Assembly: GCF_011762125.1 (NCBI RefSeq)
Contig: NZ_JAASQN010000001.1
Location: 1,116,001-1,180,000 of the forward strand
Direction: 5' to 3'
DNA: 64,000 bases
Source of the DNA: Sphingopyxis panaciterrae
Lineage (GTDB): Bacteria > Pseudomonadota > Alphaproteobacteria > Sphingomonadales > Sphingomonadaceae
Shown: positions 1 through 64,000 of the stretch, one piece after another
Position numbering within the stretch: the stretch's first letter is position 1
Layout: every line of letters begins with the position of its first letter
Program-made: the position numbers and the translations under genes
The notes under the pieces: generated by a model
What the model was told of the DNA's origin: nothing
What the model saw: only the letters and a program-made list of their open reading frames with translations
Database searches by the model: none

Positions 1-54
1 CCCGGCGACGTCAAGTGATGTTTGCCGCTTCACCCCGGCGGGCGGCTCGGCTAG

Positions 55-1011
55 ATGACGGTGATGACTCCAGTCCTCGAGATTTCCGGCCTCGGAAAAA
101 CCTATAAAAGCGGGCACGTAGCGTTGAGCGCCGTCGACCTGACGATCAACAAGGGCGAGATTTTCGCGCTGCTCGGGCCGAACGGTGCCGGCAAGACGAC
201 GCTGATCAGCATCGTGTGCGGCATCGTCACCGCCAGCAGCGGGACGGTGACCGTCGCCGGGCACGACCATGGCCGCGACTATCGCGCGGCGCGGACGATG
301 ATCGGGCTGGTGCCGCAGGAACTGCACACCGACGCGTTCGAAACGGTGATGGCGACGGTGAGCTTTTCGCGCGGGCTGTTCGGCAAGCCGCGCGATCCGG
401 CATTCATCGAGCAATTGCTGCGCGATCTGTCCTTATGGGACAAGCGCGGCAGCAAGATCATGGAATTGTCGGGGGGCATGAAGCGCCGCGTGATGATCGC
501 CAAGGCACTGTCCCACGAACCCGAGATATTGTTCCTCGACGAGCCGACCGCCGGGGTCGACGTCGAACTGCGCCGCGATATGTGGAACATGGTGCGGTCC
601 TTACGCGAACGCGGCGTGACGATCATCCTGACCACCCATTATATCGAGGAGGCCGAGGAAATGGCCGACCGCGTCGGGGTGATCAGCAAGGGGCGGCTGA
701 TCCTGGTCGAGGAGAAAAATGCGCTGATCAAGAAGATGGGCCGCAAGACGCTGACGCTCAACCTCGCCGAACCGCTGGGTGCGGTGCCGGAAGAGCTTGC
801 CCAGTGGAAGGTCGAACTGGCGGCCGAAGGGCATGAACTTGTCTATGAATTCGACAGCCAGGCCGAGGCGACCGGCGTTCCGTCGCTGCTGCGGCGGATG
901 AGCGACCTGGGTATCCAGTTCAAGGACCTGAACACCAAACAGAGCTCGCTCGAGGATATTTTCGTCGGGCTGGTTCATGAAAGCGGCGCGGCGCAGGAGC
1001 AGGCGGCATGA
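55..1011 (+). CDS. yadG: ABC-2 type exporter, ATP-binding subunit (YadG-like)
   Basis: 318-residue ATPase that would drive a two-gene ABC-2 exporter of unknown substrate at the inner membrane. Walker A is GPNGAGKT (about residues 42-49), the signature is SGGMKRR (about 139-145), Walker B runs [11 protein letters not shown], and the H-loop is [10 protein letters not shown]. The run [14 protein letters not shown] is typical of the YadG branch. The C-terminal 90 residues are the usual ABC-2 accessory region. The stop overlaps the permease start by 4 bases (ATGA), so the two are translationally coupled. ATG at 55 is used; ATG at 64 (protein MTPVLEI...) is equally possible, as neither has a strong ribosome binding site. 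Confidence 0.93.
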
Positions 1012-1775
1012 TCTCGAATATCCGCGGCATCCGCGCCATCTACCTGTTCGAAATGGCGCGCTTCGGGCGCACCTTCTGGACCAGCCTGATGCTGCCCGTG
1101 ATCACCACCGCGCTCTATTTCGTCGTTTTCGGATCGGCGATCGGCAGCCGGATGAACGAGGTCAGCAACGTCCCTTATGGCGCGTTCATCGTGCCGGGGC
1201 TGATGATGCTGACGATGTTCACCGAAAGCATCAGCAATTCATCCTTCGGCATCTATATGCCCAAATGGACCGGCACGATTTACGAGATGCTGTCGGCGCC
1301 GATGTCGCCGCTTGAGCTGCTGATCGCCTATGTCGGCGCGGCGGCGACCAAATCGGTGATCATCGGGTCGATCATTTTCGCCACCGCGCATCTGTTCGTC
1401 GACGTTCAGGTCGCGCATCCGCTGCTGATGGCGGCGTTCATGGTGCTGATGGCGGTGACCTTCTGCCTGTTCGGCTTCATCATCGGCATCTGGGCGCAGA
1501 GCTTCGAGCAGCTTCAGGTCATCCCGATGCTCGTCATCTATCCGCTGACCTTCCTCGGTGGTGCCTTCTACTCGCTCGATATGCTGCCGGCGGCATGGCG
1601 GACGGTCACCTTGTTCAATCCGGTCGTTTATCTGATCAGCGGATTCCGCTGGACCTTCTTCGGGCAAGGCGACGTCGGCATCGGCGTCAGCATGAGCGCG
1701 GTCGCGCTGTTCCTGGCGCTGTGCCTTGGCGTGATCTTCTGGATGTTCCGGACGGGATACCGGCTGAAGAATTGA
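1008..1775 (+). CDS. yadH: ABC-2 type transporter permease (YadH-like)
   Basis: 255-residue integral membrane protein with about six hydrophobic segments and the usual length of ABC-2 permeases. It pairs with the ATPase that overlaps it upstream and would form the membrane channel as a homodimer. An amphipathic N-terminal helix precedes TM1 (residues 20-45), and the conserved block [16 protein letters not shown] lies near residues 175-190, as in NodJ/YadH proteins. Substrate is not predictable from sequence. The gene is followed by a palindromic repeat separating it from convergent ihfB. Confidence 0.92.
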
Positions 1776-1789
1776 TGATGGCACAGGCT

Positions 1790-1815
1790 GTCGTCCCGGC
1801 GAAGGCCGGGATGAC
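1790..1815. repeat. REP-like palindrome between convergent genes
   Basis: A near-perfect inverted repeat (arms TCCCGGC/GCCGGGA extended by GTC/GAC) lies in the 49-base gap between the stops of the ABC permease and ihfB. It is a single arm of the paired palindromes found elsewhere in the left half of the window. It could act as a bidirectional terminator, but there is no U-tract. Confidence 0.7.
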
Positions 1816-1824
1816 GGTGTGCGT

Positions 1825-2103
1825 TCAGTCGTTCAGCCGCTCGCGCATTTCCTTGCCGGGTTTGAAATAGGGCACCGCCTTGGCCTTCACCGCCACCGGC
1901 GTGCCGGTGCGCGGGTTGCGGCCGGTGCGCGATTCGCGGCTGCGGGTCGAAAAGGCACCGAAGCCCCGCAGTTCGACCCGGCCGCCCGAGGCGAGCTGAT
2001 CCACAATGGAATCAAAAAAGGCGTCGACGATGCGTTCGACCTCTTCAAGGCGTAAGTCGCTGTTTTCACTCGCGATCTTTTGAACCAGTTCCGACCGGAT
2101 CAT
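1825..2103 (-). CDS. ihfB: Integration host factor beta subunit (HU/IHF family)
   Basis: 92-residue DNA-bending protein of the DNABII family. The beta-arm carries [10 protein letters not shown] and the N-terminus [11 protein letters not shown] matches IHF-beta rather than HU; RGFGAF is the conserved turn before the arm. IHF acts as an alpha/beta heterodimer in nucleoid organisation, transcription and recombination. The start has a GGGGA ribosome binding site 8-9 bases upstream. Position just downstream of rpsA is the standard proteobacterial arrangement, but a strong terminator (2240-2274) separates them, so ihfB probably has its own promoter. Confidence 0.95.
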
Positions 2104-2239
2104 GAGCTTCCCCTATTATCACGCACCCCGCGGATGCAGGTTATGACCGGTCGCTGCCGGCTTGTTGCGTGAGACCCCTCCCAACGCGGAGCGGAGACTA
2201 TCATGATTTGATGATCGGTCAAAATATATCGCGGCAGCA

Positions 2240-2274
2240 AAAAGGCCCGCAGAGGGACACTCTGCGGGCCTTTT
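2240..2274 (-). terminator. Rho-independent terminator of rpsA
   Basis: Perfect 15-bp stem (AAAAGGCCCGCAGAG and its complement) with a 5-base loop. In the rpsA direction the hairpin ends in a run of five U. It lies 27 bases after the rpsA stop. The A-run on the other side makes it potentially bidirectional. Confidence 0.9.
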
Positions 2275-2300
2275 GTGTCGCCTGACGGCGGAAGAAGGAA

Positions 2301-4013
2301 TCAATCCTTCTTGCCGGCCTTCAGCGCCTCGCCGAGGATGTCGCCGAGCGACGCACCCGAGTCCGACGAGCCGTACTGCGCGACGGCCTGCTTCTCTTCG
2401 GCGATCTGCATCGCCTTGACCGAGAAGTTCGGCTTTTTCGAGCGGTCGAAGCCGATGACCATCGCGTCGAACTTCTGGCCGACCTGGTAACGTTCGGCGC
2501 GCTGTTCGTCGCGGTCGCGGCCAAGGTCGGCGCGCTTGATGAAGCCGGTCGCGCCATCGTCGCCGGCCTGGACTTCGAGGCCGTTGTCGCGGACTTCGAG
2601 GACGGTGACGGTGATGACGTCGTTCTTCTTCACCGAACCGGCAGCAGCGGCGCCGCCGCCAACCGCCGGGGCGCCCTTTTCAAGCTGCTTGATGCCGAGG
2701 CTGATGCGTTCCTTCTCGACATCGACGTCGAGAATGACGACCTGCACGGCCTCGCCCTTGCGGTGGAGGTGCAGCGCTTCTTCGCCCGAGATGCCCCACG
2801 CGATGTCCGACATGTGGACCATGCCGTCGACGTCGCCCGGCAGGCCGACGAACAGACCGAATTCGGTCGCATTCTTGACTTCGCCTTCGACGACGCTGCC
2901 AACCGGATGTTCGTCGGCGAATGCGCCCCAGGGGTTCGACTGGGCCTGCTTGAGGCCGAGCGAGATGCGGCGCTTGTCGCTGTCGACTTCGAGGACGATG
3001 ACGTCGACTTCCTGGCTCGTCGAAACGATCTTGCCGGGGTGGACGTTCTTCTTGACCCACGACATTTCGCTGACGTGGACCAGGCCTTCGATGCCGGCTT
3101 CGAGTTCGACGAACGCACCGTAATCGGTGATGTTCGTGACCGTACCCGACAGCTTCGCACCGACGGGGTACTTGGCGGCGACGCCTTCCCACGGATCGCT
3201 TTCGAGCTGCTTCATGCCGAGGCTGATGCGCTGCGTGTCGCGGTTGATGCGGATGATCTGGACGCGGACATTGTCACCGATGTTGATGACTTCGCTCGGG
3301 TGGTTGACGCGCTTGTAGCTCATGTCGGTGACATGGAGCAGGCCGTCGATGCCGCCGAGGTCGACGAACGCACCATAGTCGGTGATGTTCTTGACCGCGC
3401 CTTCGATGATCTGGCCTTCTTCAAGGTTCTGGATCAGGCCCGAGCGCTGTTCGGCGCGCGTTTCTTCGAGGATGGCGCGGCGCGACACGACGATGTTGCC
3501 GCGGCGGCGATCCATCTTGAGGATCTGGAAGGGCTGCGGCAGGTCCATGAGCGGGCCGACGTCGCGTACGGGGCGGATATCGACTTGGCTGCCGGGAAGG
3601 AACGCCACGGCGCCGCCGAGGTCGACGGTGAAGCCGCCCTTGACGCGGCCGAAGATGACGCCTTCGACGCGCGCTTCCTTGTTGAATTCTTCTTCCAGAC
3701 GGTCCCAGGCGGCTTCGCGGCGCGCACGGTCGCGCGACAGCATGGTTTCGCCATTGGCGTTTTCGACGCGGTCGACATAGACTTCGACTTCGTCACCGAC
3801 ATTGATGTCGGCCTTCTGGCCCGGCATCGCGAATTCGCGCAGCGGCACGCGGCCTTCGCTCTTCAGGCCGATGTCGATCACTGCCAGGTCGTTTTCGATC
3901 GCGGTCACGGTGCCCTTGACGACGCGGCCTTCAAAGCCGCCGTCGGCACCACCAAGCGATTCGTCGAGCATCGCGGCGAAATCGTCGCGCGTCGGGAAAG
4001 CCGTAGTGGCCAT
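2301..4013 (-). CDS. rpsA: 30S ribosomal protein S1
   Basis: 570 residues, the normal length for proteobacterial S1. Six S1/OB repeats are visible at roughly residues 27-95, 112-180, 198-268, 284-355, 370-440 and 462-530; repeats 3 and 4 carry the strong NITDYGAFV signature and HVxxMSW/Y blocks. S1 unwinds and docks mRNA on the 30S subunit and is essential in Gram-negative bacteria. The start has an AAGGA ribosome binding site 9 bases upstream. It lies downstream of aroA-X-cmk, but a hairpin with a T-run after cmk suggests at least partial transcriptional independence. Confidence 0.98.
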   Translation of the reverse strand: MATTAFPTRDDFAAMLDESLGGADGGFEGRVVKGTVTAIENDLAVIDIGLKSEGRVPLREFAMPGQKADINVGDEVEVYVDRVENANGETMLSRDRARREAAWDRLEEEFNKEARVEGVIFGRVKGGFTVDLGGAVAFLPGSQVDIRPVRDVGPLMDLPQPFQILKMDRRRGNIVVSRRAILEETRAEQRSGLIQNLEEGQIIEGAVKNITDYGAFVDLGGIDGLLHVTDMSYKRVNHPSEVINIGDNVRVQIIRINRDTQRISLGMKQLESDPWEGVAAKYPVGAKLSGTVTNITDYGAFVELEAGIEGLVHVSEMSWVKKNVHPGKIVSTSQEVDVIVLEVDSDKRRISLGLKQAQSNPWGAFADEHPVGSVVEGEVKNATEFGLFVGLPGDVDGMVHMSDIAWGISGEEALHLHRKGEAVQVVILDVDVEKERISLGIKQLEKGAPAVGGGAAAAGSVKKNDVITVTVLEVRDNGLEVQAGDDGATGFIKRADLGRDRDEQRAERYQVGQKFDAMVIGFDRSKKPNFSVKAMQIAEEKQAVAQYGSSDSGASLGDILGEALKAGKKD

Positions 4014-4145
4014 AGATGATATTCCTTACTTCATTTGTTCCGGCCAAGCGGTTGGTTCCGCTGGTCTTGTGGCCGATCCGTCCTGCCCGCCGGATGCGAT
4101 GCAGAACATCCGCGAAGCGGGCGCGGGGAAAGGCATGGGCAAAGC

Positions 4146-4179
4146 AAAAGGGGCGCGATGGGTGAACCCCATCACGCCC
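4146..4179 (-). terminator. Probable rho-independent terminator of cmk
   Basis: In the minus direction a hairpin with GGGCG/CGCCC and GATGGG/CCCATC stem segments is followed by CCCCUUUU. It starts 5 bases after the cmk stop and lies in the leader of rpsA. Confidence 0.65.
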
Positions 4180-4184
4180 GACGC

Positions 4185-4817
4185 TCATGTCGAGCGGCGG
4201 CCTGTCCGTGCCTCAACCAGCGCAATCGCCTGTTGGACGGCGTCGCCTATAGTCAAATTGCCCGTATCGAGCAAGTCCGCATCGGGGGCCCGCAGGAGCG
4301 GCGCGTCGGCGCGGCCGGTGTCGCGCGCATCGCGCGCGTGGATATCGGCAAGCACGGCATCGTAAGTCACGGTGACCCCGCGCGCCTGCATCTCGGTAAA
4401 GCGCCGGCGCGCGCGCACGTCGGCGGCGGCGGTGACGAACAGCTTGGCGTCGGCATGCGGGGCGATCACGGTGCCGATGTCGCGTCCGTCGAGCACCGCG
4501 CCGCCGGGCTGGTTCGCGAAATCGAGCTGCCGCTGAAACAGCGCCGCACGCACCGCGGGGTGCACCGACACGCGGCTCGCGAGCCCGCCGGTCGTTTCAT
4601 AGCGGAGCGCCGGATCGCCCAGCAGGCTGTCGGGAAAATCGCACGCGGCCAGCGCGTCATCGGCCTTGTCGGCGTCGCCATGATCGAGCTGCGTCTGATA
4701 GCCGACGGCGCGATAAAGCAGCCCGGTGTCGAGCACGGGCAGGCCGAAATGATCGGCAAGCGCTTTTGCGATCGTGCCTTTTCCCGACGCGGTCGGGCCG
4801 TCGACGGCGATGATCAT
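4185..4817 (-). CDS. cmk: Cytidylate kinase
   Basis: 210-residue (d)CMP kinase, converting CMP/dCMP plus ATP to the diphosphates. The P-loop GPTASGKGT begins at residue 7, followed by LDTGLLYRAV, the CMP-binding strand seen in Cmk. LDGRDIGTVI (about residue 95) and the C-terminal DARDTGRADAPL block are family signatures. The start is ATG 4817, which shares its A with the TGA of the upstream gene; a longer in-frame extension to 4916 lies inside that gene and is not native. Order aroA-X-cmk-rpsA is conserved in proteobacteria apart from X. Confidence 0.96.
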   Translation of the reverse strand: MIIAVDGPTASGKGTIAKALADHFGLPVLDTGLLYRAVGYQTQLDHGDADKADDALAACDFPDSLLGDPALRYETTGGLASRVSVHPAVRAALFQRQLDFANQPGGAVLDGRDIGTVIAPHADAKLFVTAAADVRARRRFTEMQARGVTVTYDAVLADIHARDARDTGRADAPLLRAPDADLLDTGNLTIGDAVQQAIALVEARTGRRST

Positions 4818-5344
4818 CAGTTCATCTGGAACGCGTCGATGCGCGCGCTCGTCAGCCGGTTGTCGGGGCCGAACAGCAATTTGAACCAGCCGCCATTGGC
4901 GAACGATCCTTCGCACGACGCAATGCCGTTGCCCTGGCCTGCCTTGTCCGCTTCGAGGCAGTCGATCGTGATTTCGGGCAGGAAGGCGCGCACTTTCGCC
5001 AGCACATCGCCGCGCGTCCGCGCCGTACCGATATTCAGCGCGCTGATATTGCGGGTGCCGAGCGCTGCGACGTCGACCGTCTTGATCGCCAGCGTCTCGC
5101 CCGCGAAGATATGATGGACGCCGGCATCATCTTCCCATTCGCACGCGATGCCATCATCGTCGCAGACATCGCCGTTGGTCAGCCGGCCGACGAGCTGCGG
5201 CGTGCTCGGCAGGTTGAGCGGGTAGCGCGAGAAGCTTTCGTCAGCGCGGTCGAACGGATCGGCGACGCTTTCGCCGGCATGCGCAACGCCGCCCGACAGG
5301 GCGAGGATGAGCGCGGTCATCGCGGCGGCGGTTTTCAGTTTCAT
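4817..5344 (-). CDS. Exported protein of unknown function
   Basis: 175 residues beginning with a clear Sec signal peptide (hydrophobic AAAMTALILALSGGVAHA, cleavage probably after residue 23). The mature part contains four Cys (in DVCDDDGIACEW, DCLEAD and ASCEG), which could form two disulfides in the periplasm. I recognise no domain. It sits between aroA and cmk, and its stop TGA overlaps the cmk start by one base, so the two are coupled. A small periplasmic protein inside this housekeeping operon is unusual. No function is assigned. Confidence 0.8.
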   Translation of the reverse strand: MKLKTAAAMTALILALSGGVAHAGESVADPFDRADESFSRYPLNLPSTPQLVGRLTNGDVCDDDGIACEWEDDAGVHHIFAGETLAIKTVDVAALGTRNISALNIGTARTRGDVLAKVRAFLPEITIDCLEADKAGQGNGIASCEGSFANGGWFKLLFGPDNRLTSARIDAFQMN

Positions 5345-5420
5345 CGTGTCAAATCCTCATAATTACCTGAAATCGAGGCGCTATCCTGTCACGATCGCGC
5401 GGTGGCGTCGATGACGGCGA

Positions 5421-6755
5421 TCACAGTTTTCCCTGCAACTGATCGAGCAAAGCCTCGAAATTGGGAAAGCTGGTCGCGACCGGCGCCACATCGTCGATCG
5501 TGATCGGGGCATGGCTGACGAGGCCCGCGATCGCGAAGCTCATGCAGATGCGGTGGTCCAGATGGCCGGCCACCCCGGCGCCTCCGGGCAGCGGGTCGCC
5601 GCCTGTGCCGTCGATGACCAGCCCGTCCTCGCGCTCCTCGACGCGCGCGCCGATCGCTTTCAGGCCGTCGGCCATCACGGTCAGGCGGTCGCTTTCCTTG
5701 ACGCGCAATTCGTCGAGGCCAGTCGTCGTCGTGCGCCCTTCGGCCAGCGCCGCGGCCACGAAGAGGATCGGGAATTCGTCGATCATGCTCGGCGCGACGG
5801 CGGGATCGACCGCGATGCCCTTCAGCGCGCTGTGGCGGACATGCAGGTCGGCGACGGGCTCGCCGCCGACGTCGCGGGCATTCAGGAGGATGATATCGCC
5901 GCCCATCTGGCGGAGGACCTCGACCAGCCCGGCGCGCGTCGGGTTGAGCCCGACATTGGCGATGATGACGTCGGATCCGGGCACGATCAGCGCCGCGACG
6001 ATGAAGAAGGCGGCCGACGATGGGTCGCCGGGGACGGTGATCGTCTGCGGTTTCAGCTCGGCCTCGCCGCGGATGCGGATATGGCGGGTGCCGTCGGGGG
6101 CGGTTTCGACGTCGAGGTCGGCGCCGAAGCCCTTCAGCATGCGCTCGCTATGATCGCGGGTCGGTACGGGTTCGATCACTTCGGTGATGCCCGGGGTATT
6201 GAGCCCGGCCAGCAGAACCGCGCTCTTCACCTGCGCCGAGGCCATCGGCAGGCGATAGGCGAGGGGAATGGCGGGGGTGAGCCCGCGCACCATCAGCGGC
6301 AGCCGGCCCCCCGGCGAGGCGCTGATGTCGGCGCCCATCTGCGACAGCGGATCGATGACACGTCCCATCGGGCGGCCCGAAAGGCTCGCGTCGCCGATGA
6401 AGGTGACGGTGATCGGATGGCTGGCGACGAGGCCCATCAGCAGGCGCGTCGAGGTGCCGCTATTGCCCATGTCGAGCGCCTCGCGCGGCTGGAGCAGCCC
6501 GCCGACCCCGACGCCATGGATGCGCCATTCGCCGTCTTCGCGCCGTTCGATCGTCGCCCCCATCGCTCGCATCGCGGCGGCAGTGGCAAGAACGTCGTGC
6601 CCCTCGAGCAGCCCGGTGACGCGGCTTTCGCCGACCGCCAGCGCCGACAGCATCAGCGAACGGTGCGAAATGCTCTTGTCGCCCGGAATCGCGATCCTAC
6701 CTCTGAGCGGAACGGAAGCGGAAAAGGCGCGCGGCGTGGAGGTGTGATCGGTCAT
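5421..6755 (-). CDS. aroA: 3-phosphoshikimate 1-carboxyvinyltransferase (EPSP synthase)
   Basis: 444-residue enzyme of the shikimate pathway that joins PEP and shikimate-3-phosphate. Visible motifs: [11 protein letters not shown] near the N-terminus, [12 protein letters not shown] (PEP site), [25 protein letters not shown] and ELRVKESDR. The PEP-binding loop reads GNSGTS with Ala absent at the position used by CP4-type (class II) enzymes, but the overall block order is closest to the alphaproteobacterial form, so I leave class open. Start ATG 6755 (MTDHTST) is preferred over the extension to 6800. First gene of the aroA-X-cmk operon. Confidence 0.96.
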
Positions 6756-6880
6756 GGCGTGCGGCTTTTGACAGCGGCCTTGCAATCTGGCAAGGCGCAC
6801 GCCGATTTGACGGTTAGCTGTTCAGCTGACGTCGCTCTTCCGATATTTCTATCCCGTTTCCAGAAGGTTATGAGGCATTT

Positions 6881-7204
6881 ATGGTGAAGGCTGAATGGGG
6901 CACCAAGCGTAGCTGCCCGAAATGCGCCACGCGATTCTATGATTTGACCAAGGATGATCCCATCAGCTGCATCAATTGCGGCTATGCCTGGATCCCGGAA
7001 TCGGTGCTGAAATCGAAACAGCCGATGCCGTTCGAGCAGATCGAGAAGCCCGGCAAGGTCGACAAGGAAGAAGGTGCCGACGAGGATCTGGACCTGGACG
7101 TCGATGTCGACGAGGACAGCGATTCGCCCGACAATGATGTCGATCTGGGCGGGGACGACGATCTGGGCGTGGCCACCGGCGACGACGACGACGTCGAAAC
7201 CTGA
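6881..7204 (+). CDS. FYDLN acid domain zinc-ribbon protein
   Basis: 107 residues. The N-terminal half is a zinc ribbon with CPKC and CINC pairs around the name-giving FYDL motif. The C-terminal 45 residues are almost entirely Asp/Glu (LDLDVDVDEDSD and similar), a strongly acidic tail. This is the TIGR02300-type family, known in alphaproteobacteria and without an established function. A GAGG ribosome binding site lies close to ATG 6881. It is transcribed divergently from aroA across a 125-base gap and is followed by tRNA-Ala. Confidence 0.9.
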   Translation: MVKAEWGTKRSCPKCATRFYDLTKDDPISCINCGYAWIPESVLKSKQPMPFEQIEKPGKVDKEEGADEDLDLDVDVDEDSDSPDNDVDLGGDDDLGVATGDDDDVET

Positions 7205-7212
7205 TTTTTTCC

Positions 7213-7258
7213 TGCAAGGGGCCAAAAAGGCATCGCGAGATGCATTTGGCCCCTTGCA
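7213..7258 (+). terminator. Long hairpin after the FYDLN gene
   Basis: Fourteen-base perfect outer arms (TGCAAGGGGCCAAA and complement) enclose an inner GCATC-GCGA-GATGC stem-loop, 9 bases after the stop codon. There is no T-run after the 3' arm, so it may be a processing or stability structure rather than a classic intrinsic terminator. Confidence 0.55.
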
Positions 7259-7339
7259 TCACTCGGCGGCGCTGCTAAAGGCGGCGTCCCGGTCGCAGCA
7301 GCCAAGAAGATTGGCGAGGGCGGCACAGTGAAATGTTAC

Positions 7340-7415
7340 GGGGCCTTAGCTCAGCTGGGAGAGCGCCTGCATGGCATGCAGGAGGTCAGCGGTTCGATCC
7401 CGCTAGGCTCCACCA
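7340..7415 (+). tRNA. tRNA-Ala (anticodon GGC)
   Basis: 76-base cloverleaf with encoded CCA. Acceptor arms GGGGCCT/AGGCTCC, D-arm GCTC/GAGC, anticodon arm CCTGC/GCAGG with loop ATGGCAT (anticodon GGC), and T-arm AGCGG/CCGCT around TTCGATC. Reads GCC, the likely preferred Ala codon in this GC-rich genome. Confidence 0.98.
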
Positions 7416-7566
7416 TTTCCCCAAGCGACGCGAGAGCGCGCTTTCCAACTTATCCGAAACCGGCGTTGGCCCGCGAAGCGGGACGTTCCGATTGGCGATT
7501 ATATCGCTTGTAAAGCCGACGGAGGAATGTCCGCCTTGGGGTGGGGAGCGGACGTTTGTTTAATCA

Positions 7567-7592
7567 AGCCCCTCCCCTAAAGGGGAGGGGCT
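7567..7592. terminator. GC-rich palindrome between tRNA-Ala and bioA ends
   Basis: Perfect inverted repeat AGCCCCTCCCC/GGGGAGGGGCT with a tiny loop, 34 bases after the bioA stop and downstream of the tRNA. It probably ends transcription from one or both sides, although T-runs are short. Confidence 0.5.
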
Positions 7593-7626
7593 AAAGACTG
7601 TGCGTCCGCTAACCGCCATTAGCAGC

Positions 7627-8910
7627 CTATCCGCCCGCGCCGAGGTCCAGCGCCGCCCCGATGGTGTCCCAGACCTGCGCGAGGTCGTCCGGCATGGTGC
7701 AATAGGGGGGCATCACATAGACGCTGTTGCCGAGCGGCCGGAGCAGGACGCCGCGGTCGCGGGCGAAGGCGGTCAGGCGCGGGGCGAGGTTCGAGAGGTA
7801 GCCGTCGTCGGGGACGGCGATGTCGAGCGCTGCGATGGTGCCGAGGCGGCGGGGGTTCTGGACGCGCGGGTCGTGAGCCAGGATCGCGAGATGCGCGCCC
7901 TGCGCGTCGGCGAGCGCGTCGATGCGCTGCTGCACGGGCTCGTCGCGCCAGATGGCGAGATTGGCGTTCGCCGCGGCGCAGGCGATGGGGTTCGCGGTAT
8001 AGCTCGACGAATGATAAAAGGCCTTGCCGCGGTCGGCGGAGAAATGCGCCGCGAAAATGGGTTCGATGCAAAGCGTGACGGCGAGCGGGATGGCGCCGCC
8101 GGTCAGGCCCTTCGACAGGCAGACGATGTCGGGGATCACCCCCGCCTGGTCGCAGGCGAAGCGGGTGCCGGTGCGGCCCCAGCCGGTCATCACCTCGTCG
8201 GCGATGAAGAGGACGCCGTGGCGCGCGCAGATCGCGCGCATTTCGGCGAGCACCCAGGCAGGGTAGATCAGCATGCCGCCGGCGCCGAGGATCAGCGGTT
8301 CGACGATGAAGGCGGCGGGCGCGTTGCCGGTTTCTGGGGTGGCGCAGGCGGCTTCGAGCGCGTCGAGCGCCGTCTGTTCCTGCCCTGCGTACGGGAAGGG
8401 GATGGTGTCGACGTCGAACAGCAAAGGCTGCCAAGCGCGGTTGTAGACGCCGCGTTCGCCGACCGACATCGTGCCGATGGTGTCGCCATGATAGCTATGA
8501 TCGAGGACGAGGATGCGGCTGCGCGGTTCGCCGATGTTGAACCAATAGCCGAGCGCCATCTTCAGCGCCACCTCGACGCTGGTCGAGCCCGAGTCCGAGA
8601 AGAAGACGCGGGTCAGCGGATCGGGGGTGATGCGGACCAGTTCGGCGGCGAGCGTCTCGGCGGGTTCGTGCGTCCAGCCAGCGAAGATAAGCTGGTCGAG
8701 CTTTTCGGACTGGGCGCGGATCGCGGCCATGATGCGCGGATGGCCATGGCCATGGGTGGTGACCCACCAACTGGATATGGCGTCGATCCAGTAGCGGCCG
8801 TCTGCGTCATAGAGGCGCGCGCCTTCGCCGCGGGCGATCGGCTGGACCGGGTCGCCGAGACCGTGCTGGGTGAAGGGGTGCCAGACGGGGGATGGGTTCG
8901 AATTCATCAT
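7627..8910 (-). CDS. bioA: Adenosylmethionine-8-amino-7-oxononanoate aminotransferase
   Basis: 427-residue PLP enzyme of biotin synthesis; transfers the SAM amino group to KAPA to give DAPA. Motifs: HPFTQH near the N-terminus, SSWWVTTHGHGHP (substrate-binding Trp pair), and the PLP lysine in LSKGLTGGAIPLA. Fold-type I class III aminotransferase of normal BioA length. Last gene of bioF-bioD-bioA; a paired palindrome (8928-9006) lies between bioD and bioA, so bioA has its own AAGGAG ribosome binding site upstream of the ATG ATG start pair (8910/8907). Confidence 0.96.
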   Translation of the reverse strand: MMNSNPSPVWHPFTQHGLGDPVQPIARGEGARLYDADGRYWIDAISSWWVTTHGHGHPRIMAAIRAQSEKLDQLIFAGWTHEPAETLAAELVRITPDPLTRVFFSDSGSTSVEVALKMALGYWFNIGEPRSRILVLDHSYHGDTIGTMSVGERGVYNRAWQPLLFDVDTIPFPYAGQEQTALDALEAACATPETGNAPAAFIVEPLILGAGGMLIYPAWVLAEMRAICARHGVLFIADEVMTGWGRTGTRFACDQAGVIPDIVCLSKGLTGGAIPLAVTLCIEPIFAAHFSADRGKAFYHSSSYTANPIACAAANANLAIWRDEPVQQRIDALADAQGAHLAILAHDPRVQNPRRLGTIAALDIAVPDDGYLSNLAPRLTAFARDRGVLLRPLGNSVYVMPPYCTMPDDLAQVWDTIGAALDLGAGG

Positions 8911-8927
8911 ATCGCCCTACTCTCCTT

Positions 8928-9006
8928 CGTCATTCCCGCGAAGGCGGGAATCCCGCTTTGGCTTGTTTGCGCCGCCAGCGGGACCCCCGCCTTCGCGGGG
9001 GTGACG
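8928..9006. repeat. Paired REP-like palindromes inside the bio operon
   Basis: Two hairpin modules in inverted orientation (CGTCATTCCCGCGAAGGCGGG... and ...CCCCGCCTTCGCGGGGGTGACG), each also self-complementary, fill most of the 100-base gap between bioD and bioA. Same architecture as the copies at 11446, 12602, 16953, 18874 and 24136. Confidence 0.8.
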
Positions 9007-9010
9007 GATT

Positions 9011-9622
9011 TTAATCGAAGTCGGCGAGATCGAAGTTAGCGGCGAAAGCTGCGGCCAGATTTCCCGGCGTCAGCGGGTCGATGATGGGCAGGCGGCCGAG
9101 GCGGCGGACACCCGCGATTTCGGGAATGATGGTTTCGCTGTCCTCCATCGCGTCGCCGAGGAAGACGAGCCCGTGGATCGGGACGCCGCGCGATTGCAGC
9201 GCTTCGATCGTCAGCAGGCTGTGGTTGATCGTACCGAGGCTGGTGCGCGCGCAGACGATCACCGGGATCTGCCAGCGCGCGAAAAGGTCGGCGTAGAGAA
9301 GCTGGCGGGTGACCGGGACGAGCGCGCCGCCCGCGCCTTCGATGAGGAGATCGCCTTCCGGCGGGGTCAGTGCGTCGAGGTCGATCGCGACCCCGTCGAT
9401 TGCGGCGGCAAGATGCGGCGAGGCCGGGGTAACGAGCCGATAGGCCTCGGCATGGATCGGCACCTTGGCGAGGCGGGCGACGGCTTCGCTGTCGGTTTCC
9501 TCCTCGAGCCCCGACTGGATCGGTTTCCAGTAGGGGATTTGAAGCGCGCCGGCGAGCGCGGCGGAGAAGATGGTCTTGCCGATCCCGGTGTCGGTGCCGG
9601 TGACGACGAAACGGCGCGTCAT
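9011..9622 (-). CDS. bioD: Dethiobiotin synthetase
   Basis: 203-residue ATP-dependent ligase that closes the ureido ring of dethiobiotin from DAPA and CO2. The P-loop is GTDTGIGKT at residues 8-16; KPIQSG and the VEGAGG-type loop (here [11 protein letters not shown]) are family marks. Start ATG 9622 overlaps the bioF stop by four bases (ATGA), indicating coupling; the longer frame to 9952 lies inside bioF and is an artefact. Confidence 0.95.
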
Positions 9623-10761
9623 GCGGCGGCCATGGCGGCGGCGAGCGTGTCGGCCATCGCGTCGATGTCGCGTTCGCCCACATTGAGCGTGATCGCGATG
9701 CGCAGACGCGCGGTGCCCTGCGCGACCGTCGGCGGGCGGATGCCGCGCACGTCGAAGCCCGCATCCTGTAGCGCGCCGGCGATGCGCATCGTGCGCGCAT
9801 TGTCGCCGATCACGACGGGCAGGATCTGGGTGCCGCTGGCGGGCAGGCCGAGCGCGGCGAGGCGCGTTTCGGCGTAACGGACGAGCGATTGCAGGTGCGC
9901 CTGGCGTTCGGGCTGGGTCGCGACGATTTCGAGCGCCTGGCGGACGAGCCACGCCATCAGCGGCGACGGCGCGGTCGAGAAGATGAACGGGCGGCCGCGG
10001 TTGACGATGAAATCGCGGGCGATCTGGGGGCCGCAGAGCAGCGCGCCCTCGGCGCCGAGCGCCTTGCCGCAGGTGTGGAGGGTGATGAGGTTGTCGCGGC
10101 GGGCGAGGCCGTGCGCGAGCCCGGCGCCCGCGGTGCCATAGACGCCGGTGGCGTGCGCTTCGTCGACGACGAGTATGGCGTCGTGGCGGTCGGCGACGGC
10201 GGCGAGGTCGGCGAGCGGGGCGCGGTCACCGTCCATGCTGTAGAGGCTTTCGACCGCGATCCACGGCGTGCCGGTGCCGCCCGCTGTGCGCCATGCCGCG
10301 ATTGTATCGTCAAAGCTTTGCGGGTCGTTGTGCGCCGCCGCGGCGCGCTCGGCGCGGCCGAGCTTCATGCCGTCGTGCGCGCTGGCGTGGATCAGGCGAT
10401 CATAGACGATCAGGTCGCCGCGTTGCGGCAGCGTCGCGAAGAGCGCGGCGTTGGCGGCGAAACCGGTGGAGAAGAACAGCGCCGCTTCGTGCCCGTAATG
10501 GCGCGCGGCATGGGTTTCGACCGCTTCATGCTCTTCGTGATTGCCGCGCAGCAGGCGCGAGCCGCCCGACCCGGCGGGAAGCCCGCGCGCGATCCCGGCG
10601 GCGAGCGCTTCGCGAAGAACATCCGATCCGGCGAGGCCGAGATAGTCGTTCGAGGCGAAATCGACCCCGGCGCGCGGAATGAGCGCGCGCCGGCGATTGT
10701 CGGCGGCAAGCGCGTCGAGGTCGGCGCGGTGGGTGGCGAAAGGGCGGGGATGAGACGGCAT
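9619..10761 (-). CDS. bioF: 8-amino-7-oxononanoate synthase
   Basis: 380-residue PLP enzyme of the alpha-oxoamine synthase family, condensing pimeloyl-thioester with L-alanine to [14 protein letters not shown] near residue 34, [26 protein letters not shown] and the PLP lysine block [11 protein letters not shown] are all present. First gene of the operon. No bioB, bioC or bioH lies in the window, so the remaining steps must be encoded elsewhere. Confidence 0.96.
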
Positions 10762-10811
10762 CGGCGCTTCCTAGGCTGAATATCGGTAATGACAAGCCTG
10801 TCCGGGCGCGT

Positions 10812-11429
10812 TCAGCGGCGGCGCTGAGCGAAGCGTTCCTCGGCGGTCAGTTGGCGCGGTGTGGCGATCGGTAGCAGCGTCGCGGGGTCGAAAAGGTCAC
10901 AGCGCCGCCGGTCTCCTGACACGATGTCTTTGATCATGCGCGGGAAAAATCGGCGCATCAACGCGGCCATGCTCATCGCGGGCAGCTGGGCGGTGTCGCC
11001 GATGCCGTCCGGCGTGAAAAGATGGCCGAGCGGCGGACCGACGAGCCGGTCGCGCGCCACGGGATCGCAGGCGGCGAGCTGGGTCGTGATATAGGGAATC
11101 TTGCCGTTCGCGTAGCTGTTGAACAGCGGCAGGCCGCAGCAGGCGGCATACCAGCGCAAGGTCGGCTTGCCGGTCAGATGCAGACAGGCGAGCCGGTCGC
11201 GGCCTGAGGCGATCCGCACGCGGGCGCAGCGCGATTGATACAGGGCCGTGCCGCCGTGCGCGTCGAGCACGCGTGTCGCATGGCCGAGGTGGCGGGCGAG
11301 AAACTGGCAATCGGTGCAATGGCATATGACATGGTCGCCCTGATCCGGGCCGACGCGGAGCAATGTCCCGGAAACGGCCCCGCATTTACAGGCAAAGGCG
11401 AGGCCGGAGTTGGCGAAAGAGGTTGCCAT
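10812..11429 (-). CDS. DUF6151/GFA-like zinc-binding protein
   Basis: 205-residue protein with CKCG close to the N-terminus and CHCTDC about 35 residues later, the metal-binding layout of the Mss4-like/GFA fold (glutathione-dependent formaldehyde-activating enzyme family). A further CC pair (AACCGLP) lies near residue 100. The C-terminal half differs from true GFA proteins, which fits the DUF6151 group. ATG 11429 with a GGGGG-rich ribosome binding site is preferred; ATG 11450 lies inside a palindromic repeat. Substrate unknown. Confidence 0.75.
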   Translation of the reverse strand: MATSFANSGLAFACKCGAVSGTLLRVGPDQGDHVICHCTDCQFLARHLGHATRVLDAHGGTALYQSRCARVRIASGRDRLACLHLTGKPTLRWYAACCGLPLFNSYANGKIPYITTQLAACDPVARDRLVGPPLGHLFTPDGIGDTAQLPAMSMAALMRRFFPRMIKDIVSGDRRRCDLFDPATLLPIATPRQLTAEERFAQRRR

Positions 11430-11445
11430 GCTGCCCCCTTTAGCC

Positions 11446-11525
11446 GTCATTGCGAGCGAAGCGAAGCAATCCAGTGCGGTGTATTCCGCCCTGGTTTGCT
11501 TCGTCGCTACGCTCCTCGCAATGAC
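11446..11525. repeat. Paired palindrome GTCATTGCGAG...CTCGCAATGAC
   Basis: Eighty-base element with perfect 11-bp outer arms and internally related segments (GCGAAGCAATCC against GGTTTGCTTCGTC). It fills the gap between ilvC and the DUF6151 gene and shares the two-arm plan of the other repeats, though its sequence is a separate variant. Confidence 0.8.
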
Positions 11526-11543
11526 GAGGACGGTCGGGAGGCG

Positions 11544-12701
<1,158 letters not shown>

Positions 12702-13220
12702 CTAAAGCGCCTCCGGCCCGCGGGCGATGGCGACGACGCCGGTGCGGCCGACCTCGACCAGCCCGCATTCGCGCATCAGCGCGATGAAGCGGTTGACCTT
12801 GTCGCTGTTCCCGGTGATTTCGAAGATGAAGCTCGACAGCGTCGTGTCGACGACCTTGGCGCGAAACACGTCGGCGAGACGCAGCGCCTCGATCCGCTTG
12901 TCGCCGGTGCCCGCGACCTTGACCAGTGCGATCTCGCGCTCGACATGCGCCTCGCCCGCGTCGTTGAGGTCGACGACCTTGTGCACGGGGACGAGCCGGT
13001 CGAGCTGCGCGATGATCTGGTCGATGATCGGCGGCGGGCCCGAGGTGACGATGGTGATGCGGCTGAGCGCATGGTCGGCGGTGATGTCGGCCACGGTCAG
13101 GCTTTCGATATTATAGCCGCGCGCGGTGAACAGCCCGGTGATCTTGGCGAGCACCCCGGCTTCGTTATCGACGGTGATGGCGAGCACATGGCGCTCGCCG
13201 GCTTCGGTCTTGATTTTCAT
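12702..13220 (-). CDS. ilvH: Acetolactate synthase small (regulatory) subunit
   Basis: 172-residue regulatory subunit with an N-terminal ACT domain (VDNEAGVLAKITGLFTARGY, residues about 17-36) that binds valine, and a C-terminal domain common to IlvN/IlvH. It activates IlvB and gives end-product inhibition. It starts 4 bases after the ilvB stop, so it is cotranscribed and probably coupled. Confidence 0.96.
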   Translation of the reverse strand: MKIKTEAGERHVLAITVDNEAGVLAKITGLFTARGYNIESLTVADITADHALSRITIVTSGPPPIIDQIIAQLDRLVPVHKVVDLNDAGEAHVEREIALVKVAGTGDKRIEALRLADVFRAKVVDTTLSSFIFEITGNSDKVNRFIALMRECGLVEVGRTGVVAIARGPEAL

Positions 13221-13224
13221 GATT

Positions 13225-14979
13225 TTACACCAGTGCCTTGGCTTCGTCGTCCATCGTGCCGGTGACGTCGCTCGGCTGGAGGATCATGTCGGTGTGCGCC
13301 GCGCCCGATGGGATCATCGGGAAGCAGTTGGCGAGCTTGGCGACGCGGCAGTCGACGATCACCGGGCCCGGCGTGTCGAGCATCGTCTGGATCCCCGCTT
13401 CCAGTTCGCCGAGTGTGTCGATGCGCAGGCCCGTCCAGCCATAAGCATCGGCGAGCTTCACGAAATCGGGCAGGCTGTCCGAATAGCTGTTCGAATAGCG
13501 ACTTTCGTACGTCAGTTCCTGCCACTGGCGGACCATCCCCATCCATTCATTGTTGAGGATGAAGATCTTCACCGGCAGGCGGTACTGCGCGACGGTGCCC
13601 ATTTCCTGGATGTTCATCTGCAGGCTGGCTTCGCCCGCGATACAGATGACGAGGCGGTCCGGATTGGCGATCTGCGCGCCGACCGCGGCCGGGAAGCCAT
13701 AGCCCATCGTGCCGAGCCCGCCGCTGGTCAGCCAGCGGTTCGGGTCCGCGAAGCCGAAATGTTGCGCCGCCCACATCTGATGCTGGCCGACCTCGGTGGT
13801 GACGATCGGGTCGCGGCCGCGCGTCGCGTCGAACAGCGCCTTGACCGCGCGCTGCGGCATGATTTCGGCGTCGGCTTCCTTCTTTTCGGGGAAGTCGAGG
13901 CAGCGCGTCGCGCGCCAGCCGTCGACGCGGCGCCACCATTCGCCAAGGTCGCGCGCCTTGTGACCCGCCGCCTGCCAGTCGGCGACGATCGCGGCGAGCG
14001 CGCGGCCGGCGTCGCCGACGATGGCGAGGTCGACGGGGACGATCTTGTTGATCGAGCTGCGGTCGATGTCGATGTGGATTTTCTTCGAATCGGGCGAGAA
14101 AGCGTCGAGGCGGCCGGTGACGCGATCGTCGAAGCGCGCGCCGACCGCGATGATCAGGTCGGCGCGGTTCATCGCCATATTGGCCTCGTACGTCCCGTGC
14201 ATGCCGAGCATGCCGAGCCATTTTTCGTCGTCCGACGGAAAGGCGCCGAGCCCCATCAAGGTCGAGGTGACCGGCGCACCAGTGAGCGCGACGAGCTGGC
14301 GCAGCGCCGCGCTGGCAGCCGGACCGGCGTTGATCACGCCGCCGCCGGTGTAGAAGACCGGGCGTTCGGCAGCGGCGATCATCGCGACGGCGCGGGCGAT
14401 CGCATCGCCGTCGGGTTCGACCTGCGGCCGGTAGCTGTTGTGCAGGATATTTTCGGGCACGACATATTCGCCGGTCGCGACCTGCACATTCTTCGGAATG
14501 TCGATCACCACCGGGCCGGGGCGGCCGTGGGTTGCGATATGGAACGCCTCGTGGAGGATCGGGCCGAGGCGTTCGGGGTCCATCACGAGGTAATTATGCT
14601 TGGTGCAGTGGCGCGTGATGCCGACCGTGTCGCATTCCTGGAAGGCGTCGGTGCCGATCAGCGCGGTCGACACCTGGCCGGTCAGCACGACCATCGGGAT
14701 GGAGTCGAGCAGGGCGTCGGTGATGCCGGTGACCGCGTTGGTCGCGCCGGGACCCGAGGTCACCAGCACGACGCCGGGCTTGCCGGTCGAGCGCGCATAG
14801 CCTTCGGCGGCGTGCGTCGCCGCCTGTTCGTGGCGGACAAGAATGTGCTGGATCGTCGGGTGCTTGTAGAGCGCGTCATAAATGGGAAGGACCGCGCCGC
14901 CCGGATAGCCGAACACCGTATCGACCCCAAGGTCGACCAGCGCCTGAACCACCATGTCGGCACCACTCATTTCCGTCAC
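13225..14979 (-). CDS. ilvB: Acetolactate synthase large (catalytic) subunit
   Basis: 584-residue ThDP/FAD enzyme condensing pyruvate with pyruvate or 2-oxobutyrate. The catalytic Glu lies in RHEQAATHAAEGYAR; central FAD-linked domain and C-terminal ThDP domain are in normal order. The ThDP-Mg motif, usually GDG/GDA, reads GEASLQMN here: the Asp ligand is Glu. Start is GTG 14979 with an excellent AAGGAG ribosome binding site 7 bases away; ATG at codon 4 is less well placed. A strong promoter at 15050-15078 drives the ilvBHC operon. Confidence 0.96.
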   Translation of the reverse strand: MTEMSGADMVVQALVDLGVDTVFGYPGGAVLPIYDALYKHPTIQHILVRHEQAATHAAEGYARSTGKPGVVLVTSGPGATNAVTGITDALLDSIPMVVLTGQVSTALIGTDAFQECDTVGITRHCTKHNYLVMDPERLGPILHEAFHIATHGRPGPVVIDIPKNVQVATGEYVVPENILHNSYRPQVEPDGDAIARAVAMIAAAERPVFYTGGGVINAGPAASAALRQLVALTGAPVTSTLMGLGAFPSDDEKWLGMLGMHGTYEANMAMNRADLIIAVGARFDDRVTGRLDAFSPDSKKIHIDIDRSSINKIVPVDLAIVGDAGRALAAIVADWQAAGHKARDLGEWWRRVDGWRATRCLDFPEKKEADAEIMPQRAVKALFDATRGRDPIVTTEVGQHQMWAAQHFGFADPNRWLTSGGLGTMGYGFPAAVGAQIANPDRLVICIAGEASLQMNIQEMGTVAQYRLPVKIFILNNEWMGMVRQWQELTYESRYSNSYSDSLPDFVKLADAYGWTGLRIDTLGELEAGIQTMLDTPGPVIVDCRVAKLANCFPMIPSGAAHTDMILQPSDVTGTMDDEAKALV

Positions 14980-15009
14980 GACGAAACTCCTTCCTGCAAA
15001 CGTGCAGAG

Positions 15010-15031
15010 GCACGAGCCGATGGGCTTGTGC
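15010..15031 (-). promoter_or_regulatory. Hairpin in the ilvB leader
   Basis: In the minus direction GCACAAGCC-CATC-GGCTCGTGC folds with 8 of 9 pairs, between the predicted transcription start and the ribosome binding site. No leader peptide with an ATG is visible. It could modulate ilvB expression or mRNA stability. Confidence 0.35.
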
Positions 15032-15049
15032 GCTGCAACAAGGTTGCGG

Positions 15050-15078
15050 GCAATAGGTGTATGATTCTATCTTGTCAA
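15050..15078 (-). promoter_or_regulatory. Sigma-70 type promoter of ilvBHC
   Basis: Minus strand TTGACA (15078-15073), a 17-base spacer and TATTGC (15055-15050). This is the best consensus promoter I see in the window. Its -35 box lies inside the last codons of miaA; the predicted start gives a leader of about 65 bases. Confidence 0.75.
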
Positions 15079-16026
15079 CAGTCTATTACGTAATATTATT
15101 GCTAATTCATCGATATTATAGACCGATAATGACTCTTCATGGCGCGGCCAGCCCGCTGGGGGCTGATGGCGGAACCACGTGAATTGGCGCTTTGCATATT
15201 GACGCGTTGCCGCCTGCGTCAGCACGAGCGCCTCGGCACCGGTGATTTCGCCCGCGAGGTGGCGCGCGATCTGCGGCACGCCGATCGCGCGCATCGCCGG
15301 AAGATCGGGGTCGAGACCGCGCGCGAGCAGCGCTGCCGCCTCGTCGATCGCCCCCATGGCGAACATCTGTTCGAGCCGCCGGTCGCAGCGGTCGCGCAGC
15401 CAGTCGCGCGGCGGCAGCAGGATGAGCGGGGTGAGCGCGATGGCGTCGGCGATGCCGCCCTCGCGCGCCTGCTGCCAGTCGGCGAGGGTGCGGCCGGTCG
15501 ATTGTACGACCTCGAGCGCGCGCGCGATGCGGGTGCGGTCGGCGGGGTTCAGGCGCGATGCCGCGGCGGGATCGGTTTGCGCAAGCGCGGCATGGGCCTC
15601 GGCGACCGCCATCGCGCGCACCGCATCGCGGATCGCGGGATCGATTTCGGGGACCGGCGCGATGCCGTAGAGCAGGGTGCGGAGGTAAAGGCCGGTGCCG
15701 CCGACGAGGATCGGGACGTCGCCGGCGGCGTGCGCCGCGGCGATGACGGCGCGGGCCTCCTCGGCCCAGCGTGCGGCGTTATGCGCGTCGGCGGCGTCGA
15801 CATGGCCGAAGAGGTGATGGGGGACGCCCGCCATCTCCTTGGGCGCCGGGCGCGCCGAGAGGATGGCGAGGTCGGCATAGACCTGGCTCGCGTCGGCGTT
15901 GACGACGGTCCCGTTTTCGAGCGTTTTTGCGAGGGCGACCGCCAAAGCGCTCTTGCCGCTGGCGGTGGGTCCGGCAATAAGCGCGAGAGGCGGTTTGGAC
16001 GCCGAAGAGATCAAAGGAGATGCCAT
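15067..16026 (-). CDS. miaA: tRNA dimethylallyltransferase
   Basis: 319-residue enzyme adding a dimethylallyl group to A37 of tRNAs reading UNN codons. P-loop [15 protein letters not shown] lies near the N-terminus, then [18 protein letters not shown] and [15 protein letters not shown], and the C-terminal [10 protein letters not shown] tRNA-binding block. The N-terminus is placed at ATG 16026 because the P-loop then lies at the usual distance; its ATG overlaps that of divergent serB in the tetramer CATG. No good ribosome binding site is visible, so leaderless or weak initiation is possible; ATG 16086 is the alternative. Confidence 0.92.
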
Positions 16027-16909
16027 GTTCGTCGCGACGCTGATAGCAGCAGGAAAGCTGACCGACGAGGTGGTTCGCGAAGGCATCGACCGGCTCGCGG
16101 CGACGGGGCATGATGTCGGGGCGCCGCATTGGCTCGACGAGCATGACGCCGCCGATATCGTCTTTCAGGGCAGCCTGGTGAGCGCGCGCGCCGAACTGGC
16201 GAAGATGGACCATGGCGCGCTCGACGTCATCGTCCAGCCGCTCGGCGACCGGACCAAGAAGCTGATCATCGCCGACATGGATTCGACGATGATCACCGTC
16301 GAATGTATCGACGAACTGGCCGATTATGCCGGGCTGAAGCCGCAGATCGCGGCGATCACCGAGCGTGCGATGCGCGGGGAGATCGATTTCCGCGCCGCGC
16401 TGGCCGAACGCGTCGGGCTGCTCGGCGGGATGGCGGAGACGGTGCTGACCGAATGCCGCCAGGAGCGGGTGCGGCTGACCCGCGGCGCGCGGACGCTGGT
16501 GCAGACGATGAAGGCGCATGGCGCCTGGTCGGTGCTGATTTCGGGGGGCTTCATGCCCTTCGCCGGGCCGGTGGGCGAGGCGATCGGGTTCGACAAGATC
16601 GTGGCGAACGAGTTGGAGATCGCGGGCGGCAAGCTGACCGGCAAGGTGCTCGAACCCGTCGTCGACAGCGCGGCGAAGCTCGAGACGCTGAAGGCAGAGG
16701 CGGCGAAGCACGGCCTGCCGCTCGCCGAAACGCTGGCGGTCGGCGACGGCGCCAACGATATTCCGATGATCACCGCGGCGGGGCTGGGGATCGGCTATCA
16801 TCCGCATCCGGCGGCGGCCGAGGCAGCGGCGGCGGTGATCCGGCATCATGACCTGACCGCGCTGCTGTGGGCGCAGGGCTATCCGCGGCGGTCGTGGGTG
16901 CTGGGGTAG
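16025..16909 (+). CDS. serB: Phosphoserine phosphatase
   Basis: 294-residue HAD-family enzyme completing serine synthesis. HAD motif I is ADMDSTMIT (about residue 80), motif [10 protein letters not shown], and motif [16 protein letters not shown]. The N-terminal 75 residues are an ACT-like regulatory region. ATG 16025 is chosen for its strong AAAGGAG ribosome binding site 5 bases upstream, which lies within the antisense of the first miaA codons. In-frame upstream codons back to 15899 are antisense of miaA. Confidence 0.95.
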
Positions 16910-16952
16910 GGCAAGGGGGCTGGTTGCGGCCGATAGCTGCTCCGTCCGTCAT

Positions 16953-17047
16953 CGTCACCCCGGACTTGATCCGGGGTCCCGCTTGACGTCGAAAGCTGCC
17001 GCTGCCCTCAAGAAAAAGCGGGATCCCGGGTCAAGCCCGGGATGACG
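16953..17047. repeat. Paired REP-like palindrome
   Basis: CGTCACCCCGGACTTGATCC module followed by its inverted, slightly diverged partner ending CCCGGGATGACG. Same family as 12602-12677 and 24136-24227. Confidence 0.85.
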
Positions 17048-17087
17048 AAGGAAAGCGAAAACGGTCGAAACGCGGCATTTTCTACTT

Positions 17088-17190
17088 CGTCGCCCTGAAC
17101 TTGTTCCAGGGTCCATGGCCTGCCCGTTCCTCACGCGCAGTGCTGGATGAGAGTTCAGGCGATTGATACTGAAACAAGTTCAGCATGACG
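17088..17190. repeat. Second-type paired repeat (CTGAACTTGTT core)
   Basis: Left arm CGTCGCCCTGAACTTGTTCC and right arm GAAACAAGTTCAGCATGACG are inverted copies around a variable 60-base centre. The CGTC...GACG frame matches the other repeats but the core differs. Confidence 0.75.
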
Positions 17191-17253
17191 AGGTTTAAAC
17201 GCCAGCTCCCCACCCCAAAGCCGACATTGCTCCCGCTCCGGAAGCAGGCGTCA

Positions 17254-17859
17254 TCACGGAACCTGCGTCAGCTCCGCCACCCGGATCGCTTTCGACGCGA
17301 GCAGCGGGTCGATGATCCGCTGGATACGCGGCGCGCGCGGGGAGCCGATGGTGACGTTGAACAGGCTGTTGGCGATGACGTCGGCGATCTGGACCCCGTC
17401 GCTGCGGCGGCTGTCGGCGAGCGAGGCGCGGCCCCACTGGCCGAGCCCGGCCTGGATATCCTCGCGGATATGGCCGAGGATCTTCGGGTCGTAGCGGCCG
17501 TCGTCGATCACGACATCGGTGCACACACCGCCGGTTTCAGGGAGCCAATGGCCGACCGCGCTGTCCAGTAGAGCCGCGTAGAGTGCGAGATCGCTGGGCA
17601 AGGTGCCGCCGGGGTTCTGCGCGAGCGTATCGCGCTTCGCCACCGCGACCCACGCGCGGCCGCCGGCGCGATCGAAGAGTTCGAGCAGCCAGGCGCGCTC
17701 GACGATGCTGATGCGGCTGCCCTTCAACTCGCCGCGCAGTCCGGTCACGCTGCGGAAGCGGTCATGGATCGCGGCGGCGGCCGACGGGGTAAGCATCACC
17801 GCCGAAAAGGTCATGACGCCGGTGTTGAGTCCGCCCGATTCATCGCAATAAATTGTCAT
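17254..17859 (-). CDS. DUF3800 domain protein (putative RNase H-like nuclease)
   Basis: 201 residues starting MTIYCDESG, the Asp/Glu entry motif of DUF3800, with ELKGSRI near residue 45, VVIDDGRYD near 117 and SDGVQIADVIANSLF near 155. These are the acidic positions expected of the RNase H-like DUF3800 fold. Such proteins are often found in mobile or defence settings, but nothing around this copy indicates that. It ends just before a repeat-rich gap and starts 6 bases after the next gene's stop, so the two are probably cotranscribed. Biological role unknown. Confidence 0.8.
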   Translation of the reverse strand: MTIYCDESGGLNTGVMTFSAVMLTPSAAAAIHDRFRSVTGLRGELKGSRISIVERAWLLELFDRAGGRAWVAVAKRDTLAQNPGGTLPSDLALYAALLDSAVGHWLPETGGVCTDVVIDDGRYDPKILGHIREDIQAGLGQWGRASLADSRRSDGVQIADVIANSLFNVTIGSPRAPRIQRIIDPLLASKAIRVAELTQVP

Positions 17860-17865
17860 CGGCGG

Positions 17866-18351
17866 CTATTTCACCCGTCCGAAGAAAGCGACCGAGCGGC
17901 TCTGCCCGGGCGCGATCGCGTCGGGCCACAGCCAGCGGACATGCGTGACGTCGGGGTAAGCGGCGGCGTGCGGCGCGGCGCCCTGGGCCGCTACGGTCAG
18001 CGTATCGAGCGCGCCGAATTCCTTGGCGCCGTCGACCGAGACGCTGAACGCCGCCGGATCGTTCGTGCCGTCGAAGACGAGGCCTTCGGGAATCGGATTG
18101 ACGATCTTGACCCCCGACGCCGGTTTGGCGCCCTTGTTGGTGAAGGTCAGCGTGATGCGGATGCGGTCGCCGGGGACGACGACGTCGGGCGCGACATAGG
18201 TCTTGGCCGGGGGCTGGCCCGCGGCGGCCGGAGCCGGTTTTTCAAGCTCGATCTTCGACGCGAGCGCGCCGCCGTCCTGTGCCGCGGCGGGTTGTGCCAA
18301 TAAGGCCGATGCGGCCGCGCACGCCATGACGCCAAACAACCGGTCCCTCAT
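17866..18351 (-). CDS. Exported protein with DUF11-like beta domain
   Basis: 161 residues with a Sec signal peptide (FGVMACAAASALLAQPAAAQ). The mature part has VVPGDRIRITLTFTNKGAKPASGVKIVNPIPEGL, which is the pattern of DUF11/NEAT-like Ig-fold repeats found in bacterial surface proteins (shown here in parts; key run TLTFTNKG). ATG 18351 has GGAG at 6 bases and is preferred to ATG 18357, which overlaps the ribosome binding site. Upstream partner of the DUF3800 gene. Periplasmic or surface location inferred; function unknown. Confidence 0.75.
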   Translation of the reverse strand: MRDRLFGVMACAAASALLAQPAAAQDGGALASKIELEKPAPAAAGQPPAKTYVAPDVVVPGDRIRITLTFTNKGAKPASGVKIVNPIPEGLVFDGTNDPAAFSVSVDGAKEFGALDTLTVAAQGAAPHAAAYPDVTHVRWLWPDAIAPGQSRSVAFFGRVK

Positions 18352-18385
18352 CGCCATCTCCTTTGGTCCGCCTCTTCTTGGCGTA

Positions 18386-18781
18386 TCAATTGCGGCAGGG
18401 ATAGCGTTTCTTCATCAGCGCGTCGAAGGCCGAATAGACCGACACCGACCGGCGCTGGCTGGCAGGGTAGCTGCGCAAATGCGCGAGCCATTCCTCGGGC
18501 GACATGCTGCCCGATTCGGGCGGGCAGCTCGTCGTCTTGAGCCCCGCCTTGCGCTGCGCGTCGATCCGCGCCTTATAGCGCTTGCCCGCGGCGACGACCT
18601 CGTCCTTCAGCCGGTGCCCTTCGGGCGTCGCGGCGGCGAGCGGACCGAGGCGCATCACCGGTTCGGCGCGTGCGAGAAAGGCGGCGATATTCATGTCCCC
18701 GGGCGCCATGCCGCACAGTATGACGCCCGCGCCGATGGCGAATGCGGCGGGCAGGGCCCGTGTCGACAGGCTTTTGATCAT
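18386..18781 (-). CDS. Small exported protein of unknown function
   Basis: 131 residues with an N-terminal hydrophobic segment (PAAFAIGAGVILCGMA) that is a signal peptide or membrane anchor. The rest is basic and helical, with two Cys (TTSCPPES and the C-terminal YPCRN) that may pair in the periplasm. No family recognised. It is 34 bases upstream of the DUF11-like gene on the same strand. Confidence 0.65.
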   Translation of the reverse strand: MIKSLSTRALPAAFAIGAGVILCGMAPGDMNIAAFLARAEPVMRLGPLAAATPEGHRLKDEVVAAGKRYKARIDAQRKAGLKTTSCPPESGSMSPEEWLAHLRSYPASQRRSVSVYSAFDALMKKRYPCRN

Positions 18782-18873
18782 GCGAAGAAAATCGGGGTCA
18801 GGTGCTGAATATTGGCTGAATCAGCCACGGCAGTTTTGACTCGGGATGCCATGAACGGAGCGAGCAAATAAGC

Positions 18874-18957
18874 GTATCCCCGCGAAGGCGGGGATCCATC
18901 ACCCGGCGGTGCAAAATAGCACCAATCGGAGATGGATCCCCGCCTTCGCGGGGATAC
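18874..18957. repeat. Paired REP-like palindrome upstream of the small exported gene
   Basis: GTATCCCCGCGAAGGCGGGG and its inverted partner form arms of about 27 bases (18874-18900 and 18931-18957), identical apart from the ends and separated by a 30-base centre. It lies between the ftsH stop and the neighbouring gene start. Confidence 0.85.
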
Positions 18958-19014
18958 ACGGTATTTTTGTAGAAAAAACAATCGCACCGATATCAATAGA
19001 TGGATCGCTGCAAT

Positions 19015-20958
19015 CTAAGCGCCCTGCGGATTGACGTCGCCGAACGGGCGCGGTTTGCGCTTGATCTGCGGCATGCCGCCAGCGTGGCCCGACACCGGGG
19101 TGCCGCGCTTGCCGGCATCGTCTTCGCGGCCGATATCCTCGCCCTTGATCGCGCGCTTCGATTCCTCGCCCGACAGCGTCTCATATTCGAGCAGGGCGCC
19201 GGCGAGCAGGTGAAGCTCGTCGAGATTGTCGGTGAGCACCTTGCGCGCGACGGCTTCGCCTTCCTCGACGAGGCGGCGGACTTCGGCGTCGATCAGCTTC
19301 GCGGTCTCTTCGGACATATTCTGCGCGCGCGACACGCTGTGGCCGAGGAAAACCTCGTCCTGATTGTCGCGATAACGCAGCCAGCCGAGCTTTTCGGACA
19401 TGCCATATTCCATGACCATCGAGCGCGCCATGTCGGTCGCCTGCTGAATGTCGTTCGACGCGCCGGTGTTGAGCTCGTCCTGGCCGTAGATCAGCTGTTC
19501 GGCGATGCGGCCGCCGAAGCAGAGCGCGAGGCGCGCCTTCATCTGCTTCATATTGGTCGAATAGCGGTCGCGTTCGGGCAGGTTCCACGTCACGCCCAGC
19601 GCGCGGCCGCGCGGGATGATCGTCACCTTGTGCAGCGGGTCGCAGCCTTCGACGTGCAGCGAGACGAGCGCGTGGCCGGCCTCGTGATAGGCGGTCGATT
19701 TCTTCTCGTCCTCGGTCATCACCATCGAGCGGCGTTCGGCGCCCATCATGACCTTGTCCTTCGCCTCTTCGAACTCGTTCGAGGCGATCAGGCGCTTGCC
19801 CTTGCGGGCGGCGAGCAGCGCCGCTTCGTTGCAGAGGTTGGCGAGGTCGGCGCCCGAGAAGCCCGGGGTGCCGCGCGCGACGCGGCGCAGGTCAACGTCG
19901 GGCGCGAGCGGCTTCTTGCGCGTGTGGACTTCGAGGATCTTCTGGCGGCCCTCGATATCGGGGCGCGGCACGACGACCTGGCGGTCGAAGCGGCCCGGAC
20001 GCAGGAGCGCGGGGTCGAGCACGTCGGGACGGTTGGTCGCGGCGACGATGATGATGCCCTCGTTCGCCTCGAAGCCGTCCATTTCGACGAGCAGCTGGTT
20101 GAGCGTCTGCTCGCGTTCGTCATTGCCGTTGCCGAGCCCGGCACCGCGATGGCGGCCGACGGCGTCGATTTCGTCGATGAAGACAATGCACGGCGCGTTG
20201 CGCTTCGCCTGTTCGAACATGTCGCGGACGCGGCTCGCGCCGACACCGACGAACATTTCGACAAAGTCCGAACCCGAAATGGTGAAGAAGGGGACGCCCG
20301 CCTCACCCGCGATCGCGCGGGCGAGCAGGGTCTTGCCGGTGCCGGGCGAACCAACGAGCAGCGCGCCCTTCGGAATCTGGCCGCCGAGTTTCGAGAATTT
20401 GGTAGGGTCCTTCAGGAACTCGACGATTTCCTCGAGTTCCTCGCGCGCTTCGTCGATGCCGGCGACGTCGTCGAAGGTCACCTTGCCCTGTTTTTCGGTG
20501 AGCATCTTGGCGCGCGACTTGCCGAAGCCCATCGCGCCCGAGCCATTGTTCTTCTGCACCTGGCGGAAGACGAAGAAGGCGATGCCGAGGATGAGCAGGA
20601 AGGGCAGCGACTGGACGATCAGATACATCCAGAAATTGGGCACTTCCTGCGGCTTGCCGTCATATTTGACGCCATTGTCGTTGAGCATCTTGAGCAGTTC
20701 GGGGTCGCGCACGACGTTGGCGCTGAAGCGGTCGCCGTTCGACAGCGTGCCCGTGACCTTGTCTTCGGAAAGGACGACGTCCTTGACGCTGCCTTCCTCG
20801 ACCTTCTGCCGGAACTCGGAATAGGCAAGGGGGGCGCCCGCAGGCTGTGATGCGCCGCCGAACATCGAGGCGACGAGGAGCATGGCCAGCAAGATGCCGC
20901 TCCAGATCATCACGCTCTTCATCCAGGGGTTGCCCTGCGGTTCCTTGTCGTCCTGCAT
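19015..20958 (-). CDS. ftsH: ATP-dependent zinc metalloprotease FtsH
   Basis: 647-residue membrane AAA+ protease for quality control of membrane and regulatory proteins. TM1 at about residues 14-34, periplasmic domain, TM2 at about 104-125, Walker A GSPGTGKT, Walker [12 protein letters not shown] with RPGRFDRQV, and the zinc motif HEAGH. ATG 20958 with a GGGAAAG ribosome binding site is used; an upstream TTG at 20985 adds nine residues and is less likely. Last gene of rodZ-cpoB-tilS-ftsH. Confidence 0.97.
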
Positions 20959-21047
20959 GCGGAATCTTTCCCAATCGCCACGCAATTCGCGGCCTTACTC
21001 CGGACAAGATAGGATAATCCGGTTAAATGACAATGAGCCAGTGACGC

Positions 21048-22034
21048 CTATTTACGCGCTTTGCGCCTCGGGGCGGTGGAAATGCGCCAAATCGTGCCTT
21101 CGAGCCCGCGAACGGCGTCGATCAGCAGCGCGCCGACCATCGCGCGGCGCCCTTCGCGCATCGCTGCGATCACCCCGTCGAGCGAGGCGCCGCGGAGCGA
21201 CAGCCCGGGATCGTTGGCGCGCAGCCGCTGGGTGATGATGCGGCGGAAGATTTCGGGCGGATAGCCGTCGTCGCGGATCACCGCGATGTCCGATGCATCG
21301 GGCCATGACGCGATCAGCCGCTCGACCGCCCAGTCGATCGCCTCGTCGGCCTCGGCAAGCCAGCCCGCCGAGCGCGCCGCAGCTTCGGGATCGAGCGCAG
21401 TCTGCGATCGCAGCGCGTGGCGCAGCCGGGCGCGATCGAAGCGGTTGTCGCAATTCGACGGATCGTCGACGAAGGGCAGGTCGTTTTCGAACGCCAGCTC
21501 GACCAGCTGGGCGCGGCGCCAGTGGAGCAACGGGCGGAGCACGACGCCGTTGCGCGCGCGGATCGCGGCGAGCCCGCCGACGCCGCTGCTGCGATTGAGG
21601 CGCATGACGATCGTTTCGAGCTGGTCGTCGGCATGATGCGCGGTGACGATATGGTCGAGCGCGTTCGCGGCGCGCCACTGTTCGAGCAGCCGGTAGCGCT
21701 CGCCACGCGCCGCCGCTTGCAGCGAGCCCTTGATCGGCGCCGACGGCCGCAGCGTCGAATGCGGAATATGTTCGCGCGCGCAAAAGCCCGCGACCATCCG
21801 CGCTTCCTCGTCGGATCCCTTGCGGAAGCCGTGATCGACCGTCGCCGCCCAGACTTGCCCGGGCAGCAGGGTCGCCATCAGCCAGAGCAGCGCCATGCTG
21901 TCGGGGCCGCCCGATACGGCGATACCGTAGTGAAGCCGTTGCCAGTCGGCGCCGAGCAGGACGGAAAGATCCCGCCCCAGCCGTTCGACGGCGTCGGTGT
22001 CAGCAGCCTGCTTTTGTTTTTGCGGCGGCTGCAT
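21048..22034 (-). CDS. tilS: tRNA(Ile)-lysidine synthase
   Basis: About 328 residues; ligates lysine to C34 of tRNA-Ile(CAU) so that it reads AUA. The PP-loop SGGPDSMALLWL lies near the N-terminus, followed by AATVDHGFRKGSDEEA and AHHADDQLETI. The C-terminal part is short, as in alphaproteobacteria, which often lack the full TilS C-terminal domains. The start is uncertain: ATG 22034 or 22046 both lie inside the end of cpoB, giving an overlap of 35-47 bases. Confidence 0.9.
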   Translation of the reverse strand: MQPPQKQKQAADTDAVERLGRDLSVLLGADWQRLHYGIAVSGGPDSMALLWLMATLLPGQVWAATVDHGFRKGSDEEARMVAGFCAREHIPHSTLRPSAPIKGSLQAAARGERYRLLEQWRAANALDHIVTAHHADDQLETIVMRLNRSSGVGGLAAIRARNGVVLRPLLHWRRAQLVELAFENDLPFVDDPSNCDNRFDRARLRHALRSQTALDPEAAARSAGWLAEADEAIDWAVERLIASWPDASDIAVIRDDGYPPEIFRRIITQRLRANDPGLSLRGASLDGVIAAMREGRRAMVGALLIDAVRGLEGTIWRISTAPRRKARK

Positions 22035-22947
22035 CGGTCCGGACATCCTGCGGGGCCTTGGCCCCGTAAACCTCGTCGAATTCGCGGAACGCCTTGCAGG
22101 CATCGGCCTTGCGGCCGAGCTTGTCGAGCGCGACGCCCATGTACACCAGGCTGTGCGGTGCGCGCGCGCCGCTCGGCCGGTCCTTGTAATTATTGTAGAA
22201 AGCGACCGCGGCGAGGCTGGGCTTGCCCTCGTCGAGATAGGCGCGGCCGAGCAGGTTCTGCGCGAAGCTCGCCTGGCTGCTGTTGGGCCATTTGGTGACG
22301 ACCTGTTTCAGCTGGGCCTGTGCCTCGGGATAGAGTTTCGCCTCCCACAGGCGATACCCATAGTCATAGCCGTCCTTGGTGTCGTTGCCGGTCGCCGGAA
22401 TCTCGACCTTCTTGACCAGCGCAAGCCGCGCGGCGTCGGGTGTCGCCGCGGCGGCGGGTTTCGCGACCGGCTTTTTCGCCGGTGTCGCGGCCGCGGTCGG
22501 CGTGGTCACCGGGGGCTTGACCACCGGCACCGGCGTCAGGCCGGCGGGCGTCGCTTCGGTGCCCGTGGTCGGCGCGGCGAAGCGCTTGTCCATTTCGGTC
22601 TTGTAAGCGGTGAATTGTTTTTCGAGCTCGCGGAGCTGGAAAGCATTCTGCTCGGTCTGGCCGGTCAGCGACTGGAGCTGCGCCTCAAGCGCATCGACGC
22701 GTGCGGTCAGGTCGATCACCGGCGCGCTGGTCTTGACGCGGGCTCCCGGCGTGTTGTCGGGCGCGATCTCGCCCTCGAAAAAGGCGGGTGCGCCGCCCGG
22801 GAACACCGAGCGCTGCACCGCGCGCATTTCCTTTTCGAGCCGTTCGACGCGCTTGTCGATTCCGGTCTCCTGCGCCTGGGCAGCGGGCACCATGGCGACG
22901 AGCGCCATCGCAGCCGTTCCCAGGAAAGTGATATGGCGTTTTGTCAT
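22000..22947 (-). CDS. cpoB: Cell division coordinator CpoB / Tol-Pal system protein YbgF
   Basis: 315-residue periplasmic protein. Signal peptide (LGTAAMALVAMVPAAQAQ), then a coiled-coil region (about 30-125; KRVERLEKEMRAVQ and QLRELEKQFTAYK), an Ala/Pro/Lys/Thr-rich linker, and C-terminal TPR repeats (YDYGYRLWEAKLYPEAQAQL onward). CpoB links Tol-Pal to peptidoglycan synthesis at division. Usual neighbours tolB and pal are not in the window; a RodZ-like gene precedes it instead. ATG 22947 is preferred to GTG 22965. Confidence 0.9.
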   Translation of the reverse strand: MTKRHITFLGTAAMALVAMVPAAQAQETGIDKRVERLEKEMRAVQRSVFPGGAPAFFEGEIAPDNTPGARVKTSAPVIDLTARVDALEAQLQSLTGQTEQNAFQLRELEKQFTAYKTEMDKRFAAPTTGTEATPAGLTPVPVVKPPVTTPTAAATPAKKPVAKPAAAATPDAARLALVKKVEIPATGNDTKDGYDYGYRLWEAKLYPEAQAQLKQVVTKWPNSSQASFAQNLLGRAYLDEGKPSLAAVAFYNNYKDRPSGARAPHSLVYMGVALDKLGRKADACKAFREFDEVYGAKAPQDVRTDAAAAKTKAGC

Positions 22948-23067
22948 CTGCCGATCGGCCCCCACCTATTAACCATTCTCATCATCAGGGTCATAGCGCC
23001 GCAACCCATGGCTGCGCAAACCCATTTCGGCGCGCCGCCCGGCCAGCCGGTCGAATATCGGCCGAAT

Positions 23068-23925
23068 TCAGCGCTTGGGCTTGGGTGCGGCGCCGGTTGC
23101 CGGAGCGTTGGCGTCGGCGCGCGCAACCAGATCGGCGGGCTTCAGCGAGATGCCCTTTACCAGCGTGTCGGCGGGGCCGATCGCGCCGACGTCGCGGCCG
23201 CCGACGGTGACCTTGAGCGCCTGCGGGATGCTGGTGCGCAGCGTGAATTGTTCGATATAGGCGGGCGGCACCTGATAAGTCTCGCCGGCATCGAGGGTGC
23301 GCCAGTTTTCGGTCTTGCCCGTCGCGTCGTCAAAACCGATCCAGACTTCCTGCGGCCCCGGCGCGGTGAGGACGACCGGTGCATTCGCGGCAACGGCGCT
23401 GCCGCCGGCAGCGGCTTTGGTCGCGGCCGGGCCTGCCGCGTCGGCGGACGGCGCTTCGGACGCCTCGGCGTCGCGCGTCTGCGCCGCGATCAGCGCCTCG
23501 TCGGGTTCGACCGACAGGAAGCGCCAGACGCCATAGGCCGATGCGAGCAGCGCGGTGACGATGACGAGCGTCCAGGTCAGCCGGGCCGTCGGCAGCCGGT
23601 CGGGATCGGTCGGTTCATAGGCCTCGTAAAGCGGCCGTGCGCCATATTCGTCTTCTTCGAGTTCGCGGCGGATCGAGGCGCCGACCTCGGCCTCGGGCAG
23701 ATCGACCGCGCGGGCATAGGCGCGCGCGAATCCGGTCACATAGGTCCGGCCGGGAAGTTCGGTGAAATCCGATTTTTCAATCGCTTGCAGATGGCGCTGG
23801 GTAATGCGTGTCCGCGTCGCGACGTCGGCGAGCGACAGCCCGGCCGCTTCGCGCGCCAGACGCAGCCGATCGCCCGTACGCGTGATCGCCAGTTCGCCCT
23901 GCTCGGCGACCTCTTCGTCTGCCAT
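23068..23925 (-). CDS. rodZ: RodZ-like helix-turn-helix membrane protein (DUF4115)
   Basis: 285 residues: cytoplasmic HTH of the RodZ type (GDRLRLAREAAGLSLADVA, then LPGRTYVTGFARAYAR), one transmembrane helix (about residues 116-135, LVIVTALLASAYGVW), an Ala-rich linker, and a C-terminal periplasmic DUF4115 beta domain. RodZ connects MreB to the elongation machinery. ATG 23925 has GGAG at 8 bases; the upstream ATG is poorer. First gene of the rodZ-cpoB-tilS-ftsH set. Confidence 0.87.
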   Translation of the reverse strand: MADEEVAEQGELAITRTGDRLRLAREAAGLSLADVATRTRITQRHLQAIEKSDFTELPGRTYVTGFARAYARAVDLPEAEVGASIRRELEEDEYGARPLYEAYEPTDPDRLPTARLTWTLVIVTALLASAYGVWRFLSVEPDEALIAAQTRDAEASEAPSADAAGPAATKAAAGGSAVAANAPVVLTAPGPQEVWIGFDDATGKTENWRTLDAGETYQVPPAYIEQFTLRTSIPQALKVTVGGRDVGAIGPADTLVKGISLKPADLVARADANAPATGAAPKPKR

Positions 23926-23980
23926 TGCTGTCTCCAGTGCCGGCCGTTGCAACCCATGCGGCCGTGTCAGGAGCGTTCAT

Positions 23981-24005
23981 CGCATTGGCAATGCGCGAAA
24001 GTCAA
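23981..24005 (-). promoter_or_regulatory. Possible rodZ promoter with palindromic operator
   Basis: Minus strand TTGACT (24005-24000) could be a -35 box. Immediately downstream lies a perfect 7+1+7 palindrome, CGCATTG-C-CAATGCG (23995-23981), in the spacer position. The -10 box is not clear, so this is tentative. Confidence 0.3.
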
Positions 24006-24135
24006 ACGAAGTTCGGTAAACGACCGGTTGAAAAGAAGCTGAATTCGGATTGTTTGAATTTGGGTGGATGAATTGCGTGGGGTAGGGTTGGGGCGTCGGC
24101 TTTGGGGCGGGGAGCGGCGTTACTTCGCCCACCTT

Positions 24136-24227
24136 CGTCATCCCGGGCTTGACCCGGGATCCCGCTTTTTTTGGGCATCCAGCAGTTTTGACGTCAAGCG
24201 GGACCCCGGATCAAGTCCGGGGTGACG
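24136..24227. repeat. Paired REP-like palindrome downstream of hslU
   Basis: CGTCATCCCGGGCTTGACCC at the left and the inverted GGGGTGACG module at the right, with TCCCGCTT/AAGCGGGA inner flanks. This is the last copy seen going rightwards. Confidence 0.85.
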
Positions 24228-24270
24228 ATGGTGGAAACATCCGCAACCGGCCGAAACCCGCCGTCACCCC

Positions 24271-25572
24271 CTAAAGCACATATTTGCTGAGGTCGGTGTC
24301 GCCGACGATGTCGGCAAGCTGACGGTCGACATAGGCGGCGTCGATCGCCAGCGTCGTGCCGCCCATGTCCTCGGCGCCGAAGCTGACTTCCTCAACCAGC
24401 CGCTCCATGATCGTCTGGAGACGGCGGGCGCCGATATTCTCGACCTTTTCATTCACATCGGCTGCCAGCTTCGCGACGCGCGCGATCGCGTCGTCGGTGA
24501 AGGAGAGGGTGACGCCTTCGGTCTGGATCAGCGCCGCATATTGTTCGGGCAGCCCGGCCTTGGTTTCGGTCAGGATACGCACGAAATCGGCCTCGCTGAG
24601 CGCGCCGAGTTCGACGCGGATCGGCAGGCGGCCCTGCAGTTCGGGGAGTAGGTCGCTCGGCTTCGCGACATGGAAGGCGCCCGACGCGATGAAGAGGATA
24701 TGGTCGGTCTTCATCGGACCATATTTGGTCGCAACCGTCGTGCCTTCGATCAGCGGCAGCAGGTCGCGCTGGACGCCCTCGCGGCTCACCGATCCGCCGC
24801 GGACGTCGCTGACGGCAATTTTATCGATCTCGTCAAGGAACACGATGCCGTTCGCTTCGGCATCGGCGAGCGCGACGCGCGCGACGTCGTCCTGATCGAG
24901 GCGCTTGTCCTGCTCTTCCTCGATCAGCCGCGTCGCGGCTTCGATGACCTTCAGCTTGCGGCGCTTCTTGGGCATGCCGCCCATCGCCTTGCCGAGCATG
25001 TCCGACAGGTTGATCATGCTCATCTGCCCGGGCTGGCCGGGCAGTTCGAAGGGCATGCCTGCGGCGTCGGCAACCTCGATCTCGACTTCGCTATCGTCGA
25101 GATGGCCTTCGCGGATGCGCTGGCGGAAGCTCTGGCGCGTCGCCTCGCTGGCACCCTTGCCGGTCAGCGCGTCGAGCAGCCGCTCCATCGCGGCCTCTTC
25201 GGCGGCGGCGCGCACCGCATCGCGGCGGCGGTCCTTTTCGAGCCGCACCGCTTCCTCGACGAGATCGCGGGCGATCTGTTCGACGTCGCGCCCGACATAC
25301 CCGACCTCGGTGAACTTGGTCGCCTCGACCTTGATGAAGGGCGCGTCGGCGAGCTTGGCCAGGCGGCGCGAAATCTCGGTCTTGCCGCAGCCCGTGGGGC
25401 CGATCATCAGGATATTCTTCGGGCTCACCTCGTCGCGCAGGTCGGCCGACAGCTGCTGACGGCGCCAGCGGTTACGGAGCGCGACGGCGACCGCGCGCTT
25501 GGCGGCGTCCTGGCCGATGATATGCGTATCCAATGCGGCGACGATCGCCTTCGGGGTCAGGTCTTTGTTCAT
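24271..25572 (-). CDS. hslU: ATP-dependent protease ATPase subunit HslU
   Basis: 433-residue AAA+ unfoldase of the HslUV (ClpYQ) protease. Walker [10 protein letters not shown] (about 59-67), pore/GYVGRD loop, insertion I-domain (about 110-230), Walker B VFLDEID, and the C-terminal tail ending KYVL that docks into HslV. It is separated from hslV by an exported flavoprotein gene, whereas the pair is normally adjacent. Confidence 0.97.
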
Positions 25573-25636
25573 GTGTCGGAGGGTTCCAGCAAAGAGAAAT
25601 GCATCGGCTGCCTAGATGGGATCGGGCCGGGGCAAG

Positions 25637-26722
25637 TCAAGCCGGGCAGCGGAACCCCGCGAACAGCCGCTGGTGTGCCGCGACGATCCGCGCGATGCGC
25701 TCGGGCTGGGGTTCGGCCACCCACTCGTTGCGTTCGTAGGAGCCGCCGATGACGATGCCGTCGGCGCGCGGGAACATATAGCCGGCGTCGCCGGTGAAGG
25801 CGTAACGCACTTCGGGTTGCGGGATCAGGATCGCCAGCTGGCCGCGGATCGGCATGAGCTCCTGATCGCCGAACAGGTCGCGCGCGCCGAGCCCGGTACA
25901 GTTGAAGACGAGCGTTTCGGGGAGCGCGGCGATCTCGGCCGGCGCGGCGAAGCTTTTGACCGCGATGCGGCCGCCGGCGCTTTCGATGTCGCGCATCATC
26001 TGGCGCAGATAGCGGCCGGTTTCGACGTAGAGCGTGTCATATTGCCAGAGATTTTCGACGGGAAAGGGATGCTCGCCGGGGCGCAGCGCGTGCGCAGCGG
26101 GCGGAAAGGTCGGAAGCTTGGGCTCCTCCGGCGTCCCTTCGGAGTAGGTGGTGAGCCAGCGGACACCATAATCGTCGCCGACCATGATCTGGAACCGCCG
26201 CCAGCTGTAGTCGAGCGCGGCGGTGAACTGGCGCCGCCATTCGGGGGTGACGGCGTCGGGCTTGAACAGGCCGAAGGGATGGAACTGGCCGCCGGCGATG
26301 TTCGAGGTCGTGTCGGGCGGCAGCGCCTTGGCATAGACGGTGACCGGGAACCCCGCTTCCTGGACGAGGCGCGCGGTCGACAGGCCGACCACCCCGGCGC
26401 CGATCACCGCGACGGGGCCGCTGTGGCCGGCGAGCCCCATATCGGCGGCGAGCTTCGATGTGCCCCAGCTCAGGGTGATGCCCGAGCCGCCATGGCCGTA
26501 GTTATGGACGAGCCGCTTCGTACCCAGCGCTTCGGCGCGGACGACGAAGCCGCTCGCGCGATAGGGGCGCAGGCCCGCCATGGTGCGGATGACGCGGTCG
26601 GGCGCCGCCTTGACCGGCATCAGGCACGATGCCGGGGTGCGGGCGGTCGTCGTGGCGCAGCCCGGCAGGGCGAGCGCGGCGGAGGCGGCAACGAAATGGC
26701 GGCGGGGGAGGGCGTGAATCAC
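25637..26722 (-). CDS. Tat-exported D-amino-acid-oxidase-like flavoprotein, apparently circularly permuted
   Basis: 361 residues. N-terminus RRHFVAASAALALPGC combines a twin-arginine motif with a lipobox Cys, implying folded export and lipid anchoring. Residues about 47-97 contain GLRPYR and VHNYGHGGSGITLSWG, the block that closes normal D-amino acid oxidases. Only then comes the FAD Rossmann motif VIGAGVVGLSTA (about 105), followed by TTSNIAGGQ, VFNCTGLGARDL, RGQLAIL and a C-terminal YMFP...GGSYERNEW, where the normal protein would continue into GLRP. So the canonical last segment is first. Residues equivalent to the substrate-binding Tyr and Arg are kept. GTG start; 17 bases after hslV. Substrate unknown. 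Confidence 0.82.
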   Translation of the reverse strand: MIHALPRRHFVAASAALALPGCATTTARTPASCLMPVKAAPDRVIRTMAGLRPYRASGFVVRAEALGTKRLVHNYGHGGSGITLSWGTSKLAADMGLAGHSGPVAVIGAGVVGLSTARLVQEAGFPVTVYAKALPPDTTSNIAGGQFHPFGLFKPDAVTPEWRRQFTAALDYSWRRFQIMVGDDYGVRWLTTYSEGTPEEPKLPTFPPAAHALRPGEHPFPVENLWQYDTLYVETGRYLRQMMRDIESAGGRIAVKSFAAPAEIAALPETLVFNCTGLGARDLFGDQELMPIRGQLAILIPQPEVRYAFTGDAGYMFPRADGIVIGGSYERNEWVAEPQPERIARIVAAHQRLFAGFRCPA

Positions 26723-26739
26723 CCCGCGACCATATAGGC

Positions 26740-27306
26740 TTAGCTGTTGATGTCGATGGTTTCCGAGGTGAACTGGTCGTTGGTGTAGACGCAGATATCG
26801 GCGGCGACCTGCATCGCCTTGCGCGTCAGCACTTCGGGGTCCTTTTCATAGCCGGCGAGCGCGGTCGCGGCGGCGAGGGCATAGTTGCCGCCCGACCCGA
26901 TCGCGGCGATGCCGCCCTTCGGTTCGAGCACGTCGCCGTTGCCGGTGATGACGAGCGTGACCTCCTTGTCGGCGACGATCATCATCGCTTCGAGATTGCG
27001 CAGATATTTGTCGGTGCGCCAGTCCTTCGCCAGTTCGACCGCGGCGCGGAGCAACTGGCCGTTGTGCCGCTCGAGCTTGGCTTCCAGACGTTCGAACAGG
27101 GTGAAGGCGTCGGCGGTCGCACCCGCAAAGCCGCCGATCACGCTGCCATCGTGGAGGCGGCGGACCTTGCGGGCGTTGGGCTTCATCACCGTCTGGCCCA
27201 TCGACACCTGGCCGTCGCCGATGATGACGACTTTCCCGGGTGCGCGGGCGGAAAGAATGGTGGTTCCGTGCCAGGGCGCGGCACGATGCGCATTTTGGTC
27301 GCTCAT
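26740..27306 (-). CDS. hslV: ATP-dependent protease peptidase subunit HslV
   Basis: 188-residue proteasome-related peptidase. After a 14-residue propeptide the mature protein begins TTILSARAP, with Thr as nucleophile. [20 protein letters not shown] and [16 protein letters not shown] are family signatures. ATG 27306 gives the proper propeptide; upstream frame to 27423 is antisense or spacer. It lies between wecC (65 bases upstream) and the DAAO-like gene. Confidence 0.96.
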
Positions 27307-27371
27307 GGGGCGCGATATGGGAGATGGCCGTGGAGCGTGCAAGGGGAGCCATGGCCCCCGTTGCCGCGCCG

Positions 27372-28664
27372 TCACGCCATGGCGCGCTGCCCTGGCGCCG
27401 CCGGCCATCCCTGATCGGGCCACAGGCCGCGACTGTCATAGACGATCTTGCCGCTGCGTTCCTCGAGCGGGACCGATTTGAACACGTCATGGTCGACGAG
27501 CACGATCAGCACATCGCAATCGGACAGCGCATCGTCGAGTTCGACCAGTTCGGCGCCGCTGCCGGCGAATTCGGCGGGCAGCGCCTTTGCATAAGGCTCG
27601 ACGATCCGGATGCGCGGGCCGAATTGGTGCGCAAGGGCGGCTGCGACTTCGAGCGCCGGGCTCTCGCGGAAATCGTCGATATTGGGTTTGAAGGCGAGGC
27701 CGAGGACGCCGACGCGGGCGTCCCGATGGCTCGCGACGAGCGCGGCGGTCGCCGCGATGACATGCGCCGTCTTGGCAAGGTTCACTTCGCGCGCGGTGCG
27801 GATCAGGCGGCTTTCGTCGGGCGCGCCATGGACGAGGAACCAGGGATCGACCGCGATGCAATGGCCGCCGACGCCGGGGCCGGGCTGGAGGATGTTGACG
27901 CGCGGGTGGCGGTTGGCGAGGCGGATGACGTCCCAGACGTCGACGCCCATCTTGTCGGCGATCATCGACAATTCATTGGCAAAGGCGATGTTGACGTCGC
28001 GATAGCTGTTTTCGACGAGCTTCACCATTTCGGCGGCGCGCGCCGTCGTGGTGACGCAGGCACCGCGCACGAACTGGCGGTAGAAGGTCATGGCGCGCCG
28101 CGCGCAGCGCGGGGTGATGCCGCCGATGCAGCGGTCGTTGTCGACCAGTTCGACGAGGATGCGGCCGGGCAGCACGCGCTCGGGGCAATAGGCGATGAAG
28201 ATGTCGGGGGTGCCGGCGCAGCGGCCCGGGACCTTGAGGTCGGGGCGTTCGGCGGCGAGCAGTTCGGCGACCTTTTCGGTGGTGCCGACGGGGGAGGTCG
28301 ATTCGAGGATGACGAGATTGCCGGGTTCGAGCACCTTGGCGATCTTGCGTGCAGCGTCGAGGACATAGGTGATGTCGGGGCGATGATCCTCGTCGTGCGG
28401 GGTTGGCACCGCGATGACGAAGGCGTCGGCGGCGACGGTCTCGGTCGAGGCGACGAGCGCGCCGCGCGACACGACGCCCTGAACGAGGCCGTCGAGATCG
28501 ACTTCCTCGATATGGACGCGGCCGCTGTTGACCGTTTCGACGACATGCGCGCTGACGTCGATGCCGGTGACCTTGCAACCCGAGCGCGCGATCAGGGCAG
28601 CGGTCGGCAGGCCGATATAGCCGAGGCCGACGACAGTGACTTTTTGTTCGATATCAAGCGCCAC
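27372..28664 (-). CDS. wecC: UDP-N-acetyl-D-mannosamine dehydrogenase
   Basis: 430-residue NAD-dependent nucleotide-sugar dehydrogenase oxidising UDP-ManNAc to UDP-ManNAcA. Rossmann motif [11 protein letters not shown] near residue 10, [11 protein letters not shown], and the catalytic Cys in [13 protein letters not shown]. The C-terminal domain has [16 protein letters not shown]. The start is placed at GTG 28664, giving an 11-base overlap with the wecB end and a GGAG 10 bases upstream; no in-frame ATG is near. Confidence 0.92.
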
Positions 28665-29769
28665 GCGCAACAATCTCCGCAATCTGAGTGCCTGCCGTGC
28701 CGTCGCCGAAGGGATTGTGGGCGCGCGCCATGGCAGCATAGGCCTCGCTATCGTCCAAAAGGCTGAAAATTTCGGAAACGATGCGATTGCGATCCGTTCC
28801 TACCAGCCGCGCGGTGCCCGCGGCAATGCCTTCGGGGCGTTCGGTCGTCTCGCGCATTACCAGCACGGGCTTGCCGAACGACGGAGCCTCTTCCTGGACG
28901 CCGCCGCTGTCGGTCAGGACGATCTCGCTGACGCTGAGCAGGCGGACGAAATGCGGGTAATCGAGCGGGTCGATCAGCGCGACGTTCGAAAGCGTGCCAA
29001 GGATCGGCTCCATCGCGCTGCGCACTTGCGGATTGGGATGGACGGGGAAGATGACTGCGACATCGGGCCGGGCGGCGATCGCGGCGATCGCATCGGCGAT
29101 GGCCTTCATGCCGTCGCCGAAATTCTCGCGGCGGTGCGAGGTGACGGCGACGATGCGCTTGCCCGCGAAGCGCGCGACGAGCGGGTCGAGCCCGGCCGCG
29201 AGCACAGGTTCCTCATCGATCCGTGTCTTGGTCGCGAGCAGCGCGTCGATCACGGTATTGCCGGTGATATGGATGCGATCGGCGGGGACATTTTCGGCGC
29301 GCAGCGCTGCCGCCGCGGTCTCGGTCGGCGCGAAATGGAGGTCGGCGACGGCCCCCGTGACCTTGCGGTTCACCTCTTCGGGCCAGGGATGATAGATGTT
29401 GCCGCTGCGCAGACCGGCCTCGACATGGCCGACGGGAATCTTGCGGAAATAGGCCGCAAGCGTTGCCGCCATCGTCGTCAGCGTGTCGCCGTGGACAAGG
29501 ATGCGGTCGGGCTTTTCTGCGTCGAAAGTCTCGCCAAGACCGGTAACGAGCCGCGCCAGCAGCCCGTCGAGCGTCTGGTTCGCCTGCATCACGTCAAGGT
29601 CGATGTCGGGCACGATCCGCGCGATATCGAGCACCTGATCGAGCATTTCGCGGTGCTGCGCGGTCACGCAGACCCGGACGTCGATGTTCTGCCGGGCGTG
29701 CAGCGCGTGCACGACCGGGAACATCTTGATCGCTTCCGGACGCGTACCGAAAACTGCCATAATTTTCAT
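28654..29769 (-). CDS. wecB: UDP-N-acetylglucosamine 2-epimerase (non-hydrolysing)
   Basis: 371-residue GT-B-fold epimerase converting UDP-GlcNAc to UDP-ManNAc. MAVFGTRPEAIKMFPVV at the N-terminus, VHGDTLTTMA, HVEAGLRSG, TSHRRENFG and DSGGVQEEAP are all canonical. It is paired with wecC for UDP-ManNAcA. Because the locus also encodes WbpA/B/E, an alternative is that this protein acts like WbpI on the diacylamino-uronic acid nucleotide. ATG 29769 has GGAG at 8 bases. Divergent from the phosphatase operon. Confidence 0.93.
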   Translation of the reverse strand: MKIMAVFGTRPEAIKMFPVVHALHARQNIDVRVCVTAQHREMLDQVLDIARIVPDIDLDVMQANQTLDGLLARLVTGLGETFDAEKPDRILVHGDTLTTMAATLAAYFRKIPVGHVEAGLRSGNIYHPWPEEVNRKVTGAVADLHFAPTETAAAALRAENVPADRIHITGNTVIDALLATKTRIDEEPVLAAGLDPLVARFAGKRIVAVTSHRRENFGDGMKAIADAIAAIAARPDVAVIFPVHPNPQVRSAMEPILGTLSNVALIDPLDYPHFVRLLSVSEIVLTDSGGVQEEAPSFGKPVLVMRETTERPEGIAAGTARLVGTDRNRIVSEIFSLLDDSEAYAAMARAHNPFGDGTAGTQIAEIVARGA

Positions 29770-29840
29770 TCAAAAGGCTCCGCGCGGGTTCGACACACTT
29801 AAACTGCGCCGGTGGCTGATCGCCGGTTAAGCGAAAAAAC

Positions 29841-29906
29841 TTGCAACACTCTTAAATTAGGCTGCTTTGCAGCGACGGGGCAAGGTTGCGATCGAAGGTG
29901 TTGCAA
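29841..29906. promoter_or_regulatory. Inverted 9-base elements in the wecB/phosphatase divergent region
   Basis: TTGCAACAC (29841-29849) and its inverse GTGTTGCAA (29898-29906) face each other with centres 57 bases apart in the 260-base divergent promoter region. They may be regulator sites for both operons; a weak TTGCAA...TATATT promoter (29901-29931, spacer 19) overlaps the right element. Confidence 0.3.
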
Positions 29907-30029
29907 CGAATGCTCCCCTGCGGCGTATATTGTCACTCTGGAATGACGGGGCTAGGGGCAGGGGTGAGCTTGAGCCAGAGATTTTGGCCACCCGAGACAA
30001 TTTAAGACGATAGATCGGTTCGACTTTTC

Positions 30030-30815
30030 ATGTTCTGGAAGCGTAAGAGCAAGGCAGCCGATGCGGCGCGCGGCCGGCATGCAATTCCCGAGGGGCGGCG
30101 CGTTTATGCGATCGGAGATATTCACGGGCGCGATGACCTGTTCGCCCGGATCATCGAACTGATCCGGGCCGATCATGCGGCGCGGGGCCCCGCCGACATT
30201 ACGATTGTCCTGCTTGGCGACCTTGTGGACCGGGGCCCTGCCTCGGCTGCGGTGGTCGAACGCGCGATGGGTTTGCACAAGGAATTCCCCGACACGCGGC
30301 TGCTGATCGGAAATCACGAGGAATGCTTTCTCGCCGCATTGACCGGCGATGTCCGCCGCCTTCGCTATTTCATGCGGATCGGCGGCGACGCGACGGTGCG
30401 CAGTTATTGGAATGATGACGAAAGCCTTGACGCTGCGAGCTTCGAGGAGGTCGCCGAACGGCTGCCCGCCCTCGTGCCCGCCGAGCATGTCCATTTCCTC
30501 GGGATGGGGGAGGACGTTGTCGAAATCGGCGACTATGCTTTTGTTCATGCCGGAATCCGCCCCGGTGTGCCGCTTGAAAAGCAGTCGCTTTCCGACTTGC
30601 GCTGGATCCGCGACGAGTTTCTCGACCACCTCGGCGATCATGGGAAGATCATCATCCACGGTCACAGTATCACCGCGGAGCCCGATGAGCAGGTCAACCG
30701 CATCGGTATCGACGTCGGCGCCTTTCGCAGCGGCGTGCTCGCCGCGATGGGGATCGAGGGTAGTGAACGCTGGTACCTGTATGCGCGTGAGGCCGCACTC
30801 GAACAGGCGGTTTGA
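30030..30815 (+). CDS. PPP-family metallophosphatase (Ser/Thr or Tyr protein phosphatase type)
   Basis: 261 residues with all metal and phosphate motifs of the PPP superfamily: GDIHGRDD, GDLVDRGP, GNHEECF, a later HAGI and HGHS. Dinuclear metal enzyme, cytoplasmic, no signal peptide. It heads the operon of the O-antigen-ligase-like protein, Wza and the tyrosine kinase Wzc, so a role in dephosphorylating the kinase is plausible. Diadenosine tetraphosphatase (ApaH-like) activity is an alternative. No clear ribosome binding site. Confidence 0.85.
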   Translation: MFWKRKSKAADAARGRHAIPEGRRVYAIGDIHGRDDLFARIIELIRADHAARGPADITIVLLGDLVDRGPASAAVVERAMGLHKEFPDTRLLIGNHEECFLAALTGDVRRLRYFMRIGGDATVRSYWNDDESLDAASFEEVAERLPALVPAEHVHFLGMGEDVVEIGDYAFVHAGIRPGVPLEKQSLSDLRWIRDEFLDHLGDHGKIIIHGHSITAEPDEQVNRIGIDVGAFRSGVLAAMGIEGSERWYLYAREAALEQAV

Positions 30816-30949
30816 TACATGCTCTCCTCCTGCTGGTCTCGGACCGTGCAACATAGCGGTCGTTCCGGCGCACCATCCATCGCAACGGGTTGTCACTCCC
30901 GACCCGACGGGTTAAGCGCCCGTCAACTGGAGATTGAGGTGGATTTGCC

Positions 30950-32437
30950 TTGGGTAAGACAACAGCAAAGAGCCGGATGACCAACATTTCCAGACCTGCC
31001 ACCGCAGCCCGGCCCGTGATTGGAACGGCGCTGAACGCATGGGCGCCCATCCTTTTCCTCGTCTTTGTATTTCTGGCTGGCGGTGCTTCGCGAAGCGATG
31101 TCTCGTCGCTGCCGGTTTTACGCGGCGGCGCGATATTGTTCGGCTGTTGGGCCATCGCGGGAATGACGCGCGACGATTGGCGGCGTGTCCGTATTCCGCT
31201 GGCCCTGTTGCTGGCCCTGACCGGGTGGATGGCACTTCAGCTCGTGCCGCTGCCTCCCGCCTTGTGGCATGGCTTGCCGGGCCGCGAATTGATCGTCGCG
31301 ATTGATAATGGCCTTGGTCAAGCCGACCTTTGGCGCCCTGTCTCGATGACGCCGTCCGCGACCTGGAACAGCCTGCTGGCGATGAGCGTGCCCCTCGCCG
31401 CGGTTTTGCTGGCGACCCGCCTTCAGGAGGACGGCGCCACGAAAGTCATGCAGGCGCTGGTCGCCCTGGCGGTGGTGAGCGCGTCGCTGGGCATCGTTCA
31501 GATTGTTTCGGGCAACGGCAGCGCCGCATATCTCTACCGGATCACGAACGCCTCATCGATGGTCGGGCTATTCGCCAACCGCAATCACCATTCGCTTTTT
31601 CAGGCCTGCGCCATCGTGCTGGCCGCAGCGCTTCTGCGCGACGAATTCATGCGAAGGCAGCGGCGCGCCTCGCTGCAGCTTGGATATGCCGCAGCGGCTA
31701 TTCTGAGCCTCGCGATGACGGCCCTGATCGGCTCGCGAGCGGGGATGGTGGCGGGCGGCATCGCCTTTGCATTCGGATATGCAATGCTGGTTCCCGCATG
31801 GCGCGCCCGTCCCCCGCATCATACGCGGGCGGGGCGTGCAAGCAGTCCCCCCCAACAGAAATTCGGGGCGCGGCAGTGGTTCGATTACGCGCCGGCGGTT
31901 TTGGTCGGGTGCATTCTGGTTGCCGTTTTGCTTCTCACCAATCGCAGCACGGGCCTGAGCCGGATTGCCGAAAATCGGGTCGCCGAAGATCTGCGTCTGC
32001 TCGCCTGGCCGGGCGTCCAGCAGATAATCGAAAGCTACTGGACGGTCGGGGCAGGTTTTGGCGCTTTCCCGAACATCTACCAGATCGTCGAAGCCGATTC
32101 GCTGCTCCAGCCCGCCTATTTCAACCATGCTCACAACGACTGGGTGGAAGTTCTGATTACGGGCGGGGCTCCTTTCGCCCTGATCGTGCTCGCCGGACTC
32201 ATTTGGCTCTTCCGCAGCGTTTGGCAACTTGGCTTTCGAAGGCTGATCAAAGGGCATCGGGGGGATTTGCGCTTGCCGATCCTTCTTGTCGTGGCGCTTT
32301 TTGGCGGGGTCAGTTTGGTGGACTATCCGCTGCGGGTGCCCTCGCTTCAAGTAATGGCGGTATTCCTGGTTATTTTGCTTGCATCCGCCTCGGGCGGGGC
32401 AGGTTCGACCGGGAATAAGCTTGCGGGTGAAAGCTGA
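30950..32437 (+). CDS. O-antigen ligase / Wzy-type polysaccharide membrane protein
   Basis: About 495 residues with some 11-12 hydrophobic segments and a periplasmic loop (about 335-400) containing ENRVAEDLR and NHAHNDWVEVLI; H-x-H-N-D-W is the hallmark of the Wzy_C/O-antigen ligase family. It polymerises or ligates lipid-linked glycans at the periplasmic face. TTG 30950 has GAGGTGG upstream; ATG 30977 is an alternative. A second, unrelated-looking Wzy candidate lies at 42436. Confidence 0.85.
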   Translation: MGKTTAKSRMTNISRPATAARPVIGTALNAWAPILFLVFVFLAGGASRSDVSSLPVLRGGAILFGCWAIAGMTRDDWRRVRIPLALLLALTGWMALQLVPLPPALWHGLPGRELIVAIDNGLGQADLWRPVSMTPSATWNSLLAMSVPLAAVLLATRLQEDGATKVMQALVALAVVSASLGIVQIVSGNGSAAYLYRITNASSMVGLFANRNHHSLFQACAIVLAAALLRDEFMRRQRRASLQLGYAAAAILSLAMTALIGSRAGMVAGGIAFAFGYAMLVPAWRARPPHHTRAGRASSPPQQKFGARQWFDYAPAVLVGCILVAVLLLTNRSTGLSRIAENRVAEDLRLLAWPGVQQIIESYWTVGAGFGAFPNIYQIVEADSLLQPAYFNHAHNDWVEVLITGGAPFALIVLAGLIWLFRSVWQLGFRRLIKGHRGDLRLPILLVVALFGGVSLVDYPLRVPSLQVMAVFLVILLASASGGAGSTGNKLAGES

Positions 32438-32464
32438 GCCATTATAGCCTTTGGAGCCACCACA

Positions 32465-33223
32465 GTGCTGAGTGTGAAATTCCCTATGAAAAGATTTTTC
32501 CTGTGTTTTGCCGCCGTTTCGTTGCTGGCCGGGTGCGCCAAGGATGCGCCGCCCGTCGCCAGCGCGCCGGACACGCCGATCACAGTCCTGGCCTCGCTTC
32601 CGCCGCCGGAAGCATCCGATGTCATCCGATCGACCCGGCTTGCCTTTGTCGGGCCGTTCACGGAGCTCCGGGTCGAGGTGTTCGGTGTTGACGAGATGCA
32701 GCGCGATATCATGACCGACGGAGAGGGGAATTTTTCCTTCCCCCTGGTGGGGAACGTCGCCGCGGCAGGGAAGACTCCGATCGCACTTGCCGATGAAATT
32801 CGCGGTAAGCTGGCGGGCAAATATATTCGCGATCCCCAAGTCACGGTGAACTTCAAGGCACCGAGCAGCGCGCTGGCATTCCAGTCGATGGCCGTTTCGG
32901 TCGACGGTGAAGTGAAGCGGGCGGGGTCCTATCCGGTGGCGGGCCGCGTGACGCTGATGCGCGCCGTCGCATTGGCGGGCGGGGTTACCGAATTCGCGAA
33001 GCTCGAGGATGTCGTTGTTTTCCGCAACGTCGGCACCAAGCAATATGTCGCTATCTATAACCTCGGTGCCATCCGGCGGGGCAATTATGCGGATCCGGAG
33101 ATTTTTCCGAACGATGTGGTCGTCGTCGGCGATTCGCCTCAGCGCCGTGTGTTCAAGGATATTCTCACGGCAACGCCAGCCTTCCTGTCGCCGCTGATCC
33201 TCCTCATCAGAGAATTTAAATAG
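32465..33223 (+). CDS. Polysaccharide export lipoprotein (Wza/OPX family)
   Basis: 252 residues with a lipoprotein signal (FFLCFAAVSLLAGC; lipidated Cys about residue 24). A Poly_export domain (about 60-135; DGEGNFSFPLVGNV) is followed by a SLBB region (VSVDGEVKRAGSYPV, then LMRAVALAGGVTE). OPX proteins form or gate the outer-membrane channel for capsule/EPS. The C-terminus SPLILLIREFK is hydrophobic. GTG 32465 has GGAG at 8 bases; ATG 32486 lacks one. Immediately upstream of the Wzc-like gene. Confidence 0.9.
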   Translation: MLSVKFPMKRFFLCFAAVSLLAGCAKDAPPVASAPDTPITVLASLPPPEASDVIRSTRLAFVGPFTELRVEVFGVDEMQRDIMTDGEGNFSFPLVGNVAAAGKTPIALADEIRGKLAGKYIRDPQVTVNFKAPSSALAFQSMAVSVDGEVKRAGSYPVAGRVTLMRAVALAGGVTEFAKLEDVVVFRNVGTKQYVAIYNLGAIRRGNYADPEIFPNDVVVVGDSPQRRVFKDILTATPAFLSPLILLIREFK

Positions 33224-33236
33224 GGTGGACAATAAG

Positions 33237-35429
33237 ATGAATGAAGGCGTCAGGGGCGCGATCGCAGAGGCGGAGCCGGTGCCGACCCAGAATGCGGGCG
33301 ACAGCGACAAGCCCTACTCACTGACTCTCCCCGAGTTCGAGAAGATCCTGGCGGCGGTTATCCAGCACCGTTATTGGGTTCTTGGCGCCATTGTGGTCGC
33401 CCTGCTGCTGGGATTGCTTGCGACGACGCTCGCCACTCCCGAATATACGTCGACCGCGCGAATCGAGGTATTGCCCGATTCACCCGTCGATACCTCGGTG
33501 CCCAATGAACGCGATCGTTCGGCGGTTAATGAAATTGCGTTTTACAACACGCAATATTCGCTGCTGAAATCGGAATCGCTCGCGGAACGGGTCGTGCGCG
33601 CGGGGAATCTGACGGCCGATGAGGATTTCGTCGAGGCGTTCGGTCTCGGGGCGTCCGATGCGGGTTCCACGAGTGCGGAGCGGCGCAGTCTTGCCGACAA
33701 GGCGGCCGACACGCTGTTGAACCATTTGTCTGTCGAGCCGGTCCGCACCTCAAGTCTCATCGACATCAGTTTTTCGACCCCTTCGCCGCAATTGTCGGCG
33801 AAGCTCGCCGATCTTTGGGTTGCTCAGTTCGTCCAGGCTACGATTGACCGGCGCTTTGCCGCGACGTCGGACGCCCGCAAATATCTGGAGGCGCGTCTCG
33901 AAGCGCTGCGGCGCAATCTGGAAACTTCCGAGCGAGCGCTCATCAACTATTCGGTCCAAAAAGGCATCGTTACATTGTCGTCCGGCGCGGATGCGAGCGG
34001 CCGGACACAGACGCAGACACTCGTCGCGACGGACATCGCGCAGATCAGCACGGCCCTCGCCAAGGCGCGTGAGACGCGCATCATTGCGGAAGCGCAGCGC
34101 GCCAACACAATGACCGGGGTCGCGCAGGTCAATGCCCCCACCGTCGGGGCGATGCGGCAGCAGCGTGCGACGCTGGAGGCTGAACTTGCGAAAGTTCGCA
34201 CGCTCTTCGCGGACGATTATCCGACGGTGATATCGCTTCGCGCCCAGATCGCCAATTTGGACAAGAGCATCGCGGCGGAAACGAACCGTTCTTCCCAGAG
34301 CAATCGCGAGGCATATGACGCTGCGGTGAAAACCGAACAGGATCTGCAGTCTGAGCTCGATGCCCTCACCGGCCGTTACAATAGTCAGCAACGCGAATCC
34401 ATCGAGATGGCGATCATGCAGCGCGAGGTGGATTCGAACCGCCAGCTGTATGAAGGCCTGTTGCAACGCTATAAGGAAATCGGTGTTGTCGGTGTCGGCA
34501 CCAACAATGTGTCGCTCGTCGACCGCGCAAAGGCGGCCCGGGTGCCTTCGAGCCCCAACCTCCTGATCAACCTGGCTATCGCATTGCTGGCCGGTATCGC
34601 GGTTGCCGCGGGTATCGTGTTCCTGCTCGAAAAACTCGACAGCTCCATTCGCGATCCGCAAGAAGTCTCGCCGCGCTTCGGGCTGCCCTTGCTCGGCGAA
34701 ATTCCCGAAGCCAGCGACCGCCCGATTGCCGAGGCTATCACGGACAAGAAATCAGCCGTTTACGAAGCTTATTTCTCGTTGATGACCAACCTGACGTTTC
34801 TTACCGAACATGGCGCCCCGCGGTCGGTCATGCTGACGTCATCGCAGCCGCAAGAGGGCAAGAGCAATTCGTCGCTTTGCCTCGCAACGGTGCTGGCGGC
34901 CACGGGCAAGTCGGTCATCCTCGTCGATGCCGACGTCCGCAACCCGTCGCTCAACCGCTATCTGGAAATTCCCGATCAACGCGGCCTCAGCCACTATCTG
35001 TCGGGCGACAACGACCTCGACAGCATGATCGCGGAGCTTCCGCGTTTCGGTTTCTCGATCCTCACTGCGGGCAAGACTCCGCCTAATGCTGCCGAATTGC
35101 TGGGCAGCGACCGATTGTCGACCCTGATCCAGACGCTGCTTGGCCGCTACGACCATGTGTTGATCGACTCGCCGCCGCTGCTTGGGCTTGCCGATGCTCC
35201 GCTTATTGCGCGCCGTGTGGAAGGCGTGTTGTTCGTCATCGAAGCGAGCACGACCCGGAACCGGAGCATCGCGATGGCACTCACCCGCCTGCGGATGTCG
35301 GGAGCGAAGCTCTTTGGTGCGATCGTGACGAAGATCGGGGTGCGTAACCAGCTGTACGGCTATGGCTACCGTTACGGTTATGGCTACAGCTATGGGGCAG
35401 ACAAGAGCGAAGGTGAGGAGCGTTCATAG
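33237..35429 (+). CDS. Polysaccharide co-polymerase with tyrosine autokinase domain (Wzc-like)
   Basis: 730 residues. Wzz domain with TM1 at about 43-63, a long periplasmic coiled coil, TM2 near 445-465, and a cytoplasmic BY-kinase: Walker A SQPQEGKS, A' ILVDADVR, B LIDSPPLL. The C-terminal tail holds seven Tyr within 14 residues alternating with Gly (YGYGYRYGYGYSY), the autophosphorylation cluster. It controls chain length and export with the upstream Wza. ATG 33237 has AGGGTGG at 8 bases; GTG 33225 is less likely. Confidence 0.93.
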   Translation: MNEGVRGAIAEAEPVPTQNAGDSDKPYSLTLPEFEKILAAVIQHRYWVLGAIVVALLLGLLATTLATPEYTSTARIEVLPDSPVDTSVPNERDRSAVNEIAFYNTQYSLLKSESLAERVVRAGNLTADEDFVEAFGLGASDAGSTSAERRSLADKAADTLLNHLSVEPVRTSSLIDISFSTPSPQLSAKLADLWVAQFVQATIDRRFAATSDARKYLEARLEALRRNLETSERALINYSVQKGIVTLSSGADASGRTQTQTLVATDIAQISTALAKARETRIIAEAQRANTMTGVAQVNAPTVGAMRQQRATLEAELAKVRTLFADDYPTVISLRAQIANLDKSIAAETNRSSQSNREAYDAAVKTEQDLQSELDALTGRYNSQQRESIEMAIMQREVDSNRQLYEGLLQRYKEIGVVGVGTNNVSLVDRAKAARVPSSPNLLINLAIALLAGIAVAAGIVFLLEKLDSSIRDPQEVSPRFGLPLLGEIPEASDRPIAEAITDKKSAVYEAYFSLMTNLTFLTEHGAPRSVMLTSSQPQEGKSNSSLCLATVLAATGKSVILVDADVRNPSLNRYLEIPDQRGLSHYLSGDNDLDSMIAELPRFGFSILTAGKTPPNAAELLGSDRLSTLIQTLLGRYDHVLIDSPPLLGLADAPLIARRVEGVLFVIEASTTRNRSIAMALTRLRMSGAKLFGAIVTKIGVRNQLYGYGYRYGYGYSYGADKSEGEERS

Positions 35430-35464
35430 GGAGCGGATCCTGCTGTTCGGAACATGGTGAGTTT

Positions 35465-36709
35465 ATGAAGATTGCGCCTTTCATCCTTTGGACGGGCGGG
35501 GTGCTGCTTGCGGCTTTCGTCGGCTCGGCGAGCTCGGTGATTGCCAATCAGGTCAAGAATCCGGCGGCTTCCTATGCGATCGGTGTCGGTCCCACCGGCA
35601 TTGCCGAAGCAAATCTCGCCTTCGCATCATTTTCCGGACGAAAGCGCATGGATCCGCAGGCCGGCGTTTCGGTTCACGAACGCCAGCTCGCCAGCCGCGC
35701 TTATCGAAACGAGCCGCTGTCCTCGGCAGCGCTTGGCCTGATGATCGCGTCGATGCCGGATAGCGCCAGCAAGGGCGACAGGGCGCGGTTGCTCGAACTA
35801 GGCGGACAGCTGACGCGGCGCAGTTCGCTCATCACATCGGCTTCGATCGAAGCGGCAGCCCGTGATGGCAATCAGCCAGCCTTTTTCCTGTGGCTATCGC
35901 GCGCGATTTTGACCAACGAAAGCCTGCGCGCCACCTATATTCGCGCGATGGCACAGGCAACGGCGCGCCCCGATACCGAGGCGGCGCTTGCCCCCGTCAT
36001 CGGCCCAAACCCGACTTGGGCCGGTCATTACTGGAAGGCCGTAGTCAACGTGCCCGAAAGTCTGGTCAATGCCGCCAAGCTTCGCGTCGCTGTGGCGCAG
36101 TCGCCATGGCGTCAGCGCAGGATCAGCGACACCGACCGCATGCTGGTGTCGCAGCTCGCGAAGTTCCGGCATTTCGATGCAATGCGTGACCTGGTGGCGG
36201 CCTTGAGCCCGGCGGAAGGGGGCGCCTTTGCTGCCAACCTTGATTTTTCCCGGCCGTCATTGCTGCCGCCGGTCGATTGGCAATTGGCGTCATCGGGAAA
36301 TCTGGGCGCCACGATTGAACCGAAGCGCAAGATATTGGCGATTTCGGCGATCGCCGGTGCACGCGGCTATGCCGCCAGGCAATTGCTGCAACTTGCCCCT
36401 GGGGCTTATGAGCTCGAGTGGAATCTTGCCGCCGATGCCACCATCGAAAATGGCACGCTGACGGCGCGTCTTGACTGCGCGGAGAAGGCGGGCAGCGCCG
36501 ATGGCATCGAGGTGTCGAACCTCGATATCGGACGGCGGCGCACCAGCCTGACGATCCCCGGCGATAGCTGTCGCTGGTACTGGCTTTCGATTAACGTCAA
36601 TGTGCCCGATACGTCGGCGGGCCTGGATGCACAGTTCCGGCGTATCAGCCTGACGCCAAGCGGCCAGCCTGCGCCGGTGGCACCCAAAGTAACCAATCCA
36701 GCCAACTGA
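35465..36709 (+). CDS. Exported protein of unknown function in the EPS operon
   Basis: 414 residues with an N-terminal signal anchor ([17 protein letters not shown]). The middle third is alpha-helical and resembles TPR/SEL-like solenoids; the C-terminal 150 residues read as beta-rich ([20 protein letters not shown], with alternating polar/hydrophobic strands), like a jelly-roll carbohydrate-binding module. No named family recognised. Location directly after wzc suggests an accessory role in polymer export or tethering. The frame is supported by clean codon usage and tight operon spacing. Confidence 0.78.
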
Positions 36710-36761
36710 ATTCGCTCATTCACGAGCAACAAACGGGACGATTTTCAAGGATCGGATTTTG

Positions 36762-37811
36762 ATGTCGATTGCTGAGGGCAACAATGATCCAGTCCGGACC
36801 GGACGGATATTCATCACCGGGGCCGCGGGTTTCATAGGCTTTCACCTGGCACGGCTGTTGCTGGAGGAAGGATATGCCGTCCATGGTTATGACGGCATGA
36901 CTGATTATTACGACGTCAGCTTGAAACGGGGGCGTCACGGTCATCTTGAGCAATATCCTCACTATTCGTCGACCACGGCGATGCTGGAGGATCATGAGAC
37001 GCTCATGGAAGCCGCGCGGCTGTTCAGACCTGACGCCATCGTGCATCTGGCGGCGCAAGCGGGTGTTCGGTACAGCCTCGAAAATCCGCGCGTCTATATC
37101 GACAGTAACATAGTCGGCACGTTTAACGTGCTGGAAGCGTCACGGGAATTGGCGATCCCCCACCTGCTGATGGCCTCGACATCGTCGATTTACGGCGCGA
37201 ACGAGAAGATGCCGTTTGCCGAACTGGACAAGGCTGACGAGCAGCTGACCATTTACGCGGCGACGAAAAAGGCGAACGAGAGCATGGCGCACAGCTATGC
37301 GCACCTCTGGAATATTCCGACGACCATGTTTCGCTTCTTCACGGTCTATGGCAGTTGGGGACGCCCCGATCTCGCCTCGTTCAAATTCGTCGATGCCATT
37401 TTGGCCGGCAAGCCGATCGACATATACAATAATGGCGACATGTACCGCGACTTTACGTTTGTTGGCGACCTAGTCCGCGGCATACGCCTGTTGATCGACA
37501 CACCACCCGAGCGGCCGGCCGGAAAGGACGATATCGCGCCGGGCGACAGCCTTTCGCACGTAGCCCCCTTTCGCATTGTGAACATCGGCAACTCCGACAA
37601 GGTGCGCCTGCTCGATTTCGTCGAAGCGATCGAGGTCAATCTGGGCGTCGAAGCGGTTCGCAACTATTTGCCGATGCAAAAAGGGGACGTTCCCGCGACA
37701 TGGGCGGATTCCTCATTGCTCGAACGGCTGACCGGTTTTCGTCCGAACACGTCGATCATGGACGGCATTGCCGAATTTGTTGCGTGGCATCGCGGCTATT
37801 ATGGCCATTAG
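36762..37811 (+). CDS. NAD-dependent nucleotide-sugar epimerase (UDP-glucuronate 4-epimerase-like)
   Basis: 349-residue extended [19 protein letters not shown] near residue 17, [25 protein letters not shown] and the catalytic YAATKKANE. The [10 protein letters not shown] run is typical of UDP-GlcA 4-epimerases (LpsL/CapI) and of related uronic-acid epimerases, so a UDP-GlcA or UDP-diNAc-uronate substrate is plausible. ATG 36762 with AAGGA upstream is preferred to TTG 36759. Last gene before a predicted terminator. Confidence 0.88.
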
Positions 37812-37849
37812 CTGGCGGCCTTAGTTTCGAAAGGACGAGGATGCGGGTT

Positions 37850-37891
37850 GGCAGATGCTGGGTGCAATTTCCCGTCTGCCTGGCGTTTTTT
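37850..37891 (+). terminator. Terminator-like hairpin after the epimerase gene
   Basis: GGCAGA/TCTGCC and GGG/CCC stem segments followed closely by a run of six T. The stem has an asymmetric bulge. Confidence 0.55.
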
Positions 37892-37997
37892 CGCTACGAA
37901 TTGCCGCTTGCTCTCCCGGGGCCGCCGTCGAAGCAAGTCATTCGGCCTGCGAGCGCAACGTTCTACATGTTTTGACGGGCTGATCATCGTCACAGGC

Positions 37998-38026
37998 TTG
38001 GCACAAATCGATGGGATGGATAGAGC
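37998..38026 (+). promoter_or_regulatory. Weak promoter candidate for the wbpA operon
   Basis: TTGGCA, a 17-base spacer and TAGAGC. Two mismatches per box at least, so tentative. Confidence 0.25.
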
Positions 38027-38201
38027 GGCCGGGTTTGGAGACGTGGTACGTGGCGTGGGGTTCGGTTTTGCTCTATCGGCCCCGTGAAATCTGGACGCGA
38101 CAGGGTGATGGCAAGGCAGGCCGGTTCTGAAAACGACGGATGTCGGAAGGACCGGAATTGCGGTTGCCGTTTACGGAAGCGAGTTGAGAAAGGCGAGTTC
38201 C

Positions 38202-39497
38202 TTGTTAATTGAAAAATTGCATTCGCGAGACGCAGTCATCGGGATACTTGGATTAGGCTACGTCGGGCAACCGCTTGCATTGCGCTACGCAGAACTCGGC
38301 TACAAGGTCATCGGTTTCGATATCGACAAGCGAAAGGTTGACGCGCTCAACGGCGGCCGGTCGATGATCGAGCATATCAACGACGCCGATGTCGCGAAGG
38401 CGATGGCGGCAGGCATGCGGTGTACGACCGACTTTTCGGAGGCGACGAATGCCGATGCCTTGATCCTGTGCGTTCCGACGCCCTTGAACAAATATCGCGA
38501 ACCCGACCTCAGCTTCGTTGTTGCGACGACCGAGGCGATCGTCCCTTATCTCCGGGCGGGGCAGGTGGTTTCGCTGGAAAGTACGACCTATCCGGGAACG
38601 ACGGACGAGGAAATGTTCCCGCGCATTTCATCGACGGGATTGGAAGTCGGCCGCGATATTTTCCTGGTCTATTCGCCGGAACGGGAAGACCCCGGCAACG
38701 AGCATTTCAACACCCATTCGATCCCCAAGGTCGTCGGCGGCCATACGCCGGCCTGCCTCGAGGCCGGTTTGGCACTGTACGGACAGATCATCGATAAAGT
38801 CGTCCCGGTCAGTTCGACGCGCGCGGCCGAGATGACCAAGATCCTGGAAAATGTCCATCGCGCGGTCAACATCGGCCTGGTCAATGAAATGAAGATTGTC
38901 GCCGATCGCATGGGAATCGACATCTTCGAGGTCATCGACGCGGCCGCGACCAAGCCGTTTGGCTTTACGCCCTATTATCCCGGACCGGGACTTGGCGGGC
39001 ACTGTATCCCGATCGACCCCTTCTATCTGACATGGAAAGCGCGGGAATATGGACTCCACACGCGGTTCATCGAGCTGTCGGGGGAGATTAATCAGGGGAT
39101 GCCGGCCTACGTGGTCGACAAGCTCAGCCGCGCGCTGAACGGTCAGCGAAAGGCCCTGAACGGCAGCCGCGTCCTTGTTCTGGGCATCGCCTATAAAAAG
39201 AATGTGGACGACATGCGCGAAAGCCCCGCCGTCCAGATCATGGAACTGATCCGCGATACGGGCGCCGACGTCTCCTATGCCGATCCGCATGTTCCGGTAT
39301 TTCCCGAAATGCGCGAGCATAGCTTCGATCTGGAAAGCGTTGAATTGACCCCCGAAGCGATCGCGTCTTTCGATGCCGTGGTGGTCGCCACCGATCATGC
39401 AAAATTCGATTATGATCTGGTTTTGCGGAGCGCTCAATTGATTGTGGACAGCCGAGGCGTCTATCGCGGCGCACATGAAAATGTTATAAAGGCTTGA
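38202..39497 (+). CDS. wbpA: UDP-N-acetyl-D-glucosamine 6-dehydrogenase (WbpA-like)
   Basis: 431-residue dehydrogenase producing UDP-GlcNAc[21 protein letters not shown] near residue 14, [14 protein letters not shown], and the catalytic Cys in [30 protein letters not shown] in the C-terminal domain. TTG 38202 with AAAGG at 8 bases gives an N-terminus ([13 protein letters not shown]) matching the family; TTG 38184 is the alternative. No ATG is available. First of four genes for a 2,3-diacylamino uronic acid nucleotide. Confidence 0.92.
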
Positions 39498-39501
39498 TAT
39501 A

Positions 39502-40437
39502 GTGAAAAAATTTACTCTCTTGGGTGCCGGCGGCTATATCGCACCGCGCCATATGAAGGCCATCAAGGACGTTGGCGGAGACCTGGTTGCCGCTATGGAT
39601 CTGAACGATTCCGTCGGCATCCTCGACAGCCATTTTCCCGAAGCGCAGTTTTTCACGCAGTTCGAACAATTCGACGCCTTCGTCGATGCGGAGAAGCGCG
39701 CCGGACGGCCGATCGATTATGTCTCGATCGCCTCGCCAAACTTCCTTCACAACGCGCATATGCGCTTCGCGCTTCGCGCCGGGGCGGACGCGATTTGCGA
39801 GAAGCCGCTTGTACTCAACCCCGAGGATATCAGCGAACTGCAGTCGCTCGAACGCGATACGGGGCGAAAGATCAATACGATCCTGCAACTTCGCCTTCAT
39901 CCGGCCATCATCGCATTGCGCGAACGCGTGGCGGCGATGCCTTTGGATCAGAAGGCTGATGTGGACCTTACCTATATCACGTCCCGCGGTAACTGGTATT
40001 TGAAGAGCTGGAAGGGAGCCGACAGCCAGTCGGGGGGGATCGCGACCAACATTGGCGTGCATTTCTTCGACATGCTGCATTTCGTCTATGGGGCGTTGCA
40101 GGAGAATATCGTCCACCTCAACACACCGCAAAAGGCAGCCGGCTATCTGGAATATGAGCGCGCGCGCGTGCGCTGGTTCCTGTCGGTCGACGTCAATGAC
40201 GTTCCTGCCGCCGAGCGGGCCAAGGGCAAGCGCACCTTCCGCGCGGTGCTCGCGGACGGCGAGGAACTCGAGTTTTCCGACGGTTTCACCGACTTGCACA
40301 CGCTCATTTATCAGGAAGTGCTTGCCGGCCGCGGTTTCGGGGTCGAGGAAAATCGTGTAGCGATTGAAACCGTCACGCATATTCGCAATGCTTCAGTATC
40401 GGCATCGGGGGAGAAACATCCCTTTATCCGTCCGTAG
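39502..40437 (+). CDS. wbpB: UDP-GlcNAcA 3-dehydrogenase (WbpB-like, Gfo/Idh/MocA family)
   Basis: 311 residues. N-terminal Rossmann GAGGYIAPRHMKAI, catalytic EKP (ADAICEKPLVLN) and NTILQLRLHP, all as in WbpB/WlbA. It oxidises C3 of UDP-GlcNAcA; in characterised homologues the tightly bound NADH is reoxidised by 2-oxoglutarate, giving D-2-hydroxyglutarate. GTG start at 39502, 4 bases after wbpA, with AAAGG upstream. Confidence 0.9.
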   Translation: MKKFTLLGAGGYIAPRHMKAIKDVGGDLVAAMDLNDSVGILDSHFPEAQFFTQFEQFDAFVDAEKRAGRPIDYVSIASPNFLHNAHMRFALRAGADAICEKPLVLNPEDISELQSLERDTGRKINTILQLRLHPAIIALRERVAAMPLDQKADVDLTYITSRGNWYLKSWKGADSQSGGIATNIGVHFFDMLHFVYGALQENIVHLNTPQKAAGYLEYERARVRWFLSVDVNDVPAAERAKGKRTFRAVLADGEELEFSDGFTDLHTLIYQEVLAGRGFGVEENRVAIETVTHIRNASVSASGEKHPFIRP

Positions 40438-40448
40438 GGGGACTGCCC

Positions 40449-41354
40449 ATGTTTACGGGTTCGACCAAGGCTCTGAGCGAATTTTCCAACCAGTTCGGGC
40501 TGAGCGTTCAACGTGACACCGATTTCGCATATGTCGGCAAAATTCCGACGCGGCTTGCCAAACGAATTGTGCCGTGCGGCAAGCCCGCCCATATCCATGC
40601 GGCGGCGGAGGAGGATGGCGTTTGCGCCATTATAACGACCGGCGAGCATGCGTCGCTTGTTCCTGACCGGTTGGGGCTGGCAATCGCCGACGACCCCGTC
40701 GCCTCGGCCATGCAGTTGCATGAGTTCATTGCCCGGATTCCGGATTTTCAATGGCAGAGCTTTGAAAGCCGGATTCATTCCAGCGCCACGATCTATCCCG
40801 GCGCCTATATTGCCGAGCGTGACGTCGAAATCGGTGAAGATGCCGTCATCTATCCGAACGCCGTCATCATGCCCAGGACGATCATTGGCGCCCGATCGAC
40901 AATAGGCCCCGGCACCGTGGTCGGGACCGATGCCTTTGAAGTCAATCTTGCGACAAATCCTCTCTCCATTCTCGTCCAGGCGGGAGGCGTGCGAATTGGC
41001 GATGACGTGGACCTACAGGCAAAATGCACGATCATTCGCGCTACTTTTGGCGGCTTCACTGAAATCGGCGACGAAAGCAAATTCGACTGCCAGATCCACC
41101 TCGCGCACGATTGCGTGGTTGGACGGCGGGTCCGTATCGCAGCCTGCGCGGAAGTGTCGGGCAGGGTAGAGATCGAAGATGATTGTTTTATCGGTCCGAA
41201 TGCTTCGATCAGCAATGGACTGACGCTCGGGGCGCGAACGCACATTACCATTGGCGCGGTCGTTGTTCGCGACACCGAGGCGGATAGCCGCATGACGGGC
41301 AATTTCGCCGTTGATCACCGAAAATGGATTTCTTTCATGCGGGGCTTCAAATGA
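40449..41354 (+). CDS. LpxD-like hexapeptide N-acyltransferase
   Basis: 301 residues: an N-terminal alpha/beta domain (about 1-105), a left-handed beta helix (about 110-285; IGEDAVIYPNAVIMPRTIIG and many similar hexads) and a short C-terminal helix. This is LpxD architecture, including GTDAFEV (LpxD GADGF) and the catalytic His in HLAHDCVVG. It sits exactly where a WbpD/WlbB N-acetyltransferase (about 190 residues) is expected between WbpB and WbpE, so it probably acylates the 3-amino group of UDP-GlcNAc3NA. The acyl donor is unknown. Stop overlaps the next start. Confidence 0.82.
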   Translation: MFTGSTKALSEFSNQFGLSVQRDTDFAYVGKIPTRLAKRIVPCGKPAHIHAAAEEDGVCAIITTGEHASLVPDRLGLAIADDPVASAMQLHEFIARIPDFQWQSFESRIHSSATIYPGAYIAERDVEIGEDAVIYPNAVIMPRTIIGARSTIGPGTVVGTDAFEVNLATNPLSILVQAGGVRIGDDVDLQAKCTIIRATFGGFTEIGDESKFDCQIHLAHDCVVGRRVRIAACAEVSGRVEIEDDCFIGPNASISNGLTLGARTHITIGAVVVRDTEADSRMTGNFAVDHRKWISFMRGFK

Positions 41355-42439
41355 TTCCTTTCATCGACCTGAAGGCGCAGCAGGAGCGTCTTCGAGCCGA
41401 CATCGACGCGGCAATTGCCAAGGTGCTCGCGCACGGGCGCTACATATTGGGTCCCGAAGTCGAGGAACTCGAGGAGCAACTCGCCACCTACACTGGTGCC
41501 ACCCATTGCATATCGGTAGCCAATGGCACCGATGCGCTCCAAATTGCATTGATGGCGCTTGGCGTCGGACCGGGCGATGATGTCATCACGCCCGCGTTCA
41601 GCTATTTTGCGACGGCGGAAGTGGCGGCTTTGCTGGGCGCCAAACTGATTTACGTCGACATCGATCCGCTGACTTTCAACATGGACCCGGCACTGCTCGA
41701 AGCGGCGATCACGCCCGCGACGAAGGCGATCATCCCGGTGTCGCTCTATGGCCAGCCTGCCGATATGGATGCAATCAATGCCATCGCTGACCGGCATGGC
41801 ATAACGGTGATCGAGGACGGCGCACAAAGCTTTGGGTCGACCTACCGCGGACGGAAATCGTGCAATTTGTCCACAATCGGCTGTACGAGTTTCTTCCCGT
41901 CCAAGCCCCTTGGTTGCTATGGTGACGGCGGCGCCATTTTTACGTCGGACGCGGAATTGGCCAAGATCCTTCGCCAGATCGCGCGTCACGGACAGGAAAA
42001 GCGATATCACCACGTCCGCATCGGGGTGAATTCGCGGCTCGACACGATCCAGGCCGCCATCCTGCTGCCCAAACTCGCTATTCTGGATGACGAATGCGAG
42101 GCGCGCCAGCGCGTGGCCGACACTTATGCAGCCGAATTGGCCGGAGCGAACGTACGTTCGCAGGCGATCGAGCCGGATTGCCGGAGCGCGTGGGCGCAAT
42201 ATACCATTAGCACGCCCGGCCGCGACCAGCTTCAGGACAAGCTGAATGCGGCGGAAATTCCGACGGCCATCCATTATCCGCTACCGCTGAATCGGCAACC
42301 GGCCGTCGCTCAGCCCTCTGCGCACCTTCCCAATGGCGATCGTGCGGCGCAAGAAGTCTTAAGTCTGCCCATGCATCCCTATCTGGAGGCATCCGATATC
42401 GCGCGGATAGCCGGAGTGATCAAAGATTTTTCATCATGA
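41351..42439 (+). CDS. wbpE: DegT/DnrJ/EryC1/StrS aminotransferase (WbpE-like)
   Basis: 362-residue PLP enzyme. Begins MIPFIDLKAQQERLRADID; SVANGTDALQIALMALG, EDGAQSFGSTYRG and the PLP lysine in FFPSKPLGCYGDGGA. It transfers the glutamate amino group to C3 of the WbpB product, releasing 2-oxoglutarate. ATG 41351 overlaps the acyltransferase stop (ATGA); the upstream ATG 41324 is inside that gene. Confidence 0.93.
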   Translation: MIPFIDLKAQQERLRADIDAAIAKVLAHGRYILGPEVEELEEQLATYTGATHCISVANGTDALQIALMALGVGPGDDVITPAFSYFATAEVAALLGAKLIYVDIDPLTFNMDPALLEAAITPATKAIIPVSLYGQPADMDAINAIADRHGITVIEDGAQSFGSTYRGRKSCNLSTIGCTSFFPSKPLGCYGDGGAIFTSDAELAKILRQIARHGQEKRYHHVRIGVNSRLDTIQAAILLPKLAILDDECEARQRVADTYAAELAGANVRSQAIEPDCRSAWAQYTISTPGRDQLQDKLNAAEIPTAIHYPLPLNRQPAVAQPSAHLPNGDRAAQEVLSLPMHPYLEASDIARIAGVIKDFSS

Positions 42440-43518
42440 ATTATCTTGCGATAACGCGCCCCATTTCTTCGTTGCGCCTGTTTTTCATATTTCTCATCGC
42501 GATTTTTGCCTGGTCGATTTTTTTTCCTGCTTTAAATTGGCCAGACGAAGTATATAAGATTTCTCAAGTCGGGATCGATAGCAATATATATCTTGAACTT
42601 ATGTCAAGATTGTCAACGAATTATTGCATAGTAAACTATGTATATACTTCAGATGGCTCCTATCTTTCCAATCAGTTTTTCTTCAGGATGACGAGTGATG
42701 GCGGGTGTTATTATACTCTAAAATATATAAATGCCGGTTTTGTTGTAATTTTGGCGGCTATATGTTTATCTCTGCTTTGGAAAAAGCCGTATCTTAGAAA
42801 TTTATTCGCACTATCTCTGATATGGCCGGCACAAATATTTTATACGACCGGGGTAAATCAGCAGGCTTTCTTTAGCATTGTCTCAATGTTTATCATTGTC
42901 TCTGTAATCGGGTCGTCGTTCATTATTCCATATGTTGCCCTGGCTGGGGTAATGATATTTGTCGACCGCTCGTTCGTCTCATTGTTCATATTCCTTGGCG
43001 CGCTGATCGCGATGCGGTGGAAGCCGAGGCTGGCCTTGCCCGTCTTCATTCTGGTGTCGATCGCCGCGCTGGTAGGTCGGCCTTATATCGAGGGGCTCGA
43101 AGTCCTGTTCGGTAGCGGCCAAACGGTAGGGGACATCAGCGGCAGTCTTGAGAACTATTATGATTCCCCCATACTTAGTTTAGGTCTGTTTCTTATTTCG
43201 TTCGTCTATCTTGGCGGGACCAATAGTATATTGGGAATCGGGATAGATTATATACTGGTTCTCGGTACGATATTGGTGAGAGCGTTTAAAAAGAGAAAAA
43301 ATGCCGATATGATGGCATATTTCCTGTCTTTTATATTTACGTATTTCATCGTCATATTATTTGTTCCGACAATTCAAACTTTCAGATATTATGTTTTCAT
43401 TGTCCCTCTTGTTCTTCACTTTCTTGTAGAAACCGAAGGTGATACAAAGAAATATGTCGCATATTGCGTGGCGATGAATGTTATTTATTTGATACAGGCA
43501 AGAATAATTTATGCATGA
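42436..43518 (+). CDS. AT-rich multi-spanning membrane protein, probable Wzy polymerase
   Basis: 360 residues with about 9-10 hydrophobic segments and large loops; no enzyme motif beyond general Wzy resemblance. It overlaps the WbpE stop (ATGA) and sits among glycosyltransferases and wzx, where the polymerase is expected. Base use is far more AT-rich than all neighbours, with ATA, TTA and AAA codons common. A stretch around 42960-43140 returns abruptly to GC-rich local usage, giving a mosaic gene. Function by context only. Confidence 0.7.
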   Translation: MNYLAITRPISSLRLFFIFLIAIFAWSIFFPALNWPDEVYKISQVGIDSNIYLELMSRLSTNYCIVNYVYTSDGSYLSNQFFFRMTSDGGCYYTLKYINAGFVVILAAICLSLLWKKPYLRNLFALSLIWPAQIFYTTGVNQQAFFSIVSMFIIVSVIGSSFIIPYVALAGVMIFVDRSFVSLFIFLGALIAMRWKPRLALPVFILVSIAALVGRPYIEGLEVLFGSGQTVGDISGSLENYYDSPILSLGLFLISFVYLGGTNSILGIGIDYILVLGTILVRAFKKRKNADMMAYFLSFIFTYFIVILFVPTIQTFRYYVFIVPLVLHFLVETEGDTKKYVAYCVAMNVIYLIQARIIYA

Positions 43519-44419
43519 CATTCCACGCGTGGCGGTGCTTTTGGCCAGTTACAATGGCGCCGGTTGGATTGGGGAACAGATTGCCTCGATTGTGGCGAGC
43601 CGGGGCGTTGCGACCCATATTTTCCTTTCGGATGATGGGTCCAACGATGGCACGGTCGCGATTGCCGAAAAGGCGGCGGGCGACCGGTTGACGCTGCTTC
43701 CCTTCAGTCCCTCCGGTTCGGCGGGATTGAATTTCTTTCGCTTGGTCAAAGAGGCGGAATGGGACGGGTTCGATTATGTTGCGCTGGCGGATCAGGATGA
43801 CATCTGGGAGCCGGAAAAATTGGCGCGGGCGGTTGCTGCCATCGGGCAGCGAAACCTGTCGGCTTATTCGTCCGACATAACGGCCTTCTGGCCCGACGGA
43901 CGGCGCCAGTATATCCGGAAGAGCCAGCCGCAGCAGCGCTGGGACCATCTGTTCGAAAGCGCCGGGCCTGGGAATACATTTGTTTTTCCAGTGCGGGAGG
44001 CCGCCTATTTGCGAGAAAAATTATCTTCGGCGGATCCCAGGAAACTCCGTATCGCGGATCGGCACGATTGGCTGTTCTACGCATATTTCCGCGAGGGCGG
44101 GAAGCGCTGGCTGATCGATGACGTGTCCGGGCTCGATTATCGGCAGCATGAAAGCAATGTCGTGGGCGCGGCAAAGGGCATTCGAGCCAGGCTGGCCCGC
44201 TTCAGCCTGGTGAACGACGGATGGTATCGTTCGCATATCCTGATGGTCGGTGATCTGACGGATGCCTCCAATCCCATCATCGATTATGTCCGGCGGCCCC
44301 GCCTGCGCCATTGGTGGAAGCTGCTCGTCAACGCGCGGTCGTTCCGGCGCGATTTCAAGGAATCCCTCGCAGTCATGGTCATTCTGGCGATGATGGCTTT
44401 GCCGGGGAAAAATGCATGA
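43511..44419 (+). CDS. Family 2 glycosyltransferase
   Basis: 302-residue GT-A enzyme: VAVLLASYNGAGWIGEQI at the N-terminus, SDDGSNDGT (nucleotide binding), and ALADQDDIWEPEKL containing the metal-binding D-x-D equivalent. The ADQDDIW run is typical of rhamnosyl/other EPS transferases. Cytoplasmic face of the inner membrane. Overlaps the previous gene by 8 bases. Donor sugar not predictable; dTDP-rhamnose from rfbABCD is one option. Confidence 0.9.
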   Translation: MHDIPRVAVLLASYNGAGWIGEQIASIVASRGVATHIFLSDDGSNDGTVAIAEKAAGDRLTLLPFSPSGSAGLNFFRLVKEAEWDGFDYVALADQDDIWEPEKLARAVAAIGQRNLSAYSSDITAFWPDGRRQYIRKSQPQQRWDHLFESAGPGNTFVFPVREAAYLREKLSSADPRKLRIADRHDWLFYAYFREGGKRWLIDDVSGLDYRQHESNVVGAAKGIRARLARFSLVNDGWYRSHILMVGDLTDASNPIIDYVRRPRLRHWWKLLVNARSFRRDFKESLAVMVILAMMALPGKNA

Positions 44420-45702
44420 TCCGCCTGTTGTATCTCACTTGGGGCGAGGTTCCGCGCATGTCGTCCGTATATGGCGGGCAGGTGGTCGATGTGGTTGCCG
44501 CGTTGCAACACCATCCTCGCGTCGAACATGCGGCGCTGGTGGCTGGATATCCGTTGATCCATTCGGGCATGGTGCGCGAAAAATGGCGTTATCGCCACCA
44601 GCTGGCCGCGATTCGCGCCCGGATCGGTGCCGAAAATTTCCGGACGCGCCGGATTCCGGTGCCGCCCGTGGGCGTCTATCCCAAGCCGCATGAACTGCCG
44701 CTGTTCTTTTTTGGACATCATGCCTTTCTGGCAGAGGAAATTCGCCGCCATCGCGCCAACGTCATTCAGTGCCGCTCCTATGTCGCGGCGCTCTTCGCGC
44801 TGCGGGTCCGGGAACATTATGGACTGGATATCAAAGTGGTGTTCGATGCCCGATCGTTGATGCCCGACGAGGCATGTATTTCCGGTCGCTGGTCCAGAGA
44901 GTCGGATGCCTACCGGTTCTGGAAGGAACAGGAAAAGCAGATATTGGCCACAGCGGATGTTTCCAACGCCGTGTCAAAGCCGATGCAGGATCATTATGAC
45001 CGGCTGGGCGCGCGCAAAACGGCGCTGATCCATCTCAACGCCAAAGTCGATCATCTGAACGAGGCGCGCATCGCCGATGTGTCGCGTCTGGATGCCGGGG
45101 CGCCGCTTCTTGCCTATGCCGGATATCTTCACGAAGGAACCTGGCACGACCCGCGCAATTTATGGGCTGCGTTCGCCGGTTTCCGGCGGCACTGCCCGAA
45201 CGCGCGCTTGCTGGTGATCACCAAATCGGCCCATGCCCAGCTGCGGGCCGGTCTGGCAGCCGAAGGCCTGGATGGCCTCGCGGATGCGATCAGCTTTACA
45301 TCGGCGGAATCGCCGGCTGAAACGATCCAGCTATTGCAGAATGCCGATATATCGGTGCTCAGCTACCGCACGCCGGCAAATGAATTCGAACGCGAGCTGG
45401 CCGAGCCGGTTTTTGCTACGAAAACGGCCGAGTATCTTGCGGTAGGGCTGCCGTTGCTGGTCAACCATTTTTGCGGGGGCGCGCGCGATTATGCGATTTC
45501 CCGTGATGCCGGCGTCGCTTACGATCCGGCGACCGGCCCGACCGCCGACCAGGTTGCGACGTTGTTGCGGCAATCGCGAGAGCGGGTGCGTATTTCCCGG
45601 ACAGCGCGGAGCGATTTTTCGGTTACCGACAATGCCGGCAGGCTCGTGTCGCTGTTTGAAAGTCTGCCGGATTCGGCGCCGGCGCGCCGGCTGGAAACAT
45701 AG
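44416..45702 (+). CDS. GT-B glycosyltransferase (family 4-like)
   Basis: 428 residues. N-terminal domain with GGQVVDVVAALQHHP, C-terminal domain with YLHEGTWHDPRNLW, and KTAEYLAVGLPLLVN, which corresponds to the E-x7-E nucleotide-sugar region of GT4. ATG 44416 overlaps the stop of the GT2 gene (ATGA) and has GGGGAAAA upstream; longer frame to 44311 is antisense-like overlap. Second of two committed transferases in the locus. Confidence 0.88.
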   Translation: MIRLLYLTWGEVPRMSSVYGGQVVDVVAALQHHPRVEHAALVAGYPLIHSGMVREKWRYRHQLAAIRARIGAENFRTRRIPVPPVGVYPKPHELPLFFFGHHAFLAEEIRRHRANVIQCRSYVAALFALRVREHYGLDIKVVFDARSLMPDEACISGRWSRESDAYRFWKEQEKQILATADVSNAVSKPMQDHYDRLGARKTALIHLNAKVDHLNEARIADVSRLDAGAPLLAYAGYLHEGTWHDPRNLWAAFAGFRRHCPNARLLVITKSAHAQLRAGLAAEGLDGLADAISFTSAESPAETIQLLQNADISVLSYRTPANEFERELAEPVFATKTAEYLAVGLPLLVNHFCGGARDYAISRDAGVAYDPATGPTADQVATLLRQSRERVRISRTARSDFSVTDNAGRLVSLFESLPDSAPARRLET

Positions 45703-45717
45703 GAAGCGAAGAAGCCA

Positions 45718-46287
45718 ATGCGGTTAGTCTATCGGATCGGGGTTGCGTTTCACCTTCTCAACCGGGTGATCGAAAAGCTTGTGGGCTATTATTGGGGCTG
45801 GTCGCTGAAAAGCTATATCCAGGCCAAAGCCGCAAGATGCGGATCGGTTTTCCTCGCAGGCTATGGACGCTTCGCTCATGTGGCGGAGCTTGAGATCGGT
45901 GACAATGTCCATATCAATGTCGGCGCCTATTGGGTGTGCGAGGGCGGCGTATCGATCGGCGATAACACGATCTTCGCCAAAAACGTGACCATCTACGCGC
46001 GCAATCACAACTATGGCGGTGACGAACTGCCCTTCGACCACACCAATCTATATCGCCCGGTCGCCATCGGGCGTAACGTGTGGGTTGGGGCGAATGTAAC
46101 CATCCTGCCTGGCGCCCGCATCGGCGATGGTGCGATCATCGGGGCCGGTGCCGTGGTGGCAGGCGAGGTGCCGGATGGTGCCATTTTCGTTGCACAGAAA
46201 GCAGGTCAGATCGGTTCGCGCGATATGGAGCATTATCGCCGGCTCGATGAGGCGAAAGCCTATCATAATCCCATATATTTTGCCTGA
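45718..46287 (+). CDS. Hexapeptide-repeat O-acetyltransferase
   Basis: 189 residues. Left-handed beta-helix with hexads (IGDNVHINVGAYWVCEGGVS, IGRNVWVGANVTILPGARIG) and the catalytic His in ARNHNYGG, as in the CatB/maltose O-acetyltransferase group. Likely O-acetylates the repeating unit. 15 bases after the GT4 gene. Short basic C-terminal helix. Confidence 0.87.
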   Translation: MRLVYRIGVAFHLLNRVIEKLVGYYWGWSLKSYIQAKAARCGSVFLAGYGRFAHVAELEIGDNVHINVGAYWVCEGGVSIGDNTIFAKNVTIYARNHNYGGDELPFDHTNLYRPVAIGRNVWVGANVTILPGARIGDGAIIGAGAVVAGEVPDGAIFVAQKAGQIGSRDMEHYRRLDEAKAYHNPIYFA

Positions 46288-46308
46288 CGACGCGGTTGGT
46301 CCGGTTTG

Positions 46309-47535
46309 ATGTCTAAGCTGCTGTCGCGCGTCTGGTCGAGATCGTCGTCGCTGGTTTTGGGGAGCCTTGCGCTGCAAGGCGCGAGCTTTCTGGCGCTTCT
46401 CATTCTGAAGCCGCGTCTGTCGGAGGTGAACTTCGCCTTTTTCATGACGCAGTTGTCCTGGGCATCGATCGTCGGATCGGTGGCAACATTCCGGCTCGAA
46501 CTGCTGTTGTTTCAGGAACGGAATCGTGTCGACCGTGAATCGTTGATCTCGATTCTCGTCTTTGCGATTCTGATGCTCGGCCTTGTCGGGGCGGCGCTTT
46601 GGGCAATCTCCTGGCAAGCGGGTCCGGCGGTCATGATGTCGCCGATGGCAATCTTGCTGGCACTCGGCTTCGGATTGATCGAGGCACAGACTTTCCTCTG
46701 CGTACAGCTTGAGCGGTTGGGCGCGTTGCTGGTCACCCGCGCGGTTCAGGCGGCGGCACTCGTCGGAACGGCGCTCGTCGCCTGGAGCGATTTCGGCCAC
46801 GATCATCTGTTCATTTTTTATGCGGCAGGCGTCTCGGTGCCCGTCCTCTTGTGGTGGTTTTACGCGATAGCGCGGACGGACGGGCGGCCCGGGATTCATT
46901 TCCCGACGCTATCGGTCTGGAAACGCAGCCTGTCGCTGACGCTGTCGACGTTGGTGAACAATATCTATGCCAACTTGGCCATATTGCTGGCCTCCGCGAC
47001 GCAATCGCCCGGCTTCGTCGCTGATTTCGGCTTCGTCATGCGTCTGCTGACGGGGCCGATCACGCTGATCCGGCAGGCTTATGGCCATACTTATCTGGTC
47101 GATGCATTCCGGCTGGAACGCGACGATCCCAATCCGTCGAGAGCGTTATGGGCGCTGACCAAGAACGCGATCGGGCGGAGCGTGGCGACGTATATCGTCA
47201 TCATGATTGTCGCGATTGCCGTATTGTTTTCGGCAAACAAGTTCTTGCAGATTTCGAACCCGCAGATGATCTTCCTGCTCGCCATCGTAACGATCGGGCA
47301 GGTCGGCGTGAATACCGTGGCGACGATCAGGACGCCGCTGCGAAAAGAAAAAGAGTTTCTGATCTATGATGTGCTGCGCGTCGGCGTCCTGGCGGGGGCC
47401 CTGACCTTCATCACCGCCCTGTCGTTTGACGTGGTGTTCAGCATTTTTTCGTCACTCCTATATGCGGGTTATCTTCTGTTTATATGGTGGCGGATTCGCG
47501 CCTTCTCCCGATCGGAGGGCGCTTCATCGTCATGA
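46309..47535 (+). CDS. Polysaccharide flippase (Wzx, PST/MATE-like)
   Basis: 408 residues with about 12 transmembrane segments and a short basic N-terminus (MSKLLSRVWSR). The pattern fits the polysaccharide transporter family that flips undecaprenyl-linked units. ATG 46309 is used; TTG 46306 adds one residue. A 159-base gap separates it from rfbC. Confidence 0.85.
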   Translation: MSKLLSRVWSRSSSLVLGSLALQGASFLALLILKPRLSEVNFAFFMTQLSWASIVGSVATFRLELLLFQERNRVDRESLISILVFAILMLGLVGAALWAISWQAGPAVMMSPMAILLALGFGLIEAQTFLCVQLERLGALLVTRAVQAAALVGTALVAWSDFGHDHLFIFYAAGVSVPVLLWWFYAIARTDGRPGIHFPTLSVWKRSLSLTLSTLVNNIYANLAILLASATQSPGFVADFGFVMRLLTGPITLIRQAYGHTYLVDAFRLERDDPNPSRALWALTKNAIGRSVATYIVIMIVAIAVLFSANKFLQISNPQMIFLLAIVTIGQVGVNTVATIRTPLRKEKEFLIYDVLRVGVLAGALTFITALSFDVVFSIFSSLLYAGYLLFIWWRIRAFSRSEGASSS

Positions 47536-47694
47536 TGGCCGATCCGTTTCCAATTCGGGTTGGTCTTGGCCGAACGATGCGCTATCGGGCGCGTCGATTG
47601 CGGACGTTTCGGCCTGCGCGTGGCACGAAACCGACATGATTGTCTCTCATGAGACGATTTGCCAGTTGCAGGCGCCGGATAGGGCTTTGATAAC

Positions 47695-48273
47695 ATGAAT
47701 CATTCTTTCGGTCCGGTGCAACTCATCCGTCCGACGCGGCATGGCGATGCGCGCGGTTGGTTCACCGAAGTCTATTCGGAACCGGTATTTGCCGAGCGGG
47801 GAATCGATTGCCGGTTCGTGCAGGATAATCACTCCATGTCGGCGGCCCGTTTCACCTTGCGCGGCCTGCATTTCCAGACGCCGCCACGTGGGCAGGACAA
47901 GCTCGTGCGCTGTATCCGGGGCCGGATTTTCGATGTGGCGGTCGATTTGCGCAAGGATTCGCCGACATTCGGAAATTGGGTCGGAGCCGAACTGAGCGCG
48001 GAAAACGGCTTCCAGCTCTTTGTCCCGATCGGGTTCGGGCATGGATTTCTTACGCTCGAGGATGATTGTGAAGTCGTCTATAAATGCTCCGACACCTACG
48101 CGCCCAGCCACGATGGCGGCGTGTTGTGGAACGACCCGGCGATCGGGATCGACTGGCCGATGCCGGCCGGCACAATCCCGGAATTAAGCGCCAAAGACCA
48201 GCTTCACCCAAGCCTCGCGGAATTCGACAGTCCCTTCGCCTATAACGGCGAACCTTTGGCGCCCCTCATCTGA
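47695..48273 (+). CDS. rfbC: dTDP-4-dehydrorhamnose 3,5-epimerase
   Basis: 192-residue cupin epimerase. VQDNHSMSAARFTLRGLHFQ holds the catalytic His and substrate Arg residues; KLVRCIRGRIFDVAVDLRKDSPTFG and GFGHGFLTLED follow. Third step to dTDP-L-rhamnose. First gene of rfbC-rfbB-rfbD-rfbA. Confidence 0.96.
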   Translation: MNHSFGPVQLIRPTRHGDARGWFTEVYSEPVFAERGIDCRFVQDNHSMSAARFTLRGLHFQTPPRGQDKLVRCIRGRIFDVAVDLRKDSPTFGNWVGAELSAENGFQLFVPIGFGHGFLTLEDDCEVVYKCSDTYAPSHDGGVLWNDPAIGIDWPMPAGTIPELSAKDQLHPSLAEFDSPFAYNGEPLAPLI

Positions 48274-48283
48274 AGGATAGCAT

Positions 48284-49339
48284 ATGCGCATCTTGGTAAC
48301 CGGTGGTGCCGGCTTCATCGGCTCGGCCATGATCCGTCATCTTATCGATCATAGCGATCATGAGGTTCTGAACTACGACAAGCTGACCTATGCGGGGACA
48401 TTGTCTACGGTGGAACGTGTCGCGTCGAGCAATCGTTACCGTTTCGTACAGGGTGATATTTGCGATGCTGCCGCCGTGCGCGACGCGATGCTGGAATTCC
48501 GTCCTGAAATTGTGACGCATCTGGCTGCCGAAAGCCATGTTGACCGCTCGATCGACGGGCCGGGCGCCTTCATTCAAACCAATCTGGTGGGCACCTACAC
48601 GATGCTGGCGGAGGCCAGGGACTATTGGCAAGGTCTGACCGGCGCCGCAAAGGACGCGTTCCGGTTCCATCATATTTCGACGGACGAAGTCTATGGCTCG
48701 CTGGGTGAAAACGGCCTCTTTACCGAAGAGACGCCCTATGACCCGCGTTCCCCCTATTCCGCGTCGAAAGCGGGGTCGGACCATCTGGTCAATGCCTGGG
48801 GACATACCTTCGGCTTGCCGGTGTTGATCACCAATTGTTCGAACAATTACGGCCCCTATCATTTCCCCGAGAAGCTGATCCCGCTGATGATCGCCAAGGC
48901 GCTCGCGGGCGCCCCGCTGCCGGTGTACGGAAAGGGGGACCAGGTTCGCGACTGGTTGTTCGTCGAGGACCATGTTCGCGCCCTGCAGACGGTTTTTGAA
49001 ACCGGTAAGCCCGGCCGATCCTATAATATCGGCGGAAACAACGAAAAGCAGAATATCGAGGTCGTGGGCATCGTTTGCGCCATTCTCGATGAGTTGCGAC
49101 CGCGGGCCGACGGCGTCGGCTATGCGGAGCAAATCGCTTATGTCGCCGACCGGCCGGGTCATGACAAGCGCTATGCAATTGACGCCAGCCGCATCCGCGA
49201 TGAACTTGGCTGGACGCCGGCCGAAACCTTCGAAACCGGAATTCGCAAGACGATCGAGTGGTATCTGGCCAATGAGGACTGGTGGCGTCCCATCGTGGAA
49301 AAAAGCCAAGCTGCCGACCGCCGGGGACTGGCGGCCTGA
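48284..49339 (+). CDS. rfbB: dTDP-glucose 4,6-dehydratase
   Basis: 351-residue extended [17 protein letters not shown] at the N-terminus, [28 protein letters not shown] and the catalytic [12 protein letters not shown]. Second step of rhamnose synthesis. 10 bases after rfbC. Confidence 0.97.
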
Positions 49340-49341
49340 TC

Positions 49342-50238
49342 ATGGCGGATCGTCGAGCCATTTTGGTTGCCGGCGCTGACGGGCAGGTCGGCACCGAGTT
49401 GCAGCGCTGCCCCTGGCCATCGGATTGGGAGGTCGTTGCCGTCGGGCGCCATGCACTCGATCTGGGCAATCCGGAGGCAATCGCCGCGATGCTCGCTTCG
49501 CGCAAATGGGCGGCCGTGATCAATGCCGCCGCCTATACGGCGGTCGATAAAGCGGAGCATGATGTGGTTTCGGCATGGGCGATCAACGCCTTGGCGCCGG
49601 CCGCCTTCGCCTCTGGATGTGCGGATGCGGATATTCCGCTGGTCCATATATCCACCGACTATGTATTTCCGGGCGACAAGCAGGGCGCCTGGGTCGTGGA
49701 CGATCCTGTCGCCCCGCTCAACGTTTATGGCGCTTCGAAACTTGGCGGCGAGCTTGCGGTCCGGACGGCCGGTGGCCGCCATGCGATCGTGCGAACATCG
49801 TGGGTGGTGAGCGCCCACGGCCAGAATTTCGTCAAGACGATGTTACGCCTTGCGGGGGACCGCGATCATATTCGTGTCGTCGGCGACCAGTGGGGCAGCC
49901 CGACCGGTGCGGCCGATCTGGCCGAGGCGCTCATGAAGATTGCCATTCGTCTTGCGAACGATGCCCAGGCGCCGTCTGGAACCTTTCATTTCAGCAACGG
50001 CGGCGAGACATGCTGGGCCGAATTCGCGAGCGAAATTTTCCGTCAGTCGGCAATGCGGGGGGGTGTGCGAGCCGACGTCGAGGCCATCGCCACCAGCGAA
50101 TATCCGACCCCCGCGCGGCGCCCGGCCCGTTCGTCGCTGGACACAAGCGCGATTAAGCTCGCTTATGGAATTCAGCCACGACCATGGCCGGAAGCATTGG
50201 GCGGCATTCTTGATGAACTGATTGGAGCTTCCAAGTGA
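49342..50238 (+). CDS. rfbD: dTDP-4-dehydrorhamnose reductase
   Basis: 298-residue reductase forming dTDP-L-rhamnose. [31 protein letters not shown] and the catalytic [12 protein letters not shown] 49342 follows the rfbB stop by two bases; longer frame to 49282 lies within rfbB. Confidence 0.96.
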
Positions 50239-51110
50239 AGGGTATTATTTTGGCCGGCGGGTCCGGTACGCGTCTGTATCCCGCCACCCTGGCCGTCAAC
50301 AAGCAGTTGCTGCCGGTCTATGACAAGCCGATGGTCTATTATCCGCTCTCGGTTCTGATGCTGGCCGGCATCCGCGATATTCTGATCATCTCTTCGCCCG
50401 AATATCTCGGCAATTATCAGCGGTTGTTCGGGGACGGCGCATCCATCGGATTATCGATTCAGTATGTCGAGCAGCCGCGGCCCGAGGGGCTGGCGCAGGC
50501 CTTCATCCTCGGCGCCGATTTTATCGGCGAGGACGAGGTCGCGCTGGTGCTTGGCGACAATATTTTCTTCGGCGCCAATCTCTCCGACCTGCTTGCCAAT
50601 GCCGCCGCGCGCAAAAAGGGCGCCACGGTGTTCAGTTATCGCGTCGAAGATCCGGAGCGCTACGGCGTCGTCGAACTGGATAAGGATGGCCGGGCCATAT
50701 CTATCGAAGAAAAACCGGCGCAACCGAAAAGCAATTGCGCCGTCACCGGCTTATATTTCTATGACAACCGCGTTGTCGATTTTGCGGCGAATTTGGCCCC
50801 GTCTCCCCGCGGAGAGCTGGAAATTACCGACCTGAACCGCCTGTATATGGAGGCGGGAGAATTGTTCGTCGAGCAAATGGGGCGGGGATATGCCTGGCTG
50901 GACACCGGAACGCACGACAGCCTGCTCGAAGCATCGGAATTCGTGCGCACCCTTCAGCATCGTCAAGGTATTCAGATCGCGTGCCTTGAGGAAATTGCCT
51001 ACCAGATGGGTTTCATTACGGCTGATCAAGCGCGGGCGCTGGGAGAAAAATTCAAGAACACCGCTTACGGCCGGGCCATTTTGCAGGCGGTAAATCTTTC
51101 GGAAAATTGA
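50235..51110 (+). CDS. rfbA: Glucose-1-phosphate thymidylyltransferase
   Basis: 291-residue nucleotidyltransferase. [20 protein letters not shown] is the signature; VLGDNIFFG and [10 protein letters not shown] follow. First step to dTDP-rhamnose but last in gene order. GTG start overlapping the rfbD stop by four bases. Confidence 0.97.
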
Positions 51111-51164
51111 GAGAAATCAGGCGCTGCGCAATCTGGGTTGCCCTTGTGATCAGTGCCGGTGCCG

Positions 51165-52649
51165 ATGGAGCGAAACAATGCTAGCGAGACGACAGTGACT
51201 CCTGGTCAGGCGCAACTCGTGGAAGAAGTCCTTGCCCGTTTCGGGAAGGCTGCGGCCATCGTGGATCCCGATATGATCGCCCCGTGGATCCGCGACTGGC
51301 GTGGACGCTATTGGGGAGCGGCTCCGGCTATTCTGGCGCCGGAAAACACGGCGGAAGTCGAAGCGATTGTCATCCGTGCCGGCGAACTCGGTGTCCCATT
51401 GGTTCCGCAGGGCGGCAACACATCCATGGTTGGCGGTGCGACACCGCCCGCCGACGGAAGCGCGTTGATATTGTCGCTGCGCCGCATGAAACGGATCCGC
51501 GAACTTTCGCTGGAAGACAATAAGGTCGTCGCGGAAGCCGGCGTAATTCTCGATGATCTGCACGCGGCAGCGGATGCGGCGGGACGCCGCTTTCCGCTCT
51601 CGCTCGGTGCGCGCGGCAGCGCGACCGTCGGCGGGCTGGTTTCGACAAATGCCGGCGGAACGCAGGTCCTGCGGTTCGGAACGATGCGCCGCCTGGTGGC
51701 CGGCATCGAAGCGGTGCTGCCCAACGGGCAGGTTTACCACGGCCTGTCTGCACTGAAAAAAGACAATCGCGGTTATGATTTCAATCAATTGCTGATCGGG
51801 GGAGAGGGCACGCTAGGCGTCGTTACCGCCGCGACGCTCGAACTGGTACCCGCGGTTACCGATCGCTGCGTGGCCTGGGTCGGGATGTCGAGCCCCGAGG
51901 AAGCGTTGCGCCTTCTTCGCGTGTTCGAAGCCGAAACAACGCAGGTCGAAAGCTTCGAGATCGTCCCGGAGGATAGCCTCAGCCTGGTCTTGAAACATAT
52001 TCCCGGCACCAGAAATCCTTTGTCGCGCCTTCACCCGTGGAATGTTCTGATCGAAGCCTGCGCTACCAGTCCGATCGCAGAATCTCCCCGGACCGTGATG
52101 GAACGCGTGCTCGCCGCCGGCTTCGACGATGGATTATTCGATGACGCGGCCATTGCGACGAGCGAAGCACAGGCGAACGATTTCTGGCGCATTCGGGAAT
52201 CCTTGTCGGAGGCCGAGAAAGCGCGAGGCCCCGCAACCCAGCACGATATTTCCGTTGCGATCAATTTGATGCCGAAATTCATGGTCGAAGCCGCGGCGGA
52301 ACTGGCGGCCCGCTTTCCGGGAACGGAAGCGTCGGCGTTCGGGCATCTGGGAGACGGTAACGTTCATTTCCACGTTCGCGCGCCGGTCGGCGCCGATCCT
52401 GCGAAATGGTATGCCGAACAAGCCCCGCTGGTTACCGCATATGTTCATGATCTTGTCGTCGCCAGTGGCGGTTCGATTTCGGCCGAGCACGGCATCGGAC
52501 AAATGAAACGCGAGGAACTGGAACGCCTCGGTCCGCCAGCGCGCCTTTCCATGTTATCCGCAATCAAGCGTGCGATGGATCCCGCCCAATTATTCAATCC
52601 TGGAAAACTCGTGCCGGATTGGACGTATAATGATCAGGCCAATAGCTAA
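51165..52649 (+). CDS. FAD-linked 2-hydroxyacid dehydrogenase (D-2-hydroxyglutarate dehydrogenase-like)
   Basis: 494 residues: FAD_binding_4 domain (VPQGGNTSMVGGATPPADGS, about 80-100; LGARGSATVGGLVSTNAGGT, FAD binding), then a FAD-oxidase C domain with HPWNVLIE, metal site GHLGDGNVHFHV and EHGIGQMKREEL. The order and spacing match the GlcD/D-lactate/D-2-hydroxyglutarate dehydrogenase family; the HPW...LIE and EHGIG blocks favour the D-2-hydroxyglutarate branch. It follows rfbA in the EPS locus. ATG 51165 or GTG 51153; no strong ribosome binding site. Confidence 0.85.
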   Translation: MERNNASETTVTPGQAQLVEEVLARFGKAAAIVDPDMIAPWIRDWRGRYWGAAPAILAPENTAEVEAIVIRAGELGVPLVPQGGNTSMVGGATPPADGSALILSLRRMKRIRELSLEDNKVVAEAGVILDDLHAAADAAGRRFPLSLGARGSATVGGLVSTNAGGTQVLRFGTMRRLVAGIEAVLPNGQVYHGLSALKKDNRGYDFNQLLIGGEGTLGVVTAATLELVPAVTDRCVAWVGMSSPEEALRLLRVFEAETTQVESFEIVPEDSLSLVLKHIPGTRNPLSRLHPWNVLIEACATSPIAESPRTVMERVLAAGFDDGLFDDAAIATSEAQANDFWRIRESLSEAEKARGPATQHDISVAINLMPKFMVEAAAELAARFPGTEASAFGHLGDGNVHFHVRAPVGADPAKWYAEQAPLVTAYVHDLVVASGGSISAEHGIGQMKREELERLGPPARLSMLSAIKRAMDPAQLFNPGKLVPDWTYNDQANS

Positions 52650-52729
52650 GCCTTGAGGGTGAGTGCGGAGCCGACCCGGGCTTCTGGCTTAAGACGAGGC
52701 TACGCACGCCGGGATGCCAGCGGCAGGCT

Positions 52730-53944
52730 CTAAGCGGGCGTCGTGACGACCCGATCCCCGCTTCCGCGCCCCAGGCCAGTCTGGATGATGATCCGAAGGT
52801 TCAGGGCGAGCGATTGCAGCTTCATATAGGTATAATCGCTCACGGCCAATTCCTGTGGGCGGCTCATGTCGATTTCGCGGATTTGCGCATAGCCGGTAAT
52901 GCCTGGTTTCAGGGAAAAGACTCCGACCGCTTCGCGTGCGTCGATCAACTCACGCTGGGAAAACAGGCAGGGGCGTGGCCCGACAAGCGTCATTTCGCCG
53001 CGCAGCAGGTTGATCGCTTGCGGCAGTTCGTCGAGCTTGGTCGCGCGGAGAAATTTGCCGATCTTGGTCACCGCGCTGACGCCCACTTCGTGCGTCCCGA
53101 CATTGGCGGTATCGCGCTTCATGGTACGAAATTTATAGAGGGTGAAGGCCGCTTGTGCCTTGCCGATCCGCGACTGCTTGAAGATAGCCGGGCCAGGACT
53201 ATCTGCCCGGATTGCTACCCAGAGGATGGCGAGCAACGGCATCAGCACCAACAGGATGCCGACCGCGACCGCTATGTCGAGCATGCGCGTGACCGTGCGA
53301 TAGATGCGCGAGCGCAAAAGATCGTCGGTGAGAATTCCCGGCACCGGCAGCATGTTCGCGGCGCCGGCTGCATAATCGGCGAGGCTTGGCACGGACGTGG
53401 TCGGTTTCAGGGCCTTGAATAGGGCGAATGCCATCGCGCCGATCGCGCCCGTGCCATTCAGGAAACCCAGCTTTTCGCCATAATATCCCTTGCTATGCAA
53501 ATGGCCGATATGGACCTGGTCAAGCCTGTCTCCGACAAATTCGGCGATCCGCCGTTGAGCCACGGCCTCACTCACCGCCTGCGGCGAATTATCATCATCA
53601 TCGAGTGATCGGATCGATGCGATGTTGATGAACCGGCGTCCGTTCATGCGATTAAATTGTTCGCCAATCCACGCCGCGAAATCGTCCGGCGAGCGGGCCT
53701 GGTCATCGTGACCCGCGGCGAGATGGATCAGTGTATCGCAGTCGATTTCGTCGGCAAGAGCTTCATAATCCGCGATAGCGACGCTGGTCACGCCTTCATA
53801 AAGCGTGCGCAGCGAGTCTGGATTGGGATCCACGGCAAGTATCCGGCCGCCTCGCCGGGCAAGGGCCGGTACGAGATGGCGACCGACATCGCCCGACGCG
53901 CCCGTCACAATGAAATCGTAGCGATTGGATGTCTCGATGGTCAT
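52730..53944 (-). CDS. Initiating sugar-phosphate transferase fused to a degenerate SDR domain
   Basis: 404 residues. The N-terminal 190 residues are SDR-like: TGASGDVGRHLVPAL, DTLIHLAAGHDD and RFINIAS, but where SDRs have the catalytic Y-x3-K the aligned run reads AVAQRRIAE, so Tyr and Lys are missing. The C-terminal part (from about 215) is a monotopic phosphoglycosyltransferase with a membrane re-entrant helix (IAVAVGILLVLMPLLAIL), YKFRTM, TKLDELPQAINLL, VGPRP and KPGITGYAQI. It would load the first sugar phosphate on undecaprenyl phosphate. Minus strand, convergent to the locus, next to the WbpM-like gene. Confidence 0.85.
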   Translation of the reverse strand: MTIETSNRYDFIVTGASGDVGRHLVPALARRGGRILAVDPNPDSLRTLYEGVTSVAIADYEALADEIDCDTLIHLAAGHDDQARSPDDFAAWIGEQFNRMNGRRFINIASIRSLDDDDNSPQAVSEAVAQRRIAEFVGDRLDQVHIGHLHSKGYYGEKLGFLNGTGAIGAMAFALFKALKPTTSVPSLADYAAGAANMLPVPGILTDDLLRSRIYRTVTRMLDIAVAVGILLVLMPLLAILWVAIRADSPGPAIFKQSRIGKAQAAFTLYKFRTMKRDTANVGTHEVGVSAVTKIGKFLRATKLDELPQAINLLRGEMTLVGPRPCLFSQRELIDAREAVGVFSLKPGITGYAQIREIDMSRPQELAVSDYTYMKLQSLALNLRIIIQTGLGRGSGDRVVTTPA

Positions 53945-54042
53945 GGGAGCTTTCAGGCAGAACGTCGGGCCGACAGGTCAGGTCGCGGGCGGAAAATCAT
54001 CGCGTAGCGATGTTGTCAACGTTTTCCGGTGTGCGCCCTTCG

Positions 54043-55986
54043 TTAGCGCTTGTTCGCCGCGAGGCGTTCGACCCATCCGGCATCGGGCGCGAACTCGGGT
54101 ACGAGGCCACTGATCGTCTGCACCGCTTCGACGCTGTCGCCGCTCACGCGGATCGTCGTGTCGAGCGATTGCAACTCGCGCTCAAGGTCTTCCCATGGCC
54201 ACAAGCCTTCGCGGGCGCGCATGATGCGGGGGTGGTTTGTTTTCTCGGGATTGTCGCCGATCAGCAATTCTTCGTAAAGCTTCTCGCCGGGGCGTAGTCC
54301 GGTCTCGACGATCTGAATATCACCATCGGGATTTTCCGCGGAGCGCACGCTGAGGCCGGAGAGGTGAATCATGCTGGTCGCCAGATCGAAGATACGCACC
54401 GGCTGCCCCATATCGAGCACGAACACTTCGCCGCCCTTGGCCATCGCGCTCGCCTGGATGACCAGTTGCGCCGCTTCGGGAATGGTCATGAAATAGCGGG
54501 TGATGTCACGATGGGTGAGGGTGACGGGCCCGCCCGCCGCAATCTGTGCCTTGAAGCGCGGCACGACCGATCCGCTCGATCCCAGCACATTGCCGAAACG
54601 CACCATGCTGAAAACCGTCTTCACCTCGGGCCGCTCGGCGCGCGCCTGCAGGATCAGCTCGCACACGCGTTTCGATGCCCCCATGATATTGGTCGGCCGC
54701 ACCGCCTTGTCGGTGCTGATCAGGATGAAATTGGCGACGCCCACCGCTTCAGCCGCGGCGACGCTGTGCAGTGTCCCCATAATGTTGTTGCGCAGTCCCG
54801 AGATCGGGTTCGCTTCCACCAACGGGACATGTTTGTATGCGGCGGCGTGAAAGACGGTTTCGGGGCGATGATAGCTGTAGATGCGGTTCATCGACGAGCG
54901 TTCGGACGCGCTGGCAAGCTCCAGCACCAGCGGCACGTCGATGCGCAATTCACGCATCAATTCGATCAACTCCTGCTCGATGGCATAGAGCGCATATTCG
55001 GACTGCTCCAGCAGCACGAGGCGGGCAGGGCGGCACCGCACGATCTGGCGGCACAGTTCGCTGCCGATCGAGCCGCCGGCGCCCGATACGAGGACGATCT
55101 TTCCGGCGGTCGTGCGGCTCATCAGCAGCTGGTTGGCCGCCACGGTTTCGCGTCCGAGGAGCTCTTCGATCTGGATTTCGCGCAGATCGTTGACCGTCAC
55201 GGATCCCTCGATGATGCCGGTCAGGTTCGGTAGCGACCGGACATAGACTTCTTCGCCTTGCAGCGTCTCGATGATCTCGCGGCGCCGCGCGCGCGATGCG
55301 CTGGGAATGGCGAGCAGCACTTCGTCGATCTCGGTTCCTTCGAGCAGGGTCTGCAGGCGGTTGGCACCGAAGACCGGAACGCCGTCGAGGCGTTGGCCGT
55401 CGAGGCGCAGATCATCGTCGATGAAACCGACGAGATGAACCTGCGATTCATGCCGAAGGGACAGGGCGAGCTGCTGGCCCGCGCGGCCGGCGCCGTAAAC
55501 GACGACGCGGCGCGCATTGACCGACACCACCTTGAAAAGGTCGAGCAGGACGAAACGTATCGCGATACGGCTTGCCCCGAGCAGCAGGAGAAAGATGATC
55601 GGATGCAGGATGCTCAGCGTCCGGGGAACATCGGGCAGGCGGAATATGAAGCAGACGACGAACAGGGGCAATGACAGCAGCGCGCAGGCGATGGCCAGAT
55701 CGCCGATCGTGCGCGCGCCGGAAAAGCGGATCAGCGAACGGTAGACACCCGTTTTCCATGCGATCGGATACCAGACCAGCAACGCCACGGCCGCGAAGGA
55801 CAGGATCGGCGGCGAAGCAAGTTCCCATACGCCGAGCCGCAGTGAAAAGGCGATCCACACCGCCACGACGCACAGAAATCCGTCGATCGCGACGGCCGCT
55901 ATCTGACGCTGGACACGCGACCGGTCGACCACGAATGCCAGTATTTTCGCGCGCAGGTCGCGCCACCGATCATCAGTTCGAATCAT
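54043..55986 (-). CDS. wbpM: UDP-GlcNAc 4,6-dehydratase, membrane type (WbpM/CapD-like)
   Basis: 647 residues. Four N-terminal transmembrane segments (about 28-130), a CoA-binding-like Rossmann domain (VVYGAGRAGQQLALSL), and a C-terminal dehydratase: VSGAGGSIGSELCRQIV, HAAAYKHVPLVE, STDKAVRPTNIMGASKR. The catalytic Tyr is replaced by Met in MGASK, the S-M-K triad known for WbpM. Product is UDP-4-keto-6-deoxy-GlcNAc, precursor of UDP-QuiNAc/FucNAc, usual primer sugars. Confidence 0.93.
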   Translation of the reverse strand: MIRTDDRWRDLRAKILAFVVDRSRVQRQIAAVAIDGFLCVVAVWIAFSLRLGVWELASPPILSFAAVALLVWYPIAWKTGVYRSLIRFSGARTIGDLAIACALLSLPLFVVCFIFRLPDVPRTLSILHPIIFLLLLGASRIAIRFVLLDLFKVVSVNARRVVVYGAGRAGQQLALSLRHESQVHLVGFIDDDLRLDGQRLDGVPVFGANRLQTLLEGTEIDEVLLAIPSASRARRREIIETLQGEEVYVRSLPNLTGIIEGSVTVNDLREIQIEELLGRETVAANQLLMSRTTAGKIVLVSGAGGSIGSELCRQIVRCRPARLVLLEQSEYALYAIEQELIELMRELRIDVPLVLELASASERSSMNRIYSYHRPETVFHAAAYKHVPLVEANPISGLRNNIMGTLHSVAAAEAVGVANFILISTDKAVRPTNIMGASKRVCELILQARAERPEVKTVFSMVRFGNVLGSSGSVVPRFKAQIAAGGPVTLTHRDITRYFMTIPEAAQLVIQASAMAKGGEVFVLDMGQPVRIFDLATSMIHLSGLSVRSAENPDGDIQIVETGLRPGEKLYEELLIGDNPEKTNHPRIMRAREGLWPWEDLERELQSLDTTIRVSGDSVEAVQTISGLVPEFAPDAGWVERLAANKR

Positions 55987-56405
55987 TCTATCGCCAACCG
56001 CTTTCTATGGCCCCCGCCACAAGGCGCGGGTTAAAGTATAGCAGATTGCAGGGATATTTCCCTGCGGCGACCCTGCGTTCAATCGACGTAAGTTCACGAC
56101 GAACAACGGCGGCTTCATAAACAGGGTCGCAAAATAGTTCAATAACTAACAATTAACTTCCGCTGCATGGCGAAACACCCTCCGCGGCGCCTAAACTCGC
56201 TGCGACGCAAAACGATCCAAGCCGCCGACCATAAATTCAAATAAAGGACACTTTGAAGTCGCACCCTGCCGTAACAATATGAGGTCGGCCGCGGCCAAGC
56301 TGTGACCAAGCGCATAGTCTGCACATTCGCGGATGGGCTGGCGGGCGGGGAGTTCGCTTGCAATCGCGGCGAACAGGCTCGACATAGACCGCCAAGGAGC
56401 CGGAC
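55987..56405. other. 419-base divergent gap between wbpM and selO
   Basis: No coding sequence supported. It holds the wbpM promoter with a palindrome (56035-56065) and an AT-rich stretch near 56120-56160; selO has an AAGGAG ribosome binding site just before 56406. Confidence 0.6.
56035..56065 (-). promoter_or_regulatory. wbpM promoter with a palindromic operator
   Basis: Minus-strand TATACT (56040-56035) is a good -10 box about 49 bases from the wbpM start. The -35 position is occupied by the perfect palindrome GCAGGGA-TATT-TCCCTGC (56048-56065), suggesting a regulator site rather than a strong -35 box. Confidence 0.4.
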
Positions 56406-57869
56406 ATGGATATCGCGTTCGACAACAGTTTCCACGATGCGATGGAAGGCTTTTATGCGCCCGCCGAGGCTGCGGTGCCGGCGGCGCCGGCGTTGCTGGT
56501 CTTCAATCATTCGCTCGCCGCATCGCTCGGGCTGGACGTTGCGAATGCCGGTGACGAGCAACTGGCGCGTGTTTTTTCGGGACAAGAGCCTCCCGGCGGC
56601 GCCAATCCGATCGCGCTCGCCTATGCGGGGCACCAGTTCGGCCATTTTTCGTCGCAGCTCGGCGACGGCCGCGCGCTGTTGCTCGGCGAGGTTGTGGCGC
56701 CCGATGGCAAGCGCTTCGATATCCAGCTCAAGGGATCGGGACCGACGCCTTTTTCGCGCAACGGTGACGGCAAGGCGGCGATCGGCCCGGTGCTGCGCGA
56801 GTTTCTGGTGTCCGAGGCAATGGCGGCGATGGGGGTCCCGACGACGCGGGCACTCGCGGCGGTGGCGACCGGCGACCGCGTCCAGCGCGAACGCGCGCAT
56901 CCCGGCGCGGTGCTGACGCGCATCGCGAGCAGCCATATCCGCGTCGGCACCTTCCAGTTCTTCGCCGCGCATTTCGGGGCCGATCATGTCGTCCGGCTTT
57001 CGGATTATACCGTCCGCCGCCATTTTCCCGAGCTTGCCGATGCGGCAAACCCGCATCTGGCGCTGCTCGATCGCGTCATCGGCCTGCAGTGCGATCTTGT
57101 CGCGCACTGGCTCGGGGTGGGTTTCATCCATGGCGTGATGAACACCGACAATGTCGCGATCAGCGGCGAAACGATCGATTATGGTCCGTGCGCCTTCATG
57201 GACCGCTTTGCGGTCGACACGGTGTTCAGTTCGATCGACGCCAATGGCCGCTATGCCTATGGCCGCCAGCCGCAGATCCTGCACTGGAACATGGCGCGCT
57301 TCGCCGAAGCCCTGCTACCCGCAATCAACGCCGTCGATCCCGCCGATGTCGAGCGGGCGAAGGCGTTGGTGACGGCGATTCCCGATCGTTTTCGCGAGGC
57401 GTGGTTCACGCGGATGCGGACGAAGCTTGGCCTCGCCAACGCTGACGACGCCGATGCCGAGCTGATCGATGGCCTGTTCGACGAACTCGAACGGCTGCGC
57501 GTCGATTTCACCTCCTTCTTTCGCGCCCTCGCGATGCTGCTGCGCGGCGATGCGGCGATGATGGAAGCCTTGCTGCCCGATCCCGACGCGATGGCGCCGT
57601 GGATCGCCGGCTGGTGGGCGCAGCTCGAGCGCGAAACCACCGGTCCGGCCTTGCGCGCTGCGGCGATGGACGCGGTGAACCCGCTCTATATTCCGCGCAA
57701 CCATATGGTCGAAGCCGCGCTCGCCGCCGCCGAAGCAGGCGACATGGCACCGTGGACGGCTTTGCTCGACGTCGTGCGCCATCCCTATGCGGTGCGTGCC
57801 GGGTGCGAGGCGTTTGCCGAACCCGCCCCCGAAGATTCGGGCCCGTATCGAACCTTTTGCGGAACCTGA
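56406..57869 (+). CDS. selO: Protein adenylyltransferase SelO (YdiU family)
   Basis: 487-residue pseudokinase-fold AMPylase. YAGHQFGHFSSQLGDGRALL, DIQLKGSGPTPFSRNGDGKA, VATGDRVQRER and NTDNVAISGETIDYGPCAF (metal and catalytic loop) are hallmarks. The protein ends FCGT, keeping the conserved C-terminal Cys that is selenocysteine in some relatives. SelO transfers AMP to proteins in redox stress. AAGGAG ribosome binding site 6 bases before ATG. Confidence 0.96.
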   Translation: MDIAFDNSFHDAMEGFYAPAEAAVPAAPALLVFNHSLAASLGLDVANAGDEQLARVFSGQEPPGGANPIALAYAGHQFGHFSSQLGDGRALLLGEVVAPDGKRFDIQLKGSGPTPFSRNGDGKAAIGPVLREFLVSEAMAAMGVPTTRALAAVATGDRVQRERAHPGAVLTRIASSHIRVGTFQFFAAHFGADHVVRLSDYTVRRHFPELADAANPHLALLDRVIGLQCDLVAHWLGVGFIHGVMNTDNVAISGETIDYGPCAFMDRFAVDTVFSSIDANGRYAYGRQPQILHWNMARFAEALLPAINAVDPADVERAKALVTAIPDRFREAWFTRMRTKLGLANADDADAELIDGLFDELERLRVDFTSFFRALAMLLRGDAAMMEALLPDPDAMAPWIAGWWAQLERETTGPALRAAAMDAVNPLYIPRNHMVEAALAAAEAGDMAPWTALLDVVRHPYAVRAGCEAFAEPAPEDSGPYRTFCGT

Positions 57870-58015
57870 GCCGGTCAGGCTCGTTGGAACCATGGTCAGC
57901 GGCCGGGCAGGGGATCGACCTATCGCAATAAGCACCCCTCGGGACAGGTTTCCCCGTAAAATCCGGTTGCGCCGCCGCGCTGCCGAGGCCACAAGTGCGC
58001 GATCGGCTGTGACAG

Positions 58016-60400
58016 ATGCAAAATTCTGAAAAACCTTGTCAATTGCATCGGTGCCGGATTCCGCGCCTGCGCGGGCTATTGATCGTCTCGACATCGTTTC
58101 TATGTGTCGCCTGGGCCGGCTCTGCCGCAGCGCAGCAGGTCGAGCCGCCGCGTGTCGTGCCGACGCTGGAGGCGCAAGATAACAGTCCGATAGCGGTCCC
58201 GAGCCCGCCCCCGCCCGACGTGCAACTACCCGAAGTGGCGCCGATCATCGGCGATGAAGAGTTTCAGAAGGCCATTCCCGCGATCAGCGCCGAGGATGAT
58301 CCCGAACTCGACCGGCCGCTCGAATCGATGGCTGAATTCGAAAAGCGCCAGGCGGCCGAAGCGACGAAGAAGCCTGGCGATGCGGCTGTGACCTCGACCA
58401 TCGAGGCGCAGCCGCCCGAGGTCGGCGGCGTCCCCGTGCCCGCGCTGGCGGACGGCGACAGCGTCGAAGTCATCGGCGATGCGCCGATCACCGACACCGA
58501 ACTCGCCGCACCGCTGCCGCCGCTCGAGAATTTCAATGTCGAGCCCGTCGTCTTTGCAGAAGCCGAGGATGCCGATGCCAACCGGGCCGTCGCCTATACG
58601 GTGCAGGTCAACGGCCTTGCGCCCGCCGACGATTCGACCGACGTCGACCTCGCCGATCTGTTCGGCGACCTGTCGGCGCTCTACGGCGGCGACGGCAAGG
58701 CCGATAATGCCGCGATGGTCCGCGCGCGGCTGAGCGCCGACGGCGAACTGATGCAGCGCGTCCTGGCGTCCGAGGGCTATTATGACGCAGTGGTCGCGAC
58801 GCGGATCGAGCGGACGCCGCAGCCCGCCGATAGCGGGAACGGCAAGGCGGGCGCCGCGCGCGGGGCGGCGAGCGGCGAGGCCAACCGGGGCAACCGCGGC
58901 CCGATCGTCGCGGTGATCGATGTCACCCCGGGAAAGCGCTATACCTTCTCCGACATCGTCATCAACGCCGCGGCGACGGTGCCGCCAGGGTTGATCAACG
59001 ATAATTTCCCGCTGGCGATCGGCGAGCCGATCGTCGCCCAGCGGGTCCAGGGCGCCGAGGCAGCGATCGCGCTCAAGCTGCCCGAAGAGGGCTATCCGTT
59101 CGCCAAGGTCGGGCAGCGCGACATATTGCTCGACGGTGCGACCGGCGACGCGGTCTACACGCTGCCGGTCGAGATCGGCAAACGATCGCGCTTCGGCGGG
59201 ATCGAGACCAAGGGCGACCTGGCCTTCGATGCCGAACATGTCGAGGTGCTGTCGCGTTTCAAGCGCGGCGACCTCTACGACAGTCGCAAGGTCGACGATT
59301 TGCGGCAAGCGCTCGTCGCGACCGGGTTGTTCTCGAGCATCGCCGCCGAGCCGCAGGCGACGGGCGAAAGCGCGGGCGACGACACCGAATATGTGACGAT
59401 GCTGGTGACGCAGGATGCGGGACCCCCGCGTACCCTGGCCGCCAGCGCGGGTTACGGAACGGGCGAGGGCATCAGGCTGGAGGGAAGCTGGACCCACCGC
59501 AACCTCTTCCCGCCCGAAGGCGCGCTGATCGGCCGCGCCGTCATCGGCACGCAGGAGCAGGGTATCGGCGCGACTTTCCGCCGCTCGAACGCCGGCAAGC
59601 GCGACCGCACGTTCGAACTCGTCGCCGAGGCAACACGCAGCAATTATAATGCATTCGAAGCATTGACCGGGCGCGTCGGCTTCCGCGTCAGCCGCGATTC
59701 GACCCCGATCTGGCAGAAGAAGCTGACCTATGCCTATGGCGCCGAGCTCATCGCGACGAGCGAGGATGACTATGATTTCGACCTCGGCCGCCGCAACCGC
59801 GATTTCTATACCATCCTCGGCCTGACGGGTCAGGTCGGGATCGATCGCACCGACAGTTTGCTCGATCCCACCAAGGGGTTCCGGGTGACGACGTTGGTCC
59901 AGCCCGAGGGATCGCTCGCGGGCCGCTTCTCACCCTATGGCCGACTGCGCATCGACGCGAGCGGCTATTATCCGGTAACGGACAGCATCGTGCTCGCGGG
60001 TCGCGTCCGCGTCGGGTCGATCCTCGGCGCCGCGCGCGAGCGGCTCGCGCCGTCGCGGCGCTTTTATGCGGGCGGCGGCGGCTCGGTGCGCGGCTATGGT
60101 TATCAGGAACTGGGGCCCAAGGACCCCAACAACGACCCGATCGGGGGACGCAGCGTCAACGAGGCGGCGTTCGAGGCGCGCTATCGATTCGGCAATTTCG
60201 GCATCGTCGGCTTCGTTGACGCCGGGCAGGTCTATCGCGGATCGACCCCGACCTTCTCCAACCTGCGCTTCGGTGCCGGGCTCGGCGCGCGCTATTATAC
60301 GAACTTCGGCCCGATGCGCCTCGACATCGCGACCCCGATCGGCCGCAAGCCGGGCGAGGCGCTGGTCGCCGTCTATGTCTCGATCGGGCAGGCATTCTGA
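58016..60400 (+). CDS. tamA: Translocation and assembly module outer-membrane protein TamA
   Basis: 794 residues, longer than usual. Signal peptide (LLIVSTSFLCVAWAGSAAAQQ), then about 150 residues of Pro/Glu/Asp/Ala-rich, low-complexity sequence, POTRA domains (about 195-460; TPGKRYTFSDIVI, GEPIVAQRVQGAE), and a 16-strand Omp85 barrel from about 470, with the GGGGSVRGYGYQELGPKD lid motif and terminal GQAF. Omp85-family insertase that works with TamB. Stop overlaps the tamB start (TGATG). Confidence 0.92.
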   Translation: MQNSEKPCQLHRCRIPRLRGLLIVSTSFLCVAWAGSAAAQQVEPPRVVPTLEAQDNSPIAVPSPPPPDVQLPEVAPIIGDEEFQKAIPAISAEDDPELDRPLESMAEFEKRQAAEATKKPGDAAVTSTIEAQPPEVGGVPVPALADGDSVEVIGDAPITDTELAAPLPPLENFNVEPVVFAEAEDADANRAVAYTVQVNGLAPADDSTDVDLADLFGDLSALYGGDGKADNAAMVRARLSADGELMQRVLASEGYYDAVVATRIERTPQPADSGNGKAGAARGAASGEANRGNRGPIVAVIDVTPGKRYTFSDIVINAAATVPPGLINDNFPLAIGEPIVAQRVQGAEAAIALKLPEEGYPFAKVGQRDILLDGATGDAVYTLPVEIGKRSRFGGIETKGDLAFDAEHVEVLSRFKRGDLYDSRKVDDLRQALVATGLFSSIAAEPQATGESAGDDTEYVTMLVTQDAGPPRTLAASAGYGTGEGIRLEGSWTHRNLFPPEGALIGRAVIGTQEQGIGATFRRSNAGKRDRTFELVAEATRSNYNAFEALTGRVGFRVSRDSTPIWQKKLTYAYGAELIATSEDDYDFDLGRRNRDFYTILGLTGQVGIDRTDSLLDPTKGFRVTTLVQPEGSLAGRFSPYGRLRIDASGYYPVTDSIVLAGRVRVGSILGAARERLAPSRRFYAGGGGSVRGYGYQELGPKDPNNDPIGGRSVNEAAFEARYRFGNFGIVGFVDAGQVYRGSTPTFSNLRFGAGLGARYYTNFGPMRLDIATPIGRKPGEALVAVYVSIGQAF

Positions 60401-63400
60401 TGGCCGACGACGCGCCCGAGATCGTCGTGGAAGAGAAGAGCGCGCCGCCATCCTGGCCGCTGCGTATCCTGCGCTGGATCGGGCTGGCGCTGCTCGGACT
60501 CATCCTGCTCTTCGCGCTGTTTCTCGTCGGGCTGAACAGCGACGCCGGGCGGCGGTTCGTCGTCACCCAGATCGAGAAATATGAATTCGAAAACGGGATG
60601 AAGATCGGCATCGGCCGGCTCGACGGGTCGCTGTTCAGCGCGATGACGATCCGCGATTTCACGCTGTCCGATCCCAAGGGCGTCTTCCTCGCCTCGCCTG
60701 AGCTCAAGGTCGACTGGCGGCCGCTGCGCTATCTGGCGAACCATGTCGACGTCCGCTCGGCGACCGCGAAGACGATCACCATGCAGCGGATTCCGGCGTT
60801 CAAGCCGGTGCCCGACACCGGCGAGCCGCTGCTCCCCGATATCGACATCGACGTCGGCATGCTGCGGGTCGACCGTTTCGTCTTCGAGCCTGCGGTCGCC
60901 GGCGAGCGGCAGGAAGCGCGGCTGAACGGCAAGATCGCGATCGCCGACCGGCGCGCGCAGGTGACCGCCGATGCCGAGACGATCGGCGCCAAGGCGAAGG
61001 GCGACACGCTGAAGCTGCTGCTCGATGCGGTGCCCGAGGCGAACCGGCTCGCGATGACGCTCGACGTCAATGCCCCGCAGGGCGGCGTGCTCGCGGCGAT
61101 GGGCGGGTTCAAGGAGCCGCTGACCGCGAAACTCGACGGGCGCGGCGACTGGAAGGCGTGGAACGGCAATCTGACCGCCAATCTCGGCGCCGCGCCGCTG
61201 GCCCGGCTGGCGCTGACCGCGCGCGACGGGACCTTCGCTGTCAAGGGCACGGCGCAGGCGTCGCGGCTGCTGACGGGCCCCGCCGCCGAAATATTGGGCA
61301 GCGAAACCGCGATCGACCTGACCGCGCGGCTTCAGGATCGCAAGGCGGCGATTGACGGGCGGCTGGCGTCCGACGCGGCGCGGCTGGGGATCAGCGGCGG
61401 TATCGATATGGGCAATAGCCGCTACGACGGGCTGCAACTTGCGGTCAATATTCTGCGGCCGGGCGCCATTGCGCCCGCGGTGCGCGCGAACGGCCTGCGC
61501 GCGACCGCGAAGCTCGACGGGGCATTCGCGCTGCCGACGGTCGAATATCAGGCGAACGCCAACAGCCTCGCGGTCAACGACATCGTCGTCGAGACGCTGA
61601 GCCTGGCGGGCAAGGCGCGGGTCGACGCCGACCAGATTATCATTCCCGTCGCCGGGCGCGCCGCGCGGATTCGCGGGCTCGATACCGTGGCCGGCGGGAC
61701 ATTGGTGCAGGTACGGCTCGACGGCGATCTGGCCTATGCGGGCGGCCGGATCCTCAGCGACAATCTGCGGCTGCGTTCGCCGCGCATCGACGCCAAGGCG
61801 ATCATCATCGCCGACCTGAACAAGGGCTTCTACACCGGCGCGATCGACGGGCGGATCAACGATTACCGCATCGAAAGCGTCGGTATTTTCGATATCGACA
61901 CCGACGCCGATCTGAAGACTGCGCCGAACGGCGGGTTCGAGATTGCCGGCCGGGTGCGCGCGCGGTCGACGCGGCTGTTCAATTCGGGGGTGCGCGATTT
62001 CCTCGGTGGCAATGCGACGGCATCGAGCGATGTCCGCTATGGCACCGACGGTGTCATCCGCTTCGCCAATCTGCGAATGACAGCGCCGCGGCTGCGCGTC
62101 ACCGGCGGGCAGGGCAGCTATGCGCCGAACGGCCAGATTCAGCTCGCGGCGCGGGCGCATTCGACCGACTATGGTCCGGTGGGCATCCAGCTCGCCGGAA
62201 CGATCAGCGATCCGCGCGCGGTGGTCACCGCCGAACGGCCGGGGCTTGGCATCGGCCTCGCCAATCTGGTCGCGCGGATCACCGGCGCGCCGAACGGCTA
62301 CCGCCTCGCGGCGACGGGCGACACCGACTATGGCCCGCTTTCGGCCGATGTCGTGCTGCTGCTGGCGTCGGGGCCGCTGACAATCGATATCGAGCGCGGC
62401 GACCTGTCGGGGATCGGCTTTAACGGGCGCATCGTGCAGAGCGAGGCCGGGCCGTTCACCGGACAGCTCAACGCGTCGGGACAGGGGCTGGGCGGGCTCG
62501 TCCGGCTGACCGCTGCGGGTAAATATCAGGCGGCGGCGATCAACGTGCGCGCGAACAATGTCGTGCTGCCCGGACCCGCGCAGCTCAACGTCGGGTCGGC
62601 GATCGTCGATGCCGATGTTACCCTCTATGACCAGCCGCATATCGTCGCCGACGTCCAGATCGCCGACACGCGCATTCGCGATTATGACATTGCGGTCGGG
62701 CGCGTGAAGATCGATTATCGCGACGGCAGCGGCAAGGCGCAGGCGTTGGTCGAAGGGACGAGCGGGGTGCCCTTCCGCATCGCCGCCAACGCCGACCTGC
62801 AGCCGAAACTGTGGCGCGCGTCGGTGCAGGGCCGCGCCACGGGCATCAACTTCCGCACCGTCTCGCCCGCGCGGATCATCCCCGGCGCCGACGGATATGA
62901 ACTGCTGCCGACCAACATCAACCTCGGGCGCGGCAGCAACGCGCGCGTCGCCGGGCGCTTCGGCGACGGCATCATGATCCAGAGCCGCCTCGACCGCGTC
63001 AACATGGCGATCCTCAACACCGTCTATCCCGACATGGGGCTGGGCGGGCGCGCGACCGGCAGCATCGATTTCGAACAGGCGAATTCGGATAGCTTCCCGC
63101 GCGCCGACGCGCGGCTGACGATCGACGATTTCACGCGCACCACCGCGGCGTCGGTCAGCCAGCCGGTCGACGTCAATTTCGCCGGCAAGCTGCTGACCGA
63201 CGGCGGCGAGGCGCGCGCGGTGATGCGCAAGCGCGGCAGCGTAATCGGTCGCATGCAGGCATCGCTGCGGCCGCTGGGACCCGGTGCAGGCAGCTGGATG
63301 GAGCGATTACAGGCGGCGCCACTCGGCGGCGGCATTCGTTACAATGGCCCGGCCGACACGCTTTATTCCTTCTTCGGACCCGCCGACCAGCATGTGTCGG

Positions 63401-64000
63401 GACCGATCGCGGTCGCCGCTGACTTTAGTTGCAGCGTCGCCGACCCTTGCCTGCAGGGTGTCGTGCGCGGCAAAGACATGATCTATGAAAACCAGACCTA
63501 TGGCACGCGGCTGACCAACATGGCCGTGAACGGCCGCTTCACCGGCAACCGGCTGGAGATCGAGCAGCTGACCGCGACCGCGGGCGACGGCAGCATCCAG
63601 GCGAAGGGCTATATCAGCCTCGCGTCGGCCGATGGTTATCCGATGAATATCTCGGCGACGCTCGACAATGCGCGGCTGGCGCGGAGCGAGAATATCGCGG
63701 CGCGTGCGACAGGAACACTGACCCTTGAAAAGGTCGCCGGGCAAACCGCGCTGCTTTCGGGCGACCTTCGGCTTCCCGAAACGCGCTACAAGATCGTGCT
63801 CGAGGGCGCGGCGAAGGTTCCTGTCCTCACCGGCATACGCCGCAAGCCGCCGACGGGGCGGCGGCGGATCACCGGCGATGGCCTCGCCGCGGTTGGCGGC
63901 AGCCTGTTCGACCTTATCCGCCTCAACATCCACCTGCGCGCGCCCGACGAAATCTATGTCAGCGGCATGGGGCTGGAATCCGAATGGCAGGCCGACGTCA
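60400..64000 (+). CDS. tamB: Translocation and assembly module protein TamB (partial, 3' end beyond window)
   Basis: Open for 1200 codons from ATG 60400 to the window edge, with no stop. One N-terminal transmembrane helix (about residues 21-44, WIGLALLGLILLFALFLVGL), then repetitive beta-strand sequence of the AsmA/TamB bridge type (for example VRLDGDLAYAGGRILSDNLR), which spans the periplasm and moves lipids/proteins to TamA. The conserved DUF490 region lies beyond the end. Overlap TGATG with tamA gives coupled translation. Confidence 0.93.
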   Translation, partial: MADDAPEIVVEEKSAPPSWPLRILRWIGLALLGLILLFALFLVGLNSDAGRRFVVTQIEKYEFENGMKIGIGRLDGSLFSAMTIRDFTLSDPKGVFLASPELKVDWRPLRYLANHVDVRSATAKTITMQRIPAFKPVPDTGEPLLPDIDIDVGMLRVDRFVFEPAVAGERQEARLNGKIAIADRRAQVTADAETIGAKAKGDTLKLLLDAVPEANRLAMTLDVNAPQGGVLAAMGGFKEPLTAKLDGRGDWKAWNGNLTANLGAAPLARLALTARDGTFAVKGTAQASRLLTGPAAEILGSETAIDLTARLQDRKAAIDGRLASDAARLGISGGIDMGNSRYDGLQLAVNILRPGAIAPAVRANGLRATAKLDGAFALPTVEYQANANSLAVNDIVVETLSLAGKARVDADQIIIPVAGRAARIRGLDTVAGGTLVQVRLDGDLAYAGGRILSDNLRLRSPRIDAKAIIIADLNKGFYTGAIDGRINDYRIESVGIFDIDTDADLKTAPNGGFEIAGRVRARSTRLFNSGVRDFLGGNATASSDVRYGTDGVIRFANLRMTAPRLRVTGGQGSYAPNGQIQLAARAHSTDYGPVGIQLAGTISDPRAVVTAERPGLGIGLANLVARITGAPNGYRLAATGDTDYGPLSADVVLLLASGPLTIDIERGDLSGIGFNGRIVQSEAGPFTGQLNASGQGLGGLVRLTAAGKYQAAAINVRANNVVLPGPAQLNVGSAIVDADVTLYDQPHIVADVQIADTRIRDYDIAVGRVKIDYRDGSGKAQALVEGTSGVPFRIAANADLQPKLWRASVQGRATGINFRTVSPARIIPGADGYELLPTNINLGRGSNARVAGRFGDGIMIQSRLDRVNMAILNTVYPDMGLGGRATGSIDFEQANSDSFPRADARLTIDDFTRTTAASVSQPVDVNFAGKLLTDGGEARAVMRKRGSVIGRMQASLRPLGPGAGSWMERLQAAPLGGGIRYNGPADTLYSFFGPADQHVSGPIAVAADFSCSVADPCLQGVVRGKDMIYENQTYGTRLTNMAVNGRFTGNRLEIEQLTATAGDGSIQAKGYISLASADGYPMNISATLDNARLARSENIAARATGTLTLEKVAGQTALLSGDLRLPETRYKIVLEGAAKVPVLTGIRRKPPTGRRRITGDGLAAVGGSLFDLIRLNIHLRAPDEIYVSGMGLESEWQADV

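Follow-up and report, generated by a model that had tools for sequence, protein, structure and literature searches.

The window, a 64,000-nucleotide stretch of the Sphingopyxis panaciterrae genome (contig NZ_JAASQN010000001.1, positions 1,116,001 to 1,180,000), carries a gene whose protein product is a natural circular permutant of the D-amino acid oxidase (DAAO) and D-aspartate oxidase (DASPO) family. Two segments of the protein are exchanged relative to these enzymes, and the old C-terminus is joined to the old N-terminus. Our preferred reading, to which we assign a probability of roughly 0.85, is that the permutant arose by head-to-tail duplication, that its active site is restored on refolding, and that the protein is exported by the Tat pathway, anchored through Cys22, and most likely oxidizes D-amino acids. 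DAAO is a textbook flavoenzyme for which many structures have been solved. We found no published account of a permuted DAAO in the open-licence literature, and the string 'permut' occurs 0 times in the available main text of two articles on the distribution and transfer of DAAO-type enzymes (PMC4699246 and PMC5169069). The features of the gene and its immediate surroundings are as follows.

25637 to 26722, minus strand: permuted DAAO-family gene, 361 amino acids, GTG start, stop codon included; relatives are known
26660 to 26722, minus strand: predicted Tat signal peptide, residues 1-21, with the arginine pair at 7-8 (from the sequence and the family consensus)
26657 to 26659, minus strand: Cys22, predicted to be lipidated and to be the first residue of the mature protein (conserved Cys in relatives)
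26420 to 26617, minus strand: block at the N-terminus, residues 36-101, the counterpart of the C-terminal end in normal DAAOs (Pfam DAO 301-353)
26558 to 26575, minus strand: GLRPYR, residues 50-55; Arg52 corresponds to Arg308 of ReDAAO, substrate carboxylate (PDB alignment)
26480 to 26506, minus strand: HNYGHGGSG, residues 73-81; Gly79 corresponds to Gly335 of ReDAAO, substrate amino group (PDB alignment)
25640 to 26419, minus strand: body, residues 102-361, the counterpart of the larger N-terminal portion in normal DAAOs (Pfam DAO 2-299; 6rkf chain 13-264)
26384 to 26407, minus strand: VIGAGVVG, residues 106-113, FAD GxGxxG motif (from the sequence)
25778 to 25780, minus strand: Tyr315, corresponding to Tyr244 of ReDAAO, substrate carboxylate (alignment of the rotated protein to PDB chains)
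26740 to 27306, minus strand: hslV, protease subunit, next gene upstream, named from its sequence; ATG at 27306, with the listed frame extending to a GTG at 27423
24271 to 25572, minus strand: hslU, ATPase subunit, next gene downstream, named from its sequence

In normal family members, the GxGxxG motif lies near the N-terminus and the GxRPxR...HNYGHGG block lies near the C-terminus. The preliminary description of this gene claimed that the order is reversed, as is evident from the positions of GLRPYR and HNYGHGGSG ahead of VIGAGVVG. The chain also stops where the normal C-terminal block would be expected, as had been stated there: a GGSYERNEW strand (residues 326-334) is followed by one helix, and the protein ends with ...QRLFAGFRCPA, without a second block. 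The same reversal is present in all 110 loci that we compared (L001 to L110, of which L001 is the window's own; 108 sequences are distinct). Therefore, we regard these proteins as a permuted variant and not as ordinary DAAO/DASPO members.

Profile searches reveal that the two exchanged segments together cover nearly the whole of the Pfam DAO profile (353 positions). The intact window protein scores 129.4 bits in two stretches, with residues 104-356 matching profile positions 2-299. When the segments are searched separately, residues 102-361 match the same profile positions with 95.9 bits, and the 66 residues from 36 to 101 match positions 301-353 with 39.4 bits. The E-value of 6.9e-10 for such a short piece by itself indicates that the match of the block is not due to chance. 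A search with the N-terminal part moved behind the body, which the preliminary description had suggested, yields a single stretch covering profile positions 2-353 (139.2 bits) as opposed to the two stretches obtained without rotation.

The same pattern emerges from comparisons with proteins of known structure. When phmmer is run against the PDB, DAAO and DASPO chains are matched in two swapped stretches with E-values down to 5.7e-27, and both stretches pass in 16 of the 17 distinct DAAO/DASPO sequences. With 6rkf, for example, query residues 102-347 align to chain residues 13-264 and query residues 45-93 align to chain residues 280-331. The rotated window protein aligns to DAAO/DASPO chains in one continuous stretch, and the score for 6rkf is 102.7 bits versus 97.7 bits without rotation.

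We also conducted a rotation scan in which the mature chain was turned in steps of five residues and compared with a model of 11 normal-order proteins. The best single stretch for the window protein is reached at residues 97-102 (193.6 bits versus 137.5 bits unrotated), whereas the sum over stretches is nearly flat (192.1 unrotated to 194.4) because both pieces match in any case. Among 17 other permuted proteins, 10 peak like the window protein. The remaining seven (L024, L049, L065, L111, L113, L114 and L116) show no real gain for a single stretch, which we tentatively attribute to long tails or additional N-terminal residues around the junction. Five normal-order controls, which are themselves part of the model, peak at most 15 residues from no rotation.

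Relatives of the window protein are widespread: of 592 candidate stretches from GTDB genomes, at least 563 encode one. The best 80 of these (L002 to L081), many of which derive from metagenome-assembled genomes (MAGs), share 37-82% identity with the window protein over the best segment. They come from Sphingomonadales, other Alpha- and Gammaproteobacteria, Acidobacteriota, Gemmatimonadota, Bacteroidota, Chloroflexota and others; permuted forms from Bacteroidota, Chloroflexota and Actinomycetota are represented by one or two loci each. A survey of 296 Sphingomonadales genomes produced matches in 73 at E ≤ 1e-3. In 51 of these, including the window's genome, the match reaches E ≤ 1e-20 and follows the query collinearly starting no later than residue 31, and therefore the block comes first; the other 22 are weak matches to the FAD domain. 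Across 299 Pseudomonadota genomes, 15 (again counting the window's) match at E ≤ 1e-8, and the block is first in all 15. The window's own 4.84 Mb genome holds a single match at E ≤ 1e-3, which is the gene itself.

Each protein from the 110 loci carries one HNYGH-type motif, located 56-111 residues behind a start codon that was picked by rule for the relatives, and alignment of the 110 loci places the FAD glycines after this motif in every case. No second HNYGH-type motif was found behind the FAD motif in any of these loci. The preliminary description had named a second C-terminal block, brought to light by correcting a frameshift, as the finding that would overturn a permutation, and this case is excluded by the single motif copy at the front of all 110 proteins. 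More generally, an assembly error, a frameshift or a wrong gene call could make a normal DAAO look permuted, and one related Mesorhizobium plasmid gene (L115) is in fact split in two frames. We give this explanation virtually no weight, since the same order recurs in all 110 loci, which were taken from many different assemblies and span several phyla, the window gene's frame is open throughout 25637-26722, and relatives extend down to about 37-40% identity.

Several relatives merit separate mention. The Mesorhizobium onobrychidis plasmid copy (L115:2926-3989) is a broken or split permuted gene; its annotation lists two genes for FAD-dependent oxidoreductases, and the upstream one ends within the GxGxxG region. 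'FAD-dependent oxidoreductase' is also the name given to the annotated plasmid relatives. Five proteins (L058, L065, L068, L071 and L080) carry a C-terminal tail that closes with a common motif resembling (L/V)ExFF(G/D)x(E/Q)S. A tandem pair of permuted paralogues is present in a MAG labelled Thalassovita (L076:2528-4978); in the tree it clusters with a sequence from Bacteroidota, which may point to a binning error.

To place the permuted proteins relative to normal-order homologues, we built a larger tree from 59 permuted sequences, brought into the common order by rotation, and 11 normal-order sequences. Of the 110 loci, 49 are included, together with 10 further permuted proteins, nine normal-order loci and two PDB chains; L115 was omitted because it is split, L122, L123 and L131 as copies, L146 as a near copy, and L145 because it has no motif. 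A single branch parts permuted from normal order with an SH-aLRT value of 99. In a more careful tree with 44 of the 70 rows (33 permuted versus 11 normal), support for this branch is 100/99, and a single change of order is found in 100% of 200 bootstrap trees. Because no root was inferred, the trees show one change but not its direction. The presence of the normal order in eukaryotes, in actinobacteria and in the wider DAO superfamily argues that the permutation is the derived state. The rearranged protein found in several phyla seems to stem from one rearrangement. The preliminary description's central claim of a circular permutation is supported by these results together: complementary profile matches, rotation, the order in 110 of 110 loci, one tree branch and a confident predicted fold.

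The length of the junction between the two segments bears on how the rearrangement came about. From His73 to Gly108 there are 35 residues in 96 of 110 loci (range 33-43). In eight normal-order proteins, the C-terminal tail plus the N-terminal lead, counted from the nearest Met, amounts to 32, 33, 34, 37, 38, 38, 55 and 65 residues; the two long sums become 43 and 47 with annotated starts. The permuted junction of 35 residues compared with the 32-38 residues of six of the eight proteins is as predicted by a head-to-tail duplication. A join without a linker explains the first six sums well and the last two less well. Under our preferred reading, the process probably began with a head-to-tail duplication of an ancestral DAAO gene. 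In the first copy, a new start would then have arisen before the last segment of the fold, which consists of the substrate-arginine strand and the HNYGHGG strand-turn-helix that binds FAD; in the second copy, a new stop would have arisen ahead of this same segment. What had been the C-terminus would thereby lead directly into the former N-terminus, with the new ends placed in the loop before the GxRPxR strand.

It is also conceivable that the block was fused from another gene, or that its motifs converged, and that the body lost its own C-terminal segment without any duplication. In favor of this origin, the block forms one contiguous unit that can be aligned on its own, but it appears improbable given that block and body are complementary on the Pfam DAO profile (301-353 and 2-299) and that the junction has the length expected for a head-to-tail join. 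If the fused block came from another DAAO copy, these data cannot distinguish this event from duplication and trimming.

Normal-order homologues in bacteria were found on plasmids of Streptomyces, Streptantibioticus, Nocardia, Tsukamurella, Mycobacterium and Vibrio (L117-L120, L141-L144 and L146) and at one alphaproteobacterial locus (L121). A normal-order query run against the window's genome matches only the permuted gene, in two pieces. With one actinobacterial query, 299 Pseudomonadota genomes gave no full-length close match to a normal-order DAAO; weaker matches include one in G680 (4-277 of 305, 30% identity, E 2e-7) and several partial ones at 116-303 or 118-303. The same approach applied to 289 Alphaproteobacteria genomes, again with one actinobacterial query, detected one clear normal-order DAAO (G530, for which the order was checked) along with weak matches, three of which (L126, L127 and L135) had no HNYGH-type motif in frames of at least 150 residues. 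The query also matches 37 Burkholderia and 10 Vibrio plasmid records, with order checked in two Vibrio copies only, and these matches count against the permuted form having replaced the normal one in all Pseudomonadota. We lean somewhat towards a broader proposal, in which one ancient head-to-tail duplication gave rise to a lipid-anchored, periplasmic D-amino-acid flavoenzyme that is now present in at least six phyla (Pseudomonadota, Acidobacteriota, Gemmatimonadota, Bacteroidota, Chloroflexota and Actinomycetota) and that has replaced the normal form in much of Alphaproteobacteria.

The window protein begins with a twin arginine at residues 7-8 and a lipobox-like LPGC that includes Cys22. An alignment of 73 rows, made from the window protein and 72 of its 80 best relatives (L007, L010, L011, L012, L016, L017, L035 and L081 were omitted as near copies or for size), yields the consensus start MxxRRxxL...LxGCA. 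Using a loose motif and starts chosen by rule, we found an RR within the first 30 residues in 99 of 110 loci, a lipobox-like motif within the first 60 in 100 of 110, and both in 93 of 110, compared with 8.7 expected from shuffled N-termini. A cysteine is present at position 22 in 103 of 110 loci (66 of 73 alignment rows), and TatC is encoded in the window's genome. By its motifs, including a hydrophobic stretch, the protein resembles Tat-exported lipoproteins. As a sequence pattern, these motifs support the predicted Tat export and lipidation that the preliminary description had proposed from the signal. With such a signal, the protein would cross the inner membrane already folded and loaded with FAD, and lipidation of Cys22 would anchor it there. 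When the tree is rooted on the normal-order rows, the deepest permuted branch is composed of sequences from Bradyrhizobium, Rhizobium and Nonomuraea (L112-L114) that by eye lack a signal sequence. Because this branch seems to be without signals, the permutation may be older than export.

AlphaFold2, when supplied with the mature 340 residues and the 73-row alignment, returned one confident fold (pLDDT 93.1, pTM 0.92) in which only eight residues (1-8 of the mature chain) fall below 50. The block is modeled as strands 23-34, 39-45 and 48-54 and helix 57-76 in mature-chain numbering. The best Foldseek match in the PDB is human DASPO (E 3.7e-15, sequential TM 0.65, 2.8 Å over 271 columns); human DAAO is also among the best matches, and glycine oxidases fall far behind (8e-8 to 1e-6). 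A sequential aligner is unable to place the block, and therefore a TM value near 0.65 is expected. This value is predicted by permutation, but it is no proof. From the high pTM and the conserved motifs, we infer that the block would fold back to pack beside the FAD and so rebuild the active site.

In ReDAAO, Arg308, Tyr244 and Gly335 are described as interacting with the substrate carboxylate and amino group (PMC6697736). Arg52, Tyr315 and Gly79 of the window protein align to these three residues, with PDB chain numbering offset by 20. The counterparts of Arg52 and Tyr315 in human DAAO are Arg283 and Tyr228. Arg52 and Gly79 are each invariant in 110 of 110 loci, and Tyr315 is a tyrosine in 101 of 110 (64 of 73 alignment rows). 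Thus, the earlier claim that all alignable substrate and FAD positions are kept holds for the window protein at the three positions tested but not for the family, and some of the nine members without this tyrosine may not be D-amino-acid oxidases. By eye, a permuted protein from a Kozakia baliensis plasmid (L116:2896-4556) lacks the substrate tyrosine as well. The window protein would most likely oxidize D-amino acids to imino acids, which would be hydrolyzed to 2-oxo acids and ammonia; the putative electron acceptor would be O2, which would yield H2O2, or else a respiratory carrier.

A protein with this fold might instead act on other amines, such as glycine, sarcosine-like secondary amines, opines or an amine derived from peptidoglycan. 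Tyr315 is not universal, a family-specific Tyr307 is found in 72 of 73 rows, and the best NCBIfam match is glycine oxidase ThiO, albeit with 65.2 bits versus a cut-off of 250.8. Nevertheless, we consider this alternative less likely than not because PDB matches to DAAO and DASPO are well ahead of those to glycine oxidases and because the window protein retains the arginine, tyrosine and glycine of the DAAO site.

On one strand, hslV, the permuted gene and hslU follow one another in 50 of 110 loci, counting that of the window, and in a 51st (L006) the contig ends before hslU. All 51 hslV-linked loci fall among the 54 from Sphingomonadales, and the other three (L014, L089 and L090) have no hslUV within the flank examined. 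In 17 of 17 sphingomonad-family genomes examined, out of 223 without a match to the permuted gene, hslV adjoins hslU with 7-122 bases between matches. We read this position as kept by descent, and any functional link to hslUV would be hypothetical. Outside the hslUV setting the neighbors vary, and no generally conserved partner gene was found outside sphingomonads, either among the clustered neighbors of the 110 loci or among the same-strand neighbors of the 59 loci without hslUV. This survey used crude gene calling based on the longest frames, and some listed frames are noise from the opposite strand. On Bradyrhizobium and Rhizobium plasmids (L112:1366-5693 and L113:1482-5708), permuted genes that appear to lack a signal lie between genes for an FAD-binding oxidoreductase and a thiamine-pyrophosphate enzyme, possibly forming a small pathway cluster.

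These neighborhoods also bear on the electron acceptor. Instead of reducing O2, the permuted protein could act as a periplasmic dehydrogenase that hands its electrons to a cytochrome c or a quinone. Bacterial D-amino-acid enzymes of the DadA type are dehydrogenases, the Kozakia gene is followed after five bases by a gene annotated as cytochrome c, CxxCH frames lie within two called genes in seven of the 59 loci without hslUV, and a common CxxCH-motif protein is encoded nearby in 11 mostly gammaproteobacterial loci. However, the seven loci include probable non-cytochromes by eye (DnaJ-like in L043, cryptochrome-like in L038), the Kozakia relative is divergent and by eye lacks the substrate tyrosine, the hslVU setting of the window has no cytochrome-type partner, and the nearest solved sequences and folds are oxidases. 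We consider this possibility less likely than not.

A conserved natural permutant, with both orders extant in bacteria, provides a natural experiment on how well the FAD fold tolerates new ends, and the family bears on the relationship between permutation, Tat export and lipid anchoring. It also points to the possibility that sphingomonads and soil bacteria have an extracytoplasmic route, hidden under the generic annotation of the family, for D-amino acids that stem from the environment or from peptidoglycan turnover. Permuted, exported DAAOs could be of use as surface-displayed or sensor enzymes.

Among known systems, glycine oxidase ThiO, the C-terminal domain of MnmC and DadA, all of the DAO superfamily, have the FAD-binding Rossmann fold in common with the window protein and give partial NCBIfam matches. 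Membership in these families was rejected because the scores are far below the curated cut-offs, and to our knowledge all three have the normal order and no HNYGHGG block. The normal-order bacterial DAAO homologues share motifs with the permuted proteins but differ in that their HNYGH-type motif is near the C-terminus in 10 of 10, and they lie on the opposite side of the 100/99 branch (L146, a near copy of L144, was omitted). The closest likeness is to DAAO and DASPO (EC 1.4.3.3 and 1.4.3.1; PDB 6rkf, 1kif, 1c0k and 7ct4), with which the window protein shares a predicted common fold, a match to nearly the full Pfam DAO profile, the GxGxxG, GxRPxR and HNYGHGG...WG motifs, and the substrate-binding arginine, tyrosine and glycine. 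The normal eukaryotic enzymes are peroxisomal. Unlike DAAO and DASPO, the window protein places the last segment first and begins with a Tat/lipobox-like signal.
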